Positions 1-64,000 of a DNA stretch of 64,000 nucleotides are shown here, piece after piece. The notes below the pieces were generated by a model, which was given only the letters and a program-made list of their open reading frames with translations, searched no databases and had not been told where the DNA came from. Every line of letters starts with the position of its first letter. The first letter of the stretch is position 1. A program made the translations under genes and the position numbers. Source of the stretch: Neobacillus cucumis (GTDB taxonomy: Bacteria > Bacillota > Bacilli > Bacillales_B > DSM-18226); assembly GCF_023715505.1 (NCBI RefSeq), contig NZ_JAMBOH010000012.1, positions 84,074 to 148,073 on the forward strand. The letters run 5' to 3'.

Positions 1-1186
1 TTTTCTGTGATAAGATCCAACCACCAATGGTATCCATATCTGTATCGTCTAAGTCTAAACCAAATAAATCATTTATTTCTTCAATAAGAACTTTTCCATC
101 TACGATGGTTTTATTTTCACTAATTTTATTAATATCTGGTACCTCATCAGCATCAAATTCATCACGGATTTCACCGACTATTTCCTCAAGAATATCTTCG
201 ACTGTTACTAAACCTGCAGTCCCTCCATACTCATCCATTAAAATTGCCATATGAATGCGGTCTTTCTGCATTTTAAGTAACAAATCGTGAATGGCAATGG
301 ACTCAAAAACTTGAATCACAGGACGCACATAATGTTCAATTGGAGTTTCTAAATTCTTATGGATGATATAATCCGTCAAGACCTCTTTCATATTCAACAT
401 TCCCACAATGTTATCTTTTTCACCATCAACAATTGGGTATCTTGTATAATTTTCCTCTTTTATGATTTCAAGGCATTCTGCTAAAGTTTGAGATCGATCA
501 AAAGCAACAATCTCAGTACGTGGTACCATAATTTCTTTTGCAATTCGATCATCAAATTCAAAAATATTGTTAACGTATTTAAACTCAGATTGATTAATTT
601 CTCCACTCATATAACTTTCATTAATAATTAATTGAAGCTCTTCTTCAGAGTGTGCTGTTTCATGTTCTGATGCGGGTTTCAATCCGAATATCCCTACAAC
701 TAAGCGAGCCGAACGATTTAACATTTTTATAAAAGGATACATAATTTTATAGAATAGGATCATTGGTCTAGCGAAAAGCAATGTGACTGTCTCAGCTTTT
801 TGGATTGCAAACGTTTTTGGTGCGAGTTCCCCAACTACCACATGGATAAATGTAACAGAGGCAAAGGCAAAAATAAAGGATGTTACACTCGAAGCAGTTT
901 CTGATAAGTTTAAGAAAACCAACAGCGGATGAAGTATATGCTCGACAGTTGGTTCTCCCAACCATCCTAAACCTAATGCAGTAACAGTAATCCCCAACTG
1001 ACAGGCAGATAAATACTCATCAAGGTTCGAAACGATTTTTTTTGCTGCCAGTGCATTTTTATTACCTTCCCCAACGAGTTGGTCAATTCGGGAACTGCGG
1101 ATTTTAACAATAGCAAATTCATATGCTACGAAAAAAGCAGTAAATCCAATTAGAATTGCTATGATCAGCAAATTAATTAATATCAA
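1..1186 (-). CDS. mpfA: CNNM/CorC-type transporter (UPF0053, CBS domains), MpfA/YhdP-like, C-terminus cut by window edge
   Basis: The reading frame is open from the left edge to a TTG at 1186 preceded by GAGGAG, and about 395 residues are visible. The N-terminus carries the CNNM membrane domain (segments around residues 1-20, 60-80 and 95-130, with the family motif [12 protein letters not shown]). Two CBS repeats follow ([11 protein letters not shown], then [20 protein letters not shown]) and an acidic [20 protein letters not shown] stretch. The CorC_HlyC C-terminal domain begins just before the edge. In B. subtilis the homologue MpfA (YhdP) exports magnesium and its neighbour yhdQ encodes a MerR regulator, the same arrangement as here. 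Family assignment is firm; the exact paralogue and substrate are inferred. Confidence 0.85.
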
Positions 1187-1277
1187 TGGTCTCCTCACTT
1201 TAATTAAAAGTAAGGAATACACCTCCTGGTTTAAAAAAATAATATAATTGTAAGATTAAGAATCTAATGACCCCTCA

Positions 1278-1691
1278 TTAACCAAATAATAATAACAATG
1301 TTTGTGCCAACGTAACTCCCTGTATGGAAAGTTTATTTACGAGTATTTCTTTTTCATTATTGTTTAATTTTTGAAGTATTGGCTCCATGACCTTTATTTC
1401 CTCTTTTAAATGATCCATTAAATTTGCAAGCTGTTCACAATGTTTCTCTATTTTCTCTTTATCTATCTCAGTACATGAATTAATCATTCGAATAACAGAT
1501 TTAATTTCTTCAAGCGGCATATTAAGAGTTTTATAATGTTCAATTAATTCAAGAATTTTAATAGATTCTTCTCCGTACATTCGATAATTAGAATCCGTCC
1601 TTACAGGGTTCAGTAAGCCTAAATGGGTGTAATAATCAATAGTTCTTCTTGACAGATTCATTTGACTGGCTATTTCTCCAATACGATACAA
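1278..1691 (-). CDS. MerR-family transcriptional regulator (YhdQ/CueR-like position)
   Basis: 137 residues. The N-terminal winged helix (residues 1-70) has the MerR pattern YRIGEIASQMNLSRRTIDYY followed by GLLNPVRTDSNYRMY. The C-terminal half is a dimerisation coiled coil ending in a hydrophobic tail. The start is a TTG with GGGGTGAG about 12 bases upstream; a TAA blocks any longer in-frame start. It lies just upstream of the MpfA-like gene on the same strand, as yhdQ does in B. subtilis, where that protein is described as the copper regulator CueR. Two cysteines (near residues 93 and 105) could bind metal but their spacing is not the E. coli CueR one, so the effector is unknown. Confidence 0.85.
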   Translation of the reverse strand: MYRIGEIASQMNLSRRTIDYYTHLGLLNPVRTDSNYRMYGEESIKILELIEHYKTLNMPLEEIKSVIRMINSCTEIDKEKIEKHCEQLANLMDHLKEEIKVMEPILQKLNNNEKEILVNKLSIQGVTLAQTLLLLFG

Positions 1692-1715
1692 CTTCCCAAC
1701 TTACTCACCCCTTTC

Positions 1716-1729
1716 TAGTTATGTAACTA
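1716..1729. promoter_or_regulatory. Candidate MerR operator
   Basis: A perfect inverted repeat TAGTTA-TG-TAACTA lies 25 bases before the MerR start, and a related ACATAACTA core recurs near 1776-1784. MerR proteins commonly bind such dyads between stretched promoter elements of their own gene. The rest of the interval 1730-2032 shows no convincing gene. Inference only. Confidence 0.4.
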
Positions 1730-2032
1730 TAACACGATATAAACCGTACAGTCAACGTGATGGTTAGGATAGGTAACATAACTATCGTCATTGGCCGCCA
1801 AAAACAGGAAGTGACGGTAGTAGCAGTTGTTCCTATTTCATTATGTAATCTTCTCTCTTACGTAAAGGAAGCGGTTTTGCATCTTCCATTAGCGGTTATA
1901 GTCTCCGTTTTCAAAAGAATTTCCTTCAAAAAGATTTCTTTTTAATGATTTGATTTGAATATTACAATTCTAGGCATAAGAATTAGCTTTACGGTTAAAA
2001 TGATGAAGAAAAAATCTTATGGAGGTCCGATC

Positions 2033-2416
2033 ATGGATGACAAACTAACTGAGAAAGAGTTAAATAAGATTATTGAAAGGAGAAGTACAGGAAAGACAAG
2101 TTTTGCTGAATTTTTAGTTGAATTATCTGAAATTGGAATTATGCAATACGATATAAATGTTGCCACGGGTCAAGCCTCTTACAAGGGCGAGCATTCGAAG
2201 TTACAAACAGAACCTCAAGTAAACTTTGTGATTGCTAATCACTTTAATAGAGATCAGGCATTACAATCAATCGCAAACATTACCCTTCCCTTTCTGGACT
2301 TTCTAAGAGAGATGGCAAACGCAGGAATTACGACCTATACAGTCCATATTCCCGAAAAAGCAGCTATTTATCAGGGGAAGAATGGTGAACAAATAGAAGA
2401 AAAGATTCAGCTTTAA
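2033..2416 (+). CDS. DUF1398 family protein
   Basis: 127 residues from an ATG preceded by GGAGG seven bases upstream; an earlier in-frame ATG has no ribosome site. The protein has two similar halves, each with a helix followed by a G-I-x-x-Y strand motif (GIMQYDINVATG and GITTYTVHIPEK) ending in YKG or YQG. That architecture matches the small DUF1398 proteins sometimes labelled phage envelope protein in Bacilli. No catalytic residues can be pointed to and no function is known. It stands alone, more than 250 bases from the next gene. Confidence 0.75.
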   Translation: MDDKLTEKELNKIIERRSTGKTSFAEFLVELSEIGIMQYDINVATGQASYKGEHSKLQTEPQVNFVIANHFNRDQALQSIANITLPFLDFLREMANAGITTYTVHIPEKAAIYQGKNGEQIEEKIQL

Positions 2417-2712
2417 AATCCAAATTCCTGCATAAATCCAAAAGGAAAAAGGAACGACTAAGCACTTCAAATCATCGCCATTAAATAAATATCAAGCAAA
2501 ATAGTATCTGATTAACTCTAACCAATTTAAGAGCATCCTCATAATGTTTATTATTTGAATCGTAATTAACATTGATTTGATTAATATCATTATCCTCCAA
2601 GTAATTCCCCTCTTTAGTTATTGGCTTCCCTTTCCGTTAAATATCTCCTCTTTTTTATTAAATTAAGAACTTATGGTTAAATTAAGAAAAGTTATAAACA
2701 GGAGGGGTTTAA

Positions 2713-3711
2713 ATGACGAGTGGGGTTCCAATTACGTCATCAGAATTAGCCAATTTATGGATGACTTTTCAAGAAAAAACCATGATTATAAGAATATTGG
2801 AGCATTTTATAGAGCACGCCGATAATGAAGAAAAACTATTGTTACAAACGCATTATAATAATGCATCCATAACAATAGATACTATTAAGGAAATTTTCAA
2901 GCAAGAAGGAGCCGTAATTCCAATTGGTTTTACAGAAGAGGATGTAAGTAAGGGAGCTCCAAAGTTGTATGATTACATTTTCGATATCATGTACTTGCAT
3001 ATGATGACGAAAGTGGAAATGAGCCTATATTCACTTTTTTGTGGCATGTCCTATCGGAAAGATATTAATGATTTTTTTATCAAATTGACAGCAGAATCCC
3101 AAGCGATGAACAGCCAATCCACTCAGTTCCTTTTAGAAAAGGGTGTTTTGGTACGACCACCCTTTGTATCGATGCCTAAAGAAGTGCATTTTGTTCAGAA
3201 TACCGATTATAGGAGTGGTTTCCATTTGTTTGGAGAACTGAGATCTTTAAATACGATTGAAGTTTCTCTTATCCATCATGCCATTGAAACAAACCTAATA
3301 GGAATGCAATTAATGATTGGATTTGCTCAAGTAGCTGCAAATAAGGATGTGCAAGAATATCTCGTCAGAGGAATGAAATTGTCAAAAAAGATTGAAATGG
3401 ATTTAGGTGAATTTTTACGCAAAAGTTTTATAGAACCGCCTGCTACTCATGCAGGTAAAGCAACTACATCGACAATTGCACCATTTTCTGACAAATTGAT
3501 GATGTACAACACCAGTTTATTAACGTCCTTTGGGCTCGGAAGTAATGCATTAGGCAGCGCATTTAGTTTACGAAATGACTTACCAGCAAAAATGGCGTTT
3601 CTGGCAAAAGATATTTCCACTTTTGCCCATGATGGAGGAAGGATTATGATCAAAAATGGATGGATAGAAGAACCTCCACAGATTGAGGACCGTAATGAAC
3701 TAACTAAATAA
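2713..3711 (+). CDS. DUF3231 family protein
   Basis: 332 residues, ATG with GGAGGGG upstream. The protein is helical and has two tandem similar halves of about 165 residues, each starting with a SELANLW or FGELRSL helix and followed by long amphipathic helices, the hallmark of DUF3231 (a ferritin-like/CotF-like bundle common in spore formers). There is no signal peptide or membrane helix. Function is not established; copies are typically scattered singly through Bacillus genomes. Monocistronic, closed by the hairpin at 3725-3754. Confidence 0.85.
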   Translation: MTSGVPITSSELANLWMTFQEKTMIIRILEHFIEHADNEEKLLLQTHYNNASITIDTIKEIFKQEGAVIPIGFTEEDVSKGAPKLYDYIFDIMYLHMMTKVEMSLYSLFCGMSYRKDINDFFIKLTAESQAMNSQSTQFLLEKGVLVRPPFVSMPKEVHFVQNTDYRSGFHLFGELRSLNTIEVSLIHHAIETNLIGMQLMIGFAQVAANKDVQEYLVRGMKLSKKIEMDLGEFLRKSFIEPPATHAGKATTSTIAPFSDKLMMYNTSLLTSFGLGSNALGSAFSLRNDLPAKMAFLAKDISTFAHDGGRIMIKNGWIEEPPQIEDRNELTK

Positions 3712-3724
3712 CTTTTTATAAAAG

Positions 3725-3754
3725 GACCACAAAGTAGATTATTACTTTGTGGTC
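3725..3754. terminator. Hairpin between convergent genes
   Basis: Twelve-base-pair perfect stem GACCACAAAGTA / TACTTTGTGGTC with a six-base loop and a short AATTTT tail, placed between two convergent genes. Probably a terminator for the DUF3231 gene. Confidence 0.75.
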
Positions 3755-3813
3755 AATTTTCATATTCAAAGAAAAGCTACGACATATTTTCTATGTTACT
3801 ATTGCTGTTTTAT

Positions 3814-5394
3814 TTAACATCTATTAAATACTACTCGACCAGCCACAACTGTTTTCAAGGCTTTTGCCGCTAGCATATCTTCGGATGATCCCTCAAATAA
3901 ATCACGATCAAAGATGGAAAAATCCGCGACATATCCGGATTTAATTAGCCCGCGTTCATGTTCTTTACAAATGGCTTTTGCACTGCCAATCGTATAGAGC
4001 TGGATTGCTTGGAAGCGAGACAGCTTTTGTTCCGGAATGTATCCATCATGTTTTGCATAAGGTTTTTTTCTCTCAACTGCAGCATAAATAGAATATAATG
4101 GATTAATCTCTTCCACAGGTGCATCTGTCCCAGCTGCGCACATTAATCCTCGGTCGACTAATTTTTTCCACGCATAGGCCCACTCCAGCCGGTCTTTACC
4201 TAGTCGATTGATGACCCAGGGGAAATCTGAAGGTACAAATGCTGGTTGAATGTCTAAAACTACCGGTAATTTTTCCATTCGTTCTATTAAATCTTCGCGT
4301 AACACACAGCAGTGGATCAGGCGGTCTCTTTTACCGTTTGTTAATGGATATTTTTCAATTACAGTAAGTACCTGTTCAGCTCCTGCATCTCCAATCATAT
4401 GCACGGCGACAGCTTCATTATATTGCCGTGCTAGTTTCACTAATGCTTCTAATTGTTCATTCGTTTGAATCAATAAACCACGGTTATTTGGTTGATCTGA
4501 ATACGGTTTTGATAAGGCAGCAGTTGCTCCGCCTAATGCACCATCAGCAAATATTTTCATGGCACCTGGTTCAATAAATGGCTCGTCAAAAGTGGCATTG
4601 GCCTTCATCATTTTTTCAAATACAGCATTATGTCGAAGCAGTGTTACTCTAAAATGATGTTTTTCCCCTACAACCCGATGGAAAGCGGTTAACGGATTCG
4701 AAAACTCCCCAAAGTAGCTCATATCTTCAGTGTGTCCTCCCGTTAAACCATAGGATAGCATCTCATCAATGGCATGATTAAGAGAATCGGTTAGAGACTC
4801 GATGTACGCTTCACCTTCTCGTGGAATCGCTTCTGTTACGGAATTAGTTGCTAGGTCATATAACAAACCATTTAACGTACCTTGTTCATCTCGTCCGATC
4901 TCTCCGCCTGCTGGGGATTTACTATTTCCAAAGATTCTGCCTGCCTGTAGGGCTGCTGTATTTCCCAAAATAACATGATGACAGATTCTAGTTAGTACGA
5001 TTGGTTCTTTGCGAATAGCATCAAGCTCCTGGATGGTCGGAATCCGGTGATCTATAAAATTATTTTCATTCCATCCTTCTCCAAATAACCATTGGTTCTG
5101 AGGTGTAGTCTTTGCCGCTGATTTCACCATATCTAACACTTCCTCAGCTGAAGAAGCTTTCGATAAATCTAGCCGTGTGAACTTTTGACCTTGAAAAATC
5201 ATATGCAGGTGGCTGTCCACGAAACCAGGATACATGGCGGCACCTTCCAAATTGATAAGCTCATCTGCTAATTTACTAAGTTCATTAAATGTGCCTGTTG
5301 CAATAATTCTGTCATCTTGGGCAACAATAGCCTCTACTGTTTCATTTTCCTTTTCCATTGTGTAAATTTTTCCGCCATACCATAGTTGTTTCAT
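3814..5394 (-). CDS. YtcJ-type metal-dependent amidohydrolase
   Basis: 526 residues, the usual length for the YtcJ group (Amidohydro_3). The start ATG has AGAGGG six bases upstream. Metal-binding features are visible: DSHLHM near residue 60, a VAVHMIGD histidine near residue 330, a conserved HCCVLRE histidine near 365 and the AAGTDAP aspartate near 440. It should be a cytosolic TIM-barrel hydrolase acting on amide or imide bonds; the substrate cannot be read from sequence. No pathway genes flank it. Confidence 0.88.
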   Translation of the reverse strand: MKQLWYGGKIYTMEKENETVEAIVAQDDRIIATGTFNELSKLADELINLEGAAMYPGFVDSHLHMIFQGQKFTRLDLSKASSAEEVLDMVKSAAKTTPQNQWLFGEGWNENNFIDHRIPTIQELDAIRKEPIVLTRICHHVILGNTAALQAGRIFGNSKSPAGGEIGRDEQGTLNGLLYDLATNSVTEAIPREGEAYIESLTDSLNHAIDEMLSYGLTGGHTEDMSYFGEFSNPLTAFHRVVGEKHHFRVTLLRHNAVFEKMMKANATFDEPFIEPGAMKIFADGALGGATAALSKPYSDQPNNRGLLIQTNEQLEALVKLARQYNEAVAVHMIGDAGAEQVLTVIEKYPLTNGKRDRLIHCCVLREDLIERMEKLPVVLDIQPAFVPSDFPWVINRLGKDRLEWAYAWKKLVDRGLMCAAGTDAPVEEINPLYSIYAAVERKKPYAKHDGYIPEQKLSRFQAIQLYTIGSAKAICKEHERGLIKSGYVADFSIFDRDLFEGSSEDMLAAKALKTVVAGRVVFNRC

Positions 5395-5562
5395 TAACTG
5401 CCCTCTCTTTCCTTTTTTTATTTTGTTGATATGATAATTATCTGTAAAACCGTACCGAAACTATACTTTACTGTGGTTATGTCAATTATTTTTCAGGTAT
5501 TAATTAAAAAGCAGAGAATTTTAAGCGTAAAAAGGGAACCTAATGGTCTCCTAATTAGTAGA

Positions 5563-6096
5563 TTAATTTGTCTTTCCATTGCTCCCTTTTTGATCTTTAC
5601 GAATCGCAGCTTTTGCTTTTGCAGCTTGAGAAACTTGTTGTCCACGATTACTGGTTGTTGATGTTGAGTTTGTCGGTGCTGTTGTTGTCTTTGATGGTGA
5701 TGTTGATGTCAAGTTTGTCGGTGCCGTAGTAATCTTTGATGACGACGTTGTTGTCGAGTTTGTTGGTGCCGTAGTAGTCTTTGATGACGATGTGGTTGTC
5801 GAGTTTGTTGGTGCCGTCTTGGTGGCTGTTGTTGTGCTTGTTGTTGTTGTTGTTTGGTTGGTCGTAGTTTTAGTAGTAACAGGTGATGTAGTTTTGGTTC
5901 TGGATGAAGCAGCTCGTATAGTCGTAGTACTGTTTTGAACCTGAGTTGTGGTTTTATTACTCTCCGCATGAAGAGGAACAGGCTTAATAGAAACCGTAGT
6001 ATCCACGTTCTGTCTTTCCGTTGTAGGTGTTTGCTCTTTTAAGGTATTATTTTCTTTTGTGATTTTATCTGTTGTTCCTATCGTTTGAGGATTCAT
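5563..6096 (-). CDS. Thr/Ser-rich repeat protein, body of a split exported protein
   Basis: 177 residues, mostly Thr, Ser, Lys and Pro. The centre holds four 15-residue repeats of the type APTNSTTTSSSKTTT, and the C-terminus is basic (KAKAAIRKDQKGSNGK). Its ATG overlaps the stop codon of the upstream signal-peptide frame in an ATGA, right after a run of six A. One extra A would fuse the two into a single 236-residue secreted protein. The composition suggests a disordered, wall-associated or spore-surface stalk. No homologue is recognised by name. Confidence 0.6.
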   Translation of the reverse strand: MNPQTIGTTDKITKENNTLKEQTPTTERQNVDTTVSIKPVPLHAESNKTTTQVQNSTTTIRAASSRTKTTSPVTTKTTTNQTTTTTSTTTATKTAPTNSTTTSSSKTTTAPTNSTTTSSSKITTAPTNLTSTSPSKTTTAPTNSTSTTSNRGQQVSQAAKAKAAIRKDQKGSNGKTN

Positions 6097-6269
6097 GTTT
6101 TTTCTGTTGAGTCTATGTTATCAGCTGTTTTTGGTTCATCTGAAATGGGTAATTTATTAACTTCGTTCAATTGTTTAGTAGATTGATTGGATAATAAGTT
6201 GCCGGTGAGAGAAAACGTAACGGATCCCACTAACACCATGGTTAGTGCTCCAATAGCTCTTTTGTTCAT
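6093..6269 (-). CDS. Signal-peptide fragment of the Thr-rich protein
   Basis: 58 residues from an ATG with AGGGGAAG just upstream. The N-terminus is a Sec signal peptide (MNKRAIGALTMVLVG, then a hydrophobic core to about residue 22), followed by a polar stretch ending DSTEKT. It stops by TGA inside the ATGA start of the Thr-rich frame. Standing alone it makes no sense as a mature protein, so it is most likely the N-terminus of the same gene, broken by a one-base deletion in an A run (present as A6), a sequencing error, or joined by frameshifting. Confidence 0.65.
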   Translation of the reverse strand: MNKRAIGALTMVLVGSVTFSLTGNLLSNQSTKQLNEVNKLPISDEPKTADNIDSTEKT

Positions 6270-6294
6270 ATTCTTCCCCTTTTATCTTTTTTTT

Positions 6295-6468
6295 CAGGAT
6301 TACCATACAAATTTCGCCAAATCCTGCAGGGTTTATGGGGGTAGTATAGTAAATTTAAGAGACTAAAAACCAAAAATTGACTCAAGTACCATTAGAAATA
6401 AAAAAACATTTCATTCTACCCCCAAAATCTATTAGTGACTACCTAACCTTTTGTTGGTAGTCTTTTTT
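6295..6468 (+). promoter_or_regulatory. Possible structured leader RNA ending in a terminator
   Basis: Three nested or sequential pairings can be drawn upstream of the polysaccharide gene: CAGGATT (6295-6301) with AATCCTG (6320-6326); GGGGGTAG (6337-6344) with CTACCCCC (6416-6423); and GACTACC (6437-6443) with GGTAGTC (6456-6462) followed by six T. The last is a typical intrinsic terminator although no plus-strand gene lies before it. This is the layout of a riboswitch or attenuator, but it fits no class that could be named with confidence. Confidence 0.4.
6437..6468 (+). terminator. Intrinsic terminator in the leader region
   Basis: Seven-base-pair stem GACTACC / GGTAGTC, extendable through AAC/GTT, followed directly by TTTTTT. 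It lies about 90 bases before the start of the large fusion gene. Confidence 0.65.
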
Positions 6469-6560
6469 GTCGAAAAAAAGCAGTAACCGTAGCATTAAGA
6501 AGGTAATACATTCTAATATTAAAATTTAACTCTCAACAAACACCTAAAAGGAGGGATTGC

Positions 6561-9500
6561 GTGAATAAAGTTTTTAGGTGGATTGTTCGATCATTTTTTG
6601 CACCCGTCACTGGTAATAGAGGGGCCATTGCGAGTTCACTTGGATTTTTCCTGGCCTTTTTGCCTATATATAGTGTAAGAATTCCATTATTGCTCGTTCT
6701 CTCACTTTTATTTCGTCTTAATATCATTGCCATTTTACTTGGAACGTTAATTACCCTTTTTATCCCTACTATTCGAGATTTGCCTTTTCTCAATATACCT
6801 GTATTAGAAGGATATAATTTAACACCAGGCCTGGGTGGTTTAATCGGGCTTGTTTGTTATTATTTCTTCCATTGGTTTTACAATCTAGGGCTAAAAAAAA
6901 GGGAACGAAATCAAGAACATGTTTTTCTTGATCCAGCAAAAAGACGCTGGTCGATAATTAAACGTATGAGTACCGGCTTTACTCTATTAGTTGTTTTAGT
7001 ATCTTTTATTTTTATTGAAAGTCTATATACTGACCCGGTGTTTCCGAACCTACAATTAAATAAAAGTGGAGTCACAACGAGGATTGAACCCATTAATCAA
7101 AGTTTCACTAAAGAACAGCTTGCCAGCCAGCTGGAAAAAACAAATCCTGCCCCTCTTGTTCAAAAAAATGATGTAGAAAACAAAGGACAAATTTCACAAA
7201 AACAAGAAGTTTATGGTTTTTACGTCAATTGGGATGCAAACAGCAAAACTTCTTTTAAAAAAAATATCGATTCGATAACAACATTAGTACCCGAGTGGCT
7301 GCAGCTTAATACTGACCTGACCTTTAAATCCAGCAATGACTCGTCTATTATTACAGAGGCAAAAGCACATCAGATAAAGGTTCTCCCAGTAGTAAATAAT
7401 TTTATTAATAATAAATGGGATGCAGAAACTCTGCATCGGTTATTTACTTCTCCCGGTGCGGAGGATCTTTTTATTAAAAATTTGTTGGATTATGTGAGAA
7501 CAAATGACTTTGCTGGTATTAATATTGACTTTGAGAATATTAACCAAAAGGACAAAGCTGAATTATCAAATTTTGTAAATAAAGTTTCTCATGCATTTCA
7601 TCAACATGACCTATTGGTATCAATTGATGTCCCGCCAAGTAACACTAGTTTTGACTATGGTTCATTAGCAAATAATGTTGACCGGATATTTGTAATGCTA
7701 TATGACCAGCACAACTCTACCAGTAATCCTGGACCTATCGCACCATTAGATTGGGTAAAGGGCAGCTTGAACCGCCTTCATATTCCTTCTGAAAAATTAA
7801 TTGTAAGTTTGGGAAGCTACGGGTATGACTGGGAAGAAAACTCCAAGGAGCCTACGGAAACAGTTACTTTCGGGGATTTAATGAAGCTTGGAATGGGTAC
7901 GAGCATAAATATCAATTGGAATAAACAAGTAGGCAATCCTTATTTACGTTACAAAACAAACGAAAAAAACCATACTGTTTGGTTTTTAGATGCCGCAACA
8001 TTTTATAATCAAATGAAAACAGCAATAGAAAGTGGTTCAAAAGGAATCGCTGTCTGGCGTCTTGGTTCCGAAGATCCTTCTATCTGGAACTATATGAATC
8101 AACCAAAAGCAATGAAAAATCCATCCAATGCCCTAAAAACCTTAGCCAGTCCTGAACCCGTTCACTATACAGGCGAAGGAGAAATTTTAAAAGTGGTTTC
8201 TCAATCAGAAAAAGGTAAAAGGGCTATTGAAATGGATTCACAAGGATTAATCCAAAATGAAACCTATATCAAGTTACCAAAGCCTTTTGAAGTGGTTCGT
8301 TACGGCAAACCTAAACAGAAGGAAATTGTCCTTACCTTTGACGACGGACCGGATCCAGTCTATACACCGCAAATATTGGACATTTTAAAAAAGTATCATA
8401 TAAAGGGTTCCTTCTTTATCGTAGGAGAGAATGCAGTGCTGCATCCAGAACTGATTAAAAGAATTCATGGAGAAGGCCATGAAATTGGCAGTCACACCTT
8501 TACGCATCCTGATGTTGCATCGACCGCACCATGGCAATCAAAATTAGAGCTAAATGCTAATCAAAGACTTTTTGAGGAAATTACTGGGCACTCAATGACC
8601 CTCTTCCGCCCGCCGTATGTGGCAGATGCGGAACCGAGCACAAGAAGGGAACTGCTCCCTATCATGCGTGCACAGGATATGGGGTATACGATGGTCGGCG
8701 AATTAATAGACTCTGACGATTGGCAAAGACCTTCTAGTAATGAAATTGTAAAGCGAGTGTTGCTGCAGCTACCAGAGGGAAATGTGATTTTGTTCCACGA
8801 TTCTGGGGGTGACCGCTCCAACACTGTGAAGGCGTTGCCGATTATCATAAAAGAACTAAAACAGCGCGGCTATACCTTTACAACCATTGGTGATTTAATT
8901 GGAAAAAAAGATAGTCAGATTATGCCTTCCGCTAATCAAGACAGCCCTTATTTGGTCTATGATAAAGCTGTTTTTAAGCTTATGCAGGGCTGGCGTTTAG
9001 GATTAAATTTCCTTTTCTACTCAGCTATTATCTTAGGAATATTGCGCCTTGCTCTCTTCATCTTTCTTTCTAGAAAGCAGGTAAAAGAGTATAAAGAGAC
9101 TGTAATTGACCCTAACTTTACACCGTTTGTGAGTGTTGTTATTGCTGCCTACAACGAGGATAAAGTAATTTACAAAACGATTGAATCTATACTATCGAGC
9201 GATTACCCTGCTTTTGAGATGTTAATTATTGACGATGGATCAAAGGATGATACGGCTGATGTTGTTGAAAAAACTTATTCAAACCATCCTATCGTCAGAT
9301 TAATAAAAAAATCTAATGGAGGAAAATCCTCTGCAGTCAATCTTGGTTTCAAAGAAGCAAAAGGAGAAATCGTCGTTGCACTTGACGCAGATACACTCAT
9401 CGCTGATAATGCCATCTCCCTGCTTGTTAACCATTTTACAAATGAAAATGTGGCTGCTGTTTCAGGTAATGTCAAAGTCGGTAATAAGGGGAACCTCCTT

Positions 9501-10220
9501 ACTAACTGGCAGCATATTGAATATGTAACAGGATTTAACTTAGAGAGAAGGGCATTTGCGGCTTTAAATTGTATTACGGTCGTGCCAGGTGCGATCGGTG
9601 CATGGCGAAAGACGGCTGTGGAAGAAGCAGGATACTTTAAAGAAGATACGCTGGCAGAAGATACCGATATCACTCTTACCCTTTTACGGCAAGGGAAAAA
9701 GATCGAATTTGAGGAAAAGGCTTATGCCTTCACAGAAGTACCTGAAGATATAAAAAGTCTTGCCAAACAGCGGTACCGTTGGGTTTATGGTACATTACAA
9801 TGCTTATGGAAACATCGTGAGGCTTTATTTAATAAGAAACACAATACATTAGGTTTTATCGGCTTACCAAACATGTGGCTTTTTCAATATATCTATCAAA
9901 CCATCTCTCCTATTGCAGATATATTGTTTATTATGGCTCTTTTTAACGGGCACTCTGGAAAAGCAGCCATTGGCTTTATCCTATTTTACCTGCTCGATTT
10001 CGTTACGTCCCTATATGCGTTTCGTTTGGAGAATGAAAGAACTAAACCTCTGTTTTCCTTGTTTTTACAACGGATCTTGTACAAACAGCTTATGACGTAT
10101 GTCGTGATAAAATCAATTTTCTCTGCAATAAAAGGAGTAACTGTAGGTTGGAATAAATTAAAACGAAAAGGAAATGTCACACAGGAAACCTATATGGTGA
10201 ATGTTAAGGAAAATATGTAA
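6561..10220 (+). CDS. Multidomain exopolysaccharide protein: DUF2062-like membrane, GH18, NodB deacetylase and GT2 domains
   Basis: 1219 residues from a GTG with AGGAGGG upstream. Residues 1-80 resemble a DUF2062 membrane domain, and a further helix is near 135-155. Residues 215-520 are a GH18-like barrel (VYGFYVNWD, INIDFENI in the catalytic position, YDWEENS). Residues 585-785 are a polysaccharide deacetylase (TFDDGPDP, GSHTFTHPD, FRPPY, LFHDSGGD). After a helix near 815-835, residues 855-1095 are a processive family-2 glycosyltransferase (VVIAAYNED, IIDDGSKDD, ALDADT, AEDTDIT, QRYRW), then C-terminal membrane helices. The glycosyltransferase resembles IcaA/PgaC and the deacetylase IcaB/PgaB, so synthesis and tailoring of a beta-linked aminosugar polymer is likely. 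Orthologues of this fusion are believed to exist in Bacilli. Confidence 0.88.
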   Translation: MNKVFRWIVRSFFAPVTGNRGAIASSLGFFLAFLPIYSVRIPLLLVLSLLFRLNIIAILLGTLITLFIPTIRDLPFLNIPVLEGYNLTPGLGGLIGLVCYYFFHWFYNLGLKKRERNQEHVFLDPAKRRWSIIKRMSTGFTLLVVLVSFIFIESLYTDPVFPNLQLNKSGVTTRIEPINQSFTKEQLASQLEKTNPAPLVQKNDVENKGQISQKQEVYGFYVNWDANSKTSFKKNIDSITTLVPEWLQLNTDLTFKSSNDSSIITEAKAHQIKVLPVVNNFINNKWDAETLHRLFTSPGAEDLFIKNLLDYVRTNDFAGINIDFENINQKDKAELSNFVNKVSHAFHQHDLLVSIDVPPSNTSFDYGSLANNVDRIFVMLYDQHNSTSNPGPIAPLDWVKGSLNRLHIPSEKLIVSLGSYGYDWEENSKEPTETVTFGDLMKLGMGTSININWNKQVGNPYLRYKTNEKNHTVWFLDAATFYNQMKTAIESGSKGIAVWRLGSEDPSIWNYMNQPKAMKNPSNALKTLASPEPVHYTGEGEILKVVSQSEKGKRAIEMDSQGLIQNETYIKLPKPFEVVRYGKPKQKEIVLTFDDGPDPVYTPQILDILKKYHIKGSFFIVGENAVLHPELIKRIHGEGHEIGSHTFTHPDVASTAPWQSKLELNANQRLFEEITGHSMTLFRPPYVADAEPSTRRELLPIMRAQDMGYTMVGELIDSDDWQRPSSNEIVKRVLLQLPEGNVILFHDSGGDRSNTVKALPIIIKELKQRGYTFTTIGDLIGKKDSQIMPSANQDSPYLVYDKAVFKLMQGWRLGLNFLFYSAIILGILRLALFIFLSRKQVKEYKETVIDPNFTPFVSVVIAAYNEDKVIYKTIESILSSDYPAFEMLIIDDGSKDDTADVVEKTYSNHPIVRLIKKSNGGKSSAVNLGFKEAKGEIVVALDADTLIADNAISLLVNHFTNENVAAVSGNVKVGNKGNLLTNWQHIEYVTGFNLERRAFAALNCITVVPGAIGAWRKTAVEEAGYFKEDTLAEDTDITLTLLRQGKKIEFEEKAYAFTEVPEDIKSLAKQRYRWVYGTLQCLWKHREALFNKKHNTLGFIGLPNMWLFQYIYQTISPIADILFIMALFNGHSGKAAIGFILFYLLDFVTSLYAFRLENERTKPLFSLFLQRILYKQLMTYVVIKSIFSAIKGVTVGWNKLKRKGNVTQETYMVNVKENM

Positions 10221-10223
10221 ATC

Positions 10224-10263
10224 AATAAAAAGGTCTTCCAATTTTTCGGAAGACCTTTTTATT
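10224..10263. terminator. Strong intrinsic terminator
   Basis: Sixteen-base-pair perfect stem (AATAAAAAGGTCTTCC and its complement, 10224-10239 with 10248-10263), including the A and T tracts, so it can work for both convergent genes. Confidence 0.92.
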
Positions 10264-10283
10264 ACTAAAAACTTTTCCTGTAT

Positions 10284-10673
10284 TTAAAAGAGACGTCTAT
10301 TAATCACTGTGCATTGTCTTGCACCCCTGCGAATTAAACGGCGTGCCTCAGCTAAAGAGATTTCAACAAGAACAGCTTCGTCTGTGTCGTCCTCTACATC
10401 AAACACAGCAAAGGCCTCTCCGTCTAAAATCAATACACAAATGAAATTTACTTCTAAATCATCAGAAGTTGGTCTTCTAGTTACTACTTCGCACCGCTGG
10501 ACTCCTGCATTCAACAAAGTATTAGCTTCTCTCCGTGAAATGCGAATAAAGACAAATTCCTCGATTTCAACATTACCTGCTTCTGCTTCTATTTCCACTA
10601 CCAAAAAGAAGCCATTTCTTCTGGTTTGGAGAATACAATTAGCTCCAATCGAAACTACATCTTCAGGATTCAT
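10284..10673 (-). CDS. Unknown protein with an internal duplication
   Basis: 129 residues. The ATG at 10673 has AAGGGAGGTG nine bases upstream; the GTG nine bases earlier overlaps that site and is less likely. Two similar halves can be read: FVFIRISRREANTLLNAG-QRCEV and AVLVEISLAEARRLIRRG-RQCTV, each a strand followed by an amphipathic helix and a Cys-Val ending. Acidic stretches separate them. No signal peptide or membrane helix. The minus strand is preferred over the open plus frame because only it has a ribosome site and the internal repeat. Not recognised as a named family. Confidence 0.75.
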   Translation of the reverse strand: MNPEDVVSIGANCILQTRRNGFFLVVEIEAEAGNVEIEEFVFIRISRREANTLLNAGVQRCEVVTRRPTSDDLEVNFICVLILDGEAFAVFDVEDDTDEAVLVEISLAEARRLIRRGARQCTVINRRLF

Positions 10674-10776
10674 AAGATTCACCTCCCTTGTATAATAAAT
10701 TCAACTGATAAAGGAATGGTTTGGACAAGTATCGCAAAAAAATATTAGAAGTAGATTAGATTTTTTAGAAAATATC

Positions 10777-10856
10777 ACCTAATTATAGGTATAAAGTATC
10801 GTCAAATAACTGATATTAGGAGTGGTAAGCTAATGAATTGTGAGGAAAAGCTTACC
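10777..10856 (+). promoter_or_regulatory. Promoter-region dyad and leader hairpin of the FMN reductase gene
   Basis: A perfect dyad ACCTA-ATTA-TAGGT (10777-10790) sits next to a TATAAAG sequence that could be a -10 element. Downstream, GGTAAGCT (10824-10831) pairs with AGCTTACC (10849-10856) and is followed by GTTTTT, so it could attenuate. An 11-codon reading frame (MNCEEKLTVFT) with AGGAG upstream lies across this hairpin. The regulator is unknown. Confidence 0.4.
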
Positions 10857-10948
10857 GTTTTTACATAATTCGTTTATAGCCATAGGTGGTGTATCAAATG
10901 GGTTTCTTCAGCAAATTATTTGGTAATGAAACAAAGGAGGAAAACAAA

Positions 10949-11497
10949 ATGACAAATGATAAGTTAAACATCGGAATTATTCTAGGCAGTACACGTCAAG
11001 GACGTGTAAGTCCACAAGTCGGCGAATGGATAAAAGGAATTGCTGATAAACGAGGGGATGCAAATTACGAAATCGTCGATATTAAAGATTTTGACTTACC
11101 ATTCTTAGGTACAACTGACGGCTCTGAGCCTGGATTAGGAAGATGGAATGAAAAGCTTGGAAGCTTAGACGGGTTTGTGTTTATTGTCCAAGAGTACAAC
11201 CATAGTATTACAGGAGCATTGAAAAACGCACTTGACTGTGCACGTGAGGCTTGGAATAACAAAGCGGCTGGCATTGTCAGTTACGGTTCGACCGGCGGTG
11301 CGCGTGCCGCTGAGCACTTACGCGGGATTTGCGGAGAATTAATGATTGCCGATGTCAGAGTTCACCCTACATTATCTTTATTTACTGATTTTGAAAACGG
11401 TACTGACTTCAAACCTCAGGAAATACATTTAAACAATGTGAATGCAATGATCGACCAAGTCCTTGCTTGGAGCGGCGCATTAAAAACATTGCGATAA
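10949..11497 (+). CDS. NAD(P)H-dependent FMN reductase / quinone reductase
   Basis: 182 residues of the FMN_red flavodoxin fold. The phosphate-binding loop IILGSTRQGRVS is at the N-terminus, the flavin-contacting QEYNHSITGALKNALD near residue 85, and SYGSTGGARAAEHLR near residue 115, all diagnostic. The ATG with AAAGGAGG upstream is chosen; an earlier in-frame ATG at 10898 would add MGFFSKLFGNETKEENK and has only a weak site. The enzyme should reduce FMN, quinones or azo compounds in the cytosol with NAD(P)H. Regulated perhaps through the dyad at 10777. Confidence 0.88.
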   Translation: MTNDKLNIGIILGSTRQGRVSPQVGEWIKGIADKRGDANYEIVDIKDFDLPFLGTTDGSEPGLGRWNEKLGSLDGFVFIVQEYNHSITGALKNALDCAREAWNNKAAGIVSYGSTGGARAAEHLRGICGELMIADVRVHPTLSLFTDFENGTDFKPQEIHLNNVNAMIDQVLAWSGALKTLR

Positions 11498-11510
11498 AAG
11501 TCTATGAACA

Positions 11511-11687
11511 AAAACGCAAGCGCCTTGAATAGCTCCGACAAGCATAAGCCACTCAGGGAAAGAAGGCGTTTGCCTTCATTCCCTGAGTGGCTGTAGACCA
11601 TCGAGGGGCTAACGCTAGAGCTGGACGTAGATAGTCCATTTATTAAGAGTTATCCACAAGCGAAAATTTTATAATTTCTTTAACGAC
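11511..11687. repeat. Dispersed intergenic repeat with long hairpin, copy A
   Basis: About 175 bases. The centre folds into a long hairpin, with CCACTCAGGGAA (11549-11560) pairing with TTCCCTGAGTGG (11579-11590) and an inner AGAAGGC / GCCTTC arm. The right part (GCTGGACGTAGATAGTCC to about 11687) is nearly identical to copies at 15411-15490 and 40021-40200. Such elements are frequent between genes in Bacillus relatives; they encode nothing visible and their role is unknown. Confidence 0.85.
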
Positions 11688-11691
11688 AAAA

Positions 11692-11724
11692 AAAGGAGCA
11701 GCTACTTTAAATGGCTGCTCCTTT
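11692..11724. terminator. Bidirectional terminator
   Basis: Eleven-base-pair stem AAAGGAGCAGC / GCTGCTCCTTT with an A tract before and a T-rich stretch after, between the convergent FMN reductase and DUF421 genes. Confidence 0.85.
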
Positions 11725-11787
11725 AATTTTAATACCGTCTATTGTGAATTTAATACAATGGAGGCTTTTTTATGCCTTTAATAATAG

Positions 11788-12378
11788 TTAATTTAAATAT
11801 TCCGGATGTTTTTGTGGAGTATTTTGTTGGATCTCTTCAAATATGTCCTGACTAGAATCCTTGTTCGTTGTCGTTGGTTTTTGTTGTGAGATTTGATTGA
11901 TTAGTTTTTTAAATTCGCCAATCGTTAGTGGTTTCGCGTCTTCTTTTAATTCATAGCCCAATTGACCGTTTGGTTCAATCGTGCCAATTTTGATGTCAGA
12001 TAACTTGGTAAGACCCATATTGCGCATCCGCATTTCCAGCCCGTCAACAGTTAATCGAAGCTTCTTTAAATTTTTAACATTTAATTCCCCGTTTTCTATA
12101 ACTATTTTAGATTTTCCCATAATTAATTTTTCAAAAGGGTTAAAATGAAGTTGGATATACTCAACTATTAGGATGGACACCACAAAAATGATTGCCCCTC
12201 CAATCGCCTTAACCATACTTACTTCCACAATTGGTTCAACTATAAGGTGACCTAATGAGATCATTACGATCGTTTGGGCAAGTGTCATCTGTGCGATTGA
12301 TTTTCTTCCAGCGATTCGAAGCAGGATAATACCTGTGAAGAACAGTATAAAAGATTTTAAAATATAGGATAAATCCAT
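11788..12378 (-). CDS. DUF421 (YetF/YcaP-type) membrane protein
   Basis: 196 residues, ATG with AGGGGG nine bases upstream. Three N-terminal membrane helices (about 5-22, 35-52, 57-77), including the family pattern RIAGRKSIAQMTLAQ, precede a cytoplasmic domain of DUF421 type (LIMGKSKIVIENGELN, LEMRMRNMG). The C-terminus is a polar Gln/Thr tail. The family includes B. subtilis YetF and the YrbG/YdfR group, several of them sporulation-associated; no catalytic role is established. It lies 37 bases downstream of the PrsW-like gene on the same strand, so the two are probably cotranscribed. Confidence 0.85.
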   Translation of the reverse strand: MDLSYILKSFILFFTGIILLRIAGRKSIAQMTLAQTIVMISLGHLIVEPIVEVSMVKAIGGAIIFVVSILIVEYIQLHFNPFEKLIMGKSKIVIENGELNVKNLKKLRLTVDGLEMRMRNMGLTKLSDIKIGTIEPNGQLGYELKEDAKPLTIGEFKKLINQISQQKPTTTNKDSSQDIFEEIQQNTPQKHPEYLN

Positions 12379-12415
12379 CGTATATCCCCCTATGGATTAT
12401 GGCTTATTCTCTTCC

Positions 12416-13489
12416 CTAACGAATGTTTGATTGATATTTAAATTTTTTATTGCCTATTTCTTTGAGACCAGCACGAATCAAAAGGAACACGACAATCCAT
12501 GAAGAAACCATCAAGAAGATCTGTCCAAAGGGGAACATTCCTGGTATTTGCATGTCCCAGAGAGCATGCATCAAAACAACTAAGATAAAGACACGTAAAA
12601 ATTTACTATGGAATAACATGTTGATGTTAAAAGGCTGGTCCCCTTGAACCCTGCAGAATGCTGCACCTGTCAAAGCTGCCCAGGCGACATGGCCGCCAGG
12701 AGCCAAAATTCCGCGCCATAGCATTGTGATATATAGATTTTTTCCATCCCCGGAAAGCAGCGCTCTTAGGGCATAACCAGCTGTTTCGAAGGCTGCAAAT
12801 CCTGCTCCAACGGCTGCACCAATAAGAAGTCCATTTAAGATATACCTGTATTTACGGTACCGTACAAAAGTGATGACCGTAATTGCTTTGGCGAGTTCCT
12901 CGGCAATGCCGATCGTAATGGGATTGATATTATGTTTTAGAATATCGAAAAACAATAGGGCGACTAACATAGAAAGAATCCCGCCGATAAACACCACATA
13001 AATGATTCGATAAAAGGCGATATTTTGCGGAGCGTTCATTTCCCAGAAGAAGATTAAAGTAGTCAACGGAACAGCAAAAGCACCAACAATGATAAGTCCC
13101 GGTATAAAGTTTACATTTCTAAAATAACCTACGCCAATATATAACCCTAAGAATGCAATAAGGGCAAATATAAACACCCTTGCAAAAAGCCAAGGTTTTG
13201 GCCATGTTTCTGTTACTTCCGTAATTTTCGGCGTGGTAAGCGCAGTGCCTACGATAAAAAGACGTTCAGCCTCTAATTCACTATGATTTCTGAAGACACG
13301 AGAAAAGACGTTTTGAAATTTTGGTTCAACCGAACGTTCAAATCTCGGAACCATATCCACATAATGGGCAAATTCATAAAATAAGCTGTTTTCATCCTCT
13401 TCTGTATTATTTTTAATGAACTTTTCGCCGCAGCTTAAGCAGAATTTCACACCATCTGGATTAGTATAGACACATTGCGGGCATTTCAT
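12416..13489 (-). CDS. PrsW-family intramembrane protease with N-terminal zinc ribbon
   Basis: 357 residues. A zinc ribbon opens the protein (CPQC near 3-6 and CLSC near 17-20). After a soluble linker there are about eight membrane helices from residue 105 on. PrsW/CPBP-like catalytic motifs are present: GIAEELAKA near residue 200, GAGFAAFETAGYA near 230, GHVAWAALTGAAF near 265 and MHALWD near 310. PrsW-type proteases cut membrane anti-sigma factors; the target here is unknown. Membrane-embedded by prediction. First gene of a likely two-gene unit with the DUF421 protein. Confidence 0.87.
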   Translation of the reverse strand: MKCPQCVYTNPDGVKFCLSCGEKFIKNNTEEDENSLFYEFAHYVDMVPRFERSVEPKFQNVFSRVFRNHSELEAERLFIVGTALTTPKITEVTETWPKPWLFARVFIFALIAFLGLYIGVGYFRNVNFIPGLIIVGAFAVPLTTLIFFWEMNAPQNIAFYRIIYVVFIGGILSMLVALLFFDILKHNINPITIGIAEELAKAITVITFVRYRKYRYILNGLLIGAAVGAGFAAFETAGYALRALLSGDGKNLYITMLWRGILAPGGHVAWAALTGAAFCRVQGDQPFNINMLFHSKFLRVFILVVLMHALWDMQIPGMFPFGQIFLMVSSWIVVFLLIRAGLKEIGNKKFKYQSNIR

Positions 13490-13574
13490 ATTACTTCCCC
13501 CTCTTGATACCGAATTCTTTCAATATGTACTCGATTATTTAATAGTTAATTTAACCAATTAACACAAATAAAAA

Positions 13575-13595
13575 CAGACGAATTTTTTTCGTCTG
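13575..13595 (-). terminator. Terminator of the mhqD-mhqO-like operon
   Basis: Stem CAGACGAA / TTCGTCTG with a five-base loop; on the minus strand it is followed by TTTTTATTT. It lies just beyond the dioxygenase frame. Confidence 0.8.
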
Positions 13596-13612
13596 CTTTA
13601 TAAAATATAAAT

Positions 13613-14582
13613 TCAATTTAATTCAAGAGGACGTAAGTTTGCTTCAATTTCTTCCCGTCTTGGTTCTAAAAATGGTGGTAATGCCAGTTTTTGACCCATC
13701 GTTTCCAAGGGTTCATCTGTCGCGAAGCCAGGTGTATCAGTTGATAGTTCAAACAAAATACCATTGGGTTCTCTAAAATATAGTGCTTTAAAATAATATC
13801 GTTCTACCTTACCTGAATTGGCTATCCGATGTTGTTTTAAACGTTGAGCCCATAAATGGTATTCCTCTTGATTAGGTACTCGGAAGGCCACATGATGCAC
13901 TCGTACCGCGTCCAATTCGTGCCCGCGGTAGATCGGGTCTTGGTTCAATATGGACCTCTGCTCCACTGCCGCCTTCTCCTGTTGCAAAAACCATGATATC
14001 AGGATATTCCCCCTCTAATGATGGATAGGAACTCACAAATCGAAATCCCATTACTTCTGTAAGAATTCCGATCGTTGGTTCGGCAATGCTGACTGTAAGT
14101 GTGACTGGACCTAATCCAATAATGGCATGTTCAACAGGGATATCATCCCGTTTCCAAGGGATTCCGGCTCTAACGCCGGTTTCCTCATTATCTGCCACAA
14201 GGATTAAGCGGGTTCCTTCAAAGTCTCGAAAAGCTAAAGTATCGCGACCGGCCCTTTTTTCAATAGAGTCATGATGGATTCCCAATTGGGTAAAACGTTC
14301 TTTCCAAAATAACAAAGCATCTGTGGTTTTCACTCTTAAAGAAACCGTAGATATATCTGAAGTTCCTCGGTAGGAGTGGCCTAGGCCTGGAATATCAAAG
14401 AAAGTGACCTCTGTACCTGGAGTTCCCTCGGCATCCGCATAGAAAAGGTGATAGGACTCAGTATTATCTTGATTGACTGTTTTCTTAACTAATCTCATGC
14501 CTAAAATTTTGGTATAAAATTCGTAGTTTCTCTCGGCTTTGCCTGTCAAAATCGATACATGATGCAGTCCTAATAATTGCAT
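13613..14582 (-). pseudogene. mhqO: Ring-cleaving dioxygenase (MhqO-like, VOC/glyoxalase fold), frameshifted
   Basis: Two frames together give the usual MhqO length of about 320 residues. The first, from the ATG at 14582 (AAGGAGG upstream), holds the first VOC module (LLGLHHVSILTG, metal His) and ends in a nonsense tail after ARIGRGT. The second continues with VHHVAFRVPNQEEYHLW, the second metal-binding module, to the stop at 13613. Dropping one base near 13901 restores GRGTVHHVAF, the family sequence. Otherwise the gene looks intact, so recent inactivation or a base-calling error are both possible. It follows the mhqD-like gene by 14 bases; in B. subtilis MhqO cleaves quinone/catechol adducts. 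Confidence 0.85.
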
Positions 14583-14596
14583 GTGTTAAAACCTCC

Positions 14597-15202
14597 TTAA
14601 CTCACAATTCCTTTATACCATTTGGCAGCTTCTTCTACTTCTTCTCTAGTTAATTGATGTCCACGATTTTCCCAGTGCAGCTCTACCAATGCGTTGGCAT
14701 CTTGTAGTAATGCTAGTAATTCCTTTGATTCCAGTGGGGAACAAATCGGGTCATTCGTCCCTGCGGCAATGAACACATTTATTCCTGTTAAGTCGGGAAG
14801 CTCTATCCTTCTTGGTACCATCGGATGATGTAGAATTGCCCCCTTTAGGGCATTTTGACAGTGAAATAATAGGCTTGCCGCAATATTGGCCCCGTTTGAA
14901 TAGCCGATGGCAATAATATTATTCCGGTCAAACTCATATTTTTGTGCAGCCTCATCAAGAAAATCATTTAATTCTTGGGTTCGGAAGACAAGATCCTCTT
15001 CATCAAAAATACCTTCCGCTAGTCTACGGAAAAAGCGGGGCATTCCGTTCTCCAATACATTCCCACGAACACTAAGCACCGACGCCTCATCATCTATCAT
15101 TCCAGCCAGCGGTAAGAGATCTAATTCATTTCCACCAGTACCATGAAGTAATAGCAAAGTTGGTTTTGCAGGGTTTTTTCCTTTTTGAAAAATGTGTTTC
15201 AT
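14597..15202 (-). CDS. mhqD: MhqD-like carboxylesterase / hydrolase
   Basis: 201 residues of the phospholipase/carboxylesterase alpha-beta hydrolase group. LLLHGTGGNE forms the oxyanion region near residue 20, GYSNGAN carries the nucleophilic Ser near 100, GTNDPI the Asp near 150 and NRGHQL the His near 182. Length and motifs match B. subtilis MhqD, which acts with the MhqO dioxygenase in defence against methylhydroquinone and other thiol-reactive quinones. The order mhqD-mhqO and the MhqR-type dyad upstream support the assignment. Cytosolic. The start ATG has AGGAGA about eight bases upstream. Confidence 0.85.
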   Translation of the reverse strand: MKHIFQKGKNPAKPTLLLLHGTGGNELDLLPLAGMIDDEASVLSVRGNVLENGMPRFFRRLAEGIFDEEDLVFRTQELNDFLDEAAQKYEFDRNNIIAIGYSNGANIAASLLFHCQNALKGAILHHPMVPRRIELPDLTGINVFIAAGTNDPICSPLESKELLALLQDANALVELHWENRGHQLTREEVEEAAKWYKGIVS

Positions 15203-15357
15203 CTATATTCTCCTTTCAAACTCTTATATGGCATAGGCATTTAAGACAATTTGTACTAAACCAAGACTTGATCATTGCATTTGGTCGTAAGCCATAATAC
15301 GTTGTACACCTTTTTTGCTAGTATTTCCAAATTCGTTTGATAATTATTTTGAATCTG

Positions 15358-15379
15358 ATTATCTTGAATATGAGATAAT
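15358..15379. promoter_or_regulatory. MhqR-like operator
   Basis: Perfect dyad ATTATCT-N8-AGATAAT, spanning ATCTTGAATATGAGAT. The known MhqR box of B. subtilis is built around ATCTCGAATTCGAGAT, which this resembles closely. It lies about 155 bases before the mhqD-like start, leaving room for a leader. No MhqR gene is in the window. Confidence 0.6.
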
Positions 15380-15410
15380 TGTAATACATCTAGTGGTACA
15401 TAGTCAAGAA

Positions 15411-15490
15411 CAAAAGCGCTGGAGCTGGACGTCGATAGTCCATTTATTAAGAGTTATCCACAAGCGAAAATTTTATAATTTCTTTAACGA
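15411..15490. repeat. Dispersed intergenic repeat, partial copy C
   Basis: About 75 bases nearly identical to the right part of copy A (GCTGGACGT, TAGTCCATTTATTAAGAG and the GCGAAAATTTTATAATTTC end). The hairpin-bearing left part is missing. Confidence 0.85.
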
Positions 15491-15497
15491 TAAAAAA

Positions 15498-15522
15498 ACA
15501 CGCTGAGTAATATTCAGCGTGT
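15498..15522 (-). terminator. Terminator of the SulP gene
   Basis: Nine-base-pair stem ACACGCTGA / TCAGCGTGT followed on the minus strand by a run of seven T. Confidence 0.88.
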
Positions 15523-15532
15523 TCATCCTCAA

Positions 15533-17011
15533 TTAATGGCTAGCAGCTTTTTCAAGACCGCCAGGCTTGTTATGAATAGCTATTTTATTAATAAGCTTAT
15601 TACTATCCGTATTTAATCCTCTAAGGTTTACCTTGACACCATTTTGATGGTATTTGATCACGACTTTATCAATTGCTCCAACAGCAGAATCATCCCAAAG
15701 GTGGGCATGAGATAAATCTAAGTCGACTTCCTTTACAGCTTCTTTAAAATCAAAACCATTTATAAAGTCAGTTACAGAAGCAAAGAAAAGTTGTCCTGTC
15801 ACATGATAAATCCTTTTATTGGCCCCTTTTGCTGAAATACTAGTTACATTTACTTTGGAAATTTTTGAAGCAAAGAATATCGCACTTAGGATTACCCCTA
15901 CTAAAACCCCTAAAGATAAGTTATTTGTCATGACTACGGTAATAACAGTAATGACCATAACAATTGAATCGGTAATCGGTATTTTATTAAAGTTTTTAAG
16001 ACAAGACCAATCAAACGTTCCAATCGAAACCATAAACATAACCGCCACAAGTGCAGCCATTGGAATTTGAACAAGGAAGCTTTTTAGTGAGCAGATGAGA
16101 GTTAATAAGAAAGCACCTGCTACAAAGGTAGACAAACGCCCTCTTCCACCTGATTTAACATTTATAACAGATTGTCCAATCATGGCACATCCAGCCATAC
16201 CGCCGAAAAAGCCGGATACGATATTGGCGATCCCTTGTCCTCTAGCTTCTTTGTTTTTGTCACTATCAGTATCTGTCATATCATCGACAATCGAAGCCGT
16301 TAGTAAAGTTTCCACCAAGCCCACAATCGCAATGGAAATAGAGTATGGAAAAATAATTTGCAATGTTTCAAAATTAAATGGAATATCAGGAATTAAAAAT
16401 ACTGGTAGTTTGGATGTTAGTTCTCCTAAATCTCCAACTGTACGTACATCGCTGCCCGTTAGAATCGAGACAACGGTCATAACAAGAATCGCAACTAATG
16501 GAGCGGGTACAGCTTTTGTAAAACGAGGCAGTACATAAATAATCACAAGCGCCCCAGCAACCATGGCATACATTTGCCAGTTAGCCCCTTTAAACTGAAC
16601 TAATTGAGCTGAAAAAATTAATATGGCCAGTGCATTAACGAAACCTGTCATCACAGAACGCGGGACGAACTTCATCAAACGGCCTAATTTTAATGCTCCC
16701 ATAATGATTTGGAGAACACCAGTGAGAATAGTCGCGGCAAGTAAATATTGCAAACCATGTTCTTTGACTAAGGATGTCATTAATAGTGCAGTTGCCCCGG
16801 TCGCAGCCGAGATCATCCCGGGTCGTCCGCCTGCGAAAGAAATGGTAACCGCGATACAAAAGGATGCATACAGCCCAATCATCGGGTCCACTCCCGCAAT
16901 AATTGAGAAGGCAATAGCTTCTGGTATCAGTGCCATAGCAACCACTATCCCAGATAATATATCTCCCTTGATGTTTCCAAACCATGAATATTTAATTGTA
17001 CTTAAATTCAA
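15533..17011 (-). CDS. SulP-family anion transporter with STAS domain
   Basis: 492 residues. The TTG at 17011 is taken as start because GGGAGAGG lies seven bases upstream; a GTG nine bases earlier overlaps that site. SulP features: the opening [34 protein letters not shown] near residue 65, and about eleven to twelve membrane helices to residue 390. A C-terminal STAS domain follows (residues 400-490, [18 protein letters not shown]). Substrates in this family include sulfate, bicarbonate and other anions; which one cannot be told. No sulfur-assimilation genes are adjacent. Confidence 0.9.
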
Positions 17012-17050
17012 ATAAAGCACCTCTCCCTTTTTAATGATTGAATAGTGTTT

Positions 17051-17094
17051 CTAGCTCCAGCGCCTGATCGAGGTGCTTCTGCTTTTTCTTTTGA
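17051..17094. repeat. Fragment of the dispersed repeat family
   Basis: CTAGCTCCAGCGCCT-GATCGAGGTGCTTCTGCTTTTTC is a terminal fragment of the same family (inverted relative to copy A: GCGCTGGAGCT end). The rest of 17012-17278 holds only a 13-base-pair hairpin, AATCAAAGGAAAG (17165-17177) with its complement at 17192-17204. Confidence 0.6.
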
Positions 17095-17278
17095 CTTCCA
17101 ACTCTCATGAAAGCCGGGGCCGTTGTTAACAGGAAAATTATAATGGAATGTGACAAAATTGTGAAATCAAAGGAAAGCGGAGCCATTACCTCTTTCCTTT
17201 GATTTTCTCCCTTTTCCTAGTAATATCACTATTACTCGCAACAATGCAAAAAAAGAAGGAGAAGCTGTCCCCTTCACA

Positions 17279-18222
17279 TTATTGAATATTAAATATGAAA
17301 GTAAGCAAAGCGTATAACAGCGGGATTGTTAGAAACGAGAAAACCGTACTAATAAAAACACCAATCGAGGAATAGTAAACATCACCGCCATATTTTTGTG
17401 CATGTAACGATACAGTCGAGGCACTGGGTGTTCCTGATATTAGAACGGCAGTTGTAATGACAGAAAAGGAAACACTTGTTAGTGTGAAGGGAATTAAACA
17501 TAATGGGATAAAAAGAAGTCTTGTAAAGCAACCAAGTCAAATACTAAGTTCTTTACATAGTATTATAATTTCTTTAAAGGACAACGTCCCGACTAAACAA
17601 CCAATTAGGAGCATAGATAGAGGAATGGTTGGGGGATCCCAATTCTTGTAATATCTGTACCGCGATAAAGGGTAATTTTATAGGTAAAAAAAACAGGAGT
17701 ACTCCCAAAAGTGTTGCTGCAATACCAGGATTTAAGAAAACCTTTTTCCATTTGACATGTGTCTCTTTTTTAACGAAAAGATAGATACCATATGGCTATA
17801 TAAGAAGATATACTAAATGAAAGACAGCTGTATAGATAACACCTTTTTCTTGAAAAAGAAGGTAACATACTGCCATAGCCTATAAAACCCTGGTTTCCAA
17901 AATAATCAGTGACTCAAAAACGGCTTCCCTGGATTGTCCGACTTTCGCTTTCCTGCGCAAAAAAAAGAAAGCAGACAAGCAACTGATAGAGCATAAACAG
18001 ATAATAAAAAAAGAATGATAAAATTTGATAATGCATCTTTTGAAGGAGATATATTCATTAAATATAAAATTAATGCTGGAAGTGTAATATATAAAAGAAT
18101 TTGAGTAAGGATTTGTTCCTCCGTCCGTTCCGGGAGAATCCCTGCTCGCTATGTGATAAAACCGATAAACCCAATAAAATAAAGCACAACTAATTCTTGA
18201 AGTAAAGGAAATAGGGTTCCAT
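17279..18222 (-). pseudogene. AEC-family (auxin efflux carrier-like) permease, decayed
   Basis: Translating the minus strand in pieces gives an AEC carrier of about 310 residues. Visible segments are ELVVLYFIGFIGFI, ILTQILLYITLPALIL, LNPGIAATLLGVLLFFLPI, PMLLIGCLVG and the conserved SGTPSASTVSLHAQKYGGD near the C-terminus. It is broken by an in-frame TAG at 18149-18151, a TGA after KELSI near 17535, and a frameshift at a C5 run near 17635, with further damage likely near 17930. These carriers usually export malate or related organic acids. Real decay rather than one error is indicated by the number of lesions. Confidence 0.85.
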
Positions 18223-18282
18223 TCGATTCCCTCCCCTCTTACTATATGAGGAGGAGAAATCTAGCGTGTTCCATAAATGGTC

Positions 18283-18315
18283 AAAAAAAAGAAAACGTAC
18301 TTTCATACGCTCTCT
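18283..18315 (-). terminator. Terminator of the methionine aminopeptidase gene
   Basis: On the minus strand AGAGAGCGTA pairs with TACGTTTTCT (two G-T wobbles) and is followed by eight T. Confidence 0.8.
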
Positions 18316-18324
18316 TTAAATCGA

Positions 18325-19065
18325 TTATTTCGTTAAAATTATTGGGCCATCTTTTGTAACAATCAATGTATGTTCATATTGTGCTACAAAGCTTTGCTCT
18401 GTAACAAAAGTCCAGCCATCATCTAGTTGGAATACTTCCTCGTCATGGGTAGAGATAAACGGTTCAAAGGCAATGACCATTCCTTCTTTCAACAGCCCGT
18501 GGTCTGATGTTTCATTATAATTATAAATATACTCAGGTTCTTCGTGAATCGTACGCCCAATACCGTGGCCGGTAAGATTCATAACGACAGTTAATCCATG
18601 CTGCCTTGCTACTTGATGAACGACTTTACCCATTCCTGTAATTCTAGCACCTGGTTTTACTTTTTTTAACCCTGCTTCAAAGGCTTCTTTGGCAACATCG
18701 CAAATTTTGGTAAGGATCTCTTCTCCTTTGCCAACTACAATGGAAATGCCAGTATCAGCAAAGTAACCATTTTTTGAACCAGACACGTCGATATTCACTA
18801 AGTCCCCTTCTTGAATTACGCGTTCTCCAGGGATCCCGTGCGCGACTTCTTCATTAACACTGATACAAGTATAGCCAGGAAAATCATATTCGCCCTTTGG
18901 TGCGGAGATCGCTCCTTCTTTTTCAAAAAGTTCTCCGGCTAAATCGTCAAGTTCTTTAGTGGTGACACCTGGTACAGCTCTTTTCACTAGTTCATCTCTT
19001 ATCGATGCTACAATTCTGCCAATTTCCTTTAAACTGTTAAAATCCTCTTCTGTTTTAGCAATCAT
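18325..19065 (-). CDS. map: Type I methionine aminopeptidase
   Basis: 246 residues, the length of single-domain type I enzymes, and closest in style to the second Bacillus paralogue (YflG/MapB). The five metal ligands can be seen: Asp in NIDVSG and in FADTG, His in GHGIGRTIHE, Glu in AFEPF and Glu in QYEHT. It removes initiator Met from nascent proteins in the cytosol. It is a lone gene, not within the ribosomal-protein operon where the housekeeping copy normally sits. The ribosome site is weak (GGGGCAAG). Confidence 0.92.
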   Translation of the reverse strand: MIAKTEEDFNSLKEIGRIVASIRDELVKRAVPGVTTKELDDLAGELFEKEGAISAPKGEYDFPGYTCISVNEEVAHGIPGERVIQEGDLVNIDVSGSKNGYFADTGISIVVGKGEEILTKICDVAKEAFEAGLKKVKPGARITGMGKVVHQVARQHGLTVVMNLTGHGIGRTIHEEPEYIYNYNETSDHGLLKEGMVIAFEPFISTHDEEVFQLDDGWTFVTEQSFVAQYEHTLIVTKDGPIILTK

Positions 19066-19280
19066 TGGTCTTGCCCCAATCTACATGATTTATTAGTAAA
19101 AACACCATAATTTAGATTTTACCCGTCCTTTCGAGAAAATCCAAGTATTGTTGATTATTCATATTTTTTTGAAAATAGCTCCCACTTATCATAACCCACA
19201 AACCTAGAGTAAATCGATTCAACCCACAAACTAGGAATGTTAAACTATAGATATCAAATCTGAAATATGGAGGGAAAAAT

Positions 19281-20609
19281 GTGAACCCAGTAGAGATTGA
19301 AAGTTTGCTTGACGCTCAGGCCCTTAACCTAATCAAAAAAATGAAATCATATGACGAAGTCTTATGGTTTAATCCGAAAATCCATACGACTCAAAACCGC
19401 CTGGAAGACTGCCCGCTCACTCTGGAGGATATTCAAGATGCTGAAGAACGACTGAAACGATTTGCTCCCTATATAGCTCAAGTGTTTCCTGAAACGAAAG
19501 CAACCAACGGAATCATTGAATCAAACTTAGTTAAGATCCCTGCCATGAAGAATAAATTAGTCAAGAATTACGCTCAGCCAATAGAAGGAGATATATGGTT
19601 AAAATGTGACAGTCATCTACCCATTTCCGGCTCGATTAAAGCAAGAGGCGGCATATATGAAATCCTCAAATATGCCGAGGATTTAGCGATTGAGCAACAC
19701 CTTCTTCGCAAGGATGATGATTATTCTATTTTGGACAGTGAAGAATTCCGCCGATTTTTCTCACAATATCAAATTGCGGTAGGTTCCACGGGTAATCTAG
19801 GACTAAGCATTGGGATAATTAGTACTAAATTAGGATTTATGGTAACTGTCCATATGTCAGCAGATGCGAAACAATGGAAAAAGGATCTGCTAAGAGATAA
19901 AGGTGTTCAAGTAATTGAATATGAGGCGGATTACAGTAAGGCGGTAGAGGCTGGTCGTATTCAGGCAGAAAAAGAGCCCCGTTGTTATTTTGTAGATGAT
20001 GAGAACTCACAGCATTTATTTCTAGGTTACGCCGTGGCTGCCATAAGGTTAAAAAATCAACTAGAAGAGCTTCAGATAAAAGTCGACGAAGATCATCCCT
20101 TGTTTGTTTACCTGCCCTGTGGTGTGGGCGGTGCTCCCGGTGGTGTTACGTTCGGTTTAAAACAATTGTTCCAAAACAATGTTTACTGCTTTTTCGCTGA
20201 ACCTACTCATTCTCCTTGTATGTTACTTGGATTATTAACAGGACTCCATGAAAAGATTTCCGTCCAAGATATAGGGATTGATAATATTACGGCGGCGGAT
20301 GGACTTGCTGTAGGAAGACCATCCGGATTTGTTGGTAAGATCATCGCGCCTATTTTAAGCGGAGCTTTTACAGTTAGAGATGATGAGTTATTTAAACTTT
20401 TAAGGATTCTGGTTGTTACAGAGAATATAAGATTGGAACCTTCTGCTCTCGCAGGGATGATTGGCCCGGTTAAACTAGCACAAGAAGGGAAGGCATTTTT
20501 ACAAAAAAATCATTTGCTTAACAAAAAAGCTGCGCATATCGTTTGGGCGACAGGAGGTAGTATGGTTCCAGACGTGATTATGGAGGATTACTATAAAAAG
20601 GGATTTTAA
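19281..20609 (+). CDS. dsdA: D-serine dehydratase (D-serine ammonia-lyase)
   Basis: 442 residues, identical in length to E. coli DsdA. The GTG start has GGAGGG six bases upstream. The PLP lysine lies in SGSIKARGG near residue 116, the substrate-binding [10 protein letters not shown] near 168 and the PLP-phosphate loop [10 protein letters not shown] near 278. The reaction converts D-serine to pyruvate and ammonia, protecting peptidoglycan and pantothenate synthesis from D-serine. No dsdC or permease is adjacent. Before it, the sequence AACCCACAAAC-TAG occurs twice (about 19195 and 19221), possibly regulatory. Confidence 0.94.
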
Positions 20610-20610
20610 A

Positions 20611-20660
20611 AAAAAATAGCAGCTTCCTATAACTGTTAATCTAGGCAGCTGCTATTTTTT
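20611..20660. terminator. Bidirectional terminator
   Basis: Fourteen-base-pair perfect stem AAAAAATAGCAGCT (20611-20624) and its complement (20647-20660). The right arm overlaps the last codons of the pyruvate-kinase-like gene. Confidence 0.9.
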
Positions 20661-22196
20661 AAATACCCCAAACTGCGACGTTAAGTCAATCAGTGGTTTT
20701 TGTCTCGCCGGAATAACTTCCACTGTACGTAACAATTTAACAAGCATTTTCAATGCATCGACGACAAAAGGCCCTTTATTAAGCATGATGCAGTTTGCCC
20801 GACTCCCATAGGCAGCATCGGTTATCTCTGCACGCGCTGGGATTCCTTTTTTTGTGAGCTTCTCCAATACACCTGTTGCCCATATAACGGGTGTGTAGGC
20901 AGCCGAACAGATGGTTAAGATTTCATCCTGCACAAATGATAAGTTTTCAGGACCAACCTCAACAGTCAAGTCTCCCCTTGCCAGCATGATTCCGAATCTG
21001 TTAAAATGTAAACCTTCTAAAAGGATTCTCGCCAAATTATGGATAGCGTCCTTTGTTTCAATTTTGGCGACTACACCAATATCGGTTCGCTTAAGTATTT
21101 CTAATTCTTGACGTAATTTTCTTAAGTCAAGTGGGGAGTGGACAAAGGATATTCCTAAAATATCCGCGTGCTTAGTTATAAACGGTATGTCCGCTAAATC
21201 CTTTTCTGTTAATGCAGGGAGATTTAAGCTTAAGAGCGAATCAGGTAAATTTAGCCCCTTCCCTTCTTTTACCCTTACTGGTTTGGGCGCGGGTGAATGG
21301 ATTTCCACTTCTACAAATTCCTTGGTAACTTGTGATACGATACCATGGATTTTCCCATCATCGATAAAAATAGAATCGTTTACCCGAACATTTCGAAACG
21401 CTTTTTCCAGCGTTACCGGGACGCCGGCAGGAGTATCCTCCACTACCGAATGCCCCTCCGTATCGGAATTCAAATATAATCGCAGCCGATCCCCTTTACT
21501 CACATAAATAGGAGCATCAGGCAGCTTCCCAACTCGTACCTTGGGACCGGCTAAATCCATATAGATTTTACATTCGGTCTTTTGATACGTCCCTTCAATC
21601 CTTAGTTTTTTTTCAACATCCCGTATAGCATCAATTATTTGCTTCCATATTTCCGGATTATCATGAGCGCAATTGATTCTGGCAATATTCATTCCATTTA
21701 GTATTAGCTGTTCTATCTGGTTCGGATTGTTTAAGACTTTTGAATCTACCGTGACCATAATTGCTGGTTGATTCGGTTGCATTCTATTCCCGAAAAGTTC
21801 TTCTGTCCGCTTTTTTAAGATTTTTCTTGAATCATATGGAGTTGAAACCATTAGATTCTTTTGCGAAGGTAATGAGATATTTAAATAGGATAATATTTTT
21901 TCTAGTGTATATAAAAGGTGTGTAGGTGATTGAAAAAGATCTGCAAGTCCTTTTTCTTTTAGTTCTTGACGTATACCAAGTAAGTTTTGTTCACGAAATC
22001 CTAAATATGAAATTAAATTATCCCGACAGATTCTAGCATCGTCCTGGAACTCGTGATGATCCTCTGCATGATCACTTGCTTGAATGATTTGTTTATAGAT
22101 GCTTTCTATCCGTCTTGGTAATTCTCGTTGATTTAATGGGATTTGTGCCACATCCCCTTCACATCCTTGTATCCTAAACTTAAAAAGTTTTCCCAT
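20652..22196 (-). CDS. Pyruvate-kinase-like protein with N-terminal extension and no C-terminal domain
   Basis: 514 residues. Residues 1-140 are a helical extension not found in PykA. Residues 145-500 follow the pyruvate kinase barrel and B domain: MNIARINCAHDN (substrate Arg/Asn region), MDLAGPKVRVG, VVAKIETKDA (catalytic Lys), MLARGDLTVEVG (metal region) and ATGVLEKLTKKGIPARAE in place of ATQMLESM-x-PTRAE. The C-terminal regulatory domain and PEP-utiliser domain of Bacillus Pyk are missing. The core residues remain, so it may be catalytic, but it is clearly a divergent paralogue rather than the housekeeping enzyme. No good ribosome site is seen before the ATG. Confidence 0.85.
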   Translation of the reverse strand: MGKLFKFRIQGCEGDVAQIPLNQRELPRRIESIYKQIIQASDHAEDHHEFQDDARICRDNLISYLGFREQNLLGIRQELKEKGLADLFQSPTHLLYTLEKILSYLNISLPSQKNLMVSTPYDSRKILKKRTEELFGNRMQPNQPAIMVTVDSKVLNNPNQIEQLILNGMNIARINCAHDNPEIWKQIIDAIRDVEKKLRIEGTYQKTECKIYMDLAGPKVRVGKLPDAPIYVSKGDRLRLYLNSDTEGHSVVEDTPAGVPVTLEKAFRNVRVNDSIFIDDGKIHGIVSQVTKEFVEVEIHSPAPKPVRVKEGKGLNLPDSLLSLNLPALTEKDLADIPFITKHADILGISFVHSPLDLRKLRQELEILKRTDIGVVAKIETKDAIHNLARILLEGLHFNRFGIMLARGDLTVEVGPENLSFVQDEILTICSAAYTPVIWATGVLEKLTKKGIPARAEITDAAYGSRANCIMLNKGPFVVDALKMLVKLLRTVEVIPARQKPLIDLTSQFGVFKK

Positions 22197-22254
22197 TATT
22201 TATTATTCATGAATGTAAAAAGTGTGTAGTGGTTATCTGACTTGAGAATAAAAA

Positions 22255-22296
22255 AAACAAGTTTAATGAACAAATTAACCCTCATCAAACTTGTTT
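22255..22296 (-). terminator. Terminator of the ArsB-type transporter gene
   Basis: AAACAAGTTT (22255-22264) pairs with AAACTTGTTT (22287-22296); on the minus strand a T run follows. Confidence 0.8.
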
Positions 22297-22304
22297 ATGT
22301 GAAA

Positions 22305-23663
22305 TTATTTTACAAAAAAGAGTAAAAGCCATAGATACAAACTGATTAAGGTAAAGACCAAGGTTGGCGGTATGACAATCAGCGTTACTTTAATGTATTC
22401 GACCCAAGTAATCTTGATTTTGCTTTTCTTTAGTATATGCATCCATATTAGGGTCGCTAAGGTTCCAATCGGTAGAATAAGGGATCCAACATCACTTCCG
22501 ATTATATTTGCTAAATACACCGTTTTCATAATTAGCGGGTCTAGTCCCATTTCAGTTAAAGCTAAGGTTGAGACCATCAAGGCAGGATGGTTGTTAAAAA
22601 TGTTTGATAAAAATGCCGTGATAACACCCATTGTTAAACTCGCATGTAAGAAGCTGTCATTGACAAGGGGTTTTAGATTTTCAATTAAAAAAGCTGTTAA
22701 ACCGATATTGTGTAAGCCAAAAATAATCACGTACATACTGAAGGCAAAGATTAAAATGTGCCATGGTATTTTTTTTAGGACATCCTTTGGATTGACTTTT
22801 AAATACATCCATCTCCAAATCAATAAAATTAGTGATCCACAAACCGCTACTAGAGAGACCGAGATGCCGATAAAGGATGCTACAAATAGACTAATCCTAA
22901 CTATTAGGACGAAGATTAACATTTTAATCATAAGTTTCTTTTGTTGGTCAAACAGACTTTCTGAGTTTTGTTGGAGCGGATGAAATGGGCGGTTTTTTTG
23001 CAGCGGAATGGAGTATGAATGGAAGCGGATTTGGGCTGGAATATTCTTTTTGAAGACAAGGTACAGCAAATAGGATAAGAACAATAGACCGAGGACTCCT
23101 GGCACAAACATCATTTCGGTTTGCATGTAAAGGTCCATTCCAATAATTTTCAATGCAATAAGATTAACAATATTACTTACACCAATGGGGGCACTGGAGG
23201 CTGTGGCGATTAAAGCTCCGCTTAACAGAAATGGGATTTTTTGAGAATTTTTCAATTTTAAATTATTTAAAATTAAAATTAGGATCGGTGTAGTAATTAG
23301 AATACTTCCATCGTTATTAAAAAATAACGTCATTAAAAAGCATAACAGCAAGGTGTTCCAATATAAGCGGTAACCAGACCCCTTTGATAGTTTAAGCATT
23401 AGTGCCGCGGTCCAGCTGAAAAAGCCTATGCTCTCAAGAACAATTGCCATTACAATCGTGGCTATTATGGTAATTGCAGCCCCAGTTACCTTGGAACTGA
23501 TGTCAAGCAAGTCACCTGTTGACACACTACCGCTCAAGAAGACTAGAACAGCCCCAATCGCAGCTGGTATAGCTTCGTTCATATTTTTGGGACGGATGAA
23601 GATCATCACCATAGTTAGAATAAAAGCTGTTATAGTAACAATCACCGTCAAATGATGATACAT
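22305..23663 (-). CDS. ArsB/ion-transporter-superfamily membrane protein
   Basis: 452 residues from ATG 23663, with GAAGGGAG upstream; a TTG at 23750 would add a very basic 29-residue N-terminus without a ribosome site. About eleven membrane helices are evident. FFNNDGSILITTPI near residue 110 and SNIFNNHPALMVS near residue 365 are the two inverted Asn-containing hairpins of the ArsB/NhaD/SLC13 superfamily, and SAPIGVSNIVNLIA matches ArsB. B. subtilis YdfA is the probable counterpart. Arsenite export is possible, but no arsR or arsC is near, so the substrate is open. Confidence 0.85.
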   Translation of the reverse strand: MYHHLTVIVTITAFILTMVMIFIRPKNMNEAIPAAIGAVLVFLSGSVSTGDLLDISSKVTGAAITIIATIVMAIVLESIGFFSWTAALMLKLSKGSGYRLYWNTLLLCFLMTLFFNNDGSILITTPILILILNNLKLKNSQKIPFLLSGALIATASSAPIGVSNIVNLIALKIIGMDLYMQTEMMFVPGVLGLLFLSYLLYLVFKKNIPAQIRFHSYSIPLQKNRPFHPLQQNSESLFDQQKKLMIKMLIFVLIVRISLFVASFIGISVSLVAVCGSLILLIWRWMYLKVNPKDVLKKIPWHILIFAFSMYVIIFGLHNIGLTAFLIENLKPLVNDSFLHASLTMGVITAFLSNIFNNHPALMVSTLALTEMGLDPLIMKTVYLANIIGSDVGSLILPIGTLATLIWMHILKKSKIKITWVEYIKVTLIVIPPTLVFTLISLYLWLLLFFVK

Positions 23664-23946
23664 AAAAGTTAATTTACTCCCTTCATTTAGTTTCCTTCTG
23701 ATTTTTTTCCGTTTATTCTCTTCTTGTCCCTTGCCATATAGTACGTCCAAAATGAAGGCTTGTTCTAAACGAATATCCTGTAATTATACAAATCAGCATC
23801 TATCTAGATAAATATTTTTAAACTTAAATAGATTTTTGCCTAACAATTTTATATTTGGGCAAATAACTCTGCTTATATGATCTAGGTATTTATGTAGATT
23901 GGGTTAAATTGGGCTGCAGTTTGTTTTGAAGAACCTTAAAAAAATA

Positions 23947-23974
23947 AAACCGGCACTTGTTGAAGTACCGGCTT
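23947..23974 (-). terminator. Terminator of the collagen-like coat gene
   Basis: On the minus strand AAGCCGGTACTT pairs with AAGTGCCGGTTT through two G-T wobbles and is followed by ATTTTTTT. The wobbles would be mismatches on the other strand, so it is directional. Confidence 0.85.
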
Positions 23975-23985
23975 TATAAATCCAA

Positions 23986-24861
23986 TTATTTCTTACCTTT
24001 AGAGCCTTTAGGACGTTTAGCGCCTTTAGAGCCTTTAGGACGTTTAGCGCCTTTAGAGCCTTTGCTGCCGGAAGAGCCTTTGCTGCCGGAAGAGCCTTTG
24101 CTGCCGGAAGAACCTTTGCTGCCGGAAGAACCTTTGCTGCCGGAAGAACCTTTGCTGCCGGAAGAACCTTTGCTGCCGGAAGAGCCTTTGCTGCCGGAAG
24201 AACCTTTGCTGCCGGAAGAACCTTTGCTGCCGGAAGAGCCTTTGCTGCCGGAAGAACCATGGCTACCTGAAGATCCGTGGCTGCCTTTAGAACCATGGCT
24301 ACCTGAAGATCCGTGGCTGCCTTTAGAACCATGGCTGCCTGAAGATCCGTGGCTGCCTGAAGATCCGTGGCTGCCTTTAGAACCATGGCTACCTGAAGAT
24401 CCGTGGCTGCCTTTAGAACAATGGCTGCCTGAAGAACCCCAGCTGCCTGAAGAACCATGGCTGCCTGAAGATCCGTGGCTGCCTTTAGAACCATGGCTGC
24501 CTGAAGAACCCTTAGAGCCGCTAGAGCCTTTAGAACCGCTAGAGCCTTTAGTACCTTTAGAACCACTAGAGCCTTTAGTACCCTTAGAGCCGCTAGAGCC
24601 TTTAGAACCGCTGGAGCCTTTAGAACCTTTTGAACCGCTTGATCCTTTAGAACCGCTAGATCCTTTTGAACCACTTGAACCTTTTGAACCGCTTGAACCT
24701 TTTGAACCGCTTGAACCTTTTGAACCTTTTGTACCTTTTGTACCTTTAGGGTGTTTTGAGGGTTTTGGCCCTTTTTTAAATTCAACAGGGTTATTGATTA
24801 AAAATTCAATTACCCCGTTCTCTTGTGCTTGCGTAAGCAGATCTTCCATTACCATTTTCAT
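23986..24861 (-). CDS. Collagen-like Gly-X-Y repeat protein, probable CotG-type coat protein
   Basis: 291 residues, ATG with GGTGGAG seven bases upstream. A 40-residue non-repetitive head (MEDLLTQAQENGVIEFL and following) leads into about 80 uninterrupted Gly-X-Y triplets. They are built from Ser, Lys, His and Thr (KGSSGS, HGSSGS, HGSKGS units), with no Pro, and end in a basic KGAKRPKGSKGKK tail. The DNA is a tandem array of 18-base units. Its place beside cotH is that of cotG in B. subtilis, whose Ser/Lys-rich product is phosphorylated by CotH. A sigma-K-like promoter precedes it. Function as a coat structural substrate is inferred from context and composition. Confidence 0.75.
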   Translation of the reverse strand: MKMVMEDLLTQAQENGVIEFLINNPVEFKKGPKPSKHPKGTKGTKGSKGSSGSKGSSGSKGSSGSKGSSGSKGSSGSKGSKGSSGSKGSSGSKGTKGSSGSKGTKGSSGSKGSSGSKGSSGSHGSKGSHGSSGSHGSSGSWGSSGSHCSKGSHGSSGSHGSKGSHGSSGSHGSSGSHGSKGSHGSSGSHGSKGSHGSSGSHGSSGSKGSSGSKGSSGSKGSSGSKGSSGSKGSSGSKGSSGSKGSSGSKGSSGSKGSSGSKGSSGSKGSKGAKRPKGSKGAKRPKGSKGKK

Positions 24862-24903
24862 TTAAACACTCCACCACTTTCCAATATATTTATACTTCAA
24901 TGA

Positions 24904-24931
24904 TAATTTATGGGAGAAAGTGTGAAAGTGT
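24904..24931 (-). promoter_or_regulatory. Sigma-K-like promoter of the collagen-like gene
   Basis: Minus-strand reading gives ACAC (24931-24928), 15 bases, then CATAAATTA (24912-24904), an exact match to the sigma-K -10 pattern CATAnnnTA. It ends 42 bases before the start codon. Confidence 0.6.
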
Positions 24932-24982
24932 CATAGACAAAAGTTTATTTTTTTTAAAAAAACCAAGTAGCCCATAAACTGC

Positions 24983-25009
24983 ACCATTGCTATAGTCAGA
25001 GCATAGTAT
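24983..25009 (+). promoter_or_regulatory. Sigma-K-like promoter of cotH
   Basis: AC at 24983, 17 bases, then CATAGTAT at 25002-25009 (pattern CATAnnnT). A transcript from here would start near 25015, which favours the TTG at 25044 over the ATG at 25020 as the cotH start. Confidence 0.5.
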
Positions 25010-25043
25010 TCTAAAAAATATGTATTTAATAGGGGTTTTTAGA

Positions 25044-26132
25044 TTGCAAAAATATGAAATTTTTATCAATCCCAAGACGTTAAACCAGCTCAATAAAGAT
25101 ATCTGGATGGATGAACATGTTCAGGCAGTCCTCAAAATAGGAAACAATCAATATTCAATCGGCTTGGCATATCGTGGTAATGTGATCCGAAAGAAGAAAA
25201 AGAAATCCTATAACATTATTTTTCAAAAACCCTTTACCGTTAATGGCGCTCATGAAATCCATTTAAACGCAGAGTACAATGATATCTCACTTAGTCGTAA
25301 CAAGCTTTCATTTGATTTCTTTGATACAATTGGTGTCATTTCCCCCCACTCCAAGCATGTTCTTCTCTATATAAATGGTTTTTGTAAAGGTATTTATTTA
25401 GAAATCGAATCTTTCGATCAATTTCTTTTACAAAAAAGAAATTTACCAATGGGACCCATAATTTATGCAACTAACTATTACGCAAATTTCTCCCTTCTAT
25501 CACCAAAAAAGAAATTAAAAACGGATTTACTCGAAGGATATACCCTTAAATATGGTGATGAGGATGAATTGTCGTATTTAGAAGATTTAATCACAAAAAC
25601 TAACACACTTAAAAATGAGGAGTTTGAAGAAGAAATAACAAAGGTGCTAAATGTGGACCAGTATCTAACATGGTTAGCGGGAGTTGTTTGTACCCAAAAT
25701 TTTGATGGCTTTATCCATAATTATGCACTCTACCGAAATAGTGAAACCAACACTTTTGAAATAACTCCTTGGGATTATGATGGGACTTGGGGCAGAGATC
25801 TGCACGGGAAACGGCTTGATCATGACTTTGTACCTATAACTGGGTATAACACCTTGACCGGCAGACTACTTCACGTTCCTGATTTTAAAAAGAAATACTG
25901 TGAGATTCTTTCCTACATTTTAGAAAGCCAATTTACGGTTGAAACCCAAATAGGAATTATTGAAGGACTCTTTGAAACACTGAAGCCTCATATACAATTG
26001 GACCCTTATATTAAAAGAAAAGGCTATAGTCTTGATTCGGAAAAGGACGTTATCGTTAATTTCATTGAAAAACGAAATAGCTACTTAAAGCAGCAACTAA
26101 TTAAACTACAGGACGACAAAGTATATGGTTGA
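25044..26132 (+). CDS. cotH: Spore-coat protein kinase CotH
   Basis: 362 residues, aligning from memory along its whole length with B. subtilis CotH: DIWMDEHVQAV, IGLAYRGNVIR, HEIHLNAEYND, SRNKLSFDFF, the catalytic NFDGFIHNYALYRN near residue 225 and TPWDYDGTWGRDLHG near 245. Both aspartates required for kinase activity (in FDG and WDYD) are kept. CotH phosphorylates Ser in the CotB and CotG tails and organises the inner and outer coat. TTG 25044 is chosen because AGGGG lies upstream; ATG 25020 has no site. It is divergent from the collagen-like gene and followed by three CotB-type genes. Confidence 0.93.
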   Translation: MQKYEIFINPKTLNQLNKDIWMDEHVQAVLKIGNNQYSIGLAYRGNVIRKKKKKSYNIIFQKPFTVNGAHEIHLNAEYNDISLSRNKLSFDFFDTIGVISPHSKHVLLYINGFCKGIYLEIESFDQFLLQKRNLPMGPIIYATNYYANFSLLSPKKKLKTDLLEGYTLKYGDEDELSYLEDLITKTNTLKNEEFEEEITKVLNVDQYLTWLAGVVCTQNFDGFIHNYALYRNSETNTFEITPWDYDGTWGRDLHGKRLDHDFVPITGYNTLTGRLLHVPDFKKKYCEILSYILESQFTVETQIGIIEGLFETLKPHIQLDPYIKRKGYSLDSEKDVIVNFIEKRNSYLKQQLIKLQDDKVYG

Positions 26133-26151
26133 ATATCATATACTTTTTTTT
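26118..26151 (+). terminator. cotH terminator
   Basis: Stem AAAGTATATG / CATATACTTT enclosing the cotH stop codon, followed by T8. The CotB-type genes downstream must therefore have their own promoter or depend on read-through. Confidence 0.9.
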
Positions 26152-26264
26152 GCCTATTTTTTGCAAAAAACACGAAAAAGGGCCTCTTTATTAGTACAAC
26201 ATCATCCCGTGATACATATAGATGCAGTGTAAATGTTTATTTAATAAAGGAGGAAAAAACTTTT

Positions 26265-26780
26265 ATGGATAGAGAACTTATGAACATGCATGTTGGTAAA
26301 ACAATTAGGGTAGATCGTGGCGGTCCGGAGTCTAGAATCGGGAAATTACTTGCGGTATTTGAAGACTTCTTTGTACTCTTAACAGAAAAAGACGGCGTCG
26401 TTTACTACAAAACGAACCATGTCAGGAGTATCACAGAAAGTTCTAAAGATGCTATGAAATTGGGCTTGAAAATTCCTGAAAAATTAGATTTTAAGACTGC
26501 AGAAAATTTTCATAAACTTTTAGAGAGTATTAGATTTCAATGGGTAAAAATTAACCGCGATGGTGGTCCAGAGTCTTTAGAGGGTGTACTTAGTGATTCT
26601 AACAAACACTATGCCTCCCTCATCGTGAATGAAGAAGTGGTTCGTTTTTCATTAAAGCACATTCGAAATATTAGTTACGGCTTAATGGTGGATAAATCAG
26701 CAAACGATGATGAGGAGGAATCAAGTTCCAGCTCATCCAGCAGCAGCCACAATTCCGATAACAACGAAGATAACGATTAA
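26265..26780 (+). CDS. cotB: CotB-type spore-coat protein (short)
   Basis: 171 residues, GGAGG upstream. Two Sm-like modules are seen: MHVGKTIRVDRGGPESRIGKLLAV at residues 8-31 and WVKINRDGGPESLEGVLSD near residue 90, the RGGPES signature of B. subtilis CotB. It ends in an acidic and serine tract (residues 150-171, with nine consecutive Ser). The long Ser/Lys tail of B. subtilis CotB is thus reduced to a short Ser run, which could still be a CotH target. Located at the spore outer coat by homology. A CATA-type -10 near 26215 is a weak sigma-K candidate. Confidence 0.9.
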   Translation: MDRELMNMHVGKTIRVDRGGPESRIGKLLAVFEDFFVLLTEKDGVVYYKTNHVRSITESSKDAMKLGLKIPEKLDFKTAENFHKLLESIRFQWVKINRDGGPESLEGVLSDSNKHYASLIVNEEVVRFSLKHIRNISYGLMVDKSANDDEEESSSSSSSSSHNSDNNEDND

Positions 26781-26787
26781 CCATTAC

Positions 26788-26812
26788 GTCGCTTCTCCAA
26801 AAGAGAAGCGAC
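26788..26812. other. Intercistronic hairpin without T tract
   Basis: Ten-base-pair perfect stem GTCGCTTCTC / GAGAAGCGAC between the first two CotB-type genes. No T run follows, so RNA stabilisation or processing is more likely than termination. Confidence 0.6.
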
Positions 26813-26838
26813 CCATTATCTCTTAAGGAGGATGAAAC

Positions 26839-28137
26839 ATGGGGTTAGAAAAATTTTCAGCCGCATTGGATTTACTAAAAGGGTTTCAGGTAAATCTTTA
26901 TGTGGGTGAAGACATATTTAAAGGAAAATTGATTGGCGTAGAAACAGACCATGTGGTACTAGAAACTGAAAAGAAATATATTTTTTATTATAACATTGAT
27001 AAAATTCAAGCGATTACTAAGAATACAAAGCAATTTCAGCCGGAGAAAGCAACTGTAGAATTCCAAAAAACACAAAGCTTAATGGAGCTTTTACACTCCT
27101 TCCAATATTCTTGGGTAACGATCTTGAGTATTAATAAACAAAGCTTTTACGGTGTACTAAGTGAGATTGATGAAGATTTTGTTACGTTAATTAATGGCGA
27201 AGAGCGAATCTTAATCAAAGTCACACATATTTCCAATATTTTAAAAGGTTTTATAAAAGAAAAACTAATGAAAAAAGAACAGAAAAAAACAGAAAGTAAA
27301 AATGAGAATAAGAATCAGAACAAAGAAACAAAAGAGTCTAACGAAACAAAGAATTCCAAAGAAACAAAAGAGTCTAACGAAACAAAGAATTCTAAAGAAA
27401 CAAAGGAGTCTAACGAAACAAAGAATTCTAAAGAGACAAAACAAACGAATGAATCAAAAAAGAAAGACGACGATGGTAGCTCTGGTAAAGCACCAAAGGA
27501 ATATACAGCAGAGACAATTAAGAATACTACGGGTAAGAGTACTACTAGTGAAAAGAAATCTAAATCCACATCAAACAAACAAACTGAAGTTGAAGCCACA
27601 GATGTTATGGAGCCAAACTACATGAAGGTTTGGTCTAATCCGATCAAAACAGAACCAGTTATAAAGGATGACCAATCTTCAAAAGTAAAAATGCAGTCTG
27701 ATGAGTTTGAACCAATTCAAGTATTTAATAAAGAGATGAAAAAACAAAAAAATGAAACGATTCCAACTGAGAATAAAAAAGACGAATCGACGGGTTCTAA
27801 ATCCAATGATATAAAATCGAATAAAAACACAGAAAAGACTAGCAGGCAGACATCCGCGGTATCTTCATCATCTTCATCTAAAAAAGAGATGAAAAACGAA
27901 AAACCTCAAGAAACCATAACAGTCTCAAAGCCTGTTGTCACACAATATGCTGCACCTAAGAAATCAGAAACTACCTCAAATGAGCAAGTCAATAACGATA
28001 CTAAAAATGTATGGAAACAAAAAGACCAAGAAACTAGAGCCTTCCGCTTTACCGGTGAACCCGTTCCCCGTAATCAAGAAAGAACTTTCCCGTTTGCTGG
28101 ATGGCCAAGGAGCAACCAACGAAGCTTTAGGTTTTAA
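26839..28137 (+). CDS. CotB-like spore-coat protein with long disordered tail
   Basis: 432 residues, GGAGG eight bases before the ATG. Residues 1-140 hold two CotB-type modules (FQVNLYVGEDIFKGKLIGV and WVTILSINKQSFYGVLSEID) although RGGPES itself is lost. From residue 145 the protein is low complexity, rich in Lys, Glu, Asn, Ser and Thr, with three copies of a 12-residue KETKESNETKNS repeat and a serine run near 340. The C-terminus is aromatic and basic (RTFPFAGWPRSNQRSFRF), like the hydrophobic end of B. subtilis CotB. The Ser-rich tail is a plausible CotH substrate. Likely cotranscribed with the preceding gene, 58 bases upstream. Confidence 0.82.
   Translation: MGLEKFSAALDLLKGFQVNLYVGEDIFKGKLIGVETDHVVLETEKKYIFYYNIDKIQAITKNTKQFQPEKATVEFQKTQSLMELLHSFQYSWVTILSINKQSFYGVLSEIDEDFVTLINGEERILIKVTHISNILKGFIKEKLMKKEQKKTESKNENKNQNKETKESNETKNSKETKESNETKNSKETKESNETKNSKETKQTNESKKKDDDGSSGKAPKEYTAETIKNTTGKSTTSEKKSKSTSNKQTEVEATDVMEPNYMKVWSNPIKTEPVIKDDQSSKVKMQSDEFEPIQVFNKEMKKQKNETIPTENKKDESTGSKSNDIKSNKNTEKTSRQTSAVSSSSSSKKEMKNEKPQETITVSKPVVTQYAAPKKSETTSNEQVNNDTKNVWKQKDQETRAFRFTGEPVPRNQERTFPFAGWPRSNQRSFRF
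27322..27429 (+). repeat. Three tandem 36-base repeats inside the CotB-like gene
   Basis: Three head-to-tail copies, 27322-27357, 27358-27393 and 27394-27429, differing at two or three positions; each encodes 12 residues. Such arrays expand and contract by slippage. Confidence 0.9.
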
Positions 28138-28249
28138 TACCGCAATTTTCACAATGAAGAATACTCTATTGTTCTATCAAACAAAGCATTTTAACGGCAG
28201 CCATGTCCCCTTACAAATATGAGCCGGGCAAATCGGATTAATTATTTAG

Positions 28250-28999
28250 ATGCATAAAGAAACGAAACGATCATTTCAGCCCCTCTCTATTTGTGAATGG
28301 AAATACTTAGGAAAGGATGTGAGTAAGTCCGTGAAATTGAAAGAAAATATCGGCAAATATATTAAACTTGAAATATCCGGTAAGAAATATATATATGGGC
28401 TTTTAGTGGATATCGGAAGTGATTTATGGGTTATATTTAATGGAACTGACTATCTTTATATTCCAACTATTCATATTCAAAATTGGCAGTTCATGAAACA
28501 ATATGAAATTGATGAAATCACCTTTAATGACGAACCAACACCCATTTATAATCATAATGAAGAGATCTCGTTACGGAAAACCCTTACGGCAGCAAAAGGA
28601 ATTTTTACAGAAATCTATGTCACGAGTAACCAAGCCTTACATGGTTATATCATTAGTATCATGAATAATTATTTTGTCTTCTACTCGCCGATATACAAAA
28701 CCATGTTTATCTCGTTAAACCATTTAAAATGGTTAATCCCGTATACCAACAATCAACGTCCTTATGGATTAAGCAACGCCAGCCTTCCAGTAAGTCCAAG
28801 CAACCTAACGTTTGCCAGGTCCTTTGAAGTTCAAATTGAAAAATTACTTGGAGAATTAATCGTGTTTAATATCGGGGAGAATGAAAATGTGATCGGCAAG
28901 ATTCAATCCATTAAGAATAATTTTGTTGAATTGATTAGTGCTAAAGAAGACCCAATCTATATCAACTTCCAGCATATCAAAACAATTCATATGACGTAG
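28250..28999 (+). CDS. CotB-like protein with three degenerate modules
   Basis: 249 residues from ATG 28250, which lacks a ribosome site; GTG codons at 28319 and 28331 with GGAAAGGA upstream are alternatives and would remove 23-27 residues. Modules resembling CotB recur: IGKYIKLEISGKKYIYGLLVD near residue 34, a middle copy near 125 (IYVTSNQALHGYIISI) and ELIVFNIGENENVIGKIQSI near 205, each ending in a HIK or HLK strand. There is no Ser/Lys tail, so it would not obviously be a CotH substrate. Placement after two CotB-type genes suggests duplication and divergence. Coat function is inferred. Confidence 0.72.
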   Translation: MHKETKRSFQPLSICEWKYLGKDVSKSVKLKENIGKYIKLEISGKKYIYGLLVDIGSDLWVIFNGTDYLYIPTIHIQNWQFMKQYEIDEITFNDEPTPIYNHNEEISLRKTLTAAKGIFTEIYVTSNQALHGYIISIMNNYFVFYSPIYKTMFISLNHLKWLIPYTNNQRPYGLSNASLPVSPSNLTFARSFEVQIEKLLGELIVFNIGENENVIGKIQSIKNNFVELISAKEDPIYINFQHIKTIHMT

Positions 29000-29048
29000 T
29001 TAGGTTTTTTTTAAGCTAATTTTAAACAAGCTTTTGGGATAAATCAAA

Positions 29049-29072
29049 AAAGAGTGTCATGTGACACTCTTT
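29049..29072 (+). terminator. Terminator after the CotB-like cluster
   Basis: AAAGAGTGTCA and its complement with almost no spacer (effective loop CATG), then TTTAAATTT. Confidence 0.75.
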
Positions 29073-29092
29073 AAATTTGTACATAAATTGGT

Positions 29093-29105
29093 GGTGTCAG
29101 GCGCC
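29093..29105. repeat. Variant copy of the GGTGCCTGTCACC palindrome
   Basis: GGTGTCAGGCGCC, a degenerate relative of the palindromes at 39469 and 44145-44202, between the coat cluster and the DCC gene. Confidence 0.4.
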
Positions 29106-29233
29106 ATTCGTGGACATTGTCCTTTCAGGAAGTACAATCTAACCCAATTATCATTGCTGCTTACATTATCCTTTCTGGTTATTGTGATTAGTTGCTGGTA
29201 TGCTAGACATATCTAGATAAAGTTGGTGTGTTA

Positions 29234-29626
29234 ATGGAACGTATAATCTTATTTGACGGCGAATGTAATCTCTGCAATAGCAGCGTTCAATTTATTTTGA
29301 AAAGAGACCGTAAAGGAATCTTTACATTTACTTCTCTTCAAGGAAAGACCGGTCAAGAGATTTTGATAAAACATGGCTTAGAGTTGAGCGTTAACAGTTT
29401 TGTTTTAATGGAAGGAGATAAATTGTACCTAAAATCAGAGGCCGCTTTACGTGTCTGTAAGCAGTTGACTGGCTTTTGGCCTCTGTTCACGTTTCTATTA
29501 GTTGTCCCATCCTTTGTTCGGGATTTTTTCTATAATCTCGTGGCAGCTAACCGATATAAATGGTTTGGAAAAAGAGAAACTTGTCTGCTCCCTTCACCTG
29601 AGTGGAAAAGCAGATTTTTAGAGTGA
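29234..29626 (+). CDS. DCC-family thiol-disulfide oxidoreductase-like protein (DUF393)
   Basis: 130 residues. The opening ILFDGECNLCNSSVQFILKR carries the DxxCxxC motif that names the family. LKSEAALRVCKQLTG and the hydrophobic FLLVVPSFVRDFFYNLVAANRYKWFGKRETC complete the DCC pattern. ATG 29234 is chosen over GTG 29228 for spacing from GTTGGTG. The thioredoxin-like fold suggests redox activity, but no reaction has been assigned to the family. Monocistronic. Confidence 0.88.
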   Translation: MERIILFDGECNLCNSSVQFILKRDRKGIFTFTSLQGKTGQEILIKHGLELSVNSFVLMEGDKLYLKSEAALRVCKQLTGFWPLFTFLLVVPSFVRDFFYNLVAANRYKWFGKRETCLLPSPEWKSRFLE

Positions 29627-29729
29627 AAGATTTAAAAGACGTAAACGGAAACCGGATACTTTCTTTTTAAAGTTTTGATTAAAAATACTAAAAATTAAAC
29701 CTTTCCCGTAACTACTTATAAAATTCAAA

Positions 29730-30284
29730 TTATCGTTGAAAGGACTCTTTATGGAATTGTCCAATATAGGTAAAAAGGATTTTCCCATCGGTTGATAATT
29801 TCGTATCCGGCCTTAGTTTTTTATACATTGCCTGATAGGGCTCAGGCACCCAGATATATTGATGAATATATTCAGTTAAGACAAAACCGCTTCTTTTCCA
29901 GAATGCAGCCCGGGCCTGATTTTCGGGTGTTTCTTCGGCTTCGACTTCAATGATAAGGCTATTATAATGTTCAGACGTCATTGCCCAATCCTCTATGTAT
30001 TTCAATAGGTGTGTACCAAAACTCTGTCCTCTCAGCTCTTCCTTCACTGCAAAATAATCGATAAGCAACGAATTTGCTTCTTTCAATTTACCAGTTAAAG
30101 ACATCGCAGCAACTCGACCATCATCAAGTCCGATATGTAAAAAACAAAGCTGTTTTCGAAACATATTGCGGATTATTTTTTCGGGCTTTGCCCCTTTTTC
30201 AGCAAATGCCTCATTATAAATTGGCCTGACACTGTCCCATAAATGATCATCCCACTGATCAAACGTCAAAAATTCCAATTTCAT
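29730..30284 (-). CDS. GNAT-family N-acetyltransferase
   Basis: 184 residues, ATG with GTGAGGG upstream. The acetyl-CoA-binding segment is YFAVKEELRGQSFGTHLLKYIE near residue 80 (R/Q-x-x-G-x-G/A variant LRGQSFG), and NQARAAFWKRSGF near residue 120 is the usual fourth motif. The C-terminal 45 residues extend past the core fold. Substrate cannot be predicted. It stands alone. Confidence 0.85.
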   Translation of the reverse strand: MKLEFLTFDQWDDHLWDSVRPIYNEAFAEKGAKPEKIIRNMFRKQLCFLHIGLDDGRVAAMSLTGKLKEANSLLIDYFAVKEELRGQSFGTHLLKYIEDWAMTSEHYNSLIIEVEAEETPENQARAAFWKRSGFVLTEYIHQYIWVPEPYQAMYKKLRPDTKLSTDGKILFTYIGQFHKESFQR

Positions 30285-30364
30285 GTTCCCTCACTTTTTT
30301 AAAAGGACATTATTTAAACTTATTTTATCAAATTCTGCACTTGGTATGCCAAAAAGCAAAAAAG

Positions 30365-30391
30365 GAACCTTTGAAATAGATTCAAAGGTTC
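30365..30391 (-). terminator. Minus-strand terminator-like hairpin with no upstream gene
   Basis: GAACCTTTGAA pairs with TTCAAAGGTTC; on the minus strand TTTTTTGCTTTTT follows. It precedes the GNAT gene and no minus-strand gene lies before it. It might attenuate that gene or end a small antisense transcript. The rest of 30392-30690 shows nothing recognisable. Confidence 0.55.
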
Positions 30392-30690
30392 AAACAGAGA
30401 ACTTAGTGGTCTAGGCTAAGCTCTCACAATTAGGAGGTCTAAACTCAGAAGAATTTAAACAAGTTCATTTTACCATTTTCGGAATCTTCTATCAATAATT
30501 TATTACTGTAAAGTAGAAAAGTAATTCGAAAGGCTTATTCCAAAATAATAAATTAGTCCTCCCTCTTTCTTGTCCGCTGTATCCAATAACTGTATTTAAT
30601 TATGTTTAGATATAATAAACCCCATAATAATAGTGAATTTGCTCTTTTTGACAGCTGAAAAACTATTTTAAAAAACTTAAAATTTACTTG

Positions 30691-30749
30691 TTGACATACA
30701 TGTATATACAAGTTAAAATGAAACCGTAAACAAAACTTGTATATACAAG
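30691..30749 (+). promoter_or_regulatory. treP promoter with two TreR-type operators
   Basis: TTGACA (30691-30696), 17 bases, TAAAAT (30714-30719). Operator 1, CATGTATATACAAG (30699-30712), fills the spacer; operator 2, CTTGTATATACAAG (30736-30749), is a perfect 14-base palindrome just downstream of the expected start. B. subtilis tre operators are centred on TGTATATACA. Repression by the TreR encoded at 34041 is the clear expectation. Confidence 0.88.
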
Positions 30750-30762
30750 CAACGATGGATTT

Positions 30763-30776
30763 TGAAATCGTACTCA
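30763..30776 (+). promoter_or_regulatory. Candidate cre site (CcpA)
   Basis: TGAAATCGTACTCA matches the cre pattern TGWAANCGNTNWCA at all but one position (A for T). Placed in the leader, where CcpA binding can block elongation. Confidence 0.5.
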
Positions 30777-30850
30777 TTGCCTGATTTATATGGGTTTAAT
30801 CTTAATAGAAAGAAAATGGTCATTAAACCATTCATTAGGGGGAAAGACAC

Positions 30851-32275
30851 ATGACGAAGTATACAGATCCTTCGAAAGAACTACTGCAACACATCGGCGG
30901 TAAAGAAAATATTGCAGCCGTAACCCACTGTGTTACCAGAATGCGTTTTGTTTTAAACGATCCTAGTAAAGCAAACGTCAAAGAAATTGAATCCATCAAG
31001 CTTGTTAAAGGTACATTTACCCAAGCTGGACAATTCCAGGTTATCATCGGGAACGAGGTACCCAGCTTTTATAATGAATTTGTAAAAATTGCTGGCGTTG
31101 ACGGCACTTCGAAAGAAGAAGCAAAAATAGCAGCCAAGCAAAATCAGAACTGGATCCAGCGGATGATGGGACATCTTGCTGAAATTTTCACTCCATTAAT
31201 TCCTGCCTTAGTAGTCGGTGGTTTAATCCTTGGTTTCCGAAATATTATCGGTGACATTAAACTAGTTGATAACGGAACAAAGACCATTATTGAAGTATCT
31301 CAGTTCTGGGCAGGTGTTCACTCGTTCCTGTGGTTGATTGGCGAAGCTATATTCCATTTCCTTCCAGTCGGAATCACCTGGTCGGTTGCTAAGAAAATGG
31401 GCGCGTCTCAAATTCTTGGTATTGTTCTTGGTATTACCCTAGTATCACCGCAATTATTAAATGCTTACGCGGTTGCAGGTGCTAAGGAAATTCCAACTTG
31501 GGATTTTGGTTTTGCAAAAATTGAAATGATTGGTTATCAAGCACAAGTTATTCCTGCTATTTTAGCTGGATTAGTATTAGGATTCTTTGAAACAAGATTA
31601 CGTAAAATCGTGCCAAACTCAGTCTCTATGATTGTTGTACCGTTCTTTGCCTTAGTTCCAACTGTATTAATTGCACACACAATCTTAGGTCCTATCGGCT
31701 GGAAAATTGGCGCTGGTATCTCTCACGTTGTTTATTCTAGCTTAACTTCATCATTTGGCTGGATGTTTGCGGCAGTATTTGGATTCGCTTACGCTCCACT
31801 TGTTATCACTGGTTTACACCATATGACAAACGCGATTGACCTTCAATTAGTAAGCCAGTTTGGCGGCACAAATCTATGGCCTATGATCGCTTTATCAAAT
31901 ATCGCTCAAGGTTCAGCCGTTCTTGCGATGATCTTTATCAACCGTAAAAACGAAGAAGAAAAGCAAGTTTCAATTCCAGCAACAATCTCTTGTTATCTAG
32001 GTGTAACAGAGCCTGCGATGTTTGGTATTAACTTAAAATATGGCTTCCCATTCTTAGCTGCGATGATTGGTTCGATGATTGCAGGTGTTGTTTCCGTTGC
32101 AAGTGGTGTAATGGCTAACTCCATCGGTGTCGGAGGTCTTCCTGGTATTCTTTCTATCCAGGCAAAACATATGGCAATGTTTGCGGTATGTATGGTGATT
32201 GCGATTGTAGTTCCATTCATCTTAACTACAATTTTCTCAAAAACAGGCTTGAATAAGACTAGATTAAGCAAATAA
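30851..32275 (+). CDS. treP: PTS trehalose transporter, EIIBC
   Basis: 474 residues, ATG with a GGGGGAAAG site. An EIIB domain (residues 1-80) has the phosphorylated Cys in VTHCVTRMRF; the EIIC domain (residues 105-465) spans about ten helices with GEAIFHFLPVG and PLVITGLHHMTNAID, typical of the glucose-superfamily trehalose/sucrose group. Trehalose is imported and phosphorylated to trehalose-6-phosphate; an EIIA must come from elsewhere. First gene of treP-treA-treR, under the TreR-type operators upstream. Confidence 0.95.
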   Translation: MTKYTDPSKELLQHIGGKENIAAVTHCVTRMRFVLNDPSKANVKEIESIKLVKGTFTQAGQFQVIIGNEVPSFYNEFVKIAGVDGTSKEEAKIAAKQNQNWIQRMMGHLAEIFTPLIPALVVGGLILGFRNIIGDIKLVDNGTKTIIEVSQFWAGVHSFLWLIGEAIFHFLPVGITWSVAKKMGASQILGIVLGITLVSPQLLNAYAVAGAKEIPTWDFGFAKIEMIGYQAQVIPAILAGLVLGFFETRLRKIVPNSVSMIVVPFFALVPTVLIAHTILGPIGWKIGAGISHVVYSSLTSSFGWMFAAVFGFAYAPLVITGLHHMTNAIDLQLVSQFGGTNLWPMIALSNIAQGSAVLAMIFINRKNEEEKQVSIPATISCYLGVTEPAMFGINLKYGFPFLAAMIGSMIAGVVSVASGVMANSIGVGGLPGILSIQAKHMAMFAVCMVIAIVVPFILTTIFSKTGLNKTRLSK

Positions 32276-32290
32276 TTAGCACTCCATCTA

Positions 32291-32315
32291 GGAGGGAGAC
32301 CATCTCCCTCCTTTT
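32291..32315 (+). terminator. Intra-operon hairpin after treP
   Basis: GGAGGGAGA / TCTCCCTCC with a three-base loop and TTTT. Short tail; likely partial termination lowering treA relative to treP. Confidence 0.7.
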
Positions 32316-32355
32316 CGATATTAGATTAATCAATAAATTAGGTAGGTGTATGTTC

Positions 32356-34023
32356 ATGTCAACAGCATGGTGGAAAAAAGCGGTCGTTTATCAAATCTAT
32401 CCAAAAAGCTTTAATGATACAACAGGAAACGGTACTGGAGATATCCAGGGAATTATCAATAAATTAGATTATTTAAAAAAACTAGGTGTGGATGTACTGT
32501 GGCTGACACCAATTTACAAGTCTCCGCAGCGTGATAATGGTTATGATATCAGTGATTACTACTCCATTCATGAAGAATACGGTACGATGGAAGATTTTGA
32601 TTTACTCCTTGAGGAAGCCCATAAACGTGATATCAAAATCATTATGGACATTGTCATAAATCATACATCGACGGAGCATGAATGGTTTAAACAAGCCAAG
32701 TCTTCAAAAGATAATCCGTACAGAGACTTCTATATCTGGAAAGATGGCAAAAACGGCGAACCCCCTACCAACTGGGAATCCAAATTTGGCGGATCTGCGT
32801 GGGAATATGATGAGACAACCGAACAATACTACCTTCATTTGTTCGATGTCACTCAAGCGGACTTAAACTGGGAAAATGAAAAATTACGTTCAGCCCTATA
32901 TGAGATGATGCACTTTTGGTTAAAGAAAGGCGTTGACGGCTTCCGTTTGGATGTCATCAATTTAATTTCTAAAGATCAGCACTTCCCTCAAGATGACAGC
33001 GATGGACGAAAATTTTATACAGATGGTCCAAGAATCCATGAGTTTTTACATGAAATAAATCAACAAGTGTTTTCAAAATACGATATTATGACCGTTGGCG
33101 AAATGTCCTCGACTTCGATTGATAATTGTATTCGTTATACGAACCCAGACCAGGAAGAATTAAATATGACCTTTAGTTTCCATCACCTAAAAGTCGATTA
33201 CCCAAATGGCGACAAATGGACAAAAGCAGATTTTGATTTTCAAGCTTTGAAAGATATCCTATCCAACTGGCAAATTGAAATGAATGAAGGCGGCGGATGG
33301 AATGCCCTCTTCTGGTGTAACCATGACCAGCCCCGTGTTGTATCGCGGTTTGGAGATGACAAGGAGTATCACAACGAATCTGCAAAGATGCTGGCTACAA
33401 CCCTTCACATGATGCAGGGCACGCCATATATTTATCAAGGCGAAGAATTTGGGATGACCAATCCAAACTTCAATGCAATTGATGAATATCGTGATGTCGA
33501 GTCATTAAATATGTTTCAAATTTTGAAAAATAGAGGCTTTGAAGAACAAGAAATCCTAGATATCCTAAAGCAAAAATCGCGTGATAATTCCAGAACTCCG
33601 GTTCAATGGAATGATAGTGAGAATGCTGGGTTTACCACTGGTACACCATGGATTAACACTGCGGCAAATTATAAGGAGATCAATGCTGAGAAGGCAGTCG
33701 AGGAATCGAATTCCATCTTCTATCACTATCAAAAGCTGATTAAATTACGCAAAGATTTTGATGTCATTACAGATGGAGATTTCGAATTAATTTTAGAGCA
33801 AGACCCAGAAATCTTTGCTTTTATTAGAAACAGCGGATCCGAAAAATTACTGGTTATTAATAATTTTTATGGCAGAGAACAGAGATTGACCCTCCCTTCT
33901 CAATTAAGTCTTGATGACAATCATTGTGAAATGTTAATCTCTAACTATAAGGACTCTCCTGCACAGCCTAACAGGGAAATAGTGCTGCGTCCTTACGAGT
34001 CTATCGTTTACCACCTGAAATAA
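32356..34023 (+). CDS. treA: Trehalose-6-phosphate hydrolase (alpha,alpha-phosphotrehalase)
   Basis: 555 residues of GH13. WWKKAVVYQIYPKSF opens the protein, MDIVINHTS, GFRLDVINL (nucleophile Asp), VGEMSS (acid Glu) and CNHDQPR are the four conserved regions. The enzyme cleaves trehalose-6-phosphate to glucose and glucose-6-phosphate. ATG 32356 is preferred to ATG 32350 because AGGTAGGTG is then eight bases away. The second operon gene, 80 bases after treP. Confidence 0.95.
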   Translation: MSTAWWKKAVVYQIYPKSFNDTTGNGTGDIQGIINKLDYLKKLGVDVLWLTPIYKSPQRDNGYDISDYYSIHEEYGTMEDFDLLLEEAHKRDIKIIMDIVINHTSTEHEWFKQAKSSKDNPYRDFYIWKDGKNGEPPTNWESKFGGSAWEYDETTEQYYLHLFDVTQADLNWENEKLRSALYEMMHFWLKKGVDGFRLDVINLISKDQHFPQDDSDGRKFYTDGPRIHEFLHEINQQVFSKYDIMTVGEMSSTSIDNCIRYTNPDQEELNMTFSFHHLKVDYPNGDKWTKADFDFQALKDILSNWQIEMNEGGGWNALFWCNHDQPRVVSRFGDDKEYHNESAKMLATTLHMMQGTPYIYQGEEFGMTNPNFNAIDEYRDVESLNMFQILKNRGFEEQEILDILKQKSRDNSRTPVQWNDSENAGFTTGTPWINTAANYKEINAEKAVEESNSIFYHYQKLIKLRKDFDVITDGDFELILEQDPEIFAFIRNSGSEKLLVINNFYGREQRLTLPSQLSLDDNHCEMLISNYKDSPAQPNREIVLRPYESIVYHLK

Positions 34024-34040
34024 TGATCGGAGATGTCGTA

Positions 34041-34748
34041 ATGACAAACAAGTACTTAACCATCTATAATAGCATTGTTGAGCAAATCAAAAATGGGGAA
34101 CTAGCTCCTCAAACACTGCTTCCCTCTGAAAACGAGTTAAAAGACCAATACGACACCTCAAGGGAAACAATCAGAAAAGCATTAAACTTGCTCTCACAAA
34201 ATGGCTATATACAAAAGGTTAGAGGAAAAGGTTCCATTGTTATCGACATCAGTAAATTTGATTTTCCCGTCAGCGGATTGGTAAGCTTTAAGGAACTCGC
34301 CAGTAAAATGGGCAGGAAACCAAATACCATTGTGAATGAGTTAGAATTAATTAAGCCCGATGGCTTCATCCGTCAGCAGCTGCAGTTGGGAAGCAAAGAC
34401 CTTGTTTGGAAGGTAGTCCGGACGAGGGAAATGGGCGGAGAAAAAATTATTTTAGATAAAGATTATTTAATCGAGAGCTTCGTCCCTTCCTTAACGGAAG
34501 AAATTTGTGCTGATTCCATTTATGAGTACATTGAAAACCAATTGAATTTGACAATCAGCTTTGCAAAAAAGGAAATAGTCGTAGTGGAACCAACCCCTGA
34601 AGACCGTTTACTGCTCGATCTCGAAGGTTTTTATAATGTGGTTGTAATCAAGAACTATGTTTATTTAGATGATGCCACACTGTTTCAGTATACAGAATCA
34701 AGGCACCGTCCCGATAAATTCCGTTTTGTTGATTTTGCAAGAAGATAA
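34041..34748 (+). CDS. treR: Trehalose operon repressor TreR (GntR family)
   Basis: 235 residues, ATG with GGAGATG upstream. Residues 1-70 are a GntR winged helix (LLPSENELKDQYDTSRETIRKAL, NGYIQKVRGKGSIV). Residues 85-235 form a UTRA effector domain, which in TreR binds trehalose-6-phosphate. It starts 18 bases after the treA stop. It should bind the palindromes at 30699 and 30736 and release them when trehalose-6-phosphate accumulates. Confidence 0.95.
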   Translation: MTNKYLTIYNSIVEQIKNGELAPQTLLPSENELKDQYDTSRETIRKALNLLSQNGYIQKVRGKGSIVIDISKFDFPVSGLVSFKELASKMGRKPNTIVNELELIKPDGFIRQQLQLGSKDLVWKVVRTREMGGEKIILDKDYLIESFVPSLTEEICADSIYEYIENQLNLTISFAKKEIVVVEPTPEDRLLLDLEGFYNVVVIKNYVYLDDATLFQYTESRHRPDKFRFVDFARR

Positions 34749-34756
34749 TTACGTTA

Positions 34757-34784
34757 GGAGACCTTTCGAATAAGAGGTCTCCTT
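34757..34784 (+). terminator. tre operon terminator
   Basis: AGGAGACCT / AGGTCTCCT with a ten-base loop, then TTATT. Confidence 0.85.
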
Positions 34785-34931
34785 TATTGGAGTTCTCCCT
34801 TTTTTACATATTAAGAACCCAAAGTTGAACTATGAATGGACAGAATGAATAATTCTTCGTACTAGTTAACTTTTGTAATCCTATCTTGCTATTGCTACAA
34901 TAAATGTAATAAAAACTTGAGGTGAAAAATA

Positions 34932-35609
34932 ATGTGCGGCCGTTTCACATTAACAGCAACGATTGAAGAGATCATCGATCGTTTTGATATCCAATCCTTC
35001 CTTAACGAGGAGTTGTTTGCTCCAAGTTATAATATTGCCCCCTCCCAGTTAGTTCTGGCTGTCATCAATGATGGATCGTCAAACCGGATGGGCTTTTTAA
35101 AATGGGGCCTTATCCCTCCTTGGGCGAATGATCCTTCGATTGGCAATAAAATGATTAATGCTAGAGCGGAAACGCTTACCGAGAAACCGAGTTTCCGTAA
35201 TGCTTTTAAGAAAAAACGCTGTTTAGTGATCGCGGACAGTTTTTATGAATGGAAACGGCATAGTGATAAAACGAAGACACCAATGCGGATTACATTAAAG
35301 TCCAATGAATTATTTGCCATGGCTGGGCTCTGGGAAGGTTATATGGCACCTGACGGAAAAGTACTCTATTCCTGTTCTGTCATTACAACGGGGCCCAATG
35401 GATTAATGAAAGACATTCATGATCGGATGCCGGTCATTTTAAATCGGCAAGATGAACCTACCTGGCTCAACCCAGACATTACCGATCCAAATAGCTTGAA
35501 ACCTCTGCTGATTCCATTCGATGAAAATTTAATGGACACATATGAGGTTTCGTCCTTAGTGAATTCGCCTAAGAATAACTCAATTGAGCTTATCCAAAAA
35601 ATTTGTTAA
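34932..35609 (+). CDS. SRAP-domain protein (HMCES/YedK family)
   Basis: 225 residues. It begins MCGRFTL, where Cys2 becomes the N-terminal catalytic residue that links covalently to abasic sites in single-stranded DNA. Other SRAP signatures: SYNIAPSQ near residue 37, INARAETL near 78, FYEWKR near 105 and HDRMPVIL near 162 (catalytic His). The family shields abasic sites during replication; B. subtilis has several (YoqW, YoaM). The ATG has GAGGTG seven bases upstream. Confidence 0.93.
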   Translation: MCGRFTLTATIEEIIDRFDIQSFLNEELFAPSYNIAPSQLVLAVINDGSSNRMGFLKWGLIPPWANDPSIGNKMINARAETLTEKPSFRNAFKKKRCLVIADSFYEWKRHSDKTKTPMRITLKSNELFAMAGLWEGYMAPDGKVLYSCSVITTGPNGLMKDIHDRMPVILNRQDEPTWLNPDITDPNSLKPLLIPFDENLMDTYEVSSLVNSPKNNSIELIQKIC

Positions 35610-35710
35610 GACCTATTTTTTGAAAATTTTTTTAAAATGGACATGTTCACTACATGCACGTACAAGCACCAACATATGATGTACTAACCCATAAAAGTTT
35701 TCCTTCTTTC

Positions 35711-35741
35711 GAAAGTGGCAGACCCACTTTCTTTTTTTTTT
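35711..35741 (+). terminator. Terminator of the SRAP gene
   Basis: GAAAGTGG / CCACTTTC with a five-base loop followed by ten T. Confidence 0.9.
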
Positions 35742-35828
35742 GATTTAACGGGAATGTTCTTATACCTCCCTTATTCGAATATATTTAAAGATACAGTAAT
35801 GGGTTTCCTTAGGGAAGGAGGAACAGTC

Positions 35829-36062
35829 GTGTTTTTTATCCCGACAAATGTCAATATCACAAACGTGAAGATTAATAGTCCGGATCACACAAGTGCCGTT
35901 AATTTAGGTCCGACTTTTCTCAAAGGGATCAATGTCTATGGAAAAAAAACGCAAGGATTCGGTCAGCAATTAGCCGATGATACCCTTACCGTTGTTCCAA
36001 TCCATATTGTTTGGGATGATGATGTAGTAGATTCACCTAATATCAAACAGAACTTTCTATAA
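35829..36062 (+). CDS. GerPA/GerPF-family spore germination protein, copy 1
   Basis: 77 residues from a GTG with AAGGAGG eight bases upstream; the frame is open further upstream but has no site there. VNITNVKINSPDHTSAVNLGPTF is the family opening and the acidic end (WDDDVVDSPNIKQNFL) matches the D-x-D-x-x-D-S pattern of copies 2 and 3. GerP proteins are small coat-associated proteins that let germinants reach the inner membrane. This copy is the most divergent of the three (FLKGINVYGKKTQGFGQQ in place of the SYKRNQG segment). Confidence 0.85.
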   Translation: MFFIPTNVNITNVKINSPDHTSAVNLGPTFLKGINVYGKKTQGFGQQLADDTLTVVPIHIVWDDDVVDSPNIKQNFL

Positions 36063-36189
36063 TCTTATAAGTTATAGACTTTGTTAAAGATTATTTTTGA
36101 TTTTAAGCATGTTGATGGATACGCCTGAAACGGAAATCAACACTCATGTTTAACACAGCTGGTTATAAAAATTTCTAGGAGGGATACAC

Positions 36190-36423
36190 GTGAATATTGC
36201 CCCTATGGCCATCAATTTTTTAGGCTTTAAAGTGAATACAGTCGATAATACCTCATTTATTAACCTTGGCCCCAATCAATTCATAGACCAGTTTATGTCT
36301 TATAAAAGAAACCAAGGGGTTGGCGAACAAAATGGTGATTTGTCACCTGTGAACATTCCAATATCATATGTCGTGGATCCTGATTTAACGGACAGCAATA
36401 CTACGAAAAACAGTGTTGTGTAA
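36190..36423 (+). CDS. GerPA/GerPF-family spore germination protein, copy 2
   Basis: 77 residues from a GTG with AGGAGGG upstream. INFLGFKVNTVDNTSFINLGPNQ, then MSYKRNQGVGEQNGD and VVDPDLTDSNTTKNSVV. Strongly similar to copy 3 along its length, indicating local duplication. Predicted soluble and beta-rich. It starts 127 bases after copy 1 and ends 15 bases before copy 3, so copies 2 and 3 form a tight pair. Confidence 0.88.
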   Translation: MNIAPMAINFLGFKVNTVDNTSFINLGPNQFIDQFMSYKRNQGVGEQNGDLSPVNIPISYVVDPDLTDSNTTKNSVV

Positions 36424-36438
36424 AAAGGAGGGATACCG

Positions 36439-36672
36439 TTGATTTTTGCACCAATGAGCGTCAATCTAGGTGACTTGAAAGTCAATGTATTGGACCATGG
36501 CTCCATCTTAAACATGGGACCGAACCAAATGACAGATGTGTTTATTTCCTACAAACGGAATCAAGGATATGGTGAGCAAAATGGTGATATTGCCCCGATG
36601 CTAATTCCGATCTCCTTTTTACTGGATAATGATGTAAGTGACAGCCCAACGGTGAAGAATAGTATTATTTAA
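36439..36672 (+). CDS. GerPA/GerPF-family spore germination protein, copy 3
   Basis: 77 residues from a TTG with GGAGGG six bases upstream. VNLGDLKVNVLDHGSILNMGPNQ, ISYKRNQGYGEQNGD, DNDVSDSPTVKNSII. All three copies in this array use non-ATG starts and have the same length. No other gerP genes (gerPB-E) are in the window, so this resembles the separate ypzD-like family members rather than the gerP operon itself. Confidence 0.88.
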   Translation: MIFAPMSVNLGDLKVNVLDHGSILNMGPNQMTDVFISYKRNQGYGEQNGDIAPMLIPISFLLDNDVSDSPTVKNSII

Positions 36673-36689
36673 TAATAACTCGGCCCATT

Positions 36690-36718
36690 CCCTTTTCCTA
36701 ACCGGAAGGGGGTTTTTT
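36690..36718 (+). terminator. Terminator of the GerP-like array
   Basis: CCCTTTTCC pairs with GGAAGGGGG (two G-T pairs), then TTTTTT. Confidence 0.85.
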
Positions 36719-36730
36719 CTATGCATCCAC

Positions 36731-37168
36731 TTAAATGGAATAATAATAGAAATAATTTACTTCTTTTTTAAAGCCTATTTTTTCATAGAGTCTTTGGGCG
36801 TTGTAGTTATCGTTAGCAGTTTCTAAAAAGAGCCCCTTTGCTCCTGTCTCTTTTGCAAATTCAATCGCTTTTTTTAATAGGTTCTCACCAACGCCCTTTC
36901 CGCGTGCTTCTTTTTTTACATATAAATCATTTAAAATCCATGAACGCTTCATGCTTACACTTGAAAACGATGGATATAGTTGAACAAACCCCAACGGTTT
37001 TTCTCCATCCAATGCAATAAAGGCAAATGATTCATTCTTGCTGATTCTTTCTTTTAAAAATTGTTTTGCCCCCTCTAAATCTGATTCTTGCTTGTAAAAC
37101 GTCCTGTATAAATCAAATAACTCTGTTAATGGATCAAGTTCAGTTAAGCTGGCTTTTTGGATAAACAT
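36731..37168 (-). CDS. GNAT-family N-acetyltransferase
   Basis: 145 residues, AAGGAGG before the ATG. The acetyl-CoA loop ARGKGVGENLLKKAIEFA is near residue 88 and NYNAQRLYEKIGF near residue 122. A compact single-domain enzyme of the ribosomal/antibiotic acetyltransferase type; the substrate is unknown. It converges on the GerP-like array and shares the intervening region. Confidence 0.88.
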   Translation of the reverse strand: MFIQKASLTELDPLTELFDLYRTFYKQESDLEGAKQFLKERISKNESFAFIALDGEKPLGFVQLYPSFSSVSMKRSWILNDLYVKKEARGKGVGENLLKKAIEFAKETGAKGLFLETANDNYNAQRLYEKIGFKKEVNYFYYYSI

Positions 37169-37306
37169 ATTGGTCCTCCTTGTGTTATCTCTAAAATAAT
37201 TATAGCAATTTTTCCCACCTAGTAGATTTTTATTTTAGCAGGAAGGATTATGCCATGTAAATGAAGAATATTTTTTTGAAAGCCATCTTTGTGAGGTGTT
37301 ACAGTT

Positions 37307-37915
37307 GTGGGAATTAAACAGTACAATCTAAGAGAATCAAAGTTTCTTGAGAAGGTAATACCATATGATGACCGACTTGCACCTCTATTCATTCGCAATA
37401 CCTTGTATTCGCTTATTCCTGAGGAGACAAAGCACATTTATGTAGTGGGGATCGGTTCAAATTTAATAAGTGGTGACAGCCTTGGTCCCTTTGTTGGAAC
37501 ATTGCTCCGAAACACTTTTCCTGATCATTTAACGGTATTAGGAAACCTGGAGTGCCCAATGGATGCAACCACCATCATTCCGGAAATGTCACGTCACTCC
37601 TTTCCAAAAAACAGTTTTGTCATTTCGATTGATAGTGTGCTTGGATCGATAGATTTTGTTAACTCAATTGTTTTACGCCGTGGTCCATTGCAGCCTGGCT
37701 TAGGTCTTGGACAAAACCTGCCTCCCATTGGAGACTGTAGTGTCATGGGTGTTGTTCTCACTAATGACGCAGTCCTTGGAAGCGGTTTATTATATACCAA
37801 TCTGCATCTTATTTACACGATGGCTACTAATATTGCAAAAGGGATTTCACTGGCAGTTAGGCAATTCTTTCATTATCCTTCTGACCAACCATTGTTGCTT
37901 GTTAACGGCTGTTAA
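37307..37915 (+). CDS. yyaC: YyaC-type sporulation protein (DUF1256)
   Basis: 202 residues from a GTG with GAGGTG eight bases upstream. YVVGIGSNLISGDSLGPFVG near residue 48 is the hydrogenase-maturation-protease-like loop seen in Gpr/HyaD folds, followed by GNLECPMDA and ISIDSVLG. Length and motifs match B. subtilis YyaC (205 residues), a forespore-expressed protein annotated as a spore protease-like protein; its substrate is unproven. Monocistronic. Confidence 0.9.
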   Translation: MGIKQYNLRESKFLEKVIPYDDRLAPLFIRNTLYSLIPEETKHIYVVGIGSNLISGDSLGPFVGTLLRNTFPDHLTVLGNLECPMDATTIIPEMSRHSFPKNSFVISIDSVLGSIDFVNSIVLRRGPLQPGLGLGQNLPPIGDCSVMGVVLTNDAVLGSGLLYTNLHLIYTMATNIAKGISLAVRQFFHYPSDQPLLLVNGC

Positions 37916-38011
37916 TGCCATTAGGGGATTTGCCATTTAGTGAAAAGTTTGGCTGGGTTCATGATTAGCTTAGTGTTTCTTGGCAGCTTAACTTGCCTAA
38001 AGGTCCCTAAT

Positions 38012-38049
38012 ACAAAAAAAGCCTTGAATGATTCCAAGGCTTTTTTTGT
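38012..38049 (+). terminator. Strong terminator after yyaC
   Basis: Fifteen-base-pair stem (ACAAAAAAAGCCTTG and complement) around an eight-base loop. The interval 37916-38170 holds nothing else. Confidence 0.9.
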
Positions 38050-38170
38050 TTATTAGAGAATTATTAACTTTGTATGATGTGATTTATTCCATTTTCTGGT
38101 TTAAAATACTACATTAATACGATTATATACTTTTGTGTTTTGAGTTGTCATTTTATAATAAAGGCAGAAA

Positions 38171-38749
38171 TTACATTCCACCCATTCCGCTGTGTCCATC
38201 ATGTCCTGGGTATCCACCCATTCCTCCATGTCCATCATGTCCTGGGAATCCACCCATTCCTCCATGTCCATCATGTCCTGGGAATCCACCCATTCCGCTG
38301 TGTCCACCATGCCCTGGGAATCCACCCATTCCTCCATGTCCATCATGTCCTGGGAATCCACCCATTCCACTGTGTCCACTATGTCCTGGGTATCCACCCA
38401 TTCCCCAATGTCCGCCATGTCCTGGGTATCCTCCACCCCAGCCGCCATGCCAGCCATGTCCTGGGTATCCTCCAAAACCACCCATGCCTGGATAGCCTGT
38501 TCCCATTCCACCAAAGCCGCCCATGCCTGGGTACCCTGTTCCCATACCGCCAAAACCACCCATGCCCGGATAGCCTGTTCCCATTCCACCAAAGCCGCCC
38601 GTGCCTGGGTACCCTGTTCCCATACCGCCAAAGCCGCCCATGCCTGGGTATCCTGTTCCCATACCGCCAAAACCGCCCATGCCTGGGAATCCTCCCATAC
38701 TCATGCTGCCATAACCATCCATTCCTGGATATCCACCTGTTCCCATCAT
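38171..38749 (-). CDS. Gly/Met/His-rich repeat protein, probable spore-coat component
   Basis: 192 residues from the first of two tandem ATGs, with AAAGGAG about ten bases upstream. The N-terminal half repeats GGFGGMGTGYPGM (13 residues, about five times); the C-terminal half repeats GGFPGHDGHGGM-type 12-residue units, rich in His and Gly. No signal peptide. Composition and the CATATTCTA promoter suggest a mother-cell-expressed coat or crust protein; the His-rich part could bind metals. No named homologue is recognised. The plus-strand open frames here are shadows of the repeat. Confidence 0.75.
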   Translation of the reverse strand: MMGTGGYPGMDGYGSMSMGGFPGMGGFGGMGTGYPGMGGFGGMGTGYPGTGGFGGMGTGYPGMGGFGGMGTGYPGMGGFGGMGTGYPGMGGFGGYPGHGWHGGWGGGYPGHGGHWGMGGYPGHSGHSGMGGFPGHDGHGGMGGFPGHGGHSGMGGFPGHDGHGGMGGFPGHDGHGGMGGYPGHDGHSGMGGM

Positions 38750-38782
38750 TTCGAGCATCTCTCCTTTATTTAGGTTACAGTC

Positions 38783-38808
38783 TAGAATATGTTTAAACAA
38801 TTAAAAGG
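38783..38808 (-). promoter_or_regulatory. Sigma-K-like promoter
   Basis: Minus-strand CATATTCTA (38791-38783) fits CATAnnnTA exactly; a GC pair 16 bases upstream is an acceptable -35. It ends 33 bases before the start codon of the Gly-rich gene. Confidence 0.5.
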
Positions 38809-38930
38809 CATAGGCAGATGTCTTGGTTTTCTTAAACTAGTTGTCAAAAGGTCACTGTCAAATTAATTCATCTCTAATGCCAGTACCCTTTATTCAATTC
38901 AGTACGATACCGTCTAAGCTAAAAAGAAAA

Positions 38931-38947
38931 GAGCACAGAATGTGCTC
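38931..38947 (-). terminator. Terminator of the SET-domain gene
   Basis: GAGCACA / TGTGCTC with a three-base loop; on the minus strand TTTTCTTTTT follows. Confidence 0.85.
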
Positions 38948-38969
38948 TCTTCCTCGCTCTAATTTTGAA

Positions 38970-39374
38970 TTATGAATGATCTTTCGCCTCACTGGGCTTA
39001 TCTTTATCAAACCATAGTGGTTCATTATCATCCACATCGCCATTATAATTGATTAAGATCTCTTCCCCTGCTTTAATATCCTTATATGCAAAGAAATCAA
39101 AGGTGTGATTTGGAAAGTTTATTTCATATGTTGCATTGGGCTGATAGGAATGGTTAAACAACATACCATAGCCCAAAAGAATGGCGGTGTGATTTATACC
39201 ATATTCAAATGCATAATCTGCCAATAACGTTTTTTCGATATGAATGTGTTCCTCATTAGGATAAGGAAGTACAGGTGCTTGATGTATCAGCTCTCCTTTT
39301 GCAATATCACAAGTCGCAAATACCCCTCTGTTCAATTCTCCATCACTTAGCTTTGATGTTTTTACCTCTATCAT
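38970..39374 (-). CDS. SET-domain protein
   Basis: 134 residues, start ATG 39374 with ATAGGTG upstream (GTG 39383 overlaps that site). A complete minimal SET fold is visible: GRGVFA-like NRGVFATCDIAKGELI, the LLGYGMLFNHSYQPNATYE pseudoknot strand (N-H-S) and FFAYKDIKAGEEILINYNGD. The cofactor-binding N-H-S and the GEE-x-x-x-x-Y tyrosine are kept, so methyltransferase activity on a lysine is plausible. Such small SET proteins occur in Bacilli without known targets. Cytosolic. Confidence 0.88.
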   Translation of the reverse strand: MIEVKTSKLSDGELNRGVFATCDIAKGELIHQAPVLPYPNEEHIHIEKTLLADYAFEYGINHTAILLGYGMLFNHSYQPNATYEINFPNHTFDFFAYKDIKAGEEILINYNGDVDDNEPLWFDKDKPSEAKDHS

Positions 39375-39468
39375 ATTAATCACCTATTTGCTCTTTCTTA
39401 AAAAAGATTTATCATTATTAAGCTTGCCAGACTAGTGACAAGAAAGCAAATACTTTTTATACCATTTT

Positions 39469-39481
39469 GGTGCCTGTCACC
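39469..39481. repeat. GGTGCCTGTCACC palindrome
   Basis: Short palindromic element in the gap before the unknown gene at 39595. The same sequence occurs twice in inverted orientation near 44145-44202. Confidence 0.6.
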
Positions 39482-39594
39482 ATTTAGTAGGTTTCTAAAG
39501 TGTTAACTTTGTTTTTAAGTCTGCCTTTGTATGGTCATATTCTTGACTTCCCCAACATATTATAGAATATACGTTCGTATAGGAGGATGGCAGC

Positions 39595-39999
39595 ATGGTT
39601 AACAACAATAAGACCTTGATAACAGGTGAAATGTTACGTAGGTATTACGAACTAAATAAACAGAAAAAAGAAATTGAGCTTGAAATGAATGAATTAAAGG
39701 ATGCTTTTCAAAGTTATTTTAATCAACTAGTTGGTACCCAGCAAAAAGGCGAAATGACGGTTAGCGGGTTCAAGCTCCAAAGACAAATCCGAAAAATAGA
39801 AAAATTTCTTGAGGTGGATACCGTTAAAAGGCTAGAAGAATTGCAGATGACAGATCTCATTCAGGTAATCAGAAGGCCGGATGATTCGAAAATAAAAGCA
39901 GCTCTTGAGTTGGGATTATTAACGCATACTCACTTAGACGGCTGTGTAACAACGAGTTATACCCCTGCCATTTCAGTTAAACCCGTTACGCCTAGATAA
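39595..39999 (+). CDS. Unknown coiled-coil protein
   Basis: 134 residues, ATG with AGGAGG six bases upstream. Residues 8-45 are strongly helical and charged (NKQKKEIELEMNELKDAFQ), a likely coiled coil. A short basic segment follows (VSGFKLQRQIRKIEKFL), then a C-terminal helix and a Thr/Pro tail. No signal peptide or membrane span. Not recognised as a named family; the layout recalls small DNA-binding or phage Gp157-like proteins but nothing decisive. Genuine because of the ribosome site and codon use. Confidence 0.75.
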   Translation: MVNNNKTLITGEMLRRYYELNKQKKEIELEMNELKDAFQSYFNQLVGTQQKGEMTVSGFKLQRQIRKIEKFLEVDTVKRLEELQMTDLIQVIRRPDDSKIKAALELGLLTHTHLDGCVTTSYTPAISVKPVTPR

Positions 40000-40020
40000 G
40001 AGTTAAAAATATAGGTACAA

Positions 40021-40200
40021 AAGTGCAAGCGCCTTGAACAGCCCCGATAAGCATAAGTCGCTCAGGGAAGGAAGGCGTTCTTTGCCTTCCTTCCCTGAGT
40101 GGCTGTAGACCATCGAGGGGCTAGGCGCTGGAACTTGACGTCGATTGTCCGTTTTTTAATAGTTATTCAAAAGCGAAAATTTTATAATTTCCTTAACAAC
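40021..40200. repeat. Dispersed intergenic repeat with long hairpin, copy B
   Basis: Same family and orientation as copy A, about 85 percent alike. CGCTCAGGGAAGGAAGGC folds onto GCCTTCCTTCCCTGAGTG. It ends with the GCGAAAATTTTATAATTTCC segment shared by all copies and abuts a terminator. Confidence 0.85.
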
Positions 40201-40206
40201 AACGAA

Positions 40207-40234
40207 AAAAGAGCTTGGGCGACCAAGCTCTTTT
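40207..40234. terminator. Bidirectional terminator
   Basis: AAAAGAGCTTGG / CCAAGCTCTTTT with a four-base loop. Confidence 0.9.
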
Positions 40235-40245
40235 AAAAATGGTAT

Positions 40246-40599
40246 CTATACTTTTTCACTTACCGTTATACGGTCTTCCATTCTTTTTAGAATATAGCAG
40301 GTGCCATCTTCAGCAAAGTATAAGCATGTACCTTGTGTAACATTAAAATTGACATTCTTTTTATCATAAATTAACTTCTTTACCTTAACGAATTGTTCAA
40401 CTAATTCATTGTCAGGATTGTAAATAATCCCTGTATCTCCTTGTGTTGTAACAAATCCTTTTGGGTCGCGCTTCCGTTCCGGCTTCAATTCAGCAGACCA
40501 GCTAGCATTTAAAAGAACAGAACCGGCATTGAATTTCGACTTTCTGGTTTGGATGGACCAAGTTTTCCGGCAATTACAGCGGTATATTTTGAATTTCAT
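40246..40599 (-). CDS. Unknown basic protein
   Basis: 117 residues from ATG 40599 with AAGGAA nine bases upstream; the frame is open upstream but has no better start. The N-terminus has two cysteines (YRCNCRKTW), perhaps half a zinc site. The middle is basic (ELKPERKRDPKGF) and the end strand-rich with a C-x-n-C pair (TCLYFAEDGTCYILKRM). No membrane span. Family not recognised. Confidence 0.7.
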   Translation of the reverse strand: MKFKIYRCNCRKTWSIQTRKSKFNAGSVLLNASWSAELKPERKRDPKGFVTTQGDTGIIYNPDNELVEQFVKVKKLIYDKKNVNFNVTQGTCLYFAEDGTCYILKRMEDRITVSEKV

Positions 40600-40731
40600 C
40601 ACCCGATTCCTTCTTCCTTTGATGATTGTAATTGTAAAATTCAAAATAAAGTCACTGTAATTATATTAATCACATGGGTAAATTATTAGTACTCCGCCCA
40701 TTTTGTTAGCCAGTTAAAAGGGTGCTCCCCT

Positions 40732-41256
40732 CTATACCTCTATTTGTTGATTAACGTTTGCCGTTTCTTCGTCCTCTCCCCAGCCTTTGCATACATCTAC
40801 CCACTCCTTAGCACCAGAGTATTCAAATAATTCTTCCTTCGTTAACTCAATGGCGGAGTTGGTGCTGCCGCATGCCGGAAAAACCGTCGTAAATCGCTGC
40901 ATGGAAATATCCAGGTAGACCTCTAGGTCGTTTTTTAACCCAAACGGGCAAACGCCTCCAATTGCATGTCCTGTTTGGTCAAGCACCTCTACCGGCGACA
41001 GCATACGAGCTTTATAGCCAAAGAATTCGCGGAATTTCTTATTATCAATCTTTGCATCACCGGCCGCAACAATTAATATGGCCTTTTCCTCCGACCCACG
41101 AAAGGATAATGTTTTAGCAATTCGTGCAGGACTTACACCGATCGTTTCAGCTGCTTGGTCCACTGTTGCACTGGATGTTTCAAATTCCATTACATCCTGC
41201 TCCCGGTTCCACTGTTCTAAATGCTTCTTAACACTTTCAAATGACAAATTACTCAT
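40732..41256 (-). CDS. YbaK/EbsC-type aminoacyl-tRNA deacylase
   Basis: 174 residues; ATG 41256 with AAGGAAAGG upstream is the start, while the longer open frame above it has none of the features of coding DNA. The family motifs are SSATVDQAAETIGVSPARIAKTLSF, AAGDAKIDNKKFR and HAIGGVCPFGLKNDLEVYLD, with the conserved Lys in AKTL. These proteins hydrolyse mischarged tRNA (typically Cys-tRNAPro or Ala-tRNAPro). B. subtilis YwhH is the likely counterpart. Confidence 0.88.
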   Translation of the reverse strand: MSNLSFESVKKHLEQWNREQDVMEFETSSATVDQAAETIGVSPARIAKTLSFRGSEEKAILIVAAGDAKIDNKKFREFFGYKARMLSPVEVLDQTGHAIGGVCPFGLKNDLEVYLDISMQRFTTVFPACGSTNSAIELTKEELFEYSGAKEWVDVCKGWGEDEETANVNQQIEV

Positions 41257-41385
41257 CCTTTCCTTAATTTTCAATATTAAAATAATAACATACTTTATCA
41301 GATTAAAGAGAATAGACAGCTTATTATGAATGTTCAAGAAAAAAATTGGGGAGTCGCAAGGACAGTAATTCTTTAGATAAGAAAA

Positions 41386-41411
41386 AAAGCAGAACCAAAA
41401 TGGCCTGCTTT
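41386..41411 (-). terminator. Terminator of the YeeI-like gene
   Basis: AAAGCAG / CTGCTTT with a 12-base loop, then TTTTCTTATC on the minus strand. Confidence 0.75.
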
Positions 41412-41417
41412 CATGCA

Positions 41418-42137
41418 TTATTCACCGAGATCAACGTTATGATATACGCGCTGAACATCTTCTAAATCTTCTAGTACATCGATCATTTTTTCGAATTTCA
41501 CTAATGCTTCACCATCAAGTGTTACCTCGTTTTGTGGAAGCATCGTTAATTCTGCTACAGTAAAATCAGTAATACCAGCTTGCTTAAAGGCTTCCTGGAC
41601 AGCATGGAATTGATCTGGCTCTGCATAAACGATTACTTGCTCATCTTCTTCTAATATGTCACGTACATCCACATCTGCTTCCATTAATAGTTCAAGAACA
41701 TCATCTGATGATTTTCCTTCTACACCAATGACAGCTGTTGCATCAAACATATAGGAAACAGAACCGCTGACTCCCATATTTCCACCGTTTTTTCCAAAAG
41801 CAGCGCGGACATCTGCAGCGGTACGGTTTACGTTATTGGTTAGGGCATCTACAATAACCATTGACCCGTTTGGACCAAAGCCCTCATAACGAAGTTCTGT
41901 ATAGCTTTCTTCTGAACCACCCTTGGCTTTTTCAATGGCACGGTCAATAATATGTCTTGGCACATTGTAAGTTTTAGCACGCTCTAGTACAAATTTTAAC
42001 GCTTGGTTGGACTCTGGATTTGGTTCACCACTCCGAGCAGCTACATAAATTTCAACACCAAATTTTGCGTAAATACGGCTTGTATTGGCATCTTTTGAAG
42101 CTTTCTTTTCTTTAATATTGTTCCATTTACGTCCCAT
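41418..42137 (-). CDS. yeeI: YebC/PmpR-family protein (YeeI-like)
   Basis: 239 residues, as in B. subtilis YeeI. Opens [20 protein letters not shown] and keeps [43 protein letters not shown] and [18 protein letters not shown]. The start at 42137 has GAGAGTG upstream. The family has been described as DNA-binding regulators and, more recently, as factors that relieve ribosome stalling at proline tracts; which holds for this member is unknown. Cytosolic. Confidence 0.93.
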
Positions 42138-42336
42138 TCTGAACACTCTCTTTCCAAATTGAATCTGCCAAAATGCTTATAATGAAAATTGCTTTTTTTT
42201 CAATATAAATAATTTTGAAGTTCATACGATTTATTCTGACTAGAATACAACATAAATTTTATGCTGTGTTCATGCACAAATAATATTATACATTAAAAGT
42301 TGCGTTTGTTAAGTATCCTGCTATGTAAAAAGCTAA

Positions 42337-42368
42337 AAAAGACCATTCCAACGAGTGAATGGTCTTTT
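42337..42368 (-). terminator. ilvA terminator
   Basis: Twelve-base-pair stem AAAAGACCATTC / GAATGGTCTTTT; T run on the minus strand. Confidence 0.88.
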
Positions 42369-42371
42369 GAT

Positions 42372-42430
42372 ACGTCCAGCTCTAACGCCTAGGTGCTCGG
42401 GGTCAAGCTCCTGGTCAAGACGCTTCAGCT
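42372..42430. repeat. Fragment of the dispersed repeat family
   Basis: ACGTCCAGCTCTAACGCCTAGGTGCT with the GCGTTAGAGCTGGACGT core in inverted orientation relative to copy A, ending near GCTTCAGCTTTTG. A truncated terminal piece. Confidence 0.55.
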
Positions 42431-42438
42431 TTTGTTCT

Positions 42439-43704
42439 TTAAACTAGCATTTGAAATAGTGTGCTGTCTTTATTTACTTCTCGGTGGAAGAATCCTTTTG
42501 CCTTAATGCGTTCCATTAATGGATAGTAATCTTCTTTATCCTTCAATTCAATCCCAACTAAGGCGGGTCCAGTTTCTCGATTATTCTTTTTCGTATATTC
42601 AAAATGACTGATATCATCATTTGGCCCTAACACATCAAATAAAAATTCACGCAATGCGCCGGGACGCTGTGGAAATTGGACAATAAAATAATGCTGAAGA
42701 CCTTCATAAAGTTTGGATCTCTCTTTAATTTCCTGCATCCGGCCAATATCATTGTTGCCGCCGCTGACGACACAAACAACGGTTTTTCCTTTAATTTGTT
42801 CAGCATAAGAATCTAATGCTGCAATTGAAAGGGCTCCTGTAGGTTCAACAACAATCGCATTTTCGTTATAAAGGGATAAAAGCGTCGTACAAACCTTTCC
42901 TTCCGGAATAACCAGAATATCATCGACAATTTCTTTGCAGATTTCGAAAGTTTTCGTACCAACTGTTTTAACAGCGGCACCATCGACGAATGGATCAATC
43001 TGCTGCAGTGAAGTCACTTCACCCTTTAAAATTGATTCTTTCATCCCAGGTGCACCTTGAGGCTCTACCCCGATTAGTTTCGTGTGTGGTGAAAAATGTT
43101 TTAAATAAGTACCGCACCCTGCAACAAGACCCCCGCCGCCAATAGCCGCAAATAAGTAATCAATTTTTTCCGGGCAGTCGTTAAGCAATTCAACAGCCAC
43201 AGTCCCTTGTCCGGCGATGACCTCGAAATCATCAAAAGGATGGATAAACGTACGGCTTTCTGCTACACTGCATTCCCGTGCTTTTTCGTAGGCATCATCG
43301 AACGTATCTCCGACTAGGATGATTTCAACACTATCTTTGCCCCAAAACTTTACTTGATTTACCTTTTGCTTCGGTGTTGTACTTGGCATGAAGATTTTAC
43401 CGTTAATATTCAGCAGATGGCAAGAATAGGCTACACCCTGCGCATGATTTCCGGCACTAGCACAGATAATTCCGTTCTCTAGCTCATCTTCATTTAACTT
43501 TTTAATCCGGTTATAGGCACCGCGAATTTTAAATGATCGGACACTTTGCATATCCTCTCGTTTCAAGTAGATATGACAGCCATATCGTTCTGATAATAAG
43601 TGATTATATTGCAATGGAGTTGGTGAAATGACATCTTTAATCGTATGACTAGCAATGATGATGTCCTCCACATTAAATGCTTTTTTATCTACTTGTTGAC
43701 TCAT
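42439..43704 (-). CDS. ilvA: Threonine dehydratase (deaminase)
   Basis: 421 residues, almost identical in length to B. subtilis IlvA. ATG 43704 has AGGAGG nine bases upstream. PLP lysine in SVRSFKIRGAYNR near residue 60, ASAGNHAQGVA near 85, the PLP-phosphate loop GGGGLVAG near 190 and SGGNND near 310. One C-terminal ACT-like regulatory domain (QRPGALREFLFDVLG) gives isoleucine feedback. It turns threonine into 2-oxobutanoate, the first step to isoleucine. Controlled by the T-box leader upstream. Confidence 0.95.
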   Translation of the reverse strand: MSQQVDKKAFNVEDIIIASHTIKDVISPTPLQYNHLLSERYGCHIYLKREDMQSVRSFKIRGAYNRIKKLNEDELENGIICASAGNHAQGVAYSCHLLNINGKIFMPSTTPKQKVNQVKFWGKDSVEIILVGDTFDDAYEKARECSVAESRTFIHPFDDFEVIAGQGTVAVELLNDCPEKIDYLFAAIGGGGLVAGCGTYLKHFSPHTKLIGVEPQGAPGMKESILKGEVTSLQQIDPFVDGAAVKTVGTKTFEICKEIVDDILVIPEGKVCTTLLSLYNENAIVVEPTGALSIAALDSYAEQIKGKTVVCVVSGGNNDIGRMQEIKERSKLYEGLQHYFIVQFPQRPGALREFLFDVLGPNDDISHFEYTKKNNRETGPALVGIELKDKEDYYPLMERIKAKGFFHREVNKDSTLFQMLV

Positions 43705-43748
43705 AATAATCATCCTCCTATATTAGTGCTCAATTGTTTATAGACAAC

Positions 43749-44010
43749 AAAAAACTCGCCCCCTGGTTATAGGGACGAGTGAACTCGCGATACCACCCTA
43801 CTTCCGCTAACCATTATAGGTGAGCGGCTCTCGATCAACGTACATTTGATTGTACGTGTTCCAAGTTAACGGTGGACATTCCGGTACGACCTACTACTAG
43901 TTCAGCCATACATCTCAGAGATGATTTTCAGATAGTCCTGTTATCGACTCTCACCAACCGTCGACTCTCTAGGAACAGATGAACCTATCCTACTCTTCTC
44001 GTCATCAATT
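43749..44010 (-). promoter_or_regulatory. T-box leader (isoleucine) of ilvA
   Basis: Minus-strand reading shows the T-box sequence GGGTGGTATCGCG (43798-43786), the terminator ACTCGTCCCT / AGGGGGCGAGT with T6 (43780-43749), and the stem-I elements AGAGAG and GGTTGGTGAGAGTC near 43965-43930. The stem-I internal loop contains CTGAAAATCATC, consistent with an ATC (Ile) specifier codon. Uncharged tRNA-Ile would stabilise the antiterminator and allow ilvA transcription. Confidence 0.92.
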
Positions 44011-44028
44011 CTTATGTAATTTTAGATA

Positions 44029-44057
44029 AGGGTACCACCGAAAAAAAAGTCTGTCAA
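44029..44057 (-). promoter_or_regulatory. ilvA promoter
   Basis: TTGACA (44057-44052), 17 bases, TACCCT (44034-44029) on the minus strand, directly before the T-box leader. Confidence 0.7.
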
Positions 44058-44144
44058 TGTTTTTTGACTATTTTAACTATTTTGTTTATTTTAAAGCGCT
44101 TACATCGAAAAATAGGTAGAGTTTACCATTATCCCAGTATTAGA

Positions 44145-44202
44145 AATGGTGACAGGCACCGTTTACATCATCTGAAAATAAAGATTGGTGCCTGTCACCA
44201 TT
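44145..44202. repeat. Inverted pair of GGTGCCTGTCACC elements
   Basis: AATGGTGACAGGCACC (44145-44160) and its exact complement (44187-44202) form a 16-base-pair stem with a 26-base loop followed by TTTTT. It may end transcription toward the carbonic anhydrase gene. Confidence 0.8.
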
Positions 44203-44203
44203 T

Positions 44204-44233
44204 TTGTCCTATTTTGTTTGGTAATGGTATAAT
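44204..44233 (+). promoter_or_regulatory. Promoter of the gamma-carbonic anhydrase gene
   Basis: TTGTCC (44204-44209), 18 bases, TATAAT (44228-44233). Confidence 0.6.
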
Positions 44234-44280
44234 TGTTTCAGTAGTTATAAAATTCTGATAAATATTAAGGAGGTTTTGTT

Positions 44281-44796
44281 TTGAAGATTCCTTATAACGG
44301 TAAGTCCCCTCTTATTCATGAGTCAGTGTTTGTGGCGCCTGGGGCCTATTTAATTGGTGATGTTCGGATTGGCAAGGATTCCACGGTGTGGTTCAATGCG
44401 GTTATCCGTGCAGACGATGGTCCTATTATCATTGGTGAGCGGTGCAGTATTCAGGATAATTCAACGATCCATTTATATGAAGGATTTCCAGTGATAATTG
44501 AAGATGATGTAACAATTGGGCATAATGTTATTTTGCATGGATGTAAAGTCGGTAGGAGTTCTATAGTCGGTATGGGTTCAACTCTTTTAGACAATGTCGA
44601 GGTCGGCGAGGAATGTATTATTGGTGCGAATACTCTTTTAGCAGGTGGAATCAAAATCCCGCCTCGCTCCCTTGTATTAGGTTCACCTGGGAAGGTCGTC
44701 CGTGAGCTAACAGATAAAGATATACAGATGCTGCAGATGTCGAGCGAGCATTATGTTCAAAAAGGAAAAGAGTTTAGGGAGATACTTAAAAGTTAG
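44281..44796 (+). CDS. ytoA: Gamma-class carbonic anhydrase-like protein
   Basis: 171 residues from a TTG with GGAGG seven bases upstream. Left-handed beta-helix hexapeptide repeats run through residues 10-135 (FVAPGAYLIGDVRIGKDSTVW, VIRADDGPIIIGE). The three metal histidines lie in NSTIHLYEG and in IGHNVILHGC, spaced H-x4-H in the second, as in Cam-type enzymes. A C-terminal helix closes the trimer subunit. B. subtilis YtoA is the counterpart. Carbonic anhydrase activity is likely but many family members lack it. Confidence 0.9.
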   Translation: MKIPYNGKSPLIHESVFVAPGAYLIGDVRIGKDSTVWFNAVIRADDGPIIIGERCSIQDNSTIHLYEGFPVIIEDDVTIGHNVILHGCKVGRSSIVGMGSTLLDNVEVGEECIIGANTLLAGGIKIPPRSLVLGSPGKVVRELTDKDIQMLQMSSEHYVQKGKEFREILKS

Positions 44797-44804
44797 GATA
44801 TTAT

Positions 44805-44837
44805 AAAATCCGGTCATAGGTATTATGACCGGATTTT
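44805..44837. terminator. Bidirectional terminator
   Basis: Fourteen-base-pair perfect stem AAAATCCGGTCATA / TATGACCGGATTTT with a five-base loop. Confidence 0.92.
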
Positions 44838-44844
44838 ACAGTAT

Positions 44845-46170
44845 TTACTTCCCTACCTCCGCATCAGTCTTCGCTGGAATCATAAAACTGATCCCAACAG
44901 TAACTAAACTTAAAATAAGTGCATATAGGAACACATTTTTCATCCCAATACTAATATTAGCCGCTTGGTTAATGAGCAACCCCATTATGGTCACCCCAAC
45001 AGATGTCCCGATGTTACGCAGGAAAATCTGCAGAGAGGTCGACATACCTTTAATATGGGCTTCTGCAAACTCTTGAGACGCAATCGTTCCAACTGCGAAC
45101 AACAAGCCAAATGCCACCCCTTGGACAGTCAAAATTAGAAACAAAACAAGATAGGATATGTCATTAATAAATAAATAAAGCAAAAGTCCAGAGATAGTGG
45201 TAATAAAACTGCCAACTATAAATAAAGGTTTGTAGCCAAACCGTATTATCCATTTCCCTGCGGGCGTACTGCCAAACATCCATCCGGCCGCAATACTTAA
45301 TAGAATCAATCCACTTTTATATATACTCATATGCTGGCCTTCTTGTAAAAACAATGGAATAAAATTCGAAGTACCGAAAAAAGAAAGGCAGTAAAATAAC
45401 ATAAAAAGATTTGTTCTTAGAATACCTTTATTTTTAAATAGAGAAACTGGTAGAAATGGCTGTTCTTCCTTTCTTTCAACCAACACAAAAACCAGCATCC
45501 CAATAAAGGCAATTACGAGATACCAAAACGGCTTGCTGACATTGGTGGACAAAAGTAAAAGTGCAATTGAAATCCCAAATAAGAAAAATCCCTTGTAGTC
45601 AATATGGGCCTTGCGAAATTCAGTAGTTTCCTTGTATGGAATCAAACATAAAACAGTTGCAATTCCGATAGGAATATTGATGAAGAAAATCCATCTCCAT
45701 GTTAACGCTTCTACGAAAAAGGATCCTAAAATCGGACCAACAATAGAAGAGATGGCCCAAATACTGCTAAAAACGGCTTGAATTTTCCCGCGCCGTTCAA
45801 TCGTAAATAAATCTCCAACAATAATCATGGAAAGTGGAACCATCCCGCCGGCACCTAGGCCTTGAATTCCTCTAAAGACAATTAGCATCACCATCGAATT
45901 GCCCATACCACACAGAATGGAACCAAAGGTGAATAATCCAACCGAAATCATTAAAAGTTTCTTTCGACCATACATATCGGAAAGTTTCCCATAAAGCGGC
46001 ACGGTAATAGTACTTGCTAACATATAAACCGAAAAAACCCAGGCAAACAACTCCATTCCACCGAGCTGCTTTACAATGGTTGGGCTTGCTGTTTGCATAA
46101 TATTCGCATCGAGTGCTGAAATTAGGGTCGTAATGACAAGTCCCCAAAAAACATATTTATTTCTATTCAT
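44845..46170 (-). CDS. MFS multidrug-type exporter
   Basis: 441 residues with about twelve to fourteen membrane helices. ISALDANIMQTASPTI in helix 1 corresponds to the DHA2 motif LD-x-TIV-x-x-ALP; GKLSDMYGRKK is motif A, and FRGIQGLGAGGMVPLSMIIVGD with GPILGSFFVEALTWRWIFFINIP motif C region identify the EmrB/QacA-related branch. It likely exports drugs or metabolites with protons. No regulator is adjacent. Start ATG with a weak AGGGGG site. Confidence 0.88.
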   Translation of the reverse strand: MNRNKYVFWGLVITTLISALDANIMQTASPTIVKQLGGMELFAWVFSVYMLASTITVPLYGKLSDMYGRKKLLMISVGLFTFGSILCGMGNSMVMLIVFRGIQGLGAGGMVPLSMIIVGDLFTIERRGKIQAVFSSIWAISSIVGPILGSFFVEALTWRWIFFINIPIGIATVLCLIPYKETTEFRKAHIDYKGFFLFGISIALLLLSTNVSKPFWYLVIAFIGMLVFVLVERKEEQPFLPVSLFKNKGILRTNLFMLFYCLSFFGTSNFIPLFLQEGQHMSIYKSGLILLSIAAGWMFGSTPAGKWIIRFGYKPLFIVGSFITTISGLLLYLFINDISYLVLFLILTVQGVAFGLLFAVGTIASQEFAEAHIKGMSTSLQIFLRNIGTSVGVTIMGLLINQAANISIGMKNVFLYALILSLVTVGISFMIPAKTDAEVGK

Positions 46171-46327
46171 AAAAACCCCCTATTCACTCCCTTTTTTTGA
46201 CATATAAAAAATAGGTGCATTTACCATTATAGCAAAATATCTATTATTTTTATTAGTAAAAAGGACTCAAATTAAGGAAAAGAGCCCTAACCATATGGTT
46301 AGAGCCTTAATTAGTAATATAAATTTG

Positions 46328-47569
46328 TTATACTTTAATGGGTTCAATTTTCAATAATGTCTGGGTGATCGATGGTAGTATAATTTCAATTGTTGTTCCT
46401 TTATTTACAGTACTTTGAATATCAAGGATACCATGATGACTCTCGATGATTTTGTAACAAGTCATTAAACCGAGTCCTGTACCCTTTTCCTTTGTCGTAT
46501 AAAAGGGTTCGCCAAGCGTCGAAATTCTTTCTTGTGGTATTCCGACCCCGTCATCCATAATCTGAATTGCAATTTGTCCTTCACCCTTTTTCCTTACATT
46601 AACTCCAATTTTCCCACCATTCGGCATGGCTTCAATCGCATTTTTAAAAAGGTTAAGAAAAACTTGCTTTAATTGATTCTCTTCACAGCTGACCATTGGC
46701 AGATCCTTCTCATATTCCACTGCTATCTCCACATTATTTAAAATAGATTGGGTGCCAATTAGAGTCACAACATCATTTAGTAATTCCGTTATATCACTTT
46801 CCTTATAAACGGCTGCGGTTGGTTTTGCTAATACCAGAAATTCACTAACAATGGCATTAATCCGATCAAGCTCTGATAATACGATATCAAAGTATTCATC
46901 TTTTAGATGATGGGACTTAAATAGTTGAATAAACCCTCTTATGGAAGTGAGTGGATTGCGGATTTCATGGGCAATGCCAGCAGCCATTTGACCTAACAAG
47001 GCCAGCTTTTCAGACTTTTGCAGAAGGCTCTCCGTTTGTTCCTTCCGATCAGTAATATCTTTTCCAATCGATAAAACAGCCTTTTCCCCGCCGTATGAGA
47101 TAAATAAGGACGTTACTTCGAAAAAGAATGTGGACCCATCTATTCGTTTGGCCTTGTATTCGATGGTGTTAACTGGACTTTTCTCTTTATTGATCTGTTT
47201 AAATCTTTCCATTAACCGATCTTTATACTCAGGAAGAATAAAATCAAATAAGTATTTTCCAATCATCTCTTCTCTGCAAGCAAAGCCAGCCATCTTGACA
47301 GCAGCATGATTTGCATAGAGAAAGCGATGATTTTGTGTAATATAAACTGGCTGCGGCATCGAATCAATTAATTTCTTATAACTCTCCTCACTGGCACGGG
47401 CTTTTTTTTCATAGTAACGTGCTTTATCATATTGCCACCCGACAAACCAAGCAATTATGGTAAAAATAAAAAAGTCTAAAGTAAGTAAATCGTGTTGATC
47501 TGTCAGTTTCTGAAAAATTGTAAAAACGATAGATATAGAAACCAGAATGAGTTGTCCTTTTCTTTTCAT
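46328..47569 (-). CDS. PAS-domain sensor histidine kinase (KinD/KinE-like)
   Basis: 413 residues from ATG 47569 with AGAGG eight bases upstream. Two N-terminal membrane helices (about 5-20 and 30-48), a PAS domain (residues 60-180, ending in DITDRKEQ), the HisKA box MAAGIAHEIRNPLTSIRGFIQL near residue 205, then HATPase_c with N (NLFKNAIEAM), G1 (DDGVGIP) and G2 (GTGLGLMTCYKIIE) boxes. No response regulator is next to it, typical of the orphan sporulation kinases that feed Spo0F; involvement in sporulation is inferred. Confidence 0.92.
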   Translation of the reverse strand: MKRKGQLILVSISIVFTIFQKLTDQHDLLTLDFFIFTIIAWFVGWQYDKARYYEKKARASEESYKKLIDSMPQPVYITQNHRFLYANHAAVKMAGFACREEMIGKYLFDFILPEYKDRLMERFKQINKEKSPVNTIEYKAKRIDGSTFFFEVTSLFISYGGEKAVLSIGKDITDRKEQTESLLQKSEKLALLGQMAAGIAHEIRNPLTSIRGFIQLFKSHHLKDEYFDIVLSELDRINAIVSEFLVLAKPTAAVYKESDITELLNDVVTLIGTQSILNNVEIAVEYEKDLPMVSCEENQLKQVFLNLFKNAIEAMPNGGKIGVNVRKKGEGQIAIQIMDDGVGIPQERISTLGEPFYTTKEKGTGLGLMTCYKIIESHHGILDIQSTVNKGTTIEIILPSITQTLLKIEPIKV

Positions 47570-47717
47570 CTTAATATCCTCTATATAGTTCAAGAATAGT
47601 AGCTCTGCGAGAGTATATTCGCCAAAAAACTAATTTATCCTCTAAGTTTCTCCATATTATCGCAAATCTTCTATAAATATAACAGCTTGATATCCTAAGT
47701 TGCTAAATAAACCTCTG

Positions 47718-48596
47718 TTATTGACAATCGATTGTTTTTAGGAAATCTCCCATTACGCTTAGGTACTCTTCTGGTTCTTCGATGTAGGCCATATGGGCAC
47801 TTTTCTCAAATACATGAAACTTGGAGTTGGGTGACAGTCTGCTATAATACTTTGTGGTTTCAGGCGTTGCTTCATCAAATCGTCCGCATGTATATAACAT
47901 TGGGCATGTGATGTCCTTTAGCTGTGGAGTGCAGTCAAATTCTTTTAAATTACCCAGAACGGTAAACTCGGACGGCCCCCACATGATATTATAGATTTCA
48001 GAATTTCGATATTCTGGTGGTCTTTTCTCGAGCCATTCTGGCTTTCTCTCTAACCGATTCACGAAATGCTTACTAAATATCTCTATTGCCGCTTCAAATT
48101 CTTCTGAGTCTGTTGTTCCATTTTCTTCACAGCATTTGATGGTCTCTTGTACGTCAATTGGAAGTTTTTTAAGGTTCCGTTTCTGGTCTTGCTCCCACCT
48201 TGGTGCACTGAGGCAGGGACTCGAAAAAATAATACTCTTTATCCCAACTGGTTTGGTTAAAGCGTAGGCTGCAGCAAGTGTGGTTCCCCAGGAATGACCA
48301 AGAATATGTACGACATCAAGGTTTAGCGCTCCACGTACTTGAGCTAATTCTTCTACAAATCTCTCAAGCCGCCATAAGTGATTATCCGATGGCCGGTCAG
48401 AACGGCCACAGCCTAACTGATCATATAAGATGACGGGACGATCTTTGCTTAGTTTCCTTAATCCTTGTAATGAAAAACATGAGGACCCCGGCCCGCCATG
48501 TAAAACAATCAAAGGTGTCCCTTTTCCGTTCTCATCAAATTTTTGATACCAAACTTTTCCTCCAGTTACTTCAATTAATCCCTCTTGATACATCAT
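47718..48596 (-). CDS. Proline iminopeptidase-like alpha/beta hydrolase
   Basis: 292 residues, ATG with CAGGGAG upstream. VLHGGPGSSCFSL is the oxyanion segment specific to proline iminopeptidases, LYDQLGCGRSDRP follows, GHSWGTTLAA holds the Ser near residue 107, GRFDEATP the Asp near 243 and KSAHMAYIEEPEEY the His near 268. It should release N-terminal proline or related residues from peptides in the cytosol. Monocistronic. Confidence 0.9.
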   Translation of the reverse strand: MMYQEGLIEVTGGKVWYQKFDENGKGTPLIVLHGGPGSSCFSLQGLRKLSKDRPVILYDQLGCGRSDRPSDNHLWRLERFVEELAQVRGALNLDVVHILGHSWGTTLAAAYALTKPVGIKSIIFSSPCLSAPRWEQDQKRNLKKLPIDVQETIKCCEENGTTDSEEFEAAIEIFSKHFVNRLERKPEWLEKRPPEYRNSEIYNIMWGPSEFTVLGNLKEFDCTPQLKDITCPMLYTCGRFDEATPETTKYYSRLSPNSKFHVFEKSAHMAYIEEPEEYLSVMGDFLKTIDCQ

Positions 48597-48750
48597 AATC
48601 TCTCCCTGCAAATACGATCTCTTTCTCGGGTAAAACCATTTCTATACTATTCTACAATGTAATAATAATAACTTACCATTATTATGTAAGAGATATGGAA
48701 AAGTGGGGAAAGTTAAATTTAACTACTTGGGGTTAGAAAGAAGGGGTAAC

Positions 48751-49128
48751 ATGGAGGATAACATTGTGGAGGCAATCAGCAATCATACAAAAAGGCAGAT
48801 CGACGATGAAGTAAGAGGCATGATCTTTACAAAGAATTTCCGCTCACCCTCTGCAGAAGAATGGTATATCTTTTTACCAAACTATAAAGACCCCATAACG
48901 GGCGGTGCTGCAGGGAAAACCATCATTCATTACAATCTATTAGGCACGAAAGAAATCTTTATTAACACCACCATTATTTTTGATGATCCAGCATTGCATA
49001 ACAAAGACCTCCATCATCTCGTCTATGGAATTTCGGATGAAATTATTAATCGATTAATCGGTTATGCAGATACATTATTATCGGTACATGCTGGAGAAAA
49101 TTCATATCAGGCAGAATACAAACAGTAA
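48751..49128 (+). CDS. Unknown protein
   Basis: 125 residues, ATG with AAGGGG seven bases upstream; an in-frame ATG at 48703 has no site. An acidic, mixed alpha/beta protein with FTKNFRSPSAEEWYIFLP, IIHYNLLGTKEIFINTTIIFDD and a C-terminal helix IINRLIGYADTLLSV. No signal, no membrane span, no recognisable motif. Followed after 51 bases by a 48-residue small protein, probably in the same transcript. Confidence 0.75.
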   Translation: MEDNIVEAISNHTKRQIDDEVRGMIFTKNFRSPSAEEWYIFLPNYKDPITGGAAGKTIIHYNLLGTKEIFINTTIIFDDPALHNKDLHHLVYGISDEIINRLIGYADTLLSVHAGENSYQAEYKQ

Positions 49129-49179
49129 TCGTAATAAACCAAGGCTATTTTACAAACGATAAAAATGGAGGTGAAGAAA

Positions 49180-49326
49180 ATGGAAAAAAACAATGAGCAA
49201 TATACTGGAACAACGAATAATGAGGAAATAATGAATAGGGTCAACCAAACATTTGATAAAATTTCACAGGACGTGAAAGAAATGATTAACAGCAATGATG
49301 CCGAAAGCGATAATCAATACTCCTGA
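49180..49326 (+). CDS. Small unknown protein (48 residues)
   Basis: ATG with GGAGGTG five bases upstream. The product MEKNNEQYTGTTNNEEIMN and following is hydrophilic, with a central amphipathic helix (EEIMNRVNQTFDKISQDVKEM) and an acidic Asn/Ser tail. A strong terminator lies 19 bases after the stop. Its ribosome site and downstream terminator support it; function unknown. Confidence 0.7.
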   Translation: MEKNNEQYTGTTNNEEIMNRVNQTFDKISQDVKEMINSNDAESDNQYS

Positions 49327-49344
49327 TGGCAGAGACAGTGATTT

Positions 49345-49372
49345 AAAGGCATCCCAATCGAGGGATGCCTTT
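49345..49372. terminator. Bidirectional terminator
   Basis: AAAGGCATCCC / GGGATGCCTTT with a six-base loop, between convergent genes. Confidence 0.88.
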
Positions 49373-49374
49373 GG

Positions 49375-50499
49375 TTATTCATTCATCGGAAACCATCCAG
49401 GTGTGTGAATAATCGCTTGCCAAAGTGGATCTGGTACAACCAGTTCCTGTTGTTTGTTTTTATCGATCTTCGTCACAATCTCGGCTTCACGACCCTCACT
49501 CACTTTTTGTACCCAATCAGGATCGATAATTAATTCACGGCCCAGGGCAATAAATGGTACTCCCGTTTGAATGGCTTTTAGCGCTTCATCAGCGGTATAT
49601 AGAGAACCTACTCCAATGACTGGAACCTTGTCACCGACTCTTTCATGAATGATTTCAATCCTTGCGCGTGAATCCTCTACTCCACGTCTTGGTTTAGACC
49701 AAAATTCCTGTAAAGAGACATGCAGATAATCCAAATTTTTGTCAGCAAGGGCATCAATCAAGACTAAGGTTTCCGCCATCGTAATGCCTGGCGTTTCTGG
49801 CTCTTCTGGAGAAAAGCGATAGCCAATCATAAAAGGTCCCCTCGCATGCTCCGCTGCCACTTTTTTCACTTCATCTACTACCGCCAACGGAAAGCTGAGC
49901 CGCTTTTCAATGCTTCCTCCCCAGCGGTCCTCACGAATATTAGAATGAGGTGAGAAGAATTGTTGAATTAAATATCCGTTTGCACCATGTAATTCGACAC
50001 CATCATAACCCGCTTCAATCGCCCGGCGAGTTGTTTCACCAAAATCATGGATAATCGATTCGATTTCTTGATCCGTTAATTCTCTTGGAACAGGTTTCCC
50101 ATCCCCTTCAGCTGGAATCGCACTCGCACTAACAATTTCTCCATTCTTCACTAACTCAGGCGGACACTGTCTGCCGCCGTGAAAAATTTGCAAAACGGCC
50201 TTTGCCCCTTGTTCTTTGATTGCATTTGCAACCTGCTTTAAACTTGGAATTAGTTCATCACGATCCCCGCCAAATTCACCATGGAAACCTTTACCATTAG
50301 CGGTTACATACGTACATGCGGTAATGACCATTCCCGCTCCACTAGAACGTCTTGCGTAATACTTTACCTCCGCGTCGGTCACCGTCCCATCAGAATTGGA
50401 TGAGAAATTCGTCATGGGAGCCATAACAATACGGTTCTTAACTTCAACTCCGCTAGAAAACGTAAACGGCTCGAAAAATGGAGCATATTTTGAATTCAT
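49375..50499 (-). CDS. Old yellow enzyme-family NADH-dependent flavin oxidoreductase (YqiG-like)
   Basis: 374 residues from ATG 50499 with GGAGG eight bases upstream. KNRIVMAPMTNFSSN binds FMN at the N-terminus, LQIFHGGRQ near residue 105 and GYDGVELHGANGYLIQQFFSP near residue 170 carry catalytic and FMN-binding residues, IREDRWGGSIEKR is the family signature, and GVGSLYTADEA with ALGRELIIDPDW the phosphate site. It reduces activated alkenes or nitro compounds. It lies 12 bases behind a nitroreductase gene that is now broken, so the operon once held two flavin reductases. Confidence 0.92.
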   Translation of the reverse strand: MNSKYAPFFEPFTFSSGVEVKNRIVMAPMTNFSSNSDGTVTDAEVKYYARRSSGAGMVITACTYVTANGKGFHGEFGGDRDELIPSLKQVANAIKEQGAKAVLQIFHGGRQCPPELVKNGEIVSASAIPAEGDGKPVPRELTDQEIESIIHDFGETTRRAIEAGYDGVELHGANGYLIQQFFSPHSNIREDRWGGSIEKRLSFPLAVVDEVKKVAAEHARGPFMIGYRFSPEEPETPGITMAETLVLIDALADKNLDYLHVSLQEFWSKPRRGVEDSRARIEIIHERVGDKVPVIGVGSLYTADEALKAIQTGVPFIALGRELIIDPDWVQKVSEGREAEIVTKIDKNKQQELVVPDPLWQAIIHTPGWFPMNE

Positions 50500-50511
50500 T
50501 TGCACAACCTC

Positions 50512-51036
50512 CTAATTCACCCATTTCACGATTTGGTTTAGTTCTTTCCTTGTTTTTTCCCGTTTCGGATTTTCCTCTCGGTATCCAAAAGCAGCCATAA
50601 CCGAAACCCGTAATTTTCCTTCCTCTAACAAACCTTCTTTTTCAGGAATGTCATTAACCGCTTGATAGTCAAAAGGATTTATACCGAATTTGTACATTTC
50701 GAAGAAAGTCATCCGGCATTTTTTTTACATCTTTCATATGATTGACGACATAGTGAGAATCATATCTCACATCTGTGCGGGCTAAAATCACCACAAAATG
50801 ACTGGCTGTTGGAAGCTGTCCCTGAGCCCCCCACGATACCTCTCTCAATTTTTTCCGTAACGAGCGATGTTGTACCACTAAGAATACCCATGGTTCAAAA
50901 CCAATAGAACTGGGTGATATTCTTCCAGAAGTGAAAGTCTTCATCTGAAACCTTTTTTCTGAGTTAAATCGTTTGGTAGCGTGCCTAAATTGAAAGGCCT
51001 CTAAAATTTTCTGCTTTTTGCTTCCTTGTTACCCAT
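50512..51036 (-). pseudogene. Nitroreductase-family protein, decayed
   Basis: ATG 51036 (AAGGAG upstream) starts MGNKEAK and the frame breaks at an A run; the next frame resumes KQKILEAFQFRHATKRFNSEK, shifts again near FQMKTF, then gives SGRISPSSIGFEPWVFLVVQ and WGAQGQLPTASHFVVILART. After IRYKSF about 45 residues normally found in NfsB-type enzymes are missing, and another frame gives FDYQAVNDIPEKEGLLE and VSVMAAFGYREENPKREKTR to the stop. Several indels plus an internal deletion make this a true pseudogene. Upstream of the old yellow enzyme gene, same strand. Confidence 0.9.
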
Positions 51037-51148
51037 GTAATATACTCCTTAGCAATAATCATAAACAAGGTTAGTTTACCGATTAACCCTTCAGTCCATT
51101 CTCCGTTTATTTTTTCCCTTTAGCTGGCATGCTCAAACAATCAAAAAA

Positions 51149-51176
51149 GCAGAATATCATAAAAATGACATTCTGC
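51149..51176 (-). terminator. Terminator of the 46-residue gene
   Basis: GCAGAAT / ATTCTGC with an inner TCA / TGA pairing; on the minus strand T6 follows. Confidence 0.75.
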
Positions 51177-51204
51177 AATCGTTATTGATTTTAGAAGGAG
51201 AGTA

Positions 51205-51345
51205 TTACTCGCCTTGTGCACCATTTGGAGTCACTCTTCGGATGTGATCATCCTCAAAATTGTTTTGACGAGCTTTTTCCACTTTATCATTTAATAATTT
51301 CTTTTGGTCCACTTCCGTTGAAGGTGTGTGCTTATCTTTTGACAT
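51205..51345 (-). CDS. Small unknown protein (46 residues)
   Basis: ATG with AAGGAGGAG six bases upstream and a terminator just past the stop. The product begins MSKDKHTPSTEVDQKKLL and is highly charged, with a central helix and HIRRVTPNGAQGE at the end. No membrane span. It looks like the small hydrophilic proteins common in sporulating Bacilli, but no family name can be given. Confidence 0.75.
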   Translation of the reverse strand: MSKDKHTPSTEVDQKKLLNDKVEKARQNNFEDDHIRRVTPNGAQGE

Positions 51346-51414
51346 TGAAACTCCTCCTTGTTAAGACATCACCTTCTTATTTTGCGGTTCTTTTTAAAAA
51401 AATAATCATCTAAA

Positions 51415-52434
51415 TTAATCCGTAATACCTGTCTTTCTTATTTGCTGGAGTTTGGAATGGGTAGTTGAAAAGATAGGTTTAAGTTTTTTGTTCGGTTCTA
51501 TGTAAGCTTTGGCACTATTAACCGCCGTAGGACCCTCAAAGAATCCACCGGTAATTAAATGCAGTTTATTGATATAACCAGCAATATCTCCTACTGCAAA
51601 AATCCCCTCCATATTGGTTTGCATAGTGCTGTCCACCTTTATACTGCCGTTCTCAAATTCAAACCCCCATTGTTTAATACCTCCTAGGTCAATGGAAAAA
51701 CCATGATTTAGGAGAACGGCATCCACTTCGATTTCAATTGTTTCAGTCGTATTAATATGTTTAACAAGTACACTCTCCAACGCTTCCTCTCCATGCAGGG
51801 CATCGAGAATGTATGGTGTCAAAATGACGGCCTTGGAGTTTTTAAGGTTTGCAATATTCCGTTCAATACCGGTAAACTCGTTCCTCCGGTGAACAATGGT
51901 CACCTGCTTGGCAATCGGCAGTAATCGGTTGGCCCAGTCCACCGCAGAGTTTCCCCCGCCAAAAATTAAAACTCGGCGATTCTCGAAGTGCTTGAAATTT
52001 TCAACTGTGTCAAAAAGATACGTCCCTTCATATTTCTCAGCATGTTCAAGATCAAGTTTTGAATTTTTAATCGTTCCGAAACCAGTTGCCAAAATAATCG
52101 TTTTAGTATGATGCTTCTCTCCATTATGACTAGTCAAAAGGAAAGTTCTATCTGCAAGCCTTTCTATTTCCATCACTTGTTGATTTACAACAATGCTTGG
52201 ATTAAAGGTTCTTGCCTGATCTTCTAACTGTTTAATTAGTTTTTCCCCAGTAATCGCAGGGATTCCGCCAATATCGCCGATTACCTTTTCAGGATAAAAA
52301 TAAGACACCTTTCCTCCTAAATAGGGCAGGTATTCGATTATTTTGGTTTTCATTTCTCTCATTCCGCAATAAAAGGCTGTATATAAACCGACTGGACCAC
52401 CGCCAATGATCGTAACATCATAAAGTTTCATCAT
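51415..52434 (-). CDS. Ferredoxin/flavodoxin--NADP reductase (TrxR-like type, YcgT/YumC)
   Basis: 339 residues. FAD site TIIGGGPVGLYTAFYCGMR at the N-terminus, NADPH site LIFGGGNSAVDWAN near residue 155, and the second FAD motif IFAVGDIAGY near 285 with the C-terminal helix. No CxxC redox pair, as expected for this FNR type. ATG 52434 is chosen (GGGG four bases before), though 52431 is equally possible. It follows the siderophore ATPase gene by 20 bases on the same strand; the iron-regulated B. subtilis YcgT suggests a role in reducing imported ferric siderophore. Confidence 0.9.
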   Translation of the reverse strand: MMKLYDVTIIGGGPVGLYTAFYCGMREMKTKIIEYLPYLGGKVSYFYPEKVIGDIGGIPAITGEKLIKQLEDQARTFNPSIVVNQQVMEIERLADRTFLLTSHNGEKHHTKTIILATGFGTIKNSKLDLEHAEKYEGTYLFDTVENFKHFENRRVLIFGGGNSAVDWANRLLPIAKQVTIVHRRNEFTGIERNIANLKNSKAVILTPYILDALHGEEALESVLVKHINTTETIEIEVDAVLLNHGFSIDLGGIKQWGFEFENGSIKVDSTMQTNMEGIFAVGDIAGYINKLHLITGGFFEGPTAVNSAKAYIEPNKKLKPIFSTTHSKLQQIRKTGITD

Positions 52435-52454
52435 ATCCCCATCCATTTTTACAT

Positions 52455-53279
52455 TTAAAAGCTTACTGCGTTTTGCCTTGCCATTTGTGTGTCTCTCTTG
52501 AGCAGGTCATAGGAAAGACAGACAGGCTTATTTGTCCTAGGATCTTTCACAATTTCTGCATCAATATGAAAAACCTCTTTTAACACCTCGTGTGTCATAA
52601 CCTCTTCTGCAGATCCTTCCTTCACTAATTTCCCACCGCGAAGAGCGACCATATGGTGGGAAAAACGGGCTGCATGGTTTAAGTCATGAATGACCATCAC
52701 AATGGTCCGCCCTTCTTCTTTGTTCAATTTTTCCAACAACTGTAAAATTTCAAGTTGATGAGCCATATCCAAATAGGTCGTCGGTTCATCCAACAGCAAT
52801 AATTCTGTTTCTTGGGCAATTGCCATCGCAATCCAAGCACGCTGTCGCTGCCCGCCAGATAGAGCATCCACTGCTTGGTCAGCAAATGAAGAAAGCCCTG
52901 TAACCTCTAAAGCCCACTGAATCACAGTTCGGTCTTTCTCGGATAGCCTGCCAAACCCTCCTTGATGGGGAGCACGGCCAAAAGAGATTAATTCATAAAC
53001 GGTTAACCCACTTGGCGCTTCTGGGCTCTGTGGAAGTACTGCCATTTTTTTAGCGATCTCCTTTGTGGGAATTTTGTGGATCATCTTGCCATCCAAATAA
53101 ATCACGCCAGCATTAGCATGATGAACACGAGCTAAGGTTTTGAGAATCGTCGATTTTCCGCAGCCATTCGCCCCGATGATTGTGGTAATCTCACCTTTAT
53201 TTATGTTTAAATTTAATTTCTCGACAATGATCTTATCCCCGTAACCTATTTGAAGATGTTCAGTTGAAAGTGAGACCAT
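52455..53279 (-). CDS. Iron-siderophore ABC transporter ATPase (FecE/FhuC/YusV type)
   Basis: 274 residues, AAAGGAGG upstream. Walker A GANGCGKST near residue 38, Q-loop VLPQSPEAPSG, signature LSGGQRQRAWIA near 140, Walker B LLLLDEPTTYLD and switch His in MVIHDLNHAA. FecE/FhuC-type length and sequence. It energises the two permeases encoded upstream. Third gene of a Fur-controlled minus-strand operon. Confidence 0.94.
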   Translation of the reverse strand: MVSLSTEHLQIGYGDKIIVEKLNLNINKGEITTIIGANGCGKSTILKTLARVHHANAGVIYLDGKMIHKIPTKEIAKKMAVLPQSPEAPSGLTVYELISFGRAPHQGGFGRLSEKDRTVIQWALEVTGLSSFADQAVDALSGGQRQRAWIAMAIAQETELLLLDEPTTYLDMAHQLEILQLLEKLNKEEGRTIVMVIHDLNHAARFSHHMVALRGGKLVKEGSAEEVMTHEVLKEVFHIDAEIVKDPRTNKPVCLSYDLLKRDTQMARQNAVSF

Positions 53280-53292
53280 ATTTGTTCCTCCT

Positions 53293-54315
53293 TTATTTTG
53301 CTTTCATGAGTAGGTAGATAAAATAGGGAGCGCTGCATATGGCTATGACAATTCCAGCTGGTATCCCGGTCGGAGCTAGTAAGTTTTTCCCAATTGCATC
53401 GGCAGCTAAGAGGAGTAATGCCCCTAAGATAGCCGTGACCGGCAGTAGCAGCTGGTGTTTTGGCCCGATAAATTTTCTTGCAATATGCGGGGCAACTAAT
53501 CCAAGAAAGGCAATGCCTCCTCCAGCAGCCACACTAAATCCTGCCAGCGCAACTGCCACCATTAGTAATATTCTTCGTTCCTTCTCAACTCGTATTCCGA
53601 GGCCAGTTGCAACTTGATCGCCGAGATTTAATACATTCAGAATATGTGACTTATAAATCGCATATGGAAGCACTAAAAGGATTAATGGGGCAATGATGGA
53701 AACGAACCGCCAATTTGCCCCCCAAATATCCCCTGATAGCCAAACCGCTGCTTGCATGAAGTCCTGAGGGTTCATTTTCAGTTGAAAAATCACAATGGCG
53801 GCGCCAAAACCGGAATTTACACCTATTCCAACTAAGATCAGACGAACAGGATCAATCCCTTTTTTCCAAGCAATCGAATAAATCAACAATGCCGCAATAA
53901 GTGCTCCTAGTAAAGCGAATAAAGGCAAAAGAAAAACGCCATATGTAGAAGAGACATCGTTCATTGACCCTTGAAAGAAATAGATAAATAGAATAACAGT
54001 AAAACCCGCACCTGCATTTATACCTAAGATTCCAGGGTCGGCTAAATCATTTTTAGAAACACCCTGAAGAATGGCTCCCGAAACCGCCAGGGCCGCACCA
54101 ATCAATAAAGATAAAAACATTCTTGGCAATCGAAAATCAACCAAAACAAGCCGATCGCGAGCAGTACCTTGCCCTATCAATGTTTTAATGACATCTATAG
54201 GTGCTATTCTTACAACCCCTAAATTAAGACTTATAATAAACGTAAGGAATGTAAGGATGATTAAAATACTTATGGTTAAGATAAATTTTCTCCGTTTTGT
54301 GTAAACCTCATTCAT
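53293..54315 (-). CDS. Iron-siderophore ABC transporter permease (FecCD family)
   Basis: 340 residues with nine to ten membrane helices. DFRLPRMFLSLLIGAALAVSG near residue 65 and GGIAFLGLVAPHIARKFIG near 265 are the FecCD signatures, the second being the site that contacts the ATPase. Its ATG overlaps the stop of the preceding permease gene (TAATG), indicating translational coupling. It pairs with that permease as a heterodimer. Confidence 0.94.
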   Translation of the reverse strand: MNEVYTKRRKFILTISILIILTFLTFIISLNLGVVRIAPIDVIKTLIGQGTARDRLVLVDFRLPRMFLSLLIGAALAVSGAILQGVSKNDLADPGILGINAGAGFTVILFIYFFQGSMNDVSSTYGVFLLPLFALLGALIAALLIYSIAWKKGIDPVRLILVGIGVNSGFGAAIVIFQLKMNPQDFMQAAVWLSGDIWGANWRFVSIIAPLILLVLPYAIYKSHILNVLNLGDQVATGLGIRVEKERRILLMVAVALAGFSVAAGGGIAFLGLVAPHIARKFIGPKHQLLLPVTAILGALLLLAADAIGKNLLAPTGIPAGIVIAICSAPYFIYLLMKAK

Positions 54316-55376
54316 TACAGCCCTCTCCTTTCCCCACGTGCAAGGTATAGGAAAAAGGGTACTCCGATAATCGCGGTGATGGCACCCACGGGGGTTTCAT
54401 AAGGAGCGTTTACCATCCTAGCAGCAATATCGGCCAGGACTAATAGAAGTCCTCCTAAAACAGCAGAAATTGGGATAATCCAGCGGTAATCAGAACCGAT
54501 GATAAACCGCGAAATATGGGGGATGACTAATCCAATAAAGCCGACGGCTCCTGCAACGGATACGGCAGCACCTGTTAAAACCAGTACTACGGTTACACCA
54601 AGGGATTTTATCAGTAGGGGTTTTTGACCAAGGCCCTTTGAAACCTCTTCTCCAAGACTCAAGATTGTAATTGAACGTGAGATGAGCATGGCAAGAAGGA
54701 ATCCTGCGATTCCTGCAATAGATAATATTTTAATGGATGTCCAGCTGATAGACGTTAACCCGCCGGCATACCAAAAGCTCATATCCTTTGCCACTTGAAA
54801 ATGTAGAGCAAACGCACTTGAAATAGCACTAAGCATGGAGCCAACTGCCACACCTGCAAGTGCCAGTTTAACCGGTGTCAGCCCCCCTTTTGAAAAAGCA
54901 CCTATCGTAAAGACAAGAGTTACACCAACTCCCGCACCCACCAACGACGAAATGGTCAGCCCTAAAATGGTGACCGTTGGAAAGAAGGACAGCATCACAA
55001 CGATAGCAAACGCTGCCCCATCGGTAACGCCCATGATGGAAGGAGATGCAAGCGGATTACGGGTTAATCCTTGTATGATAGCCCCGGAAACTGCAAGCAA
55101 GGCACCGACCATCACCGCACCAATGGCCCTTGGCATACGGATTTCTTGAATGATTTGGTGGGAGGCAAGGTTTGAATTAAAATGGGTGACCGCTTCCCAT
55201 ACGGTTGTTAGTTTAATGTTTGCTGCACCATAAGCAATGGAAATACCGATAAAAATAAAAATGAAAATGATACCTAAAACTAAAACGAATGTACCTTTAA
55301 GGGATGTTTTCCGTTTTGTTTTGTGCTGTTCAGAATGATTTGTAACACCACTGTGACTCTTGGCATATCCATTCAA
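54315..55376 (-). CDS. Iron-siderophore ABC transporter permease (FecCD family)
   Basis: 353 residues from a TTG at 55376 with AGAGAGGG eight bases upstream; the GTG at 55385 lies inside that site. The N-terminus has a 30-residue basic polar extension before the first helix. IRMPRAIGAVMVGALLAVSGA and AVGFIGLVIPHISRFIIG are the FecCD signatures. First gene of the operon permease-permease-ATPase-reductase. B. subtilis YfiZ/YfhA are likely relatives. Confidence 0.93.
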   Translation of the reverse strand: MNGYAKSHSGVTNHSEQHKTKRKTSLKGTFVLVLGIIFIFIFIGISIAYGAANIKLTTVWEAVTHFNSNLASHQIIQEIRMPRAIGAVMVGALLAVSGAIIQGLTRNPLASPSIMGVTDGAAFAIVVMLSFFPTVTILGLTISSLVGAGVGVTLVFTIGAFSKGGLTPVKLALAGVAVGSMLSAISSAFALHFQVAKDMSFWYAGGLTSISWTSIKILSIAGIAGFLLAMLISRSITILSLGEEVSKGLGQKPLLIKSLGVTVVLVLTGAAVSVAGAVGFIGLVIPHISRFIIGSDYRWIIPISAVLGGLLLVLADIAARMVNAPYETPVGAITAIIGVPFFLYLARGERRGL

Positions 55377-55434
55377 AAGGAACACCCTCTCTTTTATAGC
55401 AAGAAAAACTTTTGATATTTACCTACTAGTATAA

Positions 55435-55480
55435 TGATAATCATTATCATTAGTATAAAGTTTAGATAAATGTTTTTCAA
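55435..55480 (-). promoter_or_regulatory. Fur-regulated promoter of the siderophore permease operon
   Basis: Minus strand: TTGAAA (55480-55475), 17 bases, TATACT (55457-55452). A perfect Fur box TGATAATCATTATCA lies at 55435-55449, covering the transcription start. Confidence 0.92.
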
Positions 55481-55564
55481 TATGTACATATTATTAAAAG
55501 GTAATTCCAATAATATCCTTCACACTTTTTTCGCAATTAAGTGAAAATAATAGCGATTTCCTTA

Positions 55565-55593
55565 TTGACTGTTTAGTTGAAAATGATTATCAT
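55565..55593 (+). promoter_or_regulatory. Fur-regulated promoter of the siderophore-binding protein
   Basis: TTGACT (55565-55570), 17 bases, TATCAT (55588-55593). A Fur box TGAAAATGATTATCA (55578-55592), one mismatch from consensus, covers the -10. Confidence 0.88.
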
Positions 55594-55634
55594 TTGCATC
55601 AGCTAACATTTATTCATACATAAGGAGGAAAATC

Positions 55635-56576
55635 ATGTTTAAAAAGCACCTAACTCTTGTATTCACCTTACTTTCAATTTTATTTTTGGTAAGCGCATGT
55701 AGTAATTCTTCAGAGGATACCAAAAATACCGAAGATAAAACGTCGGAAGTTAAATTAACAGACGCCAAAGGTGAAGTGGTCATGCCAGCGAATCCAAAGA
55801 AAATCATTGCCCCATACCTAGAAGATTCTTTGGTGGCACTCGGTGTGACGCCAGCCGCACAATGGTCCATCGGCGATACGGTATTAGATTATCTTCAGCC
55901 TGAGTTAAAAGGTGTTCCAAAAATTAGCTGGGACCTCCCTCTAGAGCAAGTGATTAGTAATAATCCTGATTTAATCATCTTCAGCTCCCCTTCTGCGATT
56001 CAAAAAGGACAATATGAGGAATATAAGAAAATTGCCCCAACTTACGTTTTTAAGGATGAAATTAGTTCTGACTGGCGTAAACAGCTTACTCAAATGGGTG
56101 AGATTTTAAGTAAGCAGGACAAGGCAAAAGAAGCCCTTGCCAATTACGATACGAAAGCAGCAGCTGCAAAAGCGAAGATTCATAAGTCGATTGGTGACGA
56201 ATCCGTTGCGCTCATCTGGGTAATGGCCGATAAGTTTTACCTTATGGAACACAATCGTTTCAGCGCGAACGTACTATACAATGACTTAGGTATAAAACAG
56301 CCTGACTTCGTTAAAAATTTAGGCGATGCGGCCGTTCAATGGGATCCAATTGCCCTAGAGAAATTACCGGAAATTAAAGCAGACCACGTTTTCCTTATCA
56401 GCAAAAAAGGTGAAGCGGGCCTTGACCTGTTAAGTAAAAGCTCAATCTGGAACGGCCTTGATGCTGTCAAGAATGGTCATGTGTATGAGATGAACGATCC
56501 AACTTTCTGGACGATTAACGGGTTAATTGCAAGCGAAAAAACGATTGAAGCGGTCGAGAAATCATTAACTAAATAA
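55635..56576 (+). CDS. Iron-siderophore-binding lipoprotein
   Basis: 313 residues, AAGGAGG upstream. A lipoprotein signal ends in the lipobox LVSAC (Cys22), followed by a Ser/Asp/Lys linker. The periplasmic-binding fold follows: IIAPYLEDSLVALGVTPAA, NPDLIIFSSPSA, and WIV-type pocket residues; YfiY-like in length. Anchored outside the membrane, it delivers ferric hydroxamate or citrate-type siderophores to the divergent permeases. Divergent Fur boxes tie both units together. Confidence 0.93.
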   Translation: MFKKHLTLVFTLLSILFLVSACSNSSEDTKNTEDKTSEVKLTDAKGEVVMPANPKKIIAPYLEDSLVALGVTPAAQWSIGDTVLDYLQPELKGVPKISWDLPLEQVISNNPDLIIFSSPSAIQKGQYEEYKKIAPTYVFKDEISSDWRKQLTQMGEILSKQDKAKEALANYDTKAAAAKAKIHKSIGDESVALIWVMADKFYLMEHNRFSANVLYNDLGIKQPDFVKNLGDAAVQWDPIALEKLPEIKADHVFLISKKGEAGLDLLSKSSIWNGLDAVKNGHVYEMNDPTFWTINGLIASEKTIEAVEKSLTK

Positions 56577-56583
56577 TCAATGG

Positions 56584-56614
56584 CAGAGCAAGTACTTTTT
56601 TAAGACTTGCTCTG
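56584..56614 (+). terminator. Terminator after the binding-protein gene
   Basis: CAGAGCAAGT / ACTTGCTCTG with an 11-base loop and TTTTTAT. Confidence 0.9.
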
Positions 56615-56686
56615 TTTTTATATAAAAATTTAAAAATCTTATGGTAAAATATTAATTTATAGTGCGATTATTGAGGAGCAAAGTTT

Positions 56687-57898
56687 ATGTGGAGAAACAA
56701 AAATATATGGATTCTATTAACAGGGGAATTTATTGCTGGTTTGGGACTATGGCTCGGTATAATTGGTGATTTAGAATTCATGCAGGAAAAGGTCCCTTCA
56801 GACTTTTTAAAGTCACTTCTAATGACAATCGGGCTATTAGCTGGTTTAGCATTTGGCCCTTATGCAGGTAGACTAACGGATCGATCAAGTAAAAAAAATG
56901 TAATGCTTATCGCAGGTCTTGTCCGAATCATAAGTGTTGTTTTTATGCTTATTGCGATTACGACAGGGTCTATTTGGTGGATGGTTCTATTTCTTATTCT
57001 ACTGCAGATCTCTGTAGCATTTTACTTTCCTGCTCTACAGGCAACTTTGCCATTAGTTGTAGCTGAAAAGGATTTACTTCAGTTGAATGGTATTCATATG
57101 AATGTGTCAACACTTTCCCGGATTATTGGGACAGCGCTTGGCGGTTTCTTATTAGTTGTCCTTCCTCTTTCTTTTTTATATATCGGTTCATTGGTAACTT
57201 ACGTCGGTTTATTTATCCTTACCTTTTTCTTGGATATCAATGAAAACAAGGCTATTAAACTTGAGAAGCAACCACTTGAAAAGGCAGGATTCAAACAGGT
57301 ATTTCCCATTATTAATGGCGTACCAATTGTCTTTATGACCTTATTAATTACGATTGTCCCTACTCTTTTTCTTGGTGGATTTAACCTGATGGTCATTAAC
57401 ATAAGTGAAATTCAAGGGAATACAGCAATTAAAGGCTGGGTCTATGCGGCTGAAGGAATATCCTTTATGATCGGTGCTCTGTTGATTAGAAAAATAAATA
57501 ATCAGTTATCCCCTTACGTTGTCTTGTTCGGCAGTTCTTTCGTGATTGGGTTATCACAGCTTTTGCTTTATTTTGCAGCTAATCCACTTGTAACGGTGTT
57601 TGTTTTTCTATTATTTGGATTTTCAGTCGGCAGTTTTTTTCCTACTGCTGCTACAATTTTTCAAACACAGGTACCAAAGGATTTTCATGGCCGTTTTTTC
57701 TCTTTTCGGAATATGCTTGACCGGGTTACATACCAGATTGTCCTTCTTTTGTCGGGCTTTCTTTTAGATTTTATGGGTCTTCAATTAATGTGTGTTGCTT
57801 TCGGCAGTCTCTCTATTTTCATGACTGCGATTTTTTATGGTAGAAACAGAAACAATCGTTTTGGCACAACACTAGAACAGAAGCAGGATGTATTTTAA
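56687..57898 (+). CDS. MFS transporter (DHA3-type, YfiS-like)
   Basis: 403 residues, twelve membrane helices. FGPYAGRLTDRSSKKNVML near residue 58 is the motif-A loop and VAFYFPALQATLPLVV with RIIGTALGGFLL the macrolide-efflux/enterobactin-exporter (DHA3) pattern. In B. subtilis yfiS, an MFS gene, lies close to the yfiYZ siderophore genes, and here the same neighbourhood recurs. Export of a siderophore or its breakdown product is a reasonable guess. ATG with GAGGAG upstream. Confidence 0.88.
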   Translation: MWRNKNIWILLTGEFIAGLGLWLGIIGDLEFMQEKVPSDFLKSLLMTIGLLAGLAFGPYAGRLTDRSSKKNVMLIAGLVRIISVVFMLIAITTGSIWWMVLFLILLQISVAFYFPALQATLPLVVAEKDLLQLNGIHMNVSTLSRIIGTALGGFLLVVLPLSFLYIGSLVTYVGLFILTFFLDINENKAIKLEKQPLEKAGFKQVFPIINGVPIVFMTLLITIVPTLFLGGFNLMVINISEIQGNTAIKGWVYAAEGISFMIGALLIRKINNQLSPYVVLFGSSFVIGLSQLLLYFAANPLVTVFVFLLFGFSVGSFFPTAATIFQTQVPKDFHGRFFSFRNMLDRVTYQIVLLLSGFLLDFMGLQLMCVAFGSLSIFMTAIFYGRNRNNRFGTTLEQKQDVF

Positions 57899-57952
57899 AC
57901 CAGGCAGCAATTTCTGACGAATTTTAGGGTATTTCTCGCTTCGAGCTGTCTG

Positions 57953-57976
57953 AAAGACCTTGGGTTCGGACAGCTC
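57953..57976. other. Intergenic hairpin
   Basis: GAGCTGTC / GACAGCTC with an eight-base spacer, and a related GCTGTCCGAG at about 58003-58012. Between convergent genes; tail is T-rich (GTTTTTCT) but displaced, so termination is only possible. Confidence 0.45.
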
Positions 57977-58026
57977 CCACTCGTTTTTCTATCTGTGCTG
58001 TCCGAGTAAATCTCACATTAGCTTTT

Positions 58027-58860
58027 TTATCGTACCAATAATCTTTTCACATTAAAAAGAAGAATACTAATAATTAAAGTAGTAAAGGAAAACAGTAAAG
58101 CAACACTCCCAAAAGCAAGTACAAAGGCATTATAACCTGTTAGTTTGAGAATCATTTCGTATGTATCCCAATTAAGTAAATTAGATATGATATTAAACAA
58201 AAATAGAATGAAAAAAATCATACTTAACCCTCTGGCAGAACCCCTAATATCCGATTTACTCAATGCAATATGAGAAGAAATACTAAACGCAATAACTAAA
58301 AAAATCCAAAAAAGAGGATTTATTAAATTTTCCAATGTAAAAAGATTCTTACAAATTACCGAAACGGATTCACCAATGGTTTTTAAAACCGTAACATCCA
58401 GCCTCTCAAATTTAATACGTTGTTCCAATTCTGTCCTAAAAGCCCAAAAAGATGCCGGGACCAAAAGATACATACCTAAAATCAAAGAGCCGATACCACT
58501 AAAAATCGGTCCTAGCCCAATAAAAAAATTTCCAACTTGCTGATACATACTATTCGGATTGTAATGATGTTCTACAAAACCAAGAATGCCGGATGGATGA
58601 TTTAATTGAAGCAATCTTACCCTCGTAACACGATGTCCCCATATAAAACATTGAAGAAGATGGCCCATTTCATGAATAGGTGTGCCAATCCATGCAGTCA
58701 CCATTACCCCTCTAGACCCAAAGGTACGGACTAAATATGTATTGGATAACCTTTCAAGTGCACCTAAGATAAGACCAATGACGATGATTAATCCTACAAG
58801 ATAAAACATTTCTAAAAAACTAATTAGCAAAGTATGTAAAAAAGATAAAAAGATACTCAT
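58027..58860 (-). CDS. Integral membrane protein with HEMGH zinc-protease motif
   Basis: 277 residues, AGAGGAAT upstream. Six or so membrane helices (about 10-33, 45-70, 110-135, 175-195, 205-225, 240-270). IGTPIHEMGHLLQCFIWGH near residue 58-76 carries HExxH within a hydrophobic setting, as in M50-type membrane metalloproteases, and GLGPIFSGIGSLILG near 115 recalls the conserved N/GP-x-P region. The usual third ligand (LDG-type Asp) is not evident, so activity is uncertain. No partner genes are adjacent. Confidence 0.75.
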   Translation of the reverse strand: MSIFLSFLHTLLISFLEMFYLVGLIIVIGLILGALERLSNTYLVRTFGSRGVMVTAWIGTPIHEMGHLLQCFIWGHRVTRVRLLQLNHPSGILGFVEHHYNPNSMYQQVGNFFIGLGPIFSGIGSLILGMYLLVPASFWAFRTELEQRIKFERLDVTVLKTIGESVSVICKNLFTLENLINPLFWIFLVIAFSISSHIALSKSDIRGSARGLSMIFFILFLFNIISNLLNWDTYEMILKLTGYNAFVLAFGSVALLFSFTTLIISILLFNVKRLLVR

Positions 58861-58973
58861 TTTCTAATTCCTCTCGGTTGAAGTACATTTTTCTTCAAGT
58901 AACTAACATTATTATATAATCGTAAAGCAGCAATTCCTAACATCAGGATCATTGTCTAACCCATAAAACAAAA

Positions 58974-58997
58974 AAAGACAATCCGGAGATTGCCTTT
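58974..58997 (-). terminator. bioB terminator
   Basis: Ten-position stem GATTGCCTTT / AAAGACAATC with one mismatch; TTTTGTTTT on the minus strand. Confidence 0.75.
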
Positions 58998-59020
58998 CAA
59001 TGGATATTTTTCATAAGATT

Positions 59021-60016
59021 TTACCTTACTTGAGTAGTCTCTTTTATAAACTCAATTTCAAAACCCAAATCCTCTAACATTTGATGGTCTGCCGTGCTAT
59101 CTTGCCCAGCAGTGGTTAAATAATCTCCTACAAAAATGGAATTCGCAGCATACAAACCTAGAGGCTGAAGACTGCGTAAATTCACTTCACGACCTCCAGA
59201 GATACGAATTTCTTTTGTTGGATTGACAAAACGCATGAGGGCTAATACCTTTAAACAGTATCTTGGGTTTAACTCATGTGTTCCCTCGAGTGGTGTTCCG
59301 TCAATGGCATGCAAAAAATTAATAGGAATAGAGTCTGCATCAATCGCATGTAGACTAAATGCCATATCTACGACATCTTCTTTCGTTTCCTTCATGCCAA
59401 CAATCACTCCGGAGCAAGGAGAGATTCCTGTTTCCTTTATCAGCTCAACCGTATTGACTCGATCTTGATAGGAATGTGATGTGGTGATGTTTTCATGGTG
59501 ATTTTCGGAAGTATTTAGATTATGGTTGTATCGATCAACACCAGCTTCCTTTAGTTTTCTTGCTTGGTCAGGTTTTAATATACCAAGGCAGGCGCAGACT
59601 TTTAAATTGTACTTATCCTTTATCTCCTTTACAGCAGACACAACTTGCTCTACTTCGTTATGGCTTGGACCCCTGCCGCTAGCAACTATACAGTATGTAC
59701 CAACATTAAGCTGATAAGCTCGTTCTGCGCCTTTTAGGATTTCTTCCTTATCCATCATTCGATATTTTTTAATTGGTGCTGTAGAAATACTTGATTGAGA
59801 GCAGTATCCACAGTTTTCTGGGCACAAACCAGATTTGGTATTGACGATCATATTCAACTTTACTTTATTGCGATAATAATGATGTCTGATTAAATATGCC
59901 CCTTGTAGAACCTCTAATAATTCTTTATCAGGAGAATTAAGAATATTTAAAGCTTCCTCTTTGGATATTGGATTACCTTCAATTACTTTCTGCGCCATTT
60001 CTTTCCACATACTCAT
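59021..60016 (-). CDS. bioB: Biotin synthase
   Basis: 331 residues, ATG with AGGAG nine bases upstream. Radical-SAM cluster CPENCGYC near residue 65, the [2Fe-2S] Cys positions in YCIVASG, VCACLG and SPCSGVIVG, and GGREVNLRSLQPLGL with the auxiliary-cluster Arg. It inserts sulfur into dethiobiotin. It is alone: the other bio genes are not in the window, but a BirA-type operator precedes it, so it is under biotin control. Confidence 0.96.
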   Translation of the reverse strand: MSMWKEMAQKVIEGNPISKEEALNILNSPDKELLEVLQGAYLIRHHYYRNKVKLNMIVNTKSGLCPENCGYCSQSSISTAPIKKYRMMDKEEILKGAERAYQLNVGTYCIVASGRGPSHNEVEQVVSAVKEIKDKYNLKVCACLGILKPDQARKLKEAGVDRYNHNLNTSENHHENITTSHSYQDRVNTVELIKETGISPCSGVIVGMKETKEDVVDMAFSLHAIDADSIPINFLHAIDGTPLEGTHELNPRYCLKVLALMRFVNPTKEIRISGGREVNLRSLQPLGLYAANSIFVGDYLTTAGQDSTADHQMLEDLGFEIEFIKETTQVR

Positions 60017-60083
60017 CCATTCACACTCCTATTTTTAAAAGAAATTTTTACCATAAATTAAGAATAATAGTTTTACTTTAATA

Positions 60084-60114
60084 TTGTCAACTAAAATTAA
60101 GATAAAGTTAACAA
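60084..60114 (-). promoter_or_regulatory. BirA operator and promoter of bioB
   Basis: On the minus strand TTGTTAAC-N15-GTTGACAA (60114-60084), the bipartite BirA site. Its right half contains TTGACA (60090-60085) serving as the -35, with a -10-like TTATTC or TATTCT 17-18 bases on. Confidence 0.82.
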
Positions 60115-60223
60115 TAGAAATACAGTAGTTGGCTAAGAGCTATAAAGCTTAAATTTTTCGGACAAAAGAAGACAATCCCGGTTTTCTTATCCATGCCTGG
60201 CATATGTTGTAAAAAAATAAAAA

Positions 60224-60259
60224 AGAAACGAGGAGTGATTTATAATGCCCCTCGTTTCT
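60224..60259 (-). terminator. Terminator of the dienelactone hydrolase gene
   Basis: AGAAACGAGG / CCTCGTTTCT; T-rich run on the minus strand. Confidence 0.8.
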
Positions 60260-60321
60260 CTTATGATTAAAAGTAATCTCTATAAGTCTCTTTCCATTAC
60301 TACTGTTTTCACTACAACCAA

Positions 60322-61143
60322 CTATTCCTTAGCCAGCACTTGATTAAAGAATTGTAATACCTTTTGATATGCATCCCTTGCCGCAGAGACATTATAAGAA
60401 GATCTCGTATCATTAAAAAACGCATGATGGGTATCTTGATAGATTTGATAATCAAACGACTTTTGATTCCTCTTCATTTGATCAGCAAAAGCAGGCACAT
60501 GATCTGAAATCCGCTTATCAAGATCACCATAAAAACCATACAGAGGACAATTAATGTTCTTTAGTTCTTCCTCAGAAGGTGCGGTACCATAAAAAATTAC
60601 TGCACCTTTTAATTGTGGATCTCGGCAGGCTAATAATCCTGACAGAGCTCCACCCATACAGAAACCAATCGAAACAACTCCTTGGCCTTTTGACGCTTCG
60701 CACTCTGTCCGTAAAAATGAAGAAGCTGCTAATAGGTTTTCAATATATACAGAGGATTGGATTCCTCCAAACATTCTCTCAAAGGTTTGGGTCACACGGT
60801 TTTGTTTTCCTTCTTCAAGTTCGCGAATCGCCTGCTCCCTTTCATCAGGGTTATTCCAAACCGTATGAGGCAGAGTATCTAGAAAATTTCTTACCTCTAC
60901 TACTCGCTCTTCTTTTAAATCTTCCATTCGCTCAGCATTCTCCACATATAAATCGGGAGCAAAAGCAAGGTATCCTGCTTGTGCAAATCTTTCTGTTATA
61001 TCTCGGATATGGGTATCTACGCCCCAAATCTCTTGGATTACAATTACGGCCGGTAGGTTTTCATTGACTCGATCCATTTTAGCCATGTATCCGATATATT
61101 CTTGGTTCTTCCCATAACGTACCCAATTTGTTTCTACTGGCAT
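60322..61143 (-). CDS. Dienelactone hydrolase-family protein
   Basis: 273 residues, GGAGG five bases before the ATG. VIVIQEIWGVDTHIRDITERFA near residue 35, the nucleophile Cys in GFCMGGALSG near 168, Asp in YGDLDKRI near 212 and His in DTHHAFFND near 243 form the DLH triad. An insertion of about 40 residues (EERVVEVRNFLDTLP to TQTFERMF) precedes the core. Hydrolyses lactones or similar esters in the cytosol; true substrate unknown. Confidence 0.9.
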   Translation of the reverse strand: MPVETNWVRYGKNQEYIGYMAKMDRVNENLPAVIVIQEIWGVDTHIRDITERFAQAGYLAFAPDLYVENAERMEDLKEERVVEVRNFLDTLPHTVWNNPDEREQAIRELEEGKQNRVTQTFERMFGGIQSSVYIENLLAASSFLRTECEASKGQGVVSIGFCMGGALSGLLACRDPQLKGAVIFYGTAPSEEELKNINCPLYGFYGDLDKRISDHVPAFADQMKRNQKSFDYQIYQDTHHAFFNDTRSSYNVSAARDAYQKVLQFFNQVLAKE

Positions 61144-61226
61144 TCATTGAGTCCTCCATTCAAATCTTAATTAACCTCTCACTTTACCTATGTAAAAGAG
61201 AGCCTATCGTTCTCAGATACTGTCAA

Positions 61227-62213
61227 TTACAGATTAACACCCTTCATTCCCGCTTCCGGATAACGTTCACCGGCAGCTGCACCCCGAGGGGCTACTTCAT
61301 TGATGCGGGCAAGATCAGATTTTGTTAAAACAATAGATAATGCCCCGATATTCTCATCTAGATATTGGATCCTCTTTGTTCCCGGAATAGGGACGATATC
61401 CTCCCCTTGAGCTAATAGCCAAGCAAGTGCTAATTGGGAAGGCTGGCAGTTTTTTTCATTGGCAATTTCTTTAATTTTATTTACGAGGTCTAAGTTCCTT
61501 TGAAAATTTCCACCTTGAAAACGTGGCGAATAGCGGCGATAGTCATCCTCAGCTAAGTCATCAAATCTTTGAATCTGACCGGTTAAAAATCCTCTTCCTA
61601 ATGGACTGTAGGGTACAAAACCAATCCCAAGCTCACGGCAAAGAGGTAAAATTTCGTCCTCAACGTCCCTGCTCCATAAGGAATATTCGGTTTGAACTGC
61701 GGTTATTGGATGTATACTGTGGGCACGTTTAATCGTTTGAGGGGCTGCTTCTGATAAACCAAGATAGCGCACTTTTCCCTCTTTTACTAAATCAGCCATC
61801 GCTCCGACAGTTTCTACAATCGGCGTCTTTGGATCAACTCGGTGCTGGTAATAAAGGTCAATATAATCCACACCTAAACGACGAAGACTAGCTTCACATG
61901 CTTGTTTAACATACTCCGGGCGTCCATTAATGCCTAGAAACTCTCCGTTACTGCCCCTTACATTACCAAACTTAGTGGCAATTACAACTTGATCACGGTG
62001 ATTCTTAATAGCCTGTCCCACTAATTCTTCATTTTTTCCGACCCCATACATATCGGCCGTATCTAGAAGGGTAATCCCTAATCCGAGTGCATGGTGAATA
62101 GTCTTAATCGATTCTTCATCATTTCTTCCACTGTAAAAATCGGACATTCCCATACAGCCAAGCCCAAGTGCGGATACTTCCAATCCATTACGTCCCAATG
62201 TTCTCTTTTGCAT
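61227..62213 (-). CDS. Aldo/keto reductase (AKR13-like)
   Basis: 328 residues. The catalytic tetrad is visible: Asp and Tyr in LLDTADMYG near residue 50, Lys in ATKFG near 80 and His in YYQHRVD near 122. [29 protein letters not shown] gives the NADPH-binding end. Length and the opening [24 protein letters not shown] match the YajO/AKR13 group. Reduces aldehydes or ketones with NADPH. AGAGAGG upstream of the ATG. Confidence 0.93.
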
Positions 62214-62376
62214 TTTTCAACCTCTCTTTTTCAGTTGTAATACTGCAAAAACCACAGCTTCGATTAACATACGGAAACTTAAAAGATGAATAACTCTTGT
62301 TACCATATTGATTATACGAAATGAAGGAGAAATTTTCCATTAGATACACTTTTTCAAAAAAAAGTGAGCTAAATGA

Positions 62377-62424
62377 AAAGAACCCAGAATAGTTCCATCG
62401 ATTGGCTTTTAATCTGAGTTCTTT
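62377..62424 (-). terminator. Terminator of the ABM-type gene
   Basis: Minus strand AAAGAACTCAGA pairs with TCTGGGTTCTTT (one G-T), then TTCATTT. Confidence 0.75.
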
Positions 62425-62430
62425 AATTGA

Positions 62431-62757
62431 TTAGATTTTAATATGTGAAGCCATAAGGTCTTCGTCATCAGTTGCTTCAAAGACTTCATAAAATTTAACA
62501 ATAGGTTTTTCTCTAGTAACGCTTAGAAGTTTGCCTTCTAGCTCAGGGAATAATTTTTTATGCGCCTGCTCGGCTTCCTCTTTCGTATCCCAATAACTTA
62601 ATGCCCGATATTCACCGGAAGGGTCATCGAAAAAATAAACACTACCTCTAAATCCAACTAATTTTCTGCTCTTTTTATCAAACTCTTTTGTTAACTTCTC
62701 AGCTATATCCCTTTGACCTATTCCCAGTTTATATTGTACAACCCGTGCATAATACAC
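62431..62757 (-). CDS. Antibiotic biosynthesis monooxygenase-like (dimeric alpha/beta barrel) protein
   Basis: 108 residues from a GTG with TTGGAGG seven bases upstream. YYARVVQYKLGIGQRDIAEKL, the central GFRGSVYFFDD strand and ALSYWDTKEEAEQAHKKLFPEL form a ferredoxin-like ABM/YgiN fold. Such small proteins act as dimers, in quinone or haem chemistry, or have no known activity. Not enough is conserved to say which. Confidence 0.75.
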   Translation of the reverse strand: MYYARVVQYKLGIGQRDIAEKLTKEFDKKSRKLVGFRGSVYFFDDPSGEYRALSYWDTKEEAEQAHKKLFPELEGKLLSVTREKPIVKFYEVFEATDDEDLMASHIKI

Positions 62758-62947
62758 AAATATTCCTCCAATCGGAAAATTTAAGGTCTACTTATACATT
62801 TATGATGATTAGTGGAAAAAGTTGTTCATTTATTAATTAAACTGTAATTTATCATTCCTATACTCATCCCTGTTAGTAGATCATTGTCTGCATCTTCCGT
62901 TGGTATAATTTCCTCTGTCACTGACGCTTATAAAATCTATCAAAACA

Positions 62948-62979
62948 AAAAGCACTTGGAAACTATTCTAAGCGCTTTT
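62948..62979 (-). terminator. Terminator of the tRNA cluster
   Basis: AAAAGCACTT / AAGCGCTTTT on the minus strand (one wobble) followed by TTTTGTTTTG, 64 bases past the last tRNA. The interval 62758-63042 holds nothing else. Confidence 0.8.
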
Positions 62980-63042
62980 AGTATCATTATGTAAAATTGT
63001 TATAAGTCGTCCGCCCTAGCTACTAGAGCTATAGGTTAAAAA

Positions 63043-63116
63043 TGGAGCGGGTGATGGGAATCGAACCCACTACATCAGCTTGGAAGGCTGAGGTTTTACC
63101 AGTAAACTACACCCGC
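63043..63116 (-). tRNA. tRNA-Gly (TCC)
   Basis: 74 bases with encoded CCA. Acceptor GCGGGTG, anticodon loop CTTCCAA, T arm GTGGGTTCGATTCCCAT. Confidence 0.97.
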
Positions 63117-63179
63117 ATTAATTAAAAATTATTAGAAAGAATAGAATCAAATAAAATTTTATTGAAATAAAAAAATGAA

Positions 63180-63256
63180 TGGGGCGGCTGATGGGAATCG
63201 AACCCACGAATGTCGGAACCACAATCCGATGCGTTAACCACTTCGCCACAGCCGCC
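63180..63256 (-). tRNA. tRNA-His (GTG)
   Basis: 77 bases with encoded CCA. The additional G at -1 pairs with C73, the His identity element; anticodon loop TTGTGGT. Confidence 0.97.
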
Positions 63257-63260
63257 ATTA

Positions 63261-63345
63261 TGGTGGAGGGGGACGGATTCGAACCGCCGAACCCTGAGGG
63301 AGCGGATTTACAGTCCGCCGCGTTTAGCCACTTCGCTACCCCTCC
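63261..63345 (-). tRNA. tRNA-Tyr (GTA)
   Basis: 85 bases with a long variable arm and encoded CCA; anticodon loop CTGTAAA. Only four bases separate it from the His gene. Confidence 0.97.
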
Positions 63346-63369
63346 ATGAAAACAAGTTAAATACTAAGA

Positions 63370-63446
63370 TGGCGGTCTGGACGGGACTCGAACCCGCGAC
63401 CTCCTGCGTGACAGGCAGGCATTCTAACCAACTGAACTACCAGACC
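63370..63446 (-). tRNA. tRNA-Asp (GTC)
   Basis: 77 bases with encoded CCA; acceptor GGTCTGG, anticodon loop CTGTCAC. Confidence 0.97.
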
Positions 63447-63449
63447 AAA

Positions 63450-63523
<74 letters not shown>

Positions 63524-63650
63524 ATAGTTAAAATTATTAAGTTTGGAGTATGCTCCAGGAATTGTTACTGACTGTCCCCATCTCAGAAGGCTTAATCAAG
63601 CTGCAGCTCGATGGGTACAACTCGCAGATTATTCATTGAAGCAACGCCCG

Positions 63651-63668
63651 TTGCTCCACCCTGCGCGA
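63651..63668 (-). other. tRNA-fMet-like 5-prime remnant
   Basis: Minus strand TCGCGCAGGGTGGAGCAA resembles the first 17 bases of the intact fMet gene (CGCGGGGTGGAGCAG), but no anticodon or T arm follows. Possible relic of a decayed gene. Confidence 0.35.
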
Positions 63669-63687
63669 ATTAAAAAATATTACATAC

Positions 63688-63780
63688 TGGCGGAGGAAGA
63701 GGGATTCGAACCCCCGCGCGGTTTAACCCGCCTGTCGGTTTTCAAGACCGATCCCTTCAGCCGGACTTGGGTATTCCTCC
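63688..63780 (-). tRNA. tRNA-Ser (TGA)
   Basis: 93 bases with a long variable arm (CGGGTTAAACCCG) and encoded CCA; anticodon loop CTTGAAA. Confidence 0.97.
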
Positions 63781-63789
63781 AGTATAAAG

Positions 63790-63862
63790 TGGAGTCTAGG
63801 GGGATCGAACCCCTGACCTCCTGCGTGCAAAGCAGGCGCTCTCCCAGCTGAGCTAAGACCCC
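63790..63862 (-). tRNA. tRNA-Ala (TGC)
   Basis: 73 bases, CCA not encoded; anticodon loop TTTGCAC. The acceptor has a G3-U70 wobble, the alanine identity element. Confidence 0.96.
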
Positions 63863-63875
63863 ATATCGAAGTAAA

Positions 63876-63952
63876 TGGTCGGGAAGACAGGATTCGAACC
63901 TGCGACCCCTTGGTCCCAAACCAAGTGCTCTACCAAGCTGAGCTACTTCCCG
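63876..63952 (-). tRNA. tRNA-Pro (TGG)
   Basis: 77 bases with encoded CCA; acceptor CGGGAAG, anticodon loop TTTGGGA. Confidence 0.97.
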
Positions 63953-63958
63953 TTAAAG

Positions 63959-64000
63959 TGCGCCCTGAGAGATTCGAACTCCCGACCTTTTGATTCGTAG
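63959..64000 (-). tRNA. tRNA-Arg (ACG), 5-prime half outside the window
   Basis: The 3-prime 42 bases are present: anticodon loop end CTACGAA, T arm GGGAGTTCGAATCTCTC and acceptor AGGGCGC with discriminator A, CCA not encoded. ACG at the anticodon position gives arginine. Confidence 0.88.

Follow-up and report, generated by a model that had tools for sequence, protein, structure and literature searches.

A CotH locus of Neobacillus cucumis with a Gly-Ser-Y repeat protein at the CotG position and a candidate N-terminal docking module

We analysed a 64,000-nucleotide stretch of the genome of Neobacillus cucumis, a soil-dwelling relative of Bacillus (assembly GCF_023715505.1, contig NZ_JAMBOH010000012.1, positions 84,074 to 148,073 of the forward strand; hereafter the window, in whose own numbering positions are given). 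It carries a cotG-like gene divergent from an intact cotH (158 bp from the cotG-like start to the ATG of the cotH ORF), followed by three genes that we call B1 (short), B2 (long-tailed) and B3 (tailless). The features are these:

23944..23977, minus strand: terminator-like hairpin of the cotG-like gene (15-pair stem and T run; the region overall has no clear excess over shuffles)
23986..24861, minus strand: CotG-like protein, 291 aa (Pfam Collagen; CotG position; N-terminal HMM match, E 4.4e-20, the protein being itself a seed sequence)
24055..24747, minus strand: tandem repeat region, mainly 18-bp units, encoding Gly-Ser-Y triplets (TRF; triplet counts)
24781..24861, minus strand: conserved N-terminal module, about 27 residues (N-terminal HMM searches)
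24904..24932, minus strand: SigK-like match for cotG, GACA-16-CATAAATTA (script scan)
24982..25010, plus strand: SigK-like match for cotH, CACC-16-CATAGTATT (script scan and alignment)
25020..26132, plus strand: CotH kinase, 362 aa from the likelier start at TTG 25044 (Pfam PF08757; PDB 5jd9; alignment of starts)
26195..26223, plus strand: SigK-like promoter of B1-B2-B3, TACA-16-CATATAGAT (conserved block, 23 aligned loci)
26265..26780, plus strand: B1, short CotB-type protein with two predicted small barrels, RGGPES and a short Ser tract (sequence, model)
26839..28137, plus strand: B2, CotB-type, barrel domains homologous to B1, then a long Lys/Glu/Ser/Thr/Asn tail (hhalign; composition)
27321..27441, plus strand: 36-bp tandem repeat in the B2 tail (TRF)
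28319..28999, plus strand, in an ORF reaching 28250: B3, tailless, three small barrels predicted at low confidence (alignment, model, PF27152 in relatives)

Judged from its sequence, the kinase belongs to a known type of spore-coat kinase with putative activity on coat proteins. The original prediction that CotH is kept with both catalytic aspartates held up: Pfam PF08757 matches in full length (positions 1-322 of 322, E 3.3e-72), and spore coat protein H of known structure (5jd9/5jda) aligns over nearly the whole length (E 1.4e-114), including FDGF and WDYD, which we take to be the active-site aspartate motifs with a catalytic role. Translation probably starts at TTG 25044, with a Shine-Dalgarno-like AGGGG, instead of ATG 25020, because the alignment of relatives begins there.

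The neighbourhood of cotH was surveyed through a family search (68 of 70 places at E<=1e-95 covered, leaving out G038 and G141) and a class search (all 48 places at E<=1e-55 covered except G001). The larger tree holds 91 of 124 loci, 33 rows being omitted as near-duplicate, short or distant, and the smaller one 48 of 50; L078 and L079 are apparently two copies in one genome. This synteny survey found three CotB-type genes in the order of the window at all 28 loci with the window's CotH type (the window, L001-L024 and L102-L104, with L008 and L015 on the same contig), which is more than chance. B1, B2 and B3 are kept in 20 of 20 surveyed genomes of this type, B1 being a remnant in one; in L020 the B1 piece is weak and 90 aa only. 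A CotG-like ORF is present at 23 of the 28 loci, and at the remaining five (L005, L008, L015, L024, L102) the contig ends close upstream of cotH. CotB-type genes lie between -6 and +7 kb of cotH at 65 of 98 loci, with contig ends cutting some of the 33 counted without them. CotB labels were assigned from HMM scores and a length above 240 aa; L050, L052 and L054, which have a tailed and a short gene with B3 out of reach, carry the label '0B' in the larger tree. In ten of the 20 genomes with the window's CotH type a second CotH is present, paired with a CotG-like gene of its own; nine of the ten allowed a check for CotB-type genes, and in these none adjoins the second CotH within the fetched stretch. 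The original prediction had overlooked both this second system and the conserved N-terminal module of the CotG-like proteins.

That prediction also called the system lineage-specific, which is too strong because 11 loci whose CotH is not of the window's type also hold a set of three CotB-type genes, and took its architecture to be undescribed. PMC9765600 and PMC7821199, however, already describe non-orthologous CotG-like repeat proteins at the CotG place in many bacilli, and PMC7821199 reports two CotB paralogues in the B. cereus group, together with ExsB, a phosphorylated repeat protein. This group resembles the window in having a repeat protein and more than one CotB, but ExsB is phosphorylated on Thr, unlike the Ser ladder proposed here; none of the surveyed loci was identified as B. 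cereus group. B. subtilis and the window have in common a CotH kinase, a divergent repeat-rich CotG and a CotB-type gene along the direction of cotH. Where B. subtilis has one tailed CotB, the window has B1 and B2 instead.

The three promoter-like blocks were scored against a SigK consensus. Ahead of cotG, conservation across 21 aligned loci extends to the -10 CATA and not to the -35; ahead of cotH, AC and CATA are kept in 21 of 21 aligned loci, with CAC in 20 and AAC in L011; the B1-B2-B3 block is off consensus in the last two -10 bases, and L016 has AATATA as its -10. In B. subtilis, according to PMC4130616, the promoter of cotH lies over 800 bp upstream, in contrast to the conserved block adjoining cotH in the window. 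A simple SigK scan of the plus strand from 23700 to 26270 returned, at one mismatch, three loose matches (24977, 24982, 26112) and nothing downstream of cotG that would correspond to a distal cotH promoter; a sigma-70 scan of the region gave no excess over shuffles.

The proposal that CotB is spread over three genes stands clearly for two of them and weakly for the third. B1 has the RGGPES and the short Ser tract ascribed to it, with a second DGGPES besides, and its model scores 171 and 166 bits on the B. subtilis-type CotB of L060 and L061. B2, whose long Lys/Glu/Ser tail after the barrel domains was also correctly foreseen, is homologous to B1 (hhalign E 3.6e-15). B3, tailless as predicted, resembles B1 weakly (hhalign E 9e-5, 60% probability; 17-31 bits for the B1 model on B3 ORFs) and B2 hardly at all (E 0.018, 2.5% probability), and its relatives (120 among the matches listed) have a separate precomputed Pfam entry, PF27152. 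On these profile comparisons B3 is probably a distant family, separate from B1 and B2. It is presumably a YwrJ-type gene, and a B3-type gene also stands next to the single CotB in B. subtilis-type loci, following it in L060 and L061. Its start is probably GTG 28319, since conservation starts there. Alignments of 10 rows gave low-quality full-length AlphaFold models (mean pLDDT 58 for B1, 43 for B3), and the reading of the fold was restricted to the first B1 barrel, for which an Sm-like fold is predicted (pLDDT 70-80); compared with the Sm/LSm/Hfq fold, B1 has tandem barrels in one chain. Foldseek with this barrel returned nothing at E<=0.001, and PDB sequence-profile searches with B1 and B3 no convincing match (best 1ljo, E 0.016).

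It is unlikely, in our estimate, that B1, B2 and B3 are unconnected with CotH phosphorylation and adjoin cotH as co-timed coat genes, the CotG-like protein being the sole substrate. The short Ser tract of B1, the tailless B3, the genes' own promoter-like block and the nine genomes with a second CotH-CotG pair free of CotB-type genes in the fetched stretch would fit such an arrangement; against it are the frequency of CotB-type genes near cotH (the 65 loci above) and the phosphorylation by CotH of the Ser-rich tail of B. subtilis CotB, reported in PMC7821199.

The protein at the CotG position, where the original prediction had rightly placed a repeat protein, was described there as collagen-like. 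This is true of its periodicity (Pfam Collagen, E 3.6e-39; 77 Gly-X-Y triplets making up 79% of the length) but not of its composition: X is Ser in 72 of the 77 triplets, and there are 6 Pro in 291 residues. Across 21 CotG-like proteins of the window's CotH type (type I), Ser stands at X in 1356 of 1646 triplets (82%), and Y is free (K/R/S/H/G/Q/E/C and others). These serines are encoded by TCN 645 times and AGY 711 times, and Gly by four codons across the set and three in the window; repeat homogenisation might mix codons without strong selection. With Ser so frequent at X and Y free, the Gly-Ser-Y repeats are better read as a serine phospho-acceptor ladder than as collagen. Collagen-like exosporium glycoproteins of the BclA type have Gly-X-Y periodicity, and a true fibre of this kind, a triple-helical trimer on the surface of the spore whose gene lies next to cotH for reasons incidental to phosphorylation, would account for the Pfam match, for unbroken runs of up to 98 triplets in L001 and 41 in the window, and for GPKGRKGPKGPKG-like blocks in some relatives. 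We nevertheless hold it to be improbable: the window protein is mostly without Pro-rich triplets, its repeats extend to the C-terminus without a globular trimerisation domain, its N-terminus is of CotG type, runs of at least five triplets span just 46-48% of L006 and L007, and the same N-terminal module also heads non-Gly repeats such as RRST. The NCBIfam identities SclA/SclB, Lcl and HisXaaSer were rejected as composition matches, three being far under their cut-offs and HisXaaSer_A4 (95.9 bits, cut-off 55) aligning to the repeat only.

The window protein compares well with the modular CotG-like family of Saggese et al. (2016), as summarised in PMC9765600 and PMC7821199, in chromosomal place, modularity, central tandem repeats and mostly positive charge (net +44 in the window protein); it differs in its Gly-Ser-Y triplet ladder. 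Charge neutralisation cannot be universal, because the L013 repeats are acidic (net -22). Nor is the protein a strict orthologue of B. subtilis CotG, which has RSHKKS-type repeats and a C-terminal W..GN.W; none of the 21 type I proteins has this element, against 23 of 33 matches of the B. subtilis seed.

The N-terminal module was followed by iterative HMM searches from two seeds, one of 18 distinct sequences from 21 type I loci and one of 3 sequences from loci labelled B. subtilis-type by their presumed CotG N-terminus. A protein search with the L060 CotG N-terminus returned no match at E<=0.001. All 35 matches of the type I model at E<=1 (21 seed loci and 14 non-seed) lay in the CotG position, held by 228 of the 4775 ORFs searched, with 0-2 matches per round to reversed decoys; round one at E<=0.01 added just three ORFs to the seed loci. 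For the B. subtilis-type model, 34 of 38 matches at E<=1 were the ORF divergent from cotH, and at E<=0.01 31 of 33 were in the CotG position and 2 were a second CotG-like gene (decoy matches, 0-1). The GSK-repeat protein of L059, retrieved by both seeds (E 1e-11 and 2e-5), links the two sets. A further 26 loci, unused until then, were searched with frozen models (895 ORFs, of which 60 occupy the CotG position); some of these loci come from genomes already used or close relatives thereof and are hence not independent by descent. The B. subtilis-type model gave 19 matches at E<=0.01 (17 in position, 2 second CotG-like genes), the type I model six at E<=1, all in position and two of them type I loci, and 21 of the 26 loci were matched. 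At E<=1, 63 of 98 loci had no match to the type I model and 64 of 98 none to the B. subtilis-type model; class-level loci with a CotH less than 45% identical (L082, L084-L097) gave no match at the CotG position.

According to PMC9765600, the CotG-like family has no homologous primary sequence, and only place and modularity are common to it. Our searches suggest that this fails for the N-terminus, where the module would be homologous, transitively; they show one conserved end common to the putative kinase's fast-changing partners. Convergence, with independent selection for Pro and a short amphipathic helix, would be in keeping with the published view, with the mere 25 or so residues concerned and with the weak direct hhalign signal between type I and type II N-termini (P 3e-4, probability 40%), the link passing through intermediates. 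It seems to us a poor explanation of why sequence-only searches from two independent seeds nearly always reach the cotH-divergent position, unused loci included, why intermediates bridge the two sets, and why non-seed matches agree in position, orientation and mostly in repeat architecture.

We consider it likely that the window holds a phospho-coat module built around a CotH of a second lineage ('type I'), with a docking end and an exchangeable serine ladder. To the gene content and order, their conservation, the N-terminal homology, the constraint on Gly and Ser and the promoter-like blocks observed here, we would add docking, phosphorylation, charge balance and coat location as carried over from B. 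subtilis, where the N and C termini of CotG, and not its replaceable repeats, serve CotB maturation (PMC9765600). Late in sporulation the mother cell would produce CotH along with its divergent CotG-like substrate and the barrel-type proteins B1, B2 and B3. The N-terminal module may dock to CotB and/or CotH, and the rest of the protein would offer CotH a serine at each third residue. Phosphate might then offset the positive charge, allowing the CotG-like protein to join the barrel proteins in the outer coat, with the Ser/Thr/Lys/Glu tail of B2 perhaps standing in for the SKR tail that CotB has in B. subtilis, and B1 and B3 acting as untailed structural partners.

A wider proposition, to which we give even chances, is that CotG-like proteins across Bacilli are one homologous family with a short N-terminal docking module and a freely swapped ladder, that many spores of the window's kind use two CotH kinases, each paired with a different CotG-like substrate, of Gly-Ser-Y or Arg/Ser/Thr type, and that the kinase also present in other bacilli no longer has CotB-type neighbours, these having gone to the other cluster. 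Genomes with two CotH offer a natural experiment on which kinase pairs with which substrate in the coat of the spore. CotG-like proteins, previously grouped by position and repetitiveness alone, gain a sequence hallmark that can be searched for and mutated, which makes it testable whether the conserved end docks and the ladder is merely an adjustable carrier of phosphate.

The short (B1), long-tailed (B2) and tailless (B3) CotB-type genes follow cotH in the window, and a CotG-like gene starts divergently next to it, in what we call the CotG position:

22305-23750, minus strand, ArsB-type transporter (PF02040, E 2.5e-73), just past the CotG-like gene
23986-24861, minus strand, CotG-like gene, divergent from cotH
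25020-26132, plus strand, cotH ORF (PF08757)
26265-26780, plus strand, B1, first CotB-type gene 3' of cotH
26839-28137, plus strand, B2, CotB-type gene after B1
28319-28999, plus strand, B3, CotB-type gene after B2

The window CotH covers the whole PF08757 Pfam profile, and its FDGF and WDYD motifs line up with those of the solved structure of spore coat protein H (E 1.4e-114). The window belongs to a Neobacillus: its CotH is 92% identical to that of both N. drentensis JC05 and Bacillus sp. ISL-18, and B3 shares 99% identity with a protein catalogued as N. bataviensis. A DCC1-like protein is encoded 3' of B3. The onset of the relatives' alignment, together with Shine-Dalgarno-like sequences, indicates that cotH probably starts at TTG 25044 and B3 at GTG 28319. 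Since an ArsB-like gene, ywrK, sits near ywrJ-cotB in B. subtilis, the neighbourhood may be old. The segment 20652-22196 (minus strand) encodes a 514-aa protein in which a pyruvate kinase barrel spans residues 147-472; the N-terminal part has no assignment.

CotH was present in 64 of the 151 genomes of a family survey. The window-type lineage (type I) was found in 20 of them, with 63-92% identity to the window CotH; the majority of the other matches had 47-55% identity, and nine were remote (E 8e-17 to 3e-7). A class survey of 398 genomes gave CotH matches in 103, about half of these remote only, and its best 48 places were read; a named collection supplied nine of the loci (numbered here with the prefix L). 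B1, B2 and B3 occur in the same order in all 28 type I loci examined, B1 being a weak, remnant-like ORF of 90 aa in the otherwise complete cluster of L020 (genome G117). Blocks resembling the SigK consensus are also kept: TACA-16-CATATA upstream of B1 in a 23-locus alignment (L016 differs at one base), AC and CATA for cotH in 21 of 21 aligned loci, and a -10 CATA for cotG in 21 loci, with a fitting -35 in the window. In B. subtilis, cotH is reported to be transcribed from a promoter on the far side of cotG, over 800 bp upstream (PMC4130616).

Half of the type I genomes (10/20) carry a second CotH of a different lineage (type II). A CotG-like ORF is in place at all ten of these loci (L033, L035, L040, L046, L048, L049, L098-L101), and no CotB-type gene was found within the ~5-7 kb read on each side of cotH in the nine informative ones, the contig of L048 ending ~250 bp after cotH. 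In a CotH tree of 91 rows, type I groups with L025, L028, L030, L050, L052 and L054 (100/98), and in genomes with two CotH proteins the type II row falls inside a set of other genomes whose gene order is CotG-CotH-CotB-B3. As the tree is midpoint-rooted, any direction of change would be inferred, and type I may be either an old duplicate or an acquisition.

What the CotG-like proteins share is an N-terminal module of ~27 residues. We searched the first 80 residues of 4775 ORFs from 98 loci, of which 228 (4.8%) were in the CotG position (divergent start at most 900 bp from cotH). An iterative HMM seeded with N-termini from 21 type I proteins (18 distinct sequences) retrieved in its final round 35 ORFs at E<=1, all in the CotG position; 14 were outside the seed, six of those at E<=0.01, and reversed decoys gave 0-2 matches per round. 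With three B. subtilis-type N-termini as seed, 31 of 33 matches at E<=0.01 were in position, and the remaining two, in L037 and L049, each fell on a second CotG-like gene close to that locus's cotH; five more at E 0.01-1 comprised three in position and two ordinary proteins elsewhere, against 0-1 decoy matches. L059 was recovered with both seeds.

Both models were then frozen and applied to 26 previously unused loci, which are not independent by descent (895 ORFs, 60 in the CotG position). Of the 19 matches that the B. subtilis-type model gave at E<=0.01, 17 were in position and the others fell in second CotG-like genes (L099, L100); a further two, at E 0.01-1, were in position as well; all six type I matches at E<=1 were in position, L103 and L104 being themselves type I. 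Twenty-one of the 26 loci were matched; neither model matched in L102, L105 (both cut at contig ends), L116, L118 or L120. When the N-terminal profiles of types I and II are compared directly, the signal is weak (hhalign P 3e-4), so that the case for their homology is a transitive one. By a loose pattern, a W..GN.W-like C-terminal element occurs in 23 of the 33 B. subtilis-seed matches and in none of the 21 type I proteins. The second CotG-like genes with the module (L037 8436-9098, L049 10392-11309, L099 3962-4939, L100 6128-7231) lie 1.1-4.5 kb from the type II cotH start, on its downstream side. Short CotG-like ORFs of 69-79 aa, made of the module and a Gly-Ser dipeptide repeat, were seen in L121 (4608-4817), L122 (4574-4813) and L123 (6218-6445).

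Behind the module, the 21 type I proteins hold 1646 Gly-X-Y triplets (tallied only in runs of at least five), with Ser at X in 1356 (82%) and, in the window protein, in 72 of 77. Y is varied (K 638, R 335, S 165, H 156, G 129, Q 87, E 29, and others). Serine at X is encoded by TCN 645 times and by AGY 711 times, two codon classes that no single base change can interconvert; one class accounts for ~90% or more in four proteins (L013, L019, L021, L022). Glycine codons in the window are GGT (34), GGC (35) and GGA (8). Gly and Ser look to be under constraint and Y free. L013 6252-6839 has acidic Gly-Ser-Glu/Gln/Tyr repeats with a net charge of -22, as against the usual positive charge. In our reading the repeat is more likely a ladder of serines for CotH than a collagen, although it may still form a triple helix. 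Conserved ends and free repeats would predict what is reported for B. subtilis CotG, where the termini and not the repeats serve CotB maturation (PMC9765600).

None of the papers listed in our literature searches dealt with a conserved N-terminus in the CotG family, a CotG with Gly-Ser-Y repeats, an Sm-like CotB or a Neobacillus with two CotH proteins. Beyond the gene content, conservation, homology and constraint demonstrated here, we propose that the N-terminal module of the CotG-like protein would act in docking, that the ladder and the B2 tail would be phosphorylated, and that the system may thereby serve coat assembly.
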